This document shows positions 1 through 25,656 of a stretch of 25,656 nt of DNA, piece by piece. The DNA comes from a virus: IMG/VR virus record IMGVR_UViG_3300019093_000003, positions 1 through 25,656 of that record, one strand, 5' to 3'. The notes under the pieces are model-generated. The model had not been told where the DNA came from. It saw only the letters and a program-made list of their open reading frames with translations, and did no database searches. The position numbers and the translations under genes are program-made. Position 1 is the stretch's first letter. Each line of letters begins with the position of its first letter.

Positions 1-123
1 AAAGACGGATCATGGGTTCAATCGTGGCCTGCGATTACTAGTAATGTGGTATTCAGTGCTTTTACTCCAGATTGGGTTTTTATTGGTCGCAATGGCACAG
101 ATGATGATATCTATTATGCCAAT
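1..123. repeat. Left copy of 123-bp terminal direct repeat
   Basis: Bases 1-123 are identical to 25534-25656. The repeat lies inside a tail-fibre reading frame that continues in phase across the junction. It therefore marks a circular or circularly permuted molecule of 25,533 bp, most simply an assembly overlap, rather than a biological repeat inside the gene. Confidence 0.97.
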
Positions 124-1254
124 CTAAACACCAATACATGGAGTTACGTGGGCCGCACGGGTTTTACTAGTGCTAACCGTATAAGACAATTAACGCTAGG
201 GTCTACTGGAACCAGTACAGAAATTACCTATAGCACCGTGGTAGGTGGAAAATCCGGAAGCACACCAGAATTCGCAATTTATGCTAATCTGGATACCACT
301 GTGGCCAATACCACAGCCTATCATGATCCAGATCTGCAGAGAACATACACAGTGGGCAGTGGTTATCAAATAACCGATTATACTTTTATCAATACCACTA
401 CCTACGCAGATGATTATTTCAGTCTGTTCGATGGGCGGTCAATACATTGGTGTGGCAACAACGGTAATGTTTATTATAGCGATAATTTAAATTACCAGGC
501 AGGCAATTATGGTGATGCAAATGTGTGGCCTGCCAGTTTTAGTTACACGACATACCCGTGTGTAGTTGTTCCTTTAACTTGTCAATCACAAGGGCAGATG
601 TTTTTTGGAAATAGCGGTGCTTTCGTGATCGATAACAGAGCAACTATTGTGAGTAATCTAAGAGTGCATAATCCAGATACCACAACAGCCACAAATGTAG
701 CCAGTAATGCATTTAGTCTAGTGAATCTAGGCGTAAGTTATAATTTTAAAGATTGCGCAGAAGATCAAACAGGTGCAAGCACATGGATAGTAGGAGATAA
801 TGGTGCAATTATGTACGTGGCATTCAATTACGGTGGCCTAGGCTTTGGCAATGTTTGGATTCAAGCCACTGATTATACCGGCAGTCTTGGTAGCAACAAT
901 TTAACACACGTGATGACTTTTACATCTGCTGCTTATGATAGTAGTCCTAGAATTATTGTAGTAGGTGAAAATGGTTATGCCATGAAAGCCAACCGCGGAT
1001 TAGAAATTAGTAATATAAGCACAGGCACTAGTAACACACTACGAGCAGTGGGTAGTCGAACTCCCGGATCGCCCGATTGGCCTGCAGCGCCTACCGCAGA
1101 TACAGAAATTATTATAGCCGGCGATGGTGGCTACATTTTGCGTAGCACAAATGGTAGCAATACATGGAGCACATATGGTAGCCCTTATAATGTCAGTTGG
1201 CGTGCAGTGTATCCTTATCTAGATCCAGGTACAGGGCTAGACCAAAGATATTAA
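1..1254 (+). CDS. Tail fibre / beta-propeller-like tail protein (3' part of a gene starting at 25414)
   Basis: The frame is open from base 1. Joined to the 40 codons at 25414-25533 it gives a 457-aa protein. The N-terminus (MPTITTNDLKIWNG, then YVRKDGSWVQSW) has the short Asn/Trp-rich look common in phage tail-fibre attachment regions. The C-terminal two thirds contain repeats of the type VGENGYAMKANRG and GDGGYILRSTNGSNTW. These resemble BNR/Ycf48-like beta-propeller blades (G-x-x-G-x-I-x-x-S-x-x-G-x-x-W). This suggests a receptor- or surface-glycan-binding virion protein, but a catalytic role is not visible. The apparent GTG start at 46 is only the first start-like codon in the window; the true start is across the junction. 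It lies directly after the gpJ-like hub genes, where fibre genes normally sit. Tail-structural assignment is fairly sure; the propeller fold is an inference from the repeats. Confidence 0.75.
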   Translation, partial: KDGSWVQSWPAITSNVVFSAFTPDWVFIGRNGTDDDIYYANLNTNTWSYVGRTGFTSANRIRQLTLGSTGTSTEITYSTVVGGKSGSTPEFAIYANLDTTVANTTAYHDPDLQRTYTVGSGYQITDYTFINTTTYADDYFSLFDGRSIHWCGNNGNVYYSDNLNYQAGNYGDANVWPASFSYTTYPCVVVPLTCQSQGQMFFGNSGAFVIDNRATIVSNLRVHNPDTTTATNVASNAFSLVNLGVSYNFKDCAEDQTGASTWIVGDNGAIMYVAFNYGGLGFGNVWIQATDYTGSLGSNNLTHVMTFTSAAYDSSPRIIVVGENGYAMKANRGLEISNISTGTSNTLRAVGSRTPGSPDWPAAPTADTEIIIAGDGGYILRSTNGSNTWSTYGSPYNVSWRAVYPYLDPGTGLDQRY

Positions 1255-1271
1255 TTTACTAAATACATGTA

Positions 1272-1308
1272 TGCCCAATGCCTCAGTGTTGGGTTTAAAC
1301 CCCACAGG
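1272..1308 (+). other. Intergenic hairpin / palindrome upstream of the 168-aa gene
   Basis: CCCAATGC and GTGTTGGG can pair around a CTCA loop (8 bp including two G-T pairs). They are followed immediately by the palindrome GGGTTTAAACCC, which ends just before the AGGAG ribosome site. No T-tract follows, so I do not call it a terminator. It could tune translation or mRNA stability between the fibre gene and the next gene. Confidence 0.35.
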
Positions 1309-1317
1309 AGTTGTCAC

Positions 1318-1824
1318 ATGGCAGGTATTTTAGATTTCCAACAATACGTTGGAGGGCCAGACCAAGTCAAAGCAGAACAGGTCTTCCCCAGCAACCAAAG
1401 AACATTACTTTATAATTTCGGCACCAACATTGCAGGTTGGACATTCAACGCCGATTATCAAACAATCGTGGTAGATCAAGTGGCATTTAATCGATCTACT
1501 GGTAAACCAAATTTCAGTGAGAGTCAAGTGATTGGCTCTTTCCCCAAAGCAGAAGTCACAGGTAATGTAGCGCCCAATGTGGCCAATACTACAACTGGTA
1601 ATGTGTATGTTACGTTACCAGCCAATATGTATACAGGACCAATTATCCCTGATGCACGTGCCAATGTGCCTATTACTGTTTTCAGTCTAACCTGGACCGA
1701 TAATAGCACACCTGTACAAATCAATACACATCGTTGGGCATTAATTCAATGTTGGGAGCCAGATGTGGTGGTAGGCGATCCCACAGCCAATGTAAACTAT
1801 ACTGCTCTAACAATAGGAGCATAA
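1318..1824 (+). CDS. Unrecognised virion-module protein, 168 aa
   Basis: I chose ATG 1318 (MAGILDFQQYVGG) rather than the in-frame ATG at 1267. AGGAG lies 7 bases upstream of 1318, and no ribosome site is seen before 1267. The product is beta-rich in appearance (alternating hydrophobic and polar residues), has no signal peptide, membrane segment or recognisable catalytic motif, and ends in NYTALTIGA. It sits between two fibre genes and its stop is followed almost at once by the long fibre at 1826, so it is probably a structural or fibre-associated protein such as a baseplate or fibre linker. That function is inferred from position only. Confidence 0.7.
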   Translation: MAGILDFQQYVGGPDQVKAEQVFPSNQRTLLYNFGTNIAGWTFNADYQTIVVDQVAFNRSTGKPNFSESQVIGSFPKAEVTGNVAPNVANTTTGNVYVTLPANMYTGPIIPDARANVPITVFSLTWTDNSTPVQINTHRWALIQCWEPDVVVGDPTANVNYTALTIGA

Positions 1825-1825
1825 A

Positions 1826-4800
1826 ATGGGATACACTGTCAACATATATGAAACCACTAATGGGGTTAATGTCAGCGCAAGTGGAACAAATGTAAATATC
1901 ACCACTAGCACTAATCCTATTACTATCAGTTATAATGCCCTTGAACTGGATGGTGTTAATATAACCAATGCCAATGTAAATGCATCGGGCAATTTAATAT
2001 TAACTCTAAGTAATAGTGCAGTGATCAACGCAGGTCGCGTAACAGGAAACACCGGCGCTACAGGTGCTACAGGCGCAAATGGTGCTACAGGATCCAATGG
2101 TATTAGTGTGACTAACAGTAATATCAATGCCAGCGGCAATTTGATCTTTACCTATAGCAATTCTGCCACAACAAACGCAGGTAATATTAGATATATTATC
2201 AGTCAAGAAGTCAGCAATGTGGCCAATGCAGGTGTAACCAGTATTAATGGATTGACTGGCGTAGTTACATTGACCACTGCCAATATTGCCGAATCTGGAA
2301 ATCAATATTTTACCAATGCTAGAGCAAGAACTGCCATCACAGTGACTGGTGATGGCAGTTACGACAACGCAACTGGTCAAATTAACATAAACACATATGG
2401 CAACACCAACGTAGCGGCCTATTTGCCCACATACGCAGGTGCATTGACCGCTAGCAGTTTAACCACCACAGGAGCAGTTACAATTGGTGGTAATTTAACT
2501 GTTAATGGCAATATTACCACAATCAATGCCAACGTAATCACAGTAAATGATAAAAATATTGTTGTGGCCAATAATCAATCTACCAGCGCAGGCATCGATG
2601 GATCAGGTATCGACGCAGGCGGCGGAACACCTATAGCCACTTGGAGATATAATAATGCCACAACCAGTTGGCAAAGCAACATTGCAATTACTCCAGCAGC
2701 CAACGCCACAAGCAACATGGGTGGCACTTCGAATTATTGGAAAGATGTTTATGCTGCTAACATTAATGCAGTAACATTAACCGGCACTATCCAAACCGCC
2801 GCGCAAACCAATATTACAAGTCTAGGCACACTGTCTGGTTTAACTTTATCTGGCACTTTGAATGGAACCACATTACAAGCAGCCACGATAGGTAATCTAA
2901 ATGCCCAATTTACAGGTAATGGTCGCAATTTGACCAGCCTAACAGGAGCCAACGTAAGCGGCACAGTGGCCAATGCCACTTATGCCACACAAGCAGCGCA
3001 GGCCAACAATGCCAACTTGGCCACAACTGCAACCTATGTGACTGGTTTAACCAGTGCTAACGTAACCACAGCATTGGGCTTTGTTCCTGCAGATAGTAAC
3101 AGTGCCAGTAATTATGGCAATGCCAACGTAGCAGCCTATTTGCCAACCTACAGCGGTAATTTAAACAGTGTAACTGCTATCCCAGGTGCTGCTGTTACAG
3201 GCACAGTGGCCAACGCCAGTTATTCTTTACAATCTGGTCAAGCAAATAATGCCAATGCTGCTACAACAGCAACAACTGCAACCTACGTGACTGGTTTAAC
3301 CAGCGCCAATGTAACCACAGCATTGGGCTTTGTTCCTGCAGATAGTAACAGTGCCAGTAATTATGGCAATGCTAACGTGGCCAGTTATCTACCTACCTAT
3401 ACTGGTAATATCGGCGCCAATATTGCCGGTTCATCTCCCTTTATAACAGCCACTGGTACAAATGCAAACGTGACAATTAATCCCAATGGCCTAGGTAGTC
3501 TAGTATTAAATGCCCCATTGATAGCATCCGGCAATGTAACTGCCAGTTACTTTATCGGCAATGGTTCATTATTGACCAACTTGCCAGTGCAGCCAGGCAC
3601 TTATTCTAATGTAAATGTAGCAGCCTATTTGCCAACCTATACAGGCAACGTTGGTGCTGGCAACGTTGTTACAACTGGCGGGTCAGTTATCAACAGCAAC
3701 GTTGCTACTGGTAACATAAACATTTCAGGCAGTGGTGTTGTATACACACCCACAGTGCAGGCTACCACTTCGGCTGGCGGCGCATTAAAGAATGCCACTG
3801 GCACCACACAAGCAGCCTGGGGCGCAGGCGGTGGAGACAACTTTACTATCAGCGTCAGCACCAATCTAACAGGAGCAAATGCTCAAGTGGATATCAGTCC
3901 CACTGGCACTGGACATGTTCATATCAAACCCACTGGCACAGGTAGCGTGGAAATAGCACCCACCAACGTGGGCAGCATGAACAACATGACCATTGGCAAT
4001 GTGACACCACAAGCCGCAAACGTGACTGCCTTGGGTGCCAGCGGCAATGTAACTGCCAGTTACTTTATCGGCAATGGAAGTCAATTGACTGGTATTACTG
4101 CTATATCCAATTATAATGACACCAACGTGGCAGCCTATTTGCCCACGTATTCTGGCAACCTGGGTGGCACTTTGACCACTGCCGCACAAACCAATATCAC
4201 AAGAGTGGGTAATTTGACCACAGCCAATGTGACAGGCAGTGTGTTGGCTTTTGGTAATGTTGGCAATCAATATTTTATTGGACACAGTATCAATAACACA
4301 TTTGCCAATACTGCCACATACAGCGATGTAAAAATTGCCGGTTGGCAATACAGTAGTCCCACAGGCACCAACGTGGCCGCCGCAGCCATGTCCTTGACTG
4401 GTAATATTCAATTGACCAGAACCAACGACAACACCAATGCCCGTGTTCGACCCCTAGTAATCACTGGATTGTTTGATGCTAACGGTTTTAGTAGCAGTAT
4501 AGGTATCAGTCCGTTCAGTAACAGTGGCAGTGACACCAACTTGGTAGTGGGTATCAGTCGCATGCCAGCCGTGGTTCAGCAATTTAACATAGTTAACAGT
4601 CAAGCAACCGCAGTTAATATCAGTTCTGCAGGCGGTATGGTTACCACTGCTGGTATTTCGGCTACCAATCAACGTGCCAACGTGAACTACATGGTAGGCC
4701 AAACTGTGGAAGTGGGTTTATTTGCCAATGATACAACCAGTAGAATCATCAACGCCACAGCCTATAGAGCAGATTTTGCCACTTTGACCAGCAACACTGC

Positions 4801-5227
4801 CAACGTGGGCAATCGTATTGCTTTCGAATGCGTTGACAGCACTGCCAACATCAAGATTGCTGGTAACATTGTTTCTACCACTGGCGCGGTTGTTGCTCCA
4901 CGTGTGACTATACAAGGATTTACTGAAACATTAGTTGCACTAGGCAATACCTCTGGTACATTTGCACCCAATTTGGCCAATGGCACTATACAAACGTTGA
5001 CCTTGACTGGTAACCTAACATTCGATGCATTTACTAGTCCTGTTACAGGTCAAAGTGGAACATTTGTTTTGACACAGGATGGCACTGGTAATCGAACATT
5101 ATCTAGCACCATGAAATTTGCAGGTGGCTATAAAACATTAAGCAATAGCGCCGCGGCAATAGATCTAATGACTGTGTTCTATGATGGAACCAATTATTAC
5201 GCAAGTTTAACCACAGGATATGCATAA
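1826..5227 (+). CDS. Long tail fibre protein with collagen-like segment and repeats, 1133 aa
   Basis: ATG at 1826 is preceded by AGGAGCATAAA. Residues about 72-92 form a short collagen-like run of Gly-x-y triplets (GATGATGANGATGSNG), a common phage-fibre trimerisation element. The middle contains fibre repeats with the motifs TTALGFVPA, YGNANVAAYLPTY and FIGNGSxLT. One block is duplicated at about 249-bp spacing (3023-3140 and 3272-3389). Composition is dominated by Asn, Thr, Gly, Ala and Val with no Cys in the repeats, as expected of a beta-helical, trimeric fibre. The C-terminal part (from about residue 1030) is a compact, non-repetitive domain ending MTVFYDGTNYYASLTTGYA. No S74-type chaperone motif is seen. 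The stop overlaps the next start (TAATG), so it is translationally coupled to the glycine-rich adhesin. Likely the main side or tip fibre. Confidence 0.88.
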   Translation: MGYTVNIYETTNGVNVSASGTNVNITTSTNPITISYNALELDGVNITNANVNASGNLILTLSNSAVINAGRVTGNTGATGATGANGATGSNGISVTNSNINASGNLIFTYSNSATTNAGNIRYIISQEVSNVANAGVTSINGLTGVVTLTTANIAESGNQYFTNARARTAITVTGDGSYDNATGQININTYGNTNVAAYLPTYAGALTASSLTTTGAVTIGGNLTVNGNITTINANVITVNDKNIVVANNQSTSAGIDGSGIDAGGGTPIATWRYNNATTSWQSNIAITPAANATSNMGGTSNYWKDVYAANINAVTLTGTIQTAAQTNITSLGTLSGLTLSGTLNGTTLQAATIGNLNAQFTGNGRNLTSLTGANVSGTVANATYATQAAQANNANLATTATYVTGLTSANVTTALGFVPADSNSASNYGNANVAAYLPTYSGNLNSVTAIPGAAVTGTVANASYSLQSGQANNANAATTATTATYVTGLTSANVTTALGFVPADSNSASNYGNANVASYLPTYTGNIGANIAGSSPFITATGTNANVTINPNGLGSLVLNAPLIASGNVTASYFIGNGSLLTNLPVQPGTYSNVNVAAYLPTYTGNVGAGNVVTTGGSVINSNVATGNINISGSGVVYTPTVQATTSAGGALKNATGTTQAAWGAGGGDNFTISVSTNLTGANAQVDISPTGTGHVHIKPTGTGSVEIAPTNVGSMNNMTIGNVTPQAANVTALGASGNVTASYFIGNGSQLTGITAISNYNDTNVAAYLPTYSGNLGGTLTTAAQTNITRVGNLTTANVTGSVLAFGNVGNQYFIGHSINNTFANTATYSDVKIAGWQYSSPTGTNVAAAAMSLTGNIQLTRTNDNTNARVRPLVITGLFDANGFSSSIGISPFSNSGSDTNLVVGISRMPAVVQQFNIVNSQATAVNISSAGGMVTTAGISATNQRANVNYMVGQTVEVGLFANDTTSRIINATAYRADFATLTSNTANVGNRIAFECVDSTANIKIAGNIVSTTGAVVAPRVTIQGFTETLVALGNTSGTFAPNLANGTIQTLTLTGNLTFDAFTSPVTGQSGTFVLTQDGTGNRTLSSTMKFAGGYKTLSNSAAAIDLMTVFYDGTNYYASLTTGYA
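3023..3389 (+). repeat. Near-identical ~115-bp direct repeats inside the fibre gene (period 249 bp)
   Basis: The segment starting at 3023 (ACAACTGCAACCTATGTGAC) recurs at 3272 with only a few third-position changes. It encodes two copies of a block containing LTSANVTTALGFVPA and NSASNYGNANVA. A second, shorter repeat (GGCAATGTAACTGCCAG and following bases) occurs near 3531 and 4042 and encodes the FIGNGS motif. These look like internal fibre-repeat duplications. Confidence 0.8.
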
Positions 5228-5955
5228 TGTTTAGTGCTAGAACGGGATTTCGTAGTAGATCACAACAGGTCACTGATTATAGAGTCTTTACCACTAGCGC
5301 TGATTGGACAGCACCTAGCAATCTAATCAGCGCCACCATGTTGTTGGTGGCCGGGGGTGGTGGTGGAGGCGGCAAATGGACTGATTCCTTTGGAGACGTC
5401 AACGGCGGCGGGGGTGGCGCTGGCGGTGCATTTGTTAATACTAGTATTACATCTAATATCACCCCAGGTAACACCTATACTATTACTATAGGAACAGGTG
5501 GCACTGCCAATACCGGCAATGATGGCAGCATGGGTGGTAATAGCAGTGCATTTGGTTATACTGCCGTCGGCGGCGGTTATGGATCCGACGGTTATGGTGG
5601 CAATGGTGGATCCGGTGGTGGGGGACGTAGTGGGGGCGGATCAGGCACTGCTGGTCAAGGAAAAAATGGAGCAGGCGTTGCCATAACCGGCGGTGGCGGC
5701 GGTGGCTTCCTAGCGAATTCAGGTTCTACATTTGGTGGTAGTGGATTTGAGCCTGTAAATTATGGGTTTCCTAACACATTAATCACTGGTGCAGGATTCG
5801 CAACCTCGGATTGTGCATTTGGTGGCGATGCATATGGTGGCAGTGCATATGGTGGCGCCGGATCGGGTGGTAGAGGCGCAAGACCGGACAACAGCACCGC
5901 GGCCACAGCCGGAAAAAATGGTATTTGTATTATAAAGTATACTGTGAGCAATTGA
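5227..5955 (+). CDS. Glycine-rich tail adhesin / receptor-binding protein, 242 aa
   Basis: The start overlaps the stop of the long fibre gene by one base (TAATG). The first ~30 residues form an attachment region. From about residue 40 to 220 the sequence is very rich in glycine, in runs separated by short variable Ser/Thr/Asn/Tyr loops (VAGGGGGGGK, GGNGGSGGGGRSGGGSG). The protein closes with NGICIIKYTVSN. This arrangement matches the glycine-rich adhesin domains found at fibre tips, such as the polyglycine-II sandwich of T-even-like gp38 adhesins, where the loops between glycine runs contact the receptor. Its place directly after the long fibre supports a distal, receptor-contacting role. Glycine-rich domains are also found in other phage tail proteins, so the exact partner is inferred. 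Confidence 0.8.
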   Translation: MFSARTGFRSRSQQVTDYRVFTTSADWTAPSNLISATMLLVAGGGGGGGKWTDSFGDVNGGGGGAGGAFVNTSITSNITPGNTYTITIGTGGTANTGNDGSMGGNSSAFGYTAVGGGYGSDGYGGNGGSGGGGRSGGGSGTAGQGKNGAGVAITGGGGGGFLANSGSTFGGSGFEPVNYGFPNTLITGAGFATSDCAFGGDAYGGSAYGGAGSGGRGARPDNSTAATAGKNGICIIKYTVSN

Positions 5956-5957
5956 TC

Positions 5958-6236
5958 ATGTCCTACGAAGAAAATATTATAGAAACATTGCCCAATGAAG
6001 CGCAAGATTTGGCATTGCATGTAGCATTATGTGAACAGAGATATCGTCAATTGATGAATAAAGTGGATCACATAGAACAAAAAGTAGATGCTTTGGTTGC
6101 ATCTACAACAGAATTAAAAACATCAATAGACAATTATCAAAAAGAAACATTAAAACAATACATGACTTGGGGATCCATAATTATTGGTTTTTTAACCAGT
6201 GCCTTGGGCACCATGATTTTAAAATTTTTATTATAA
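5958..6236 (+). CDS. Holin-like / XhlA-type membrane protein, 92 aa
   Basis: I use ATG 5958 (MSYEENIIE), two bases after the adhesin stop. No strong ribosome site is present, so it is probably coupled to the upstream gene. Residues about 25-70 form a heptad-like amphipathic coiled coil (LMNKVDHIEQKVDALVAST). This is followed by a single hydrophobic segment at about residues 72-92 (WGSIIIGFLTSALGTMILKF). A coiled coil with one C-terminal membrane helix, and about this length, is the architecture of XhlA-family phage proteins, which act in host lysis with a holin and endolysin. It is the only lysis-like gene I see. It could alternatively be a Rz-like or other small membrane protein, but there is no N-terminal signal anchor or lipobox. 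Confidence 0.65.
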   Translation: MSYEENIIETLPNEAQDLALHVALCEQRYRQLMNKVDHIEQKVDALVASTTELKTSIDNYQKETLKQYMTWGSIIIGFLTSALGTMILKFLL

Positions 6237-6245
6237 GGTGATCAT

Positions 6246-6311
6246 ATGAGAACATTACCCACACGTGGCAGCAGAACACGTAAAAATCGCAACAAACCAC
6301 CAAGGAAATAA
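6246..6311 (+). CDS. Possible 21-aa basic micro-ORF
   Basis: ATG 6246 is preceded by AAGGTGATC at close spacing, an unusually extended match to the anti-SD complement. The 21 codons encode a strongly Arg/Lys-rich peptide beginning MRTLPTRGS and ending PPRK. Its stop lies one base before the start of the next small gene, whose ribosome site (AAGGAAA) is inside this ORF. It may be a nucleic-acid-binding micropeptide or a leader coupling translation to the next gene. Coding status is uncertain because it is so short. Confidence 0.45.
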   Translation: MRTLPTRGSRTRKNRNKPPRK

Positions 6312-6312
6312 C

Positions 6313-6471
6313 ATGCCCGTACACAAAGCAACTGGGCCACGTGGAGGCCCGGGATGGCAATGGGGAAATTCAGGCCGTGTGTACCCTACAAAAAAAGCAG
6401 CAATGGCCCAGGCCCAGGCCGCTTATGCTAGTGGTTACAAAAAACCGAAAACTGTGACCAAACAAAAATAA
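6313..6471 (+). CDS. Small conserved-type phage protein with GWQWGxSGxxYPTKxxA motif, 52 aa
   Basis: ATG 6313 (MPVHKATGPRGG) has AAGGAAA upstream; the longer frame from GTG 6265 has no better site. The sequence GPGWQWGNSGRVYPTK followed by an alanine/glutamine helix and ASGYKKPK is a pattern I associate with small hypothetical proteins in many phage genomes. It is basic and probably soluble, and I know no function for it. It is clustered with other small genes just after the tail and lysis-like genes. Confidence 0.7.
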   Translation: MPVHKATGPRGGPGWQWGNSGRVYPTKKAAMAQAQAAYASGYKKPKTVTKQK

Positions 6472-6486
6472 TAATATACATATGGC

Positions 6487-6765
6487 ATGTATGTGAAGAA
6501 AATTATACCTGCACCTGTGCCAGAATTTATTCGAGATCGTGTGGGCCGAATATATAAAATTTCAGATCTTTTGGCAAAATGTTCCGCTGTAACCACTATC
6601 AATTTGAGGAAAGTGCCACACAACAGCAAACATGATTTCAAACAGTTGGAATGGTTATCTAAAAGCACTTTGGATGATATACGCAAAAAATATCCCCATA
6701 AAACAAGACTTCAATGTTATAATATGCAGATCTATGCAACCAAAAGATTGAAAAAATTAAAATAA
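6487..6765 (+). CDS. Unrecognised basic protein, 92 aa
   Basis: The frame from ATG 6487 (MYVKKIIPAPVPEF) is open for 92 codons and strongly Lys/Arg-rich, ending RLKKLK. There is no clear ribosome site at the usual distance, so the start is uncertain. No membrane segment or known motif is visible. The high charge and a helical middle part would fit a nucleic-acid-binding protein, but this is inference. It is the last gene before the strong promoter at 6785, so it ends the late transcript or precedes an unseen termination site. Confidence 0.55.
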   Translation: MYVKKIIPAPVPEFIRDRVGRIYKISDLLAKCSAVTTINLRKVPHNSKHDFKQLEWLSKSTLDDIRKKYPHKTRLQCYNMQIYATKRLKKLK

Positions 6766-6784
6766 CAAACAATATCCAAATAAT

Positions 6785-6813
6785 TTGACTTGTGCATAAA
6801 TTATAAATATAAT
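6785..6813 (+). promoter_or_regulatory. Strong sigma70-like promoter for the accessory operon
   Basis: The -35 box TTGACT (6785-6790), a 17-base spacer and a perfect TATAAT (6808-6813) lie in an AT-rich gap. Start of transcription is expected near 6820. The first gene has AGGAGG at 6833-6838 and ATG 6844. Confidence 0.85.
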
Positions 6814-6843
6814 GTATATGCAGTATTATTATAGGAGGATATT

Positions 6844-7257
6844 ATGTTAACTGTAAATTCGCGCGGTATAAGAGAAATTACTCTTACACCAAAAATCACC
6901 ATGGCCCGCACACAATATTATGATATGAGCAACGAGGACAGTGCTTATATCTATGAATGGCTAATCAAATTTCTAGCCGATGCAACTGAATTGGCCACAC
7001 ACGATGCTGGTCTCAAGAAAGAATGGTTTGCAACACATGCCAAACAATGGCCACGTGGTCGAAAAGGCGCCAATAGTCTAGCCAGCACCGTGGCAGGTAT
7101 TGTTGCACACAAGATGCACAATCCATCACACAATATCAGTGAACCTTTGTTACAATCCATTGAAACAATTTTTGATTTGATACATGACCTCTATGAACAA
7201 TTACCCAATTCTCCTCAAACTGTCAGGTTTAAAATTAGTTTTATTGTATATGAATGA
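6844..7257 (+). CDS. Unrecognised accessory protein, 137 aa (first gene after the strong promoter)
   Basis: The ATG has a perfect AGGAGG five bases upstream and follows a consensus promoter, so expression should be strong and early. The protein is soluble and mostly helical in appearance. It carries a basic patch (WPRGRKGANS at about residues 69-78) and ends with a helix-rich region (EPLLQSIETIFDLIHDLYEQL). I do not recognise the family. Host-takeover, regulatory or replication-assisting roles are all possible given its position at the head of a promoter-terminator unit separate from the virion genes. It overlaps the next gene by 8 bases. Confidence 0.75.
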   Translation: MLTVNSRGIREITLTPKITMARTQYYDMSNEDSAYIYEWLIKFLADATELATHDAGLKKEWFATHAKQWPRGRKGANSLASTVAGIVAHKMHNPSHNISEPLLQSIETIFDLIHDLYEQLPNSPQTVRFKISFIVYE

Positions 7258-7513
7258 TATTATTTTTGAGCAGACATGGGATCGCATGGATCATGATCCG
7301 GAAACCGAAATGCAATTTTGGCAAACGTTCGAGCAAACCCAATATCTAGACCACATGCATGTGACCTATACACGCAGTGTCTCTAGCCAAATCGACAGGG
7401 AAATTGTACAGGTATCTAGAACATATACCATGAGCGATAATGAAAAAATTTTGTTCTTATTGAAATTCCCCAACTGTGCTAGATATCATTTTTTTGATGA
7501 CACAGATGAATAA
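7250..7513 (+). CDS. Unrecognised acidic protein, 87 aa
   Basis: I chose ATG 7250 (MNDIIFEQTWDRM), which overlaps the stop of the preceding gene by 8 bases. The frame extends upstream to 7184, but there it would lie over the preceding coding region. The product is acidic and rich in aromatic and Met residues (MDHDPETEMQFWQTFEQ) and ends HFFDDTDE. There is no membrane segment or known motif. It is tightly packed in a four-gene accessory operon and probably translated by coupling. Confidence 0.65.
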   Translation: MNDIIFEQTWDRMDHDPETEMQFWQTFEQTQYLDHMHVTYTRSVSSQIDREIVQVSRTYTMSDNEKILFLLKFPNCARYHFFDDTDE

Positions 7514-7820
7514 CCATGAAATAGTAGAATGGTTCAACCGGACCTATAATGCAAGGATTGATGCCAACAGTCAGATTCGTCGAGTGGTTAGACTGGATCA
7601 TACCATATATGGTGATAATTCAGATCCACAGATTCACAGTGGTCCGGTACAACATGAACAATTGCAATGTGTCAGTGTGAGTTTACCAGCCGAAGATTTG
7701 GGTCGAATTATCGGTCGCATGTGGATATACGAAGGTCGAGAAGACAATCCGGCCATCCAGGATGCACTCAATCAATTGAGAACCATTGTGGCATTATTAG
7801 ACAGGAGCAACCATGCCTAG
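7506..7820 (+). CDS. Unrecognised accessory protein, 104 aa
   Basis: Two ATGs are possible, 7497 and 7506. I list 7506 (MNNHEIVEWFNRTY), which overlaps the preceding stop; neither has a visible ribosome site, so coupling is likely. The central part (RRVVRLDHTIYGDN and VSVSLPAEDLGRIIGRM) suggests an alpha/beta fold, and the C-terminus is helical (NPAIQDALNQLRTIVALLD). The family is not recognised. It overlaps the HNH gene start by 8 bases. Confidence 0.65.
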   Translation: MNNHEIVEWFNRTYNARIDANSQIRRVVRLDHTIYGDNSDPQIHSGPVQHEQLQCVSVSLPAEDLGRIIGRMWIYEGREDNPAIQDALNQLRTIVALLDRSNHA

Positions 7821-8418
7821 AAAATTTTTACCAGACCATGTTAAATATCCCGACGAATATGGCAACATTAGATTGAATTTGGCCAAACTGCAAGTGAAAT
7901 TGGATCGCTGTGTGTGGGATGCCAATGGCTGCTTGATTTGGAATCAAGCACGACATCCACAAGGGTATGGCATGTTCAGTATCTACAACAAAAATACCAA
8001 AAAAAGAGGCATGGCCACAGTGCATCGTATTTTACTCAAAGTCAAAACCCACAGTGATCTAGCAGGTCTAGATGCAGTACACACTTGCGGCAATGAACGT
8101 TGCGTAAATATCGATCATCTATTTGTGGGAGATCATCATGATGTTTTTCAAGGCCAGCGAGATAGGGGAACCAATCGACTTTTTCGTCCGGTAGGCACTA
8201 GATTCGATCGCCCCTATAATAAAAAATATCGATATGAGATTCAAAATATATTGGATCTATACCATGGTGTGATCACTGCAGAACAATTTGCACAAAAAGA
8301 AAACATATCACGCAACCGCACTATCAAATTGGCCAGCGATCTTAGATCGGGCCGCAGTTATCGATGGGTCAAGACCTACAAACTAAATAATCAAGCAGGA
8401 GATATTGAATCCACCTGA
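7813..8418 (+). CDS. HNH endonuclease, 201 aa
   Basis: ATG 7813 has AGGAG upstream (7803-7807). The core at residues 71-120 has a His (H71) and then VHTCGNERCVNIDHLFVGDH (from residue 89), with H90, N99 and H102 as the likely HNH metal/catalytic residues and Cys 92 and Cys 97 nearby. This follows the HNH_3-type pattern H-x-C-x(4)-C-x-N-x-x-H-L of free-standing phage nucleases. The C-terminal part (about 154-187, TAEQFAQKENISRNRTIKLA) looks like a helix-turn-helix DNA-binding segment, as in homing endonucleases. It is the last gene of the accessory operon. It may be a homing enzyme, or a nuclease aiding packaging or host DNA degradation. No intron or intein is visible next to it. Confidence 0.85.
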   Translation: MPRKFLPDHVKYPDEYGNIRLNLAKLQVKLDRCVWDANGCLIWNQARHPQGYGMFSIYNKNTKKRGMATVHRILLKVKTHSDLAGLDAVHTCGNERCVNIDHLFVGDHHDVFQGQRDRGTNRLFRPVGTRFDRPYNKKYRYEIQNILDLYHGVITAEQFAQKENISRNRTIKLASDLRSGRSYRWVKTYKLNNQAGDIEST

Positions 8419-8456
8419 TAATACTGCCGAAAAACACAGGAACTTCTGCTTGTCCC

Positions 8457-8485
8457 AATACCCCCAGCAATGGGGGTATTTTTTT
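8457..8485 (+). terminator. Rho-independent terminator after the HNH gene
   Basis: AATACCCCC pairs perfectly with GGGGGTATT (9 bp) around the loop AGCAAT and runs into seven Ts. The T-tract overlaps the -35 box of the next promoter. Confidence 0.93.
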
Positions 8486-8512
8486 GACTTTGCAGTCTGG
8501 TGCGTTTATAAT
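8484..8512 (+). promoter_or_regulatory. Consensus sigma70-like promoter overlapping the terminator T-tract
   Basis: TTGACT (8484-8489), a 17-base spacer and TATAAT (8507-8512) repeat the architecture of the 6785 promoter. The expected transcription start (about 8519) coincides with the ATG of the next gene. Confidence 0.85.
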
Positions 8513-8518
8513 ATCCCT

Positions 8519-8719
8519 ATGACTAAAAAAACTTCTACCACTACTGAGATCAATCCCCAATGTTTGGCTGACGTCCGACAACTATATCATGAGTTTACTG
8601 GCTCGCAAATAGCACAGTGTATTGGCGTCATAAGGGCTGAGATAGAGGCCATGAAAGAACAGGCAGAAATAGAACAGCAAATCGCCGATTTGACTGCTCG
8701 ATTGCAACAAAAACAGTGA
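8519..8719 (+). CDS. Unrecognised small coiled-coil protein, 66 aa, probably from leaderless mRNA
   Basis: ATG 8519 (MTKKTSTTTEINPQ) lies 7 bases after the end of a perfect -10 box, so transcription should begin at or within a base or two of the start codon. A longer frame from 8405 would span the terminator and promoter and is unlikely. Residues about 14-35 (CLADVRQLYHEFTGSQIAQC) could be a short helical DNA-binding unit. Residues 38-66 form a Glu/Gln/Lys-rich coiled coil (IEAMKEQAEIEQQIADLTAR). The size and standalone promoter fit a small regulator or antirepressor-like protein, but the family is not recognised. Confidence 0.65.
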   Translation: MTKKTSTTTEINPQCLADVRQLYHEFTGSQIAQCIGVIRAEIEAMKEQAEIEQQIADLTARLQQKQ

Positions 8720-8723
8720 ATAC

Positions 8724-8743
8724 ATGCGTGAAAATGCATGAAA
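8724..8743. repeat. Tandem 10-bp repeat
   Basis: ATGCGTGAAA followed directly by ATGCATGAAA, just after the stop of the 66-aa gene. The purpose is unknown; it could be a protein-binding site. Confidence 0.5.
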
Positions 8744-8748
8744 ATATC

Positions 8749-8839
8749 GGGGGTATACCTGTTACACCAGAGCACGCCCCCCTCATGAATAACAAGTCAA
8801 ATTGACAGCGTCACGTGAGGCCCGGGGGGATTTTTTTTT
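8749..8839 (+). terminator. Structured terminator, possibly an attenuator, downstream of the 66-aa gene
   Basis: CCCC (8777-8780) and CCTCATG (8781-8787) can pair with CGTGAGG (8814-8820) and GGGG (8824-8827), leaving a bulged CCC. An inner hairpin GTCAA-A-TTGAC (8796-8806) fits the loop, and nine Ts (8831-8839) follow. An upstream GGGGG (8749-8753) can pair with the same C-run, giving a competing fold. It terminates the 66-aa transcript and may do so conditionally. Confidence 0.6.
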
Positions 8840-8848
8840 CCAATCAGG

Positions 8849-8876
8849 TTGCAAATGCTGTGGCCCAGTGTATAAT
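8849..8876 (+). promoter_or_regulatory. Sigma70-like promoter upstream of the 269-aa gene and packaging operon
   Basis: TTGCAA (8849-8854), a 16-base spacer and a perfect TATAAT (8871-8876). It immediately follows the terminator T-tract and is the only promoter I see upstream of the terminase/head operon. The -35 box is weaker than in the other two promoters, leaving room for activation. Confidence 0.65.
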
Positions 8877-8906
8877 GCTAAATAACAAGTACAGGTTTTA
8901 AAAGAT

Positions 8907-8921
8907 GTTACGCAATGTAAC
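8907..8921. promoter_or_regulatory. Inverted repeat, candidate operator
   Basis: GTTACGCAATGTAAC: 5-bp arms around a 5-base centre, about 25 bases downstream of the expected transcription start of the 8849 promoter and in the untranslated leader of the 269-aa gene. It could bind a dimeric regulator or form a small mRNA hairpin. Confidence 0.45.
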
Positions 8922-8999
8922 CCTCTGATTGTGACCAGGAGCGCTGATTTGGCGTGTGCGATAAATCCAAATCATCCTATTACAATCGAGAGGAACCAT

Positions 9000-9809
9000 A
9001 TGAACTACACCACACAAGAAATCATGGCCCACGTCGTGGCCACAAGAACTGAATCAACCCATGAAAACACAGTCAAGGCGCGAGAACTAACATCTCGCGA
9101 AAACCCCGAAAAACCCTGGGGGGCGCGAGAAGTATATAAAGATAAAAATATAAAAATAAACAAAGATATTTCTCGCGCAGAGCATCTGAGCGAAGAAACG
9201 GAGAGAATTTTGCCTTCGGCACCTATTGGCCAGACTTCGTCAGAAACAGCCAGCCCAGAGGGCTTGGGAGAAAGCCACAAGGCACAAGGGTTAGTTGTAG
9301 ACCCCGCGCAAACTAGTTCTCGCGCCTACACGGGCATAGCAGCCTATCACGTGAAAACTGCACGTGGCGTCAAAATCAAATTAACTGTGCAGACGGCCCA
9401 GGATAGCCACATGGGTGCAGTGGTAGAACTCACAGCCGAATTGAAACATCGCAAACGTTTTAGGGAGATAAAATCCTATGAAGGCGATAATCCCCAATTT
9501 CAACAGTTTGTAGAGTCAGCACGAGAACACTATCGACAGGAATCTGACGACTATTGGATGGGCCGTGTGCATAGATCCGGCACTAGAAGTGCGTGGTTTG
9601 CAGATGTTTTGGTCATTGCATATGGCACGCAAAAGCATATTGATTGGCTGCAGATATGGTTTGACGAAGACAACTACACTGTGATCATGAATCATGAATT
9701 ATCTGCCAATCAAGCCCAATGGTATCACACCGGTGGTCGCCATGGCAATCTAGTGCGCCGCAGACAGGTGCCCAGCATGGCCACAGCAGAAAGAACTTTG
9801 TTCACTTGA
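9000..9809 (+). CDS. Unrecognised 269-aa protein upstream of small terminase
   Basis: I chose ATG 9000 (MNYTTQEIMAHVV) because GAGAGGA lies just upstream. The frame also extends to a GTG at 8931 without a matching site. The first ~115 residues are charged and of low complexity, rich in Glu/Arg/Lys/Ser, and contain repeated ARE, SRE and SRA tripeptides that reflect DNA repeats in this stretch. Residues about 115-269 look like an ordered domain (YHVKTARGVKIKLTVQT, DYWMGRVHRSGTRSAWFADV, HIDWLQIWFDEDNYTV). I do not recognise the family. The gene holds an inverted-repeat cluster with an AT-rich spacer (9078-9325), the arrangement seen when an origin lies inside an initiator gene (as in lambda O) or when a packaging site precedes terminase. 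Replication initiator or packaging-associated protein are both hypotheses only. Confidence 0.7.
   Translation: MNYTTQEIMAHVVATRTESTHENTVKARELTSRENPEKPWGAREVYKDKNIKINKDISRAEHLSEETERILPSAPIGQTSSETASPEGLGESHKAQGLVVDPAQTSSRAYTGIAAYHVKTARGVKIKLTVQTAQDSHMGAVVELTAELKHRKRFREIKSYEGDNPQFQQFVESAREHYRQESDDYWMGRVHRSGTRSAWFADVLVIAYGTQKHIDWLQIWFDEDNYTVIMNHELSANQAQWYHTGGRHGNLVRRRQVPSMATAERTLFT
9078..9325. repeat. Cluster of five CGCGAGA/TCTCGCG boxes flanking an AT-rich segment (candidate origin or packaging site)
   Basis: Boxes lie at 9079-9085 (CGCGAGA), 9093-9099 (TCTCGCG), 9124-9130 (CGCGAGA), 9171-9177 (TCTCGCG) and 9318-9324 (TCTCGCG). Four extend to the 9-mer GCGCGAGAA or its complement. The first two form an inverted repeat with a 7-base gap. 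The third and fourth form a perfect 9-bp inverted repeat (9123-9131 / 9170-9178) around 38 bases with only four G/C. By eye only one other CGCGAGA occurs in the rest of the window, near 20137. Confidence 0.75.
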
Positions 9810-9843
9810 AACCGCCACTCAGCCTTAGGGTTTTTGAATTGAA

Positions 9844-9860
9844 AGGTCCCACTTGGACCT
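9844..9860. promoter_or_regulatory. Perfect inverted repeat between the 269-aa gene and small terminase
   Basis: AGGTCC, loop CACTT, GGACCT. It lies in the 194-base gap upstream of small terminase, where cos or pac elements are often found, and could equally be an operator or an mRNA hairpin. There is no T-tract, so it is not a terminator. Confidence 0.4.
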
Positions 9861-9964
9861 GCACTAGAGAATTCCGACAGATCACGCCGGCTCCACCGAC
9901 TGAGTTTAGGCCAGATCTGTTGGTGCCCATATCTAAGCCCGTGGGATCCTGTAATAAATATCAT

Positions 9965-9990
9965 ACTGACAGCAGCCATGCTGACTGTCA
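9965..9990 (+). promoter_or_regulatory. Strong hairpin directly upstream of the small terminase ribosome site
   Basis: CTGACAG (9965-9971) pairs with CTGTCAG (9984-9990), and the inner CAGC pairs with GCTG around a CAT loop, an 11-bp stem with one bulged A. The GAGGT ribosome site begins three bases later (9993) and ATG is at 10004. The hairpin is well placed to tune terminase translation or mRNA stability. Confidence 0.6.
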
Positions 9991-10003
9991 GGCGAGGTAA
10001 AAT

Positions 10004-10447
10004 ATGACCGATAAAACATTAGAAGAACAAGATCTAGAACTAGTAGATAGCCAAGAACCTCTGCAAGAGATCGAACACAAATGGGAATACGCACAAAGAC
10101 AACAACGCAAATGGGGCACAGTGACCCGCGAGGGCTTGATTGTGGGCCGAGGCCAGCGACGCCGCATAGTACCACCCGATGAAGTGTATCGATTGGGTGC
10201 ATTGGGCTGCACAGATAGAGAAATTGCCACGTGGTTTGGCATCGATGAACAGACTCTGCGTTATAATTTTAAGGAATACCTAGCAAAAGCCCGCGAAGAC
10301 ATTAAGCAACGTCTACGTCAGGCCATGCTGAAAAATGCCCTAGGTGGCAATGCAGTCATGCAGATATTCTTGGCCAAGAATCTGCTGGGCATGAGCGATA
10401 ATCCTCAATCCTCGGACTCGGATCGCATATTGCCTTGGACTGATTGA
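10004..10447 (+). CDS. terS: Terminase small subunit, 147 aa
   Basis: ATG 10004 has GAGGT upstream. After a charged N-terminal region, residues about 58-95 hold a helix-turn-helix-like segment (YRLGALGCTDREIATWFGID followed by TLRYNFKEYL). A helical oligomerisation stretch (KAREDIKQRLRQAMLKNAL) and a C-terminal tail (NLLGMSDNP) come next. This is the usual layout of small terminases, which bind the packaging site and load the motor. Its stop overlaps the large terminase start (TGATG), which supports the call. The family is recognised from layout and context rather than from a strict motif. Confidence 0.88.
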   Translation: MTDKTLEEQDLELVDSQEPLQEIEHKWEYAQRQQRKWGTVTREGLIVGRGQRRRIVPPDEVYRLGALGCTDREIATWFGIDEQTLRYNFKEYLAKAREDIKQRLRQAMLKNALGGNAVMQIFLAKNLLGMSDNPQSSDSDRILPWTD

Positions 10448-11685
10448 TGCCATTAAATGCAGGACAGCAGGCAGTGGGCTCGAGCCTGGCTAGATTTAGA
10501 GTAGTTATTGCAGGTCGCCGTTGGGGCAAAACCTATCTCAGTATTCGAGAACTGGCCAGAGCAGCACGTGAACCCAACAAGAGATGTTTCTACGTGGCGC
10601 CAACCTATCGACAGGCCAAACAGATTGTATGGGATCCACTAAAACATCGACTGCAAGATCTCAATTGGATCCATGCAGTTAACGAAAGTGATCTCACTAT
10701 TCGATTAAAAAATAATAGTCGCATCAGTCTACGTGGAGCAGACAATCCAGATAGTCTGCGTGGAGTGGGCTTGGACATGATAGTAATGGATGAATTCGCC
10801 ATGATCGACAGTCGTTCATGGACAGAAGTCTTGCGTCCAACATTGAGTGATAGACAGGGTCGTGCCATGTTTATCAGCACTCCCATGGGACAGGGCAATT
10901 GGGCATATGATCTCTATCAAAAAGGTCTAGACAGCACAGAACATCAATGGGAAAGTTTTCATTATACTACTATTCAAGGCGGCAACGTGCCCCAAGAAGA
11001 AATAGATGCAGCAAGACGAGATCTAGATGCTAGAACTTTTCGCCAAGAATACGAAGCCAGTTGGGAACAGTATGCCAATAGAATCTATTATGCATTCGAT
11101 CGCCAACACAACATGCAAGCATATGCTCATGAACAGCCACACACTGTGTATATAGGCATGGACTTTAACATTGATCCCATGAGCGCGGTAATTTTTGCAC
11201 AACAAGGAAACACAATACATGCAATCGACGAAATCGAAATCTACAGCAGTAATACTGATGAAATGGTGCGAGAGATCAAAACGAGATATGCAGGCACCAA
11301 AATATTTGTGTATCCAGACCCAGCAGCAAGGCAAAGAAAAACTTCGGCGGCCAGCGGCGTTACTGACCTCACCATCCTCAGCAATGCAGGATTCATTGTG
11401 AAAGCACCCTCGGCGCACAACCCCATCAGAGACGGAATAAATTCGGTAAATAGTATGTTGTGCAATAGCCTAGGAGAGCGACGGTTTTTTGTGGATCCCA
11501 AATGCAAAAAAGTCATCCAAGCCATGGAGAAATTCTCATACAAAGAAGGCACAAGCCAACCAGACAAGGACTCAGGATTTGACCATATGGCAGACGCGAT
11601 AAGATATTATATCGATTATGTTTTTCCGGTGCGTCGCCAAGTTGATGAACAACCCCCGCAACGTTGGGGACATAGAGTAGGATAA
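10447..11685 (+). CDS. terL: Terminase large subunit (ATPase-nuclease), 412 aa
   Basis: I use ATG 10447, overlapping the small terminase stop by one base; a TTG one codon upstream is possible. Walker A is GRRWGKT (residues 23-29) and Walker B is MIVMDEFA with D115/E116. The C-terminal RNase H-like nuclease has the expected acidic residues: D239 in YIGMDFNIDP, D291 in VYPDPAA, and D379/D383 in GFDHMADAIRYY. Length is typical of compact large terminases. It powers DNA translocation through the portal and cuts concatemers. It is followed four bases later by the portal gene. Confidence 0.96.
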   Translation: MPLNAGQQAVGSSLARFRVVIAGRRWGKTYLSIRELARAAREPNKRCFYVAPTYRQAKQIVWDPLKHRLQDLNWIHAVNESDLTIRLKNNSRISLRGADNPDSLRGVGLDMIVMDEFAMIDSRSWTEVLRPTLSDRQGRAMFISTPMGQGNWAYDLYQKGLDSTEHQWESFHYTTIQGGNVPQEEIDAARRDLDARTFRQEYEASWEQYANRIYYAFDRQHNMQAYAHEQPHTVYIGMDFNIDPMSAVIFAQQGNTIHAIDEIEIYSSNTDEMVREIKTRYAGTKIFVYPDPAARQRKTSAASGVTDLTILSNAGFIVKAPSAHNPIRDGINSVNSMLCNSLGERRFFVDPKCKKVIQAMEKFSYKEGTSQPDKDSGFDHMADAIRYYIDYVFPVRRQVDEQPPQRWGHRVG

Positions 11686-11689
11686 TACA

Positions 11690-13390
11690 ATGAGCGTAAT
11701 ACAAACAATAGAACAACAAATTGCACAAGTGACACGAGGTAACACTGTGTACACAGACTACAGTGCCCAATGGAAATACCTGTTGGCCAGTTACCTAGGC
11801 GGAAAAGAATACCGCTTGGGTAACTATCTAACTAGATATATCTTGGAAACACCACAAGAATATCAAAGTCGATTATTGAGCACACCCTTGGACAATCATT
11901 GCGCCAGCGTGATATCAGTGTACACCAGTTTCTTGTTCAGACAGCAGCCCCAGCGCGAATTCGGCAGCATTGAAGTCATGCCAGAACTGCAGCAGTTCAT
12001 GGAAGATGCAGACTTCGATGGTCGCAATCTAGATGCATTCATGAAAGAAGTGGCCATATGGATGAATGTGTTTGGACACACTTGGATCATCGTGGCCAAG
12101 CCAAACATTGCCGCTGAAACAAGAGCAGAAGAAATGGCTGCTGGCATTCGCCCTTATCTCAGTTTGATTACACCATTAATGGTTTTAGACTGGACTTATA
12201 GCAGAGACATTAATGGTAGACTCAAGTTGAGTTACCTACGTTATCTAGAAGAAATCAATGACAGTGTCAGCACCGTTAAAGAATGGCGACCAGAAACTGT
12301 TCGCACTGTGCAAGTGGACATTAAAAATACGCTGATTAAATTTGACATCGTGGAACCTAACCAATTGGGATATATTCCTGCTGTGTGTGCCTATGCTCGT
12401 CGCAGCACAGTGCGCGGTATTGGTATCAGTGCCATAGCCGACATTGCAGATGCACAGCGTTTTATCTACAACAACACCAGCGAAGTAGAACAAAGCATTA
12501 GATTAGACAGCCATCCCAGTTTGGTTAAAACACCAGAAACGCAGGCAGGCAGTGGTGCAGGCAGCATTATTCACATGCCCGACAATTTGGATCCTGGCTT
12601 GAGACCCTTCTTGTTGGAATACAGCGGAGCCAGTGTGGATGCCATATACAAAAGTATCGATCAAACCACACAGGCCATTGACCGCATGGCCAACACCGGA
12701 GCAGTTCGCGCCACAGAGTCACGCACAATGAGTGGTGTGGCCATGGAAACAGAATTCCAATTGTTGAATGCACGCCTAAGCGAAATGGCTGACAATTTAG
12801 AATTGGCAGAAGAACAAATGTGGCAGATCTGGGCCAACTACCAAGGCACCACGTGGGACGGTGAAATAGACTATCCTGGCAGTTTTAATATTCGCGACAC
12901 AGGCAAAGAGATCGAACAACTACGTGTTGCTAGAGACACTGCCACAGATCCTGTGGTGTTGCGCAAGATCGATGAACACATATTGGATTGGATGGATGAA
13001 GAATATGAAGATCTGCCATTCATTGATCCTAATCCACAAGTGGGTCGCACCTATCCAGATGGTGAAGAGATCAATGCCAACTTGCCAGCAGCATATCAAC
13101 TGGCCATCAACCCAGAAGTGCCTACAGGTCAGAACTGTGGCAACTGCGAATACTACAAGCCCGGCGAACTGTATTGCACCAAATTTGATGCACCAGTTCG
13201 TGCCATCTACTGGTGTGCCAAGTGGGAACCCTACGACGAAACCAGCGTGATGACACTGCAAGTCATGACTCAAGTGCAAGACCTACTCATGACTGGCATG
13301 AGCAACCAGGACATCATGGCCACATATCCAGGCCTGACTGTGGAAGATATTGCACAAGCAGCGGCCAGTGCAGTTAGGACCAACCAATAA
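11690..13390 (+). CDS. Portal protein with C-terminal cysteine cluster, 566 aa
   Basis: ATG 11690 lies four bases after the large terminase stop. Size, position and features such as LDNHCASVISVYTSFLF near the N-terminus and an acidic, helical wing and stem region (IDQTTQAIDRMANTGAVRA, then ELAEEQMWQIWANYQG) fit a phage portal, the dodecameric ring through which DNA passes. The C-terminus is unusual: residues 483-512 contain C-x2-C-x9-C-x12-C (NCGNCEYY, YCTKF, WCAKW), which looks like a small zinc-binding or iron-sulfur-like knuckle. After this comes a UBA-like helical tail (LLMTGMSNQDIMATYPGLTV). The portal call is confident; the role of the cysteines is unknown. Confidence 0.9.
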   Translation: MSVIQTIEQQIAQVTRGNTVYTDYSAQWKYLLASYLGGKEYRLGNYLTRYILETPQEYQSRLLSTPLDNHCASVISVYTSFLFRQQPQREFGSIEVMPELQQFMEDADFDGRNLDAFMKEVAIWMNVFGHTWIIVAKPNIAAETRAEEMAAGIRPYLSLITPLMVLDWTYSRDINGRLKLSYLRYLEEINDSVSTVKEWRPETVRTVQVDIKNTLIKFDIVEPNQLGYIPAVCAYARRSTVRGIGISAIADIADAQRFIYNNTSEVEQSIRLDSHPSLVKTPETQAGSGAGSIIHMPDNLDPGLRPFLLEYSGASVDAIYKSIDQTTQAIDRMANTGAVRATESRTMSGVAMETEFQLLNARLSEMADNLELAEEQMWQIWANYQGTTWDGEIDYPGSFNIRDTGKEIEQLRVARDTATDPVVLRKIDEHILDWMDEEYEDLPFIDPNPQVGRTYPDGEEINANLPAAYQLAINPEVPTGQNCGNCEYYKPGELYCTKFDAPVRAIYWCAKWEPYDETSVMTLQVMTQVQDLLMTGMSNQDIMATYPGLTVEDIAQAAASAVRTNQ

Positions 13391-13392
13391 GC

Positions 13393-13713
13393 ATGGCCGA
13401 AACGTATCGTCCCACTGAAGAAATGGCCCGTGCTGCTAGGCAAGGTCTACGCCTAAGAGCCCAGATGGCACCCAGTCAGCAGGGTGGCACCCGGGTGGGA
13501 TTGGCCCGTGCTAGGCAATTCCGGAATAGACAACCAGTGAGTATCGACGTGGTAAAAAGAACTTATAGTTTTCTTAGCCGTGCCGCTGTGTATTACCGCA
13601 AGGGCACAGACAGCCCGGGTACACAGGCTTATCTATTATGGGGTGGGCCTGCAGGTTTAGCATGGTCGCGCAAAATTTTAAACAGCCTAAAGACAAAAAA
13701 TGCCAGCACATGA
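13393..13713 (+). CDS. Conserved-type phage head-cluster protein, 106 aa
   Basis: ATG 13393 lies two bases after the portal stop. The sequence pattern is TRVGLARARQFRNRQPVSID, then a helix (VVKRTYSFLSRAAVYY), then YLLWGGPAGLAWSRKIL. It matches a module I associate with small proteins, or N-terminal domains of larger proteins, next to portal genes in diverse phages (R-A-R-x-L-x-N-x-x-P-V-S ... W-G-G-x-x-G). Its biochemical function is not known to me. The position between portal and scaffold suggests a role in head assembly. Confidence 0.75.
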   Translation: MAETYRPTEEMARAARQGLRLRAQMAPSQQGGTRVGLARARQFRNRQPVSIDVVKRTYSFLSRAAVYYRKGTDSPGTQAYLLWGGPAGLAWSRKILNSLKTKNAST

Positions 13714-13788
13714 AATGCTGCAACATACCTCGAATCTCGAAAATAATTGAACTAAATATTATATTACTCATAGGAGGCAGTGCAAACG

Positions 13789-14460
13789 ATGAGCACACAA
13801 ACAACATCGGCTAACGCAGAGGTGACTGACACCACTGACCAAACAAATAATCAGGAAAGAGTTTACTCGCAAAAAGAAGTAGATGACATGATGGCCAAGA
13901 TGAAATCATCTGTGACCAAAAAGGCATTGAAACCTTATGAAGAACTTGGTGACCCTGATCAGTTGCGAGAAATTGTAACCACATATCAGCGAACTCAACA
14001 AGAACAACAGTTAAAGCGTGGAGAATTCGACAAGATAATGCAGGACCTAGCATCCAAAAAAGATGCGGAAATCCAAAAACGTGATGTATTAATTAAGGAG
14101 TTCAAGATAGATACACCTTTAGTCACTGCTGCTGCAAAATTTCGCAGCGTTAACCCTGAACAGGTTAAGTCATTGCTAAAGACCAATCTACGCTTGAACA
14201 ACGAAGGCGAAGTAGAAGTGTTAGACTCAAAGGGCTCTGTGAGATATAATGACAAGGGTATTCCTCTTGTTGTAGACGATCTTGTTCGAGAGTTTCTGGA
14301 TTCGAATCCACATTTCGTACAGCCTACGCCTGCCACCACAGCAACTCGTAGTAGTTACTCGGGCAACAATGGTGGCACACTTGATCTCTCGCAATTGGAT
14401 ATGAAAAATCCTGCCCATAGAAAAATGTATCGAGAAGCAAATCAAACTTCTCGCAAATAA
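13789..14460 (+). CDS. Capsid scaffolding protein, 223 aa
   Basis: AGGAGG at 13772-13777 precedes two possible starts, GTG 13780 (spacing only 2) and ATG 13789 (spacing 11); I prefer the ATG (MSTQTTSANAEV). The N-terminus is disordered and acidic. Residues about 27-105 are highly charged and helical (coiled coil: VYSQKEVDDMMAKMKSSVTK, RTQQEQQLKRGEFDKIMQDL). A smaller domain and a basic C-terminal helix follow (NPAHRKMYREANQTSRK). Highly charged coiled coil, basic end and location just before the major capsid gene identify a scaffold. No protease gene is seen nearby, so scaffold removal may not need cleavage. Confidence 0.87.
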   Translation: MSTQTTSANAEVTDTTDQTNNQERVYSQKEVDDMMAKMKSSVTKKALKPYEELGDPDQLREIVTTYQRTQQEQQLKRGEFDKIMQDLASKKDAEIQKRDVLIKEFKIDTPLVTAAAKFRSVNPEQVKSLLKTNLRLNNEGEVEVLDSKGSVRYNDKGIPLVVDDLVREFLDSNPHFVQPTPATTATRSSYSGNNGGTLDLSQLDMKNPAHRKMYREANQTSRK

Positions 14461-14487
14461 TAAGCCAATATCTAAGGAGATTTTAAC

Positions 14488-15330
14488 ATGGCCGGTGAAA
14501 ATACCACAACCCTAAACAGTGCATTATTTGCACCTTTAGTAACTGCTGCTCAATTTGCAGCATATGAAAACAGTGTTGCTCGTCAAATCGTATCAGTATT
14601 CGACGCCCCAGACAACACAGGTAAAGTGTTACAAGTTCCAGTATGGAGCGCAATCACTGCACAGAACATCACTGATGAATCTGCTGCTACTGCTGCTAAC
14701 ACTGCAACCACAAGCAAAACAATTACTCTAAGCGAGCACGTAGTTTATTCTCGTATCACTGACATGTTACGTGACAGTGCTTACAACGATGTAATGGCTC
14801 AATTGGGTGAGCAATCAGGTCGCGCCATCGCCGAAAGCATGGATACTCAAGTATTCACCTTGTTTGACGAAGCAGCAATTACACAAACAGTTGGAACTGC
14901 CAACAGTGCTGTTACTGCTGACAACATCCTTGCCGCTGTTGCCACACTGCGTTCTAACAAGTTGACAGGTCCTTTCTATGCAGTTCTTGCTCCCAAGCAA
15001 GCATATCGCATCAAGAAAGAATTGGCCAACGTGGGTGGTGTTGCAATGAGCAACGTGGGTAACGAAGTATTGACTAACGGTTTCGTTGCGCAATTGGACG
15101 GTTGCACAGTGATCGAATCCAGTTTGGTTCCAACAAGTGGTAACAATGCATATGGTTGCGTATTTGCTAGATCTGCATTCGGCCATGGCATGCGTGGTTC
15201 CATCAGCATGGAAGAACAACGTCAAGCAGCCGCTCGTGCTACAGATTTGGTTCTTACTGCTGTTGCTGGTGCTGCTATTCTACAAGCAACACATGCTGTG
15301 CAGGTTATTGGTTTGAATACAATAGGCTAA
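14488..15330 (+). CDS. Major capsid protein (HK97-like fold), 280 aa
   Basis: The ribosome site AAGGAGA lies 7 bases upstream of ATG 14488 (MAGENTTTLNSALF). The sequence has the layout of short scaffold-dependent capsid proteins: an N-terminal arm (FAPLVTAAQFAAYENSVARQ), an extended loop (VPVWSAITAQNITDES), a spine helix (AMAQLGEQSG-like, AIAESMDTQVFTLFDEA) and an A-domain (FYAVLAPKQAYRIKKEL, NEVLTNGFVAQLDGCTVIES). Codons here favour GCT/GCA/GTT forms more than the neighbours do, consistent with high expression. The product forms the icosahedral shell. It is downstream of the scaffold and upstream of the connector, as usual. Confidence 0.93.
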   Translation: MAGENTTTLNSALFAPLVTAAQFAAYENSVARQIVSVFDAPDNTGKVLQVPVWSAITAQNITDESAATAANTATTSKTITLSEHVVYSRITDMLRDSAYNDVMAQLGEQSGRAIAESMDTQVFTLFDEAAITQTVGTANSAVTADNILAAVATLRSNKLTGPFYAVLAPKQAYRIKKELANVGGVAMSNVGNEVLTNGFVAQLDGCTVIESSLVPTSGNNAYGCVFARSAFGHGMRGSISMEEQRQAAARATDLVLTAVAGAAILQATHAVQVIGLNTIG

Positions 15331-15340
15331 GGAATAGATC

Positions 15341-15850
15341 ATGGCCTTCTTATATTCAGGTTCAACAGTTATTAGTTTCGCCGAGTACATGGATGTGCAA
15401 GATCGAGACCAACGATTATTTGAAGCGAATGAAGGCCTTACCGAAGATGTTGTGGAAACATTGTTAGTTCGCAGCACCGAACGTATTTTAAGTCTGTTAA
15501 GAGGCACAGATTGGTGGATTGATTATTACATCACACGTAGTACAAATACAACCTTTCAATCTGCGGCCGATGTGCCAGCGCTGGATCCCGACAAGATCAT
15601 TGAACGTCGTAATGACTTTACTGATCTTTGTGTGTATTACACACTGTTTAATTATATTTTGCCCAAGATTGCTAACTTTGGCGCAGAAGATGATGCAGAG
15701 CGTAAAAAGATGGGATACTATCAAGAGAAATATAATTTTCTTTTTGCCGAGTTAATCGGCGCAGGCGACTGGTATGACTTTAGCGGAACCGGTGTTGTGA
15801 CCAGCGACGAAAAACAGCCTGGTGTTTATAATTTAAGAAGAATCCGATGA
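15341..15850 (+). CDS. Head-tail connector (adaptor) protein, 169 aa
   Basis: ATG 15341 has AAGGAA upstream. It begins MAFLYSGSTVISFAEYMDVQ and is mainly helical (LTEDVVETLLVRSTERILSL, DFTDLCVYYTLFNYILPKI), as head-completion adaptors of the HK97 gp6 / SPP1 gp15 type are. The place directly after the capsid gene and before a tail-terminator-like gene supports a ring protein docking to the portal. It overlaps the next gene by four bases (ATGA). Assigned by position and fold impression. Confidence 0.75.
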   Translation: MAFLYSGSTVISFAEYMDVQDRDQRLFEANEGLTEDVVETLLVRSTERILSLLRGTDWWIDYYITRSTNTTFQSAADVPALDPDKIIERRNDFTDLCVYYTLFNYILPKIANFGAEDDAERKKMGYYQEKYNFLFAELIGAGDWYDFSGTGVVTSDEKQPGVYNLRRIR

Positions 15851-16239
15851 GACAAGATATTATAACCTATCTATCTGCACAAAACCTTGGCACATTCAAG
15901 GTTGCATTGGAATTACCATTTACCAGCAATGGTGAATCTTTGTATATTAAAAACGCCAAAAGAATCTACGTAGATACAGATGTTGTCACGCAAGACACTG
16001 TGATTGCTACGCTAGATGGACAAACTTTCGAAAATGAAACTACAACAGTTCGAGCCTATTTCGCAACAGATGCTAAGAATTTGCCGTCGAATTATGATAG
16101 TCTAGTAAGTCTAGTTCAAGCAGGTCGTAATGTCAGCACCATTACTGGTGTGCATACACGTATTTGCAATGTGAATAAAACATATGAACAAGATCTATTG
16201 GTAACAGAATTTGAGTTCGAATTTACCAAATTAATTTAA
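15847..16239 (+). CDS. Tail terminator / neck protein-like, 130 aa
   Basis: The start overlaps the connector stop (ATGA). The pattern of a helical N-terminus (MRQDIITYLSAQ) followed by beta strands (YIKNAKRIYVDTDVVTQDTV, TYEQDLLVTEFEFEFTKLI), the size, and the gene order connector - this gene - tail tube match tail terminators (lambda gpU-like), which cap the tail tube before joining to the head. No sequence motif settles it; context is the main evidence. Confidence 0.7.
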   Translation: MRQDIITYLSAQNLGTFKVALELPFTSNGESLYIKNAKRIYVDTDVVTQDTVIATLDGQTFENETTTVRAYFATDAKNLPSNYDSLVSLVQAGRNVSTITGVHTRICNVNKTYEQDLLVTEFEFEFTKLI

Positions 16240-16249
16240 AGGAAAAATC

Positions 16250-16744
16250 ATGAGTTATATTAACCCAGCACCAGGCACCACAAGCCAGATCGTATTAAAG
16301 ATCCTGGCCGGTAATGCCCTAGGTAATGTAACAATCACTAGTGCCAATATCACTGTTCCCGCATTGCAAGATGTAACAGTGAATAACAGTAATGATGTGT
16401 TTACATGGAGCCAATTGGATTCTACTGCCAAGCAGCAGATCGCCACAACCAGCACCAACAGTTTAGCAATGAACTTGGTCGTTGATCCAACTACATTCTT
16501 TGGATCTAACGTTACTGCTGCACAAAGCGATACAACTTCTGCTCAAGGCATTATGGGTCTAAGTCGTAACAAGACATTGGTGACTTTTAGTCTTAAAATG
16601 CAAGAGTCTAGTACAGACTACTTCTTAAAAGGCCAAGGTTACATCACTGGTCTTGCACCAACAGTATCTGCAGACAGCCCTGTATGGGTAACACCTGCAA
16701 CAATTACCGTAACCGGTGATTATACTGTATCAACTACAGAATAA
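16250..16744 (+). CDS. Major tail tube protein, 164 aa
   Basis: ATG 16250 has AAAGGAAA upstream. The protein is beta-rich with Thr, Val and Asn strands (NVTITSANITVPALQDVTVN, NKTLVTFSLKMQESSTDY), begins MSYINPAPGTTSQ and ends in a strand (ATITVTGDYTVSTTE). Size, composition and the position after the terminator-like gene and before the tail assembly chaperones fit a siphovirus tail tube protein. A Rho-independent terminator follows immediately, so the head and tube genes can be expressed more strongly than the tail genes downstream. Confidence 0.83.
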   Translation: MSYINPAPGTTSQIVLKILAGNALGNVTITSANITVPALQDVTVNNSNDVFTWSQLDSTAKQQIATTSTNSLAMNLVVDPTTFFGSNVTAAQSDTTSAQGIMGLSRNKTLVTFSLKMQESSTDYFLKGQGYITGLAPTVSADSPVWVTPATITVTGDYTVSTTE

Positions 16745-16748
16745 CAAT

Positions 16749-16796
16749 TTGTTATGCATGGTGTATCAAGCACAGCATGACAGTTGTTATGCATGG
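16749..16796. repeat. Pair of 13-bp direct repeats
   Basis: TTGTTATGCATGG occurs at 16749-16761 and 16784-16796, 35 bp apart, in the gap between the tail tube stop and the terminator. Each contains the palindrome ATGCAT. It may be a protein-binding or processing site. Confidence 0.6.
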
Positions 16797-16799
16797 GAT

Positions 16800-16826
16800 A
16801 AGGGGGCTTTATGCCCCTTTATTTTT
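16800..16826 (+). terminator. Rho-independent terminator after the major tail protein
   Basis: AAGGGGGC (16800-16807) pairs with GCCCCTTT (16813-16820) through 8 bp with one G-T pair and a TTTAT loop. A short T-tract (16822-16826) follows. Partial read-through would supply the tail genes, since I see no good promoter between here and 16852. Confidence 0.82.
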
Positions 16827-16851
16827 CTATAAATACTTGGGAGATAGATTA

Positions 16852-17031
16852 ATGGATATTCTAGATAAAAAGACCTCGAAAGAAATATTGGCTGCTCTGT
16901 TGCCAGAGATTGCCAAGGCATCGCATGAATTAAAATGCGCCAGAAATGATTTAGCCAAGGCCACAAATCGCATCAACTTTATGTTGGTGTTGGCTAATCG
17001 ATTGATTGAAAGACAGGAGATTGAACAATGA
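16852..17031 (+). CDS. Small helical protein before the tail chaperones, 59 aa
   Basis: ATG 16852 (MDILDKKTSKEIL) with GGGAGA upstream. An upstream extension to 16777 would run through the terminator hairpin and is rejected. The whole protein looks like one or two amphipathic helices (AALLPEIAKASHELKCARND, NRINFMLVLANRLIERQEIE). I do not recognise it. It overlaps the G-type chaperone by four bases (ATGA), so it belongs to the tail operon and may act in tail assembly. Confidence 0.65.
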   Translation: MDILDKKTSKEILAALLPEIAKASHELKCARNDLAKATNRINFMLVLANRLIERQEIEQ

Positions 17032-17324
17032 AATTATCACAACTTGCAGCAAAACCCACTCTAATTAAGATCATATTGGATGACGAAGACACGATCCAAG
17101 CATTCGGTGAACCACTGGATTTCTACGTGCATGATCGTCAACCAGTTGAAGTGTTTGTAAAATTGGCCAGCCTTACCTCAGGCCAATTTCATGAAATTGT
17201 GCATGTTGTCAATGATCTTATTCTAGATGAAAATGGAAATAAGATTATTACAGATGGAAACGTATTACCACAAAAACTTTATGTTCGCGTGGTGGAGCGT
17301 GTGGTTACACAACTGGGAAAATAA
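17028..17324 (+). CDS. Tail assembly chaperone G-like, 98 aa
   Basis: The start overlaps the previous stop (ATGA). It lies between the tail tube and tape measure genes, where the lambda G/T pair sits, and begins with a beta/helix region (MKLSQLAAKPTLIKIILDDE) typical of the G component in related siphophages. The last codons before the stop are CTG GGA AAA TAA. The in-phase heptamer GGGAAAA (17315-17321) is a canonical -1 slippery site, so a fraction of ribosomes should continue into the T frame. The G part binds the tape measure protein during tail assembly and is not in the virion, going by the lambda model. Confidence 0.85.
   Translation: MKLSQLAAKPTLIKIILDDEDTIQAFGEPLDFYVHDRQPVEVFVKLASLTSGQFHEIVHVVNDLILDENGNKIITDGNVLPQKLYVRVVERVVTQLGK
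17315..17321 (+). other. Slippery heptamer for programmed -1 frameshift
   Basis: GGGAAAA is read in phase as G-GGA-AAA and is followed at once by the stop TAA. It has the same form as the GGGAAAG site of lambda G/GT. The -1 frame is open across the site and through the whole T extension. Confidence 0.88.
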
Positions 17325-17578
17325 CCGACGCCACCATATTGCCCGATGCCAATGACATGAATATATGTCTAGTACTAGATCAAATGGCACAGCGATATGG
17401 TTGTTTACCCAGTAAGATCATGGCGGAGGGAGACATTATTGATATGGGTATCATGATTAAAAGCATCGCATGGCATAATGAGGTTGCAGAAAGACAGCAA
17501 AAAGGCCATCGCATGCCTCGAATTACTCAATACAGCGAAAGTCAATTGCTAGATATGATTGCCCAGGCAAGGAAATAA
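17321..17578 (+). CDS. T-domain extension of GT chaperone, expressed by -1 frameshift (fusion 183 aa)
   Basis: In the -1 frame, reading resumes at 17321 (ATA ACC GAC) and runs open to 17578, adding 85 residues (ITDATILPDANDMNICLVLD...). A TTG at 17339 is the only start-like codon near the beginning, and no ribosome site precedes it, so independent translation is unlikely. The product would be residues 1-98 of G joined to this part. The extension (MAQRYGCLPSKIMAEGDIID) resembles the T domain of tail chaperones, which recruits tail tube protein in the lambda model. The next gene starts directly at the stop (TAAATG). Confidence 0.85.
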   Translation: MTDATILPDANDMNICLVLDQMAQRYGCLPSKIMAEGDIIDMGIMIKSIAWHNEVAERQQKGHRMPRITQYSESQLLDMIAQARK

Positions 17579-17860
17579 ATGATTACAGTAGACATATCGG
17601 ACGCACTTAAAAATCTTAAAGATATCGAACAGGTGCAAGATCGCATCATCGATGAATCTTATCAATATTTCCATGATATAACTCCCGTGCGATCCGGCAA
17701 TGCACGTCGCCATACAGATCTCAAAGGCACCAGTATTGTTGCAGACTACGCCTATGCAGAAAGGCTAGATCGCGGTTATAGTAGACAAGCACCATTTGGT
17801 ATGACTAAGCCCACGCAAGTTAAAATACAACAATTAATTAAGAAATATCTAGGAAAATAA
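17579..17860 (+). CDS. HK97-gp10-like tail/neck protein, 93 aa
   Basis: ATG 17579 follows the chaperone stop directly, with AAGGAA upstream. The signature is ITPVRSGNARRHTDL, then IVADYAYAERLDRGYSRQAP and FGMTKPTQ. It is typical of HK97 gp10-like proteins (tail completion or neck proteins), with the P-x-x-S-G-x-x-R and Y-A-x-x-x-x-x-G pattern. Such proteins are usually encoded between the connector and tail terminator; here the gene sits just before the tape measure, a rearranged position. Confidence 0.75.
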   Translation: MITVDISDALKNLKDIEQVQDRIIDESYQYFHDITPVRSGNARRHTDLKGTSIVADYAYAERLDRGYSRQAPFGMTKPTQVKIQQLIKKYLGK

Positions 17861-17861
17861 T

Positions 17862-20207
17862 ATGGCCAGTATTAAAACAGTATTAGAAATCGACAACAGC
17901 AAATATATTGCTGGTTTAAAACAGGCCGCAGATGCTACTAAATCATTCGGCCGAGATCTAGGCACACAAAGTACCAATATAATCGGTGCATTCGGCGCCA
18001 TGGGATTGAGTGCAGGTGCACTTGGCGCTGTTCTAACAGGATTATCTGTCAGCACTGCGCATTTTGCAGATCAGATCACCGATTTGGCCACTGCGCATCA
18101 GACCACCATAGGCGAAGTATTGGCATTAAGCAAGGCCCTTGCACAGAACGGTGGCAGTGCAGATCAAACAGGTCGCATGATGCAGACTTTGGCCAATAAT
18201 ATGGATGCTGTCAACAATGGCAATTTAAAATTATATAATACTTTTGCCAACCTAGGAGTCAGCATGAATGACCTAGGCTCACTGAGTGAATCACAAATAC
18301 GCAATAAATTGATTGCTGGTATTGCAGCAATTCAGGATCCTGCTACTCGTGCGGCCAAGGCAGTAGAAATATTTGGCAAGGCGGCTGTGGGAGTGGATTT
18401 TACCAATCTAGCAGCCAGCATTGCAGCCAACAATGTCAAATACGCAGAACATGATGCGGCAGTTCGCAGTGCTGCCCAAGCATATGACAGTATTCAAAGT
18501 GCTTTGACTGACATTAAAATTGCATTTGCCGAAGCATTTAAACCATTTTTTGATGTAATAGGTCGTCTCAAGATCGATATCGATGGTGCCGCCGCAGGAT
18601 TTAAAGTATTAGCAATAGGCATAGCCGCAGTGACCAGTGCCGCCGCAATCGCTGGTGCCTATAAACTGGTAACAGCATTTCAAGCATTAAAATTAGCAGT
18701 AGTAACCAACCCAATTGGCGCTGTTGCCACAGTATTATTAACTGCTGGTGCAGCCTTTGGTATATTGTCAACTAAAACAGACGAAGCCACTGCAGCCACA
18801 GAAAATAACACCGACGCCGCGCAAAAAAATATTGAAATCAAAAGAGATCAAGCAGAGTTGGGCATTGCATTACAAAAAGAAGTGGAAGGTCTGCAGAAGA
18901 TTACTAGTGCTTATGTAAAACAGAATGAAACTATACAGAAGAAACTGAATCTCGAATTGGCCAGTCTGGGTCAAACAGAAGAACAAAAACGTATTAGTCA
19001 ACAGGTGGCTGATATTGAAACCAGTCGTGAAAAGTCACTGTTAGATCTCAAGAATCAATATAACACATTGGATGCTGATGGTCGAGCAAGAACATCAAGT
19101 GAATATCAAAAACAACAAGAAATCATAAAACAAAATGCTGATATAGAAATCAATGCAGCAACACAACAAATTCGATTGATTGAACAAAGACGTCGAGCAT
19201 ATGAAGATATTGTGGGCGGATTGAAAATCTTTAGTGAAGCAGAAGTTAAATTGTTCAAGAGTCTGCAGGATCGTGTGCCTGTGGGTGCAAGGCAACAGAT
19301 TGCGCAAGAAGAATTAGTCAATGCGGCGATCGAAAAACGTCGAATATTGATCGATGAAATTAACAAACAAAAACTAAGCCCACAACTAGGCAGCATGGCC
19401 GATTCAGTGCTAGAACCTAGTATCGAAGCAGCCAGGAAGAGTTTTCAAGATACTGTTAATCAATTGAGACAAATGAATCGAGGAGAATTACAACCTCAAA
19501 TTGTTGCTCTTATTAGTGCAACACAAAAACAATTGGAAGCAACAGATACCGCGGCCCAGGCATTGATACGTATTAGACAACAAGTGCTAGATACACAACG
19601 TACATTCAGTTATGGCTGGGAAAAGGCCTATACTGATTATTTGGATCAAACTAGAAATTTTGCATCCACTGCTTCTACATTGTTTAATAAATTTACTACA
19701 GGGCTAGAAGATGCATTTGTAAAATTTGCCAAAACAGGCAAATTGACATTCAAGGATCTAGTCAACACCATGGTAGAAGAATTGTTAAGAGCACAAATTC
19801 GACAATTGATTGCCAACATGTTCCCCACAGGGGGAGGTGGGGGAGGTGGCCTGGCTGGTATCTTGGGTGGCCTTATAGGCGGCGGATCTAGATCTCAACC
19901 GCAACAAAATTCAGGTGGTGGCATTCTAGATAGCCTATTCAATGGTGTAAAAAGTATATTTGGTTTTGCCAATGGCGGTTATCCACCCATGGGACAACCA
20001 TATATAGTAGGTGAAAACGGGCCTGAATTGCGTGTGGACAGCACAGCAGGACAAATTATACCATTAAATGGGCTAGGCACCAATGTGACTTATAATATCA
20101 ATGCTGTGGATGCAGCCAGTTTTCAAGCGTTAGTGGCGCGAGATCCCGGTTTTATCTATGCAGTCTCAGAACAAGGCCGTCGTAGCCTACCAGGAACAAG
20201 AAGGTAA
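17862..20207 (+). CDS. Tape measure protein, lambda-type, 781 aa
   Basis: ATG 17862 follows the previous stop by one base. The longest tail-module protein upstream of the hub genes, it is largely helical. It has hydrophobic segments at about residues 38-68 (GAFGAMGLSAGALGAVLTGL) and 247-305 (LAIGIAAVTSAAAIAGAYK), then a long charged coiled coil (about 310-600). Residues about 609-653 (FTTGLEDAFVKFAKTGKLTF, then KDLVNTMVEELLRAQIRQLI) match the C-terminal domain of lambda gpH-type tape measures. A glycine-rich run and a tail (NGGYPPMGQPYIVGENGPEL) follow. It sets tail length; at about 0.15 nm per residue, 781 aa suggests a tail of roughly 115-120 nm. Confidence 0.95.
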   Translation: MASIKTVLEIDNSKYIAGLKQAADATKSFGRDLGTQSTNIIGAFGAMGLSAGALGAVLTGLSVSTAHFADQITDLATAHQTTIGEVLALSKALAQNGGSADQTGRMMQTLANNMDAVNNGNLKLYNTFANLGVSMNDLGSLSESQIRNKLIAGIAAIQDPATRAAKAVEIFGKAAVGVDFTNLAASIAANNVKYAEHDAAVRSAAQAYDSIQSALTDIKIAFAEAFKPFFDVIGRLKIDIDGAAAGFKVLAIGIAAVTSAAAIAGAYKLVTAFQALKLAVVTNPIGAVATVLLTAGAAFGILSTKTDEATAATENNTDAAQKNIEIKRDQAELGIALQKEVEGLQKITSAYVKQNETIQKKLNLELASLGQTEEQKRISQQVADIETSREKSLLDLKNQYNTLDADGRARTSSEYQKQQEIIKQNADIEINAATQQIRLIEQRRRAYEDIVGGLKIFSEAEVKLFKSLQDRVPVGARQQIAQEELVNAAIEKRRILIDEINKQKLSPQLGSMADSVLEPSIEAARKSFQDTVNQLRQMNRGELQPQIVALISATQKQLEATDTAAQALIRIRQQVLDTQRTFSYGWEKAYTDYLDQTRNFASTASTLFNKFTTGLEDAFVKFAKTGKLTFKDLVNTMVEELLRAQIRQLIANMFPTGGGGGGGLAGILGGLIGGGSRSQPQQNSGGGILDSLFNGVKSIFGFANGGYPPMGQPYIVGENGPELRVDSTAGQIIPLNGLGTNVTYNINAVDAASFQALVARDPGFIYAVSEQGRRSLPGTRR

Positions 20208-20212
20208 TATCT

Positions 20213-20845
20213 ATGCCAAATAGCACAGCATATCAATACATATTCGACAACGCAGAAACTATATCCATAGATCGTCGCGCAGTCACAGCACAAACTATCA
20301 GTCGAGACAATACTGTAAGAACAGTTAGCCGGGGTGGTCAAGTTTGGCGTTTTACTGTTAAACTGCCAGATGGTATCAGTTGGAGAACACTGCGTCCTTA
20401 TATCGAAGCAATCGATAACGCAGACAGATACACACGAGCCAACGTGCAATTAAATAATACCGGTTATACCACTTGGCTCAGTGCTTATCAAGGCCAATCC
20501 AGCAACACCTCAGCATGGACTGCCAATGTAACACAAGGTAACACCAGTATGACATTGACCAATGTTAGTGGTTTATCCAGCAGTCAATATACATTTAAAG
20601 CCGGTGACTTTGTTCAATTGGGCACATCAGGCAACGTGTACAGCGTGGTGCAGAATGTAGTATACCCTACAACAACTGTTCAATTGAATCGTGCAGTGAT
20701 CGACACAACCGGATCCAAGACTTTGGTTATAGGACCCAATGTGATATGGCAAGTGTATTGCACACAATTGCCAGCATGGACTATATTTGCAAGAGATCAG
20801 GTCAGTTGGGACGGAGAATTTGTATTCTATGAGGCTCTAACATGA
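20213..20845 (+). CDS. Minor tail protein (distal tail-like), 210 aa
   Basis: The first gene after the tape measure, where siphophages encode the distal tail or lambda gpM/gpL-type tip proteins. It begins MPNSTAYQYIFDNAETISID and contains a beta-rich core (RGGQVWRFTVKLPDGISW), an inserted Thr/Ser-rich strand region (TQGNTSMTLTNVSGLSSSQY) and a final domain with VIWQVYCTQLPAWTIF. The product probably forms part of the ring joining tube and hub. It overlaps the following gene by four bases (ATGA). Confidence 0.72.
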   Translation: MPNSTAYQYIFDNAETISIDRRAVTAQTISRDNTVRTVSRGGQVWRFTVKLPDGISWRTLRPYIEAIDNADRYTRANVQLNNTGYTTWLSAYQGQSSNTSAWTANVTQGNTSMTLTNVSGLSSSQYTFKAGDFVQLGTSGNVYSVVQNVVYPTTTVQLNRAVIDTTGSKTLVIGPNVIWQVYCTQLPAWTIFARDQVSWDGEFVFYEALT

Positions 20846-21474
20846 GTTTGACCTTTACCACCACTGTTCCCAGTAGCCAATTGGATTTATCTGCATATGG
20901 CGCCATCGAAACTGGCCTGTTCTGCAGAATAGAATGTGCATATTATAAAACCAGTCCCAGTTCTAGCCCTACCAGTCAAACTCTATTGTTCAGCAATTAC
21001 AATTTGCCAGTAACAATTAACGGTGACACTTATCAACCACTGGGTCAATTATTGGATGTTAGTGCTAGTAATAGTGAATTACGCAATAGCAGCAGTGGAA
21101 TCACTTTGGCCATAAGTGGTATACCCAATGCCAGCATAGCACAGGTAGTTAATAGCCGTTTTAAAGGAAGTCCCATTACGGTATACCGTATATTTCTGGA
21201 TCCTACCAATAGAAATAACATTGGTATTATGGGCCGCTTTCAGGGTCTTGTAAATAACTATGCGCTGGAAGAAGAATATGACAATGCAGCCAATCAAGCC
21301 ACCAATAGAATAGTTTTTACCTGTAGCAGTGCAGTAGAAATTTTAAGTAATAAAATTAGCGGCCGGCGAACCAATCCTATCGATCAAAAACAATTATATC
21401 CCAGTGACCTAAGTATGGATAGAGTTAACACTTTGGCCAGTAGTAATTTCAATTTTGGTGCTGTTATAAACTAA
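20842..21474 (+). CDS. Minor tail / hub protein (DUF2163- or lambda gpL-like), 210 aa
   Basis: The start overlaps the previous stop. An N-terminal segment sets out a beta sandwich (LFCRIECAYYKTS, NYNLPVTINGDTYQPLGQLL). The C-terminal portion has AVEILSNKISGRRTNPIDQK followed by LYPSDLSMDRVNTLA. The pattern R-R-T-N-P-x-D-Q near the end is characteristic of the phage hub proteins grouped with DUF2163 and gpL-like families. Position before the gpJ-like hub supports a tail-tip role. The Cys residues needed for a gpL-type iron-sulfur site are not obvious. Confidence 0.7.
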   Translation: MSLTFTTTVPSSQLDLSAYGAIETGLFCRIECAYYKTSPSSSPTSQTLLFSNYNLPVTINGDTYQPLGQLLDVSASNSELRNSSSGITLAISGIPNASIAQVVNSRFKGSPITVYRIFLDPTNRNNIGIMGRFQGLVNNYALEEEYDNAANQATNRIVFTCSSAVEILSNKISGRRTNPIDQKQLYPSDLSMDRVNTLASSNFNFGAVIN

Positions 21475-21483
21475 GGAAGATTT

Positions 21484-22266
21484 ATGGCAAGTTTTTTAGA
21501 TGATATAGTGGGTTTTACCAAAGGTTTGTTTACCGGTGGCGGCATTGGCGGTGACCTTGCAAGAACTGCACTAATGGGTTATGCATTAAATCAAATTAAC
21601 AGCAGTGTTACAAAAGAAAACACAGCAACAAACAGTACCGTTGCAACCAGTCCCGAAGTAGATAAAGGTGTTCGTCTACAGGTAACACCAGATGCCAATC
21701 ACAAAATTCCTGTAGTATATGGAAGTGCTTACCTAGGAGGTATTATCACTGACGCAGAGATCAGCAATAACAATACCACTATGCACTATGTTGTAACTAT
21801 TTGTGAAAAAACCGGCACCAAGATCAGTGATAATTTATCTAGCAGTTTTACCTTCGAAGATATCTATCTAGATGATCAGCGCTGCGTATTCAATAGCGAT
21901 GGTTATACTGTAAATTACACAGTAGATAGAGACGGTAATCTAGATTACAGTGCAAATGGATTAATTCGAATTTATTGTTATAATGGCAACAGCAGCAGTC
22001 CGGTTGTGCCCGACAATTATACAAATCCTGCGTTGCAGCCTGCCTATGATATCATGCCCAGTTGGAATAGCAATTATACCATGAGCAATTTGATTTTTGT
22101 AATTGTAGAAGTAAATTACAGCAAAGAAAAAAATATTACTAGTATACCTACAGTTATTTTTCATATGAACAATAGCATGACCTTGCCAGGTGATTGCTTA
22201 TATGATTATATGACCAATAGCCGCTATGGCGCCGGTATAGATCCAACGGAGATTTATTCACAATGA
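21484..22266 (+). CDS. gpJ-like central tail hub, N-terminal part, 260 aa
   Basis: AAGGAAG precedes ATG 21484. After an N-terminal Gly-rich hydrophobic segment (FTGGGIGGDLARTALMGYAL), the motif IPVVYGSAYLGGIITDA (from about residue 74) and the segment FHMNNSMTLPGDCLYDYMTN with SRYGAGI (about 226-252) match the N-terminal domains of lambda gpJ-type receptor/hub proteins. In normal homologs the chain continues past the xRYGxG motif into further hub domains. Here a TGA at 22264-22266 ends it right after IDPTEIYSQ, and the continuation (SLQQLNGFANT) appears in the next frame, starting at the overlapping ATG. The hub is therefore made in pieces. Confidence 0.82.
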   Translation: MASFLDDIVGFTKGLFTGGGIGGDLARTALMGYALNQINSSVTKENTATNSTVATSPEVDKGVRLQVTPDANHKIPVVYGSAYLGGIITDAEISNNNTTMHYVVTICEKTGTKISDNLSSSFTFEDIYLDDQRCVFNSDGYTVNYTVDRDGNLDYSANGLIRIYCYNGNSSSPVVPDNYTNPALQPAYDIMPSWNSNYTMSNLIFVIVEVNYSKEKNITSIPTVIFHMNNSMTLPGDCLYDYMTNSRYGAGIDPTEIYSQ

Positions 22267-23957
22267 ACAGTTTACAACAACTTAATGGGTTTGCTAATAC
22301 CATTGTGGTATACCAAGATGAACGACCTTATAGCGGAACATTTGGTAATACTACCAATCAATCGGTGCAAGTGGGACAAGGTGGTTGGTTTATCGCCCCC
22401 ACTGGTATACAAATATTGGATCTCGTAAGCGCCCCCAATTTGACCTACAGTGTAAATTTAAGTGCTGTGTATTCTGCAGCCAATATTGTGTTCACTTGGC
22501 CCACAGTGAGCGGCACCACAACCACTAGTGGCAACGGTATATATGCGGTTACCGGTATTAACACATTAGAAAAATGGGCATTGATTACTAGTCCCAACGT
22601 GAGCCTAGGTAATGTTTTGTTTCAAAGTAATTTTAGTTTTTCCAGCAATCTAGCAGATGGCGCCGGCAATTTATTTGTATGGAACACAGCAGCAACAATT
22701 AATCCTTTGACTAGTATAGTCACTAGTTATACCTACGCAGAAGATTTGGCCAGCAATTTAAGTTTAGCCATCACTGATAGCAATAACAGTCCATCCAACA
22801 GTTATACATTGGTATTTTCTCAAACTAGTCCCAGCGTGGGCAGCAATGCTGGCAGATTTATCAGCAATGGAGTATATGGTAATTACGGAGATAATTTAAC
22901 CTTAACTGGCACCAAATCCAGTATTAATAACACTGTTGTGGCATATGATCCGCCTCCAGATTATACTTCTGCCATTACATTAAATTATGCTGCTACAAAA
23001 TACATTGGTAACGTGGCAAATACCAGTGTTACCGGCGTGACCATTAATATGACCAATAGCACAAATCACAACGAATATTCGTCTACTGGTAATTTAGGAT
23101 CCATTGTGATCAGAGAAGGTCGCAGTTATTTGAATGGTTTTGGTATTCTTGATCAAGAAGATTATCCAGGAGAACGCACCTATCAAATACAATTCCTAGT
23201 GGCCAATACACAAATAGGTAGAATATATTATAATGGCATATCATATGAAGGTAATTGCACAATTACCGGAACAAAAACTGCCATCAATGCAAATTTATCT
23301 AATACCAGCAGCACTTATGTATTGGCCAACAACAAAATAGGCAGCACCACAGTGACTTTTAATTTAACTAGAACCAGTCCGGGTCCTACAGTATTGGCCA
23401 GCAATGTCACAGCCAATCTAGCCACAGTGGCACCTACCTTGGGCAGTCAATGGCAAGATGGAAAATATATCGGCACAGTGAATAATAATTATTTGGTTTG
23501 TTACGACGCTAGATCCAGTGGATTATATCGATGGGTCGAAAGTTATGCACCTAATCCAGATGATTTCCCCACACTATTTCCAGGCAACAATGCAGTCAGC
23601 ATGAGTAATGGTGTTCAAAATACCACTAATATAGTGGCTGCACAAGCAGGATATGGACCTGGAGGCACTAGTGCCAATTGGTATACGGCAGTGAATACAG
23701 CCGACAGTGAATGGTTTGGTTCTAGCGATTGGTATTTGCCTGCATACGATGAATTGTATTTGGCAGGACAGCAAGGTGCTTTAAGCACAGGTTATGCCTA
23801 TTGGTCTAGCACAGTCAGTGCATATTCTCAATTGAATATATACGGAGTCTCACAAGATTCCACACTGGGCACTACACAATTTACCAATAGTTTTAGACTT
23901 GCTCGCACACGCGGTTATAATTATTATCTTGCGGTTATGCGTCGCTTACCAGTTTAA
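22263..23957 (+). CDS. Hub-linked receptor-type protein with C-terminal DUF1566/Lcl_C-like domain, 564 aa
   Basis: The start overlaps the previous stop (ATGA). The first ~19 residues (MNSLQQLNGFANTIVVYQD) look like gpJ-type hub sequence continuing from the upstream gene. Residues about 30-390 are beta-rich, Asn/Thr/Ser-rich repeats resembling extracellular sandwich domains. From about residue 392 there is a DUF1566/Lcl_C-like domain: GSQWQDGKYIGT, NGVQNTTNIVAAQAGYGPGG, SDWYLPAYDELYLAGQQ, YAYWSSTV and a final RGYNYYLAVMRRLPV. Such domains (C-type-lectin-like in some families) occur in phage host-recognition proteins and bacterial surface proteins. The gene interrupts an otherwise contiguous hub. 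It is probably a receptor-binding or decorative protein carried on the tail tip. Confidence 0.75.
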   Translation: MNSLQQLNGFANTIVVYQDERPYSGTFGNTTNQSVQVGQGGWFIAPTGIQILDLVSAPNLTYSVNLSAVYSAANIVFTWPTVSGTTTTSGNGIYAVTGINTLEKWALITSPNVSLGNVLFQSNFSFSSNLADGAGNLFVWNTAATINPLTSIVTSYTYAEDLASNLSLAITDSNNSPSNSYTLVFSQTSPSVGSNAGRFISNGVYGNYGDNLTLTGTKSSINNTVVAYDPPPDYTSAITLNYAATKYIGNVANTSVTGVTINMTNSTNHNEYSSTGNLGSIVIREGRSYLNGFGILDQEDYPGERTYQIQFLVANTQIGRIYYNGISYEGNCTITGTKTAINANLSNTSSTYVLANNKIGSTTVTFNLTRTSPGPTVLASNVTANLATVAPTLGSQWQDGKYIGTVNNNYLVCYDARSSGLYRWVESYAPNPDDFPTLFPGNNAVSMSNGVQNTTNIVAAQAGYGPGGTSANWYTAVNTADSEWFGSSDWYLPAYDELYLAGQQGALSTGYAYWSSTVSAYSQLNIYGVSQDSTLGTTQFTNSFRLARTRGYNYYLAVMRRLPV

Positions 23958-23966
23958 GGAAACACA

Positions 23967-25403
23967 ATGACAGGATATACATCAGGCTACCTATATAGAA
24001 TAAATGGTGTGATCAGCACTGATAAAACTGTATTACAAAATTTAGAAACATTGGCCAGCGCGGCCGGCAGTTTCTTAAGTTATGACATACATGACAGCAG
24101 ATGGAGTGTGATCATCAATAGGGCCAATGTCAGCATTGCATCATTCGATGATAGCAATATTATAGGATCTATTAGTATCAGCAGTACAGGTCTTAGCGAA
24201 TTATACAACAGTGTTAAATTGCAATTTCCACATATTGATTTGAAAGATAATCTAGATTATGTAACATTGACCATACCAGATGGAGATAGAAATACCAATG
24301 AACCAGACAATGAATTGAATCTACAATATGATATATTGAATGATCCAGTACAGGCTCAATATCTAGCATTCATCGAATTAAAACAAAATCGATTAGACAC
24401 AGCGATCACTTTCAATACCGATTACAGTCATATGAATCTAAAAGCCGGAGATATCATAGATGTAACCAATGATATTTTGGGCTATGATGGTCAAACGTTT
24501 CGCATTATCAGCATCAGCGAAAGCGATGAATCTGATGGTTCCATTATTTTAACCGTTAGAGCATTGATATACGATGCCACAATATATGATACAACGGATC
24601 TCTACAGATATTTGCGCAGCGAAGTCACAGGTATTACAACGCAGGGCAATATTGGAATTCCGGGTTCGCCAACAATTAACAAATATGAAGTAAATAGTCG
24701 CCCACGTATATTGATAGAAAGCACCAGCCCCGTAGGCACAGTGACCGGCATGGAATTTTGGTATACCAGCAATGCCAACGTGGCCCTTGATCAAAATCGT
24801 CAATACACATTGCTGGGCACCACAGTGCCCACATTAGGTAATGTGTTTGCCTATGGCACGGAGGTGGAATTTGAATACGCAGGCACTTTGGCCAATAGTT
24901 TTTATGTTAAAACTAGGGGTATCAATAGTCAAACTGCAGGACCATTCAGCAATGCAGTGGCCACAAGTTATACACCAGTGCAGACCACAGATGCAGTTGG
25001 CGTGGCCACACAGGTCAAAGATAGTGGTGGCAACAATATTCTAAGCACATTGACACTGAGTGCATTGTTATCGTTATTAAATGGATTATTTCAAGGTAAT
25101 ACCACGGTGGGAACTCAATGGGGCAATGCATTAAGCACTAGTCAGGCGGGTGTAAGTAGTCTAACAGCAGGATCCGGCATATCATTAAGTGCTAGCACAG
25201 GTAGTGTAATTATTAGCGCACCAGGTAGCGGTGTTACCAGCATTATTGCCGGCAATGGTATTAGCATTAGCAGCAGCACAGGTAATGTAACTGTGAGTGC
25301 CAATGCCACTAGTGGTCTATGGCAAGGAGCAGCACGTTATGTTCAAAGCACTACACCATCGGGCTCATTGAATAATGGCGACGTTTGGTTTAAGATTCCT
25401 TGA
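23967..25403 (+). CDS. gpJ-like central tail hub, C-terminal part, 478 aa
   Basis: AAGGAAA precedes ATG 23967. It opens with sequence that in gpJ-type proteins follows the N-terminal hub domains (GYLYRINGVISTDKTVLQNL, then AGSFLSYDIHDSRWSVII). A hub domain follows (LNLQYDILNDPVQAQYLAFI, then LKAGDIIDVTNDILGYDGQT), then a fibronectin-III-like region (about 240-340: RILIESTSPVGTVTGMEFWY). The tail is repetitive (SIIAGNGISISSSTGNVTVS) and ends SGSLNNGDVWFKIP. It presumably assembles with the 260-aa part as the tail-tip hub. The fibre gene starts 10 bases later. Confidence 0.82.
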   Translation: MTGYTSGYLYRINGVISTDKTVLQNLETLASAAGSFLSYDIHDSRWSVIINRANVSIASFDDSNIIGSISISSTGLSELYNSVKLQFPHIDLKDNLDYVTLTIPDGDRNTNEPDNELNLQYDILNDPVQAQYLAFIELKQNRLDTAITFNTDYSHMNLKAGDIIDVTNDILGYDGQTFRIISISESDESDGSIILTVRALIYDATIYDTTDLYRYLRSEVTGITTQGNIGIPGSPTINKYEVNSRPRILIESTSPVGTVTGMEFWYTSNANVALDQNRQYTLLGTTVPTLGNVFAYGTEVEFEYAGTLANSFYVKTRGINSQTAGPFSNAVATSYTPVQTTDAVGVATQVKDSGGNNILSTLTLSALLSLLNGLFQGNTTVGTQWGNALSTSQAGVSSLTAGSGISLSASTGSVIISAPGSGVTSIIAGNGISISSSTGNVTVSANATSGLWQGAARYVQSTTPSGSLNNGDVWFKIP

Positions 25404-25413
25404 AGATCGATCT

Positions 25414-25656
25414 ATGCCCACAATTACTACTAACGATTTAAAGATTTGGAATGGCAGTGAATTTAATACACCTAGCCAAATACAAGTTTATAATGGATCA
25501 ACGTTTGGTAACGTAAGCAATGTTTATGTTCGTAAAGACGGATCATGGGTTCAATCGTGGCCTGCGATTACTAGTAATGTGGTATTCAGTGCTTTTACTC
25601 CAGATTGGGTTTTTATTGGTCGCAATGGCACAGATGATGATATCTATTATGCCAAT
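25414..25656 (+). CDS. 5' part of the tail fibre gene that continues at base 1
   Basis: ATG at 25414, 10 bases after the stop of the gpJ-like C-terminal gene, with a weak purine-rich stretch (GAAGATCGA) upstream. It encodes 40 residues up to 25533 and then continues in the same phase into the sequence at base 1. Bases 25534-25656 duplicate 1-123. The first residues (MPTITTNDLKIWNGSEFNT) match the style of short phage fibre N-termini. See the entry at 1-1254 for the rest of the 457-aa product. Confidence 0.8.
   Translation, partial: MPTITTNDLKIWNGSEFNTPSQIQVYNGSTFGNVSNVYVRKDGSWVQSWPAITSNVVFSAFTPDWVFIGRNGTDDDIYYAN
25534..25656. repeat. Right copy of 123-bp terminal direct repeat
   Basis: Exact copy of bases 1-123. 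The unique genome would end at 25533. Confidence 0.97.

Follow-up and report, generated by a model that had tools for sequence, protein, structure and literature searches.

The question raised by this locus is why several copies of one short DNA box should be crowded into the coding sequence of a single gene in an uncultured phage from water. The window, meaning the whole stretch of DNA that was analysed, is an unclosed virus record of 25,656 bp from a tailed phage, and its tail, small terminase (10004-10447), large terminase (10444-11685), portal and capsid genes all run in the same direction. The best relatives of the large terminase are on freshwater and marine IMG/VR contigs (72%), while those of phage DSL-LC06 and of the HTVC111P pelagiphage group are about 50% identical to it. 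The box-bearing gene (9000-9809, plus strand) is an open reading frame with a ribosome site (GAGAGGAA) and two homologues, and specifies an orphan protein of 269 aa, a putative and probable origin-binding initiator. Upstream of it is a promoter-like site, TTGCAA-16-TATAAT (8849-8876, plus strand), recognized by consensus match only. We judge it reasonably probable that 9076-9327 acts in cis as a DNA site, most likely a replication origin, located where the gene of its own initiator encodes a linker.

The box cluster and its gene

Five CGCGAGA/TCTCGCG boxes occur within the gene, starting at 9079 (+), 9093 (-), 9124 (+), 9171 (-) and 9318 (-), and together they span 9079-9324. The preliminary description had counted five within 250 bp and one other copy, and all of these positions were confirmed, the sixth box being at 20137, outside the gene; shuffled sequences gave an expectation of 0.91 per window, against the six observed. 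Also borne out by direct reading were the 9-bp inverted pair GCGCGAGAA (9123-9131) and TTCTCGCGC (9170-9178), with a 38-bp spacer that is A+T at 34 of 38 positions, and the inverted pair formed by the boxes at 9079 and 9093, with a gap of 7 bp. Two features had been missed. One is a perfect outer inverted pair of 14 nt (9076-9089 and 9314-9327), formed by boxes 1 and 5, and the other is that the A+T core between boxes 3 and 4 (9131-9170; 90% A+T; encoding VYKDKNIKINKDI), a candidate DNA-unwinding element, is the least stable 40 bp in the entire window.

Four of the five boxes in the window agree across 12-13 bases, and the 15 boxes of three genomes (see below) gave the consensus (G/T)CGCGAGAA(C/G)TA. 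Box 1 (9076-9089, plus strand), AGGCGCGAGAACTA, is the left arm of the outer inverted repeat, and its CGCGAGAA is invariant in the three genomes, as is ATCTCGCG in box 2 (9089-9101, minus strand, core 9093-9099), the box with the most divergent flanks. Boxes 3 and 4 are an inverted pair that encloses the A+T core: box 3 (9122-9134, plus strand), GGCGCGAGAAGTA, forms its left edge, with CGCGAGAAG invariant in all three, and box 4 (9167-9179, minus strand, core 9171-9177) forms its right edge, with TTTCTCGC invariant except that one relative, G014, is without the last base. The right arm of the outer repeat is box 5 (9314-9327, minus strand, core 9318-9324), which is kept in the other relative, G019, while G014 has a nearby box in the other orientation.

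The cluster is real and not a product of chance. Among 7-, 8- and 9-mers, no cluster in the window is more extreme (about 1e-13 per 250 bp, a value uncorrected for the search over k-mers and positions). When the gene was recoded 20,000 times with the codon usage of the phage, the maximum was three boxes, and when synonymous codons were permuted within the gene, also 20,000 times, five boxes arose once. A literature search found no paper that names a CGCGAGA box.

Residues 20-109 of the protein, which hold the boxes, look like a flexible linker, and residues 110-269 are more ordinary and probably folded. The stretch encoded by the box segment has a low order-promoting composition, as would be expected of a linker able to carry a DNA signal. 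Many phage replication genes may encode K/D/N/I-rich runs beside SRARE-like peptides, a possible parallel that was not used in this assessment. No significant relative of the protein was found in family libraries, phage records, plasmid records or the PDB, no match by tblastn in phages or in 72,556 plasmids, and no recognizable DNA-binding domain within it. Single-sequence structure predictions (pLDDT 37 and 40) were too poor for fold searches. A three-protein profile gave a weak, non-significant match (E 0.05) of residues ~168-246, in the C-terminal part, to PDB 9x91, an inhibitor of type II CRISPR-Cas.

Conservation in two distant relatives

Homologues were found by searching the whole records of large-terminase relatives. 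Two are full-length, in G019 (29,190 bp; L158; 46% identity) and G014 (28,637 bp; L159; 37%), and encode proteins of 253 and 270 aa, respectively. None was found in 49 further records, and the gene is known from three genomes only. A seed-based search of the collection returned nothing, whether started from the full-length protein or from the C-terminal part, because the 8-residue seeds are not conserved in the homologues.

Both homologous genes carry exactly five boxes, and there is none elsewhere in either 29-kb genome; the expectation is about 0.5-0.7 per genome. In G019 their order and orientation (+ - + - -) are those of the window. In G014 there are + - + boxes before the core, but box 4 has degenerated to TCTCGCT and is joined by an additional + box, and box 5 is flipped. 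Both relatives retain the A+T core, at 81-85% A+T; in G014 it is less stable than any other 40 bp of the genome, and in G019 it ranks only about twelfth in instability. The preliminary description had offered an origin within the gene as a candidate, to be judged by whether the boxes persist in relatives that have the gene; they do in both, and the proposal is supported at the level of sequence.

Conservation of the boxes against that of the surrounding codons, a comparison also suggested at the outset, was measured by scoring identical residues for identical codons in the three genome pairs, and the codons of the box segment proved to be more conserved than the rest of the gene. For residues 20-113, the same codon was used at 27/38, 32/40 and 25/33 positions (71-80%), compared with 29/64, 18/49 and 31/60 (37-52%) for residues 114-269 (Fisher p 0.010, 4e-5 and 0.019). 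The excess persisted when the box codons were omitted (19/26, 22/30 and 18/22). As codon identity is raised outside the boxes too, the segment has been conserved as DNA in its own right, and not only for the protein it encodes. What is directly established is the presence of the boxes and the core, together with their DNA-level conservation within a homologous gene. Conservation at the DNA level in all three genomes extends to the block GCGAAGAAA (9190-9198), to TTGGCC, another invariant block, and to an invariant 16-nt block with a small palindrome, AGCCCAGAGGGCTTGG (9252-9267), that encodes SPEGL. The last is at ~1713-1728 in L158 and ~2056-2071 in L159 (minus strand), and may act as an additional protein or RNA signal within this site.

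Pattern scans across larger collections were less productive. IMG/VR was scanned with exact patterns for box pairs, inverted or direct, and both IMG/VR and GTDB genomes for pairs of boxes enclosing an A+T run, but the loci retrieved were all unrelated or due to chance; exact patterns would also miss true relatives, because the spacings differ in relatives. At one locus, L134, an inverted GCGCGAGA pair and an A+T core lie between a DUF5906 helicase gene and the small terminase, which is suggestive but may be chance, as it was one of only two matches. Within L134, at 10077-10333, an inverted ACGCGCGAGA pair surrounds the A+T core, with many flanking TGGCGTGGTT copies, before a small-terminase-like gene, and this looks like the origin or cos region of another phage. 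Separately, a dispersed A+T-rich hairpin element with CGCGAGAATTTTTAATTTATT ends was seen on many contigs (Prevotella MAG CAMHEA01; L139, L140, L142, L143, L147, L149, L150 and L153).

What the segment may do

The segment is conserved as DNA, it has copies of one box to either side of a core of low stability, and its gene keeps the boxes while its distance from the terminase genes changes. Together these features point to an origin recognized by the gene's own product, and a replication start at the boxes is probable because both distant relatives have retained these signals in this gene. We infer that the 269-aa protein is the box binder and that the core is melted there for replication to start with host enzymes. 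The protein would bind the 12-bp iteron (G/T)CGCGAGAA(C/G)TA at five sites, which flank the A+T core to left and right; once bound, it would fold the DNA and open the core, where the host helicase and polymerase would load. Five replication families (Phage_rep_O, DnaB, DnaC/IstB, DUF3987 and DNA_pol_A) had no match in the window, G014 or G019, although members of other replication families may have escaped this search, and the small ORFs scanned near the gene gave no such match either; host enzymes would then copy the DNA. Minima of GC and AT skew disagree between the genomes, and fall at the gene only for the A/T skew of G019.

The same conservation would be expected if the protein, or another phage regulator, bound the boxes as an operator cluster to control transcription of its own gene or region, with no replication start, and there is a promoter-like site 200 bp upstream. 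The boxes, however, would be oddly placed for this, being 80-325 bp inside the coding sequence and away from the promoter, and a highly unstable A+T core would be unneeded, so that an operator seems unlikely. A packaging site, cosB- or pac-like and bound by the small terminase, had been raised in the preliminary description from the location of the boxes 0.7-0.9 kb upstream of the small terminase gene. That distance holds in the window, where the gene starts 1.0 kb before the small terminase, but in G014 and G019 the gene starts 7-8 kb upstream of it and adjoins other genes, and no box is near the terminase. In position, the boxes are not tied to the small terminase gene; they follow the 269-aa gene, and this linkage weakens the packaging interpretation, which we regard as improbable.

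It is likewise improbable that the segment acts in the transcript, with boxes 1/5 and 3/4 pairing as nested stems of an RNA element that controls gene expression. The predicted fold is strong (z = -7.4), but a score of this size is fully explained by the boxes being inverted; covariation, assessed over three sequences, gives an unfavourable term (+3.67), and G014, while keeping five boxes, flips box 5 and degrades box 4, breaking the box 1/5 stem. No Rfam family matched the segment. Perfect 14-nt inverted ends and a length divisible by three (252 bp, 84 codons) would also suit an in-frame mobile mini-element, which we group with other kinds of DNA site (partition, recombination, methylation). 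Yet no second copy with the 14-nt ends was found in IMG/VR, and the segment is at the same place in three divergent homologues of different lengths, so it is not a recent insertion; explanations of this group appear very improbable. An origin within the gene of its own initiator is the reading carried forward here.

Comparison with known replication systems

The nearest terminase relatives have other probable replication genes, instead of the 269-aa gene, in the slot before the small terminase. In L009, a DEAD-helicase-like gene (phrog_2467; 3636-5111) occupies the slot between an HNH gene and the small terminase. L008 begins with the end of a DUF3987 gene (1-690), after which no long ORF occurs for about 1.4 kb, and in this ORF-free stretch before the small terminase is a 34-nt inverted repeat (766-889; 85% complementary, spacer 56 nt). 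The DnaD-like replication gene of HTVC111P-type pelagiphages is also comparable, as its carriers have a related large terminase and a similar genome size, but its product is annotated as a DnaD-domain protein, and neither the gene nor its surroundings contain a comparable cluster of boxes. To our knowledge, many small aquatic phages have no recognizable replication gene. The 269-aa protein may represent a new initiator family, sequence-unrelated to the known ones, with its own CGCGAGA-iteron origin in its gene, and may be the sole replication gene of ~29-kb aquatic phages that otherwise depend on host enzymes; we advance this wider proposal tentatively, at slightly less than even odds. If true, it would provide a concrete candidate initiator and origin for one lineage of small aquatic phages, and it suggests where such replicators might be sought, namely among orphan genes in which a low-complexity segment combines repeated DNA boxes with conserved codons.

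In iteron plasmid origins, the initiator binds an array of repeats that adjoins an A+T-rich region where the DNA opens (PMC5043065). The phage segment resembles those of the P1, F, RK2 and pSC101 type in having a repeat array beside an A+T-rich region, but differs in that the array is inside the gene, not next to it, and the repeats are not regularly phased direct repeats. In lambda, the origin lies within the O gene and has inverted iterons next to an A+T region of 40 bp (PMC5043065). The phage shares with lambda an origin, here a candidate one, within the coding sequence of a probable initiator, boxes in both orientations, and an adjoining A+T region of about 40 bp. In keeping with a lambda-type architecture, multiple copies of one box are present in the phage gene and conserved at the DNA level, and the easily melted region beside them is strong in two genomes and weaker in G019. 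Unlike those of lambda, the boxes are ~12 bp rather than 19 bp in length, and flank the A+T core on both sides; as far as we know, they share no sequence with the lambda boxes. The 269-aa protein matched neither the Phage_rep_O profile (PF04492) nor that of any other family. The best explanation by analogy is that the segment and protein would work like lambda ori and O without detectable homology to them, and if this is true, the lambda plan, with an origin in the linker of its initiator, also exists where neither the protein nor the boxes are detectably related to those of lambda.
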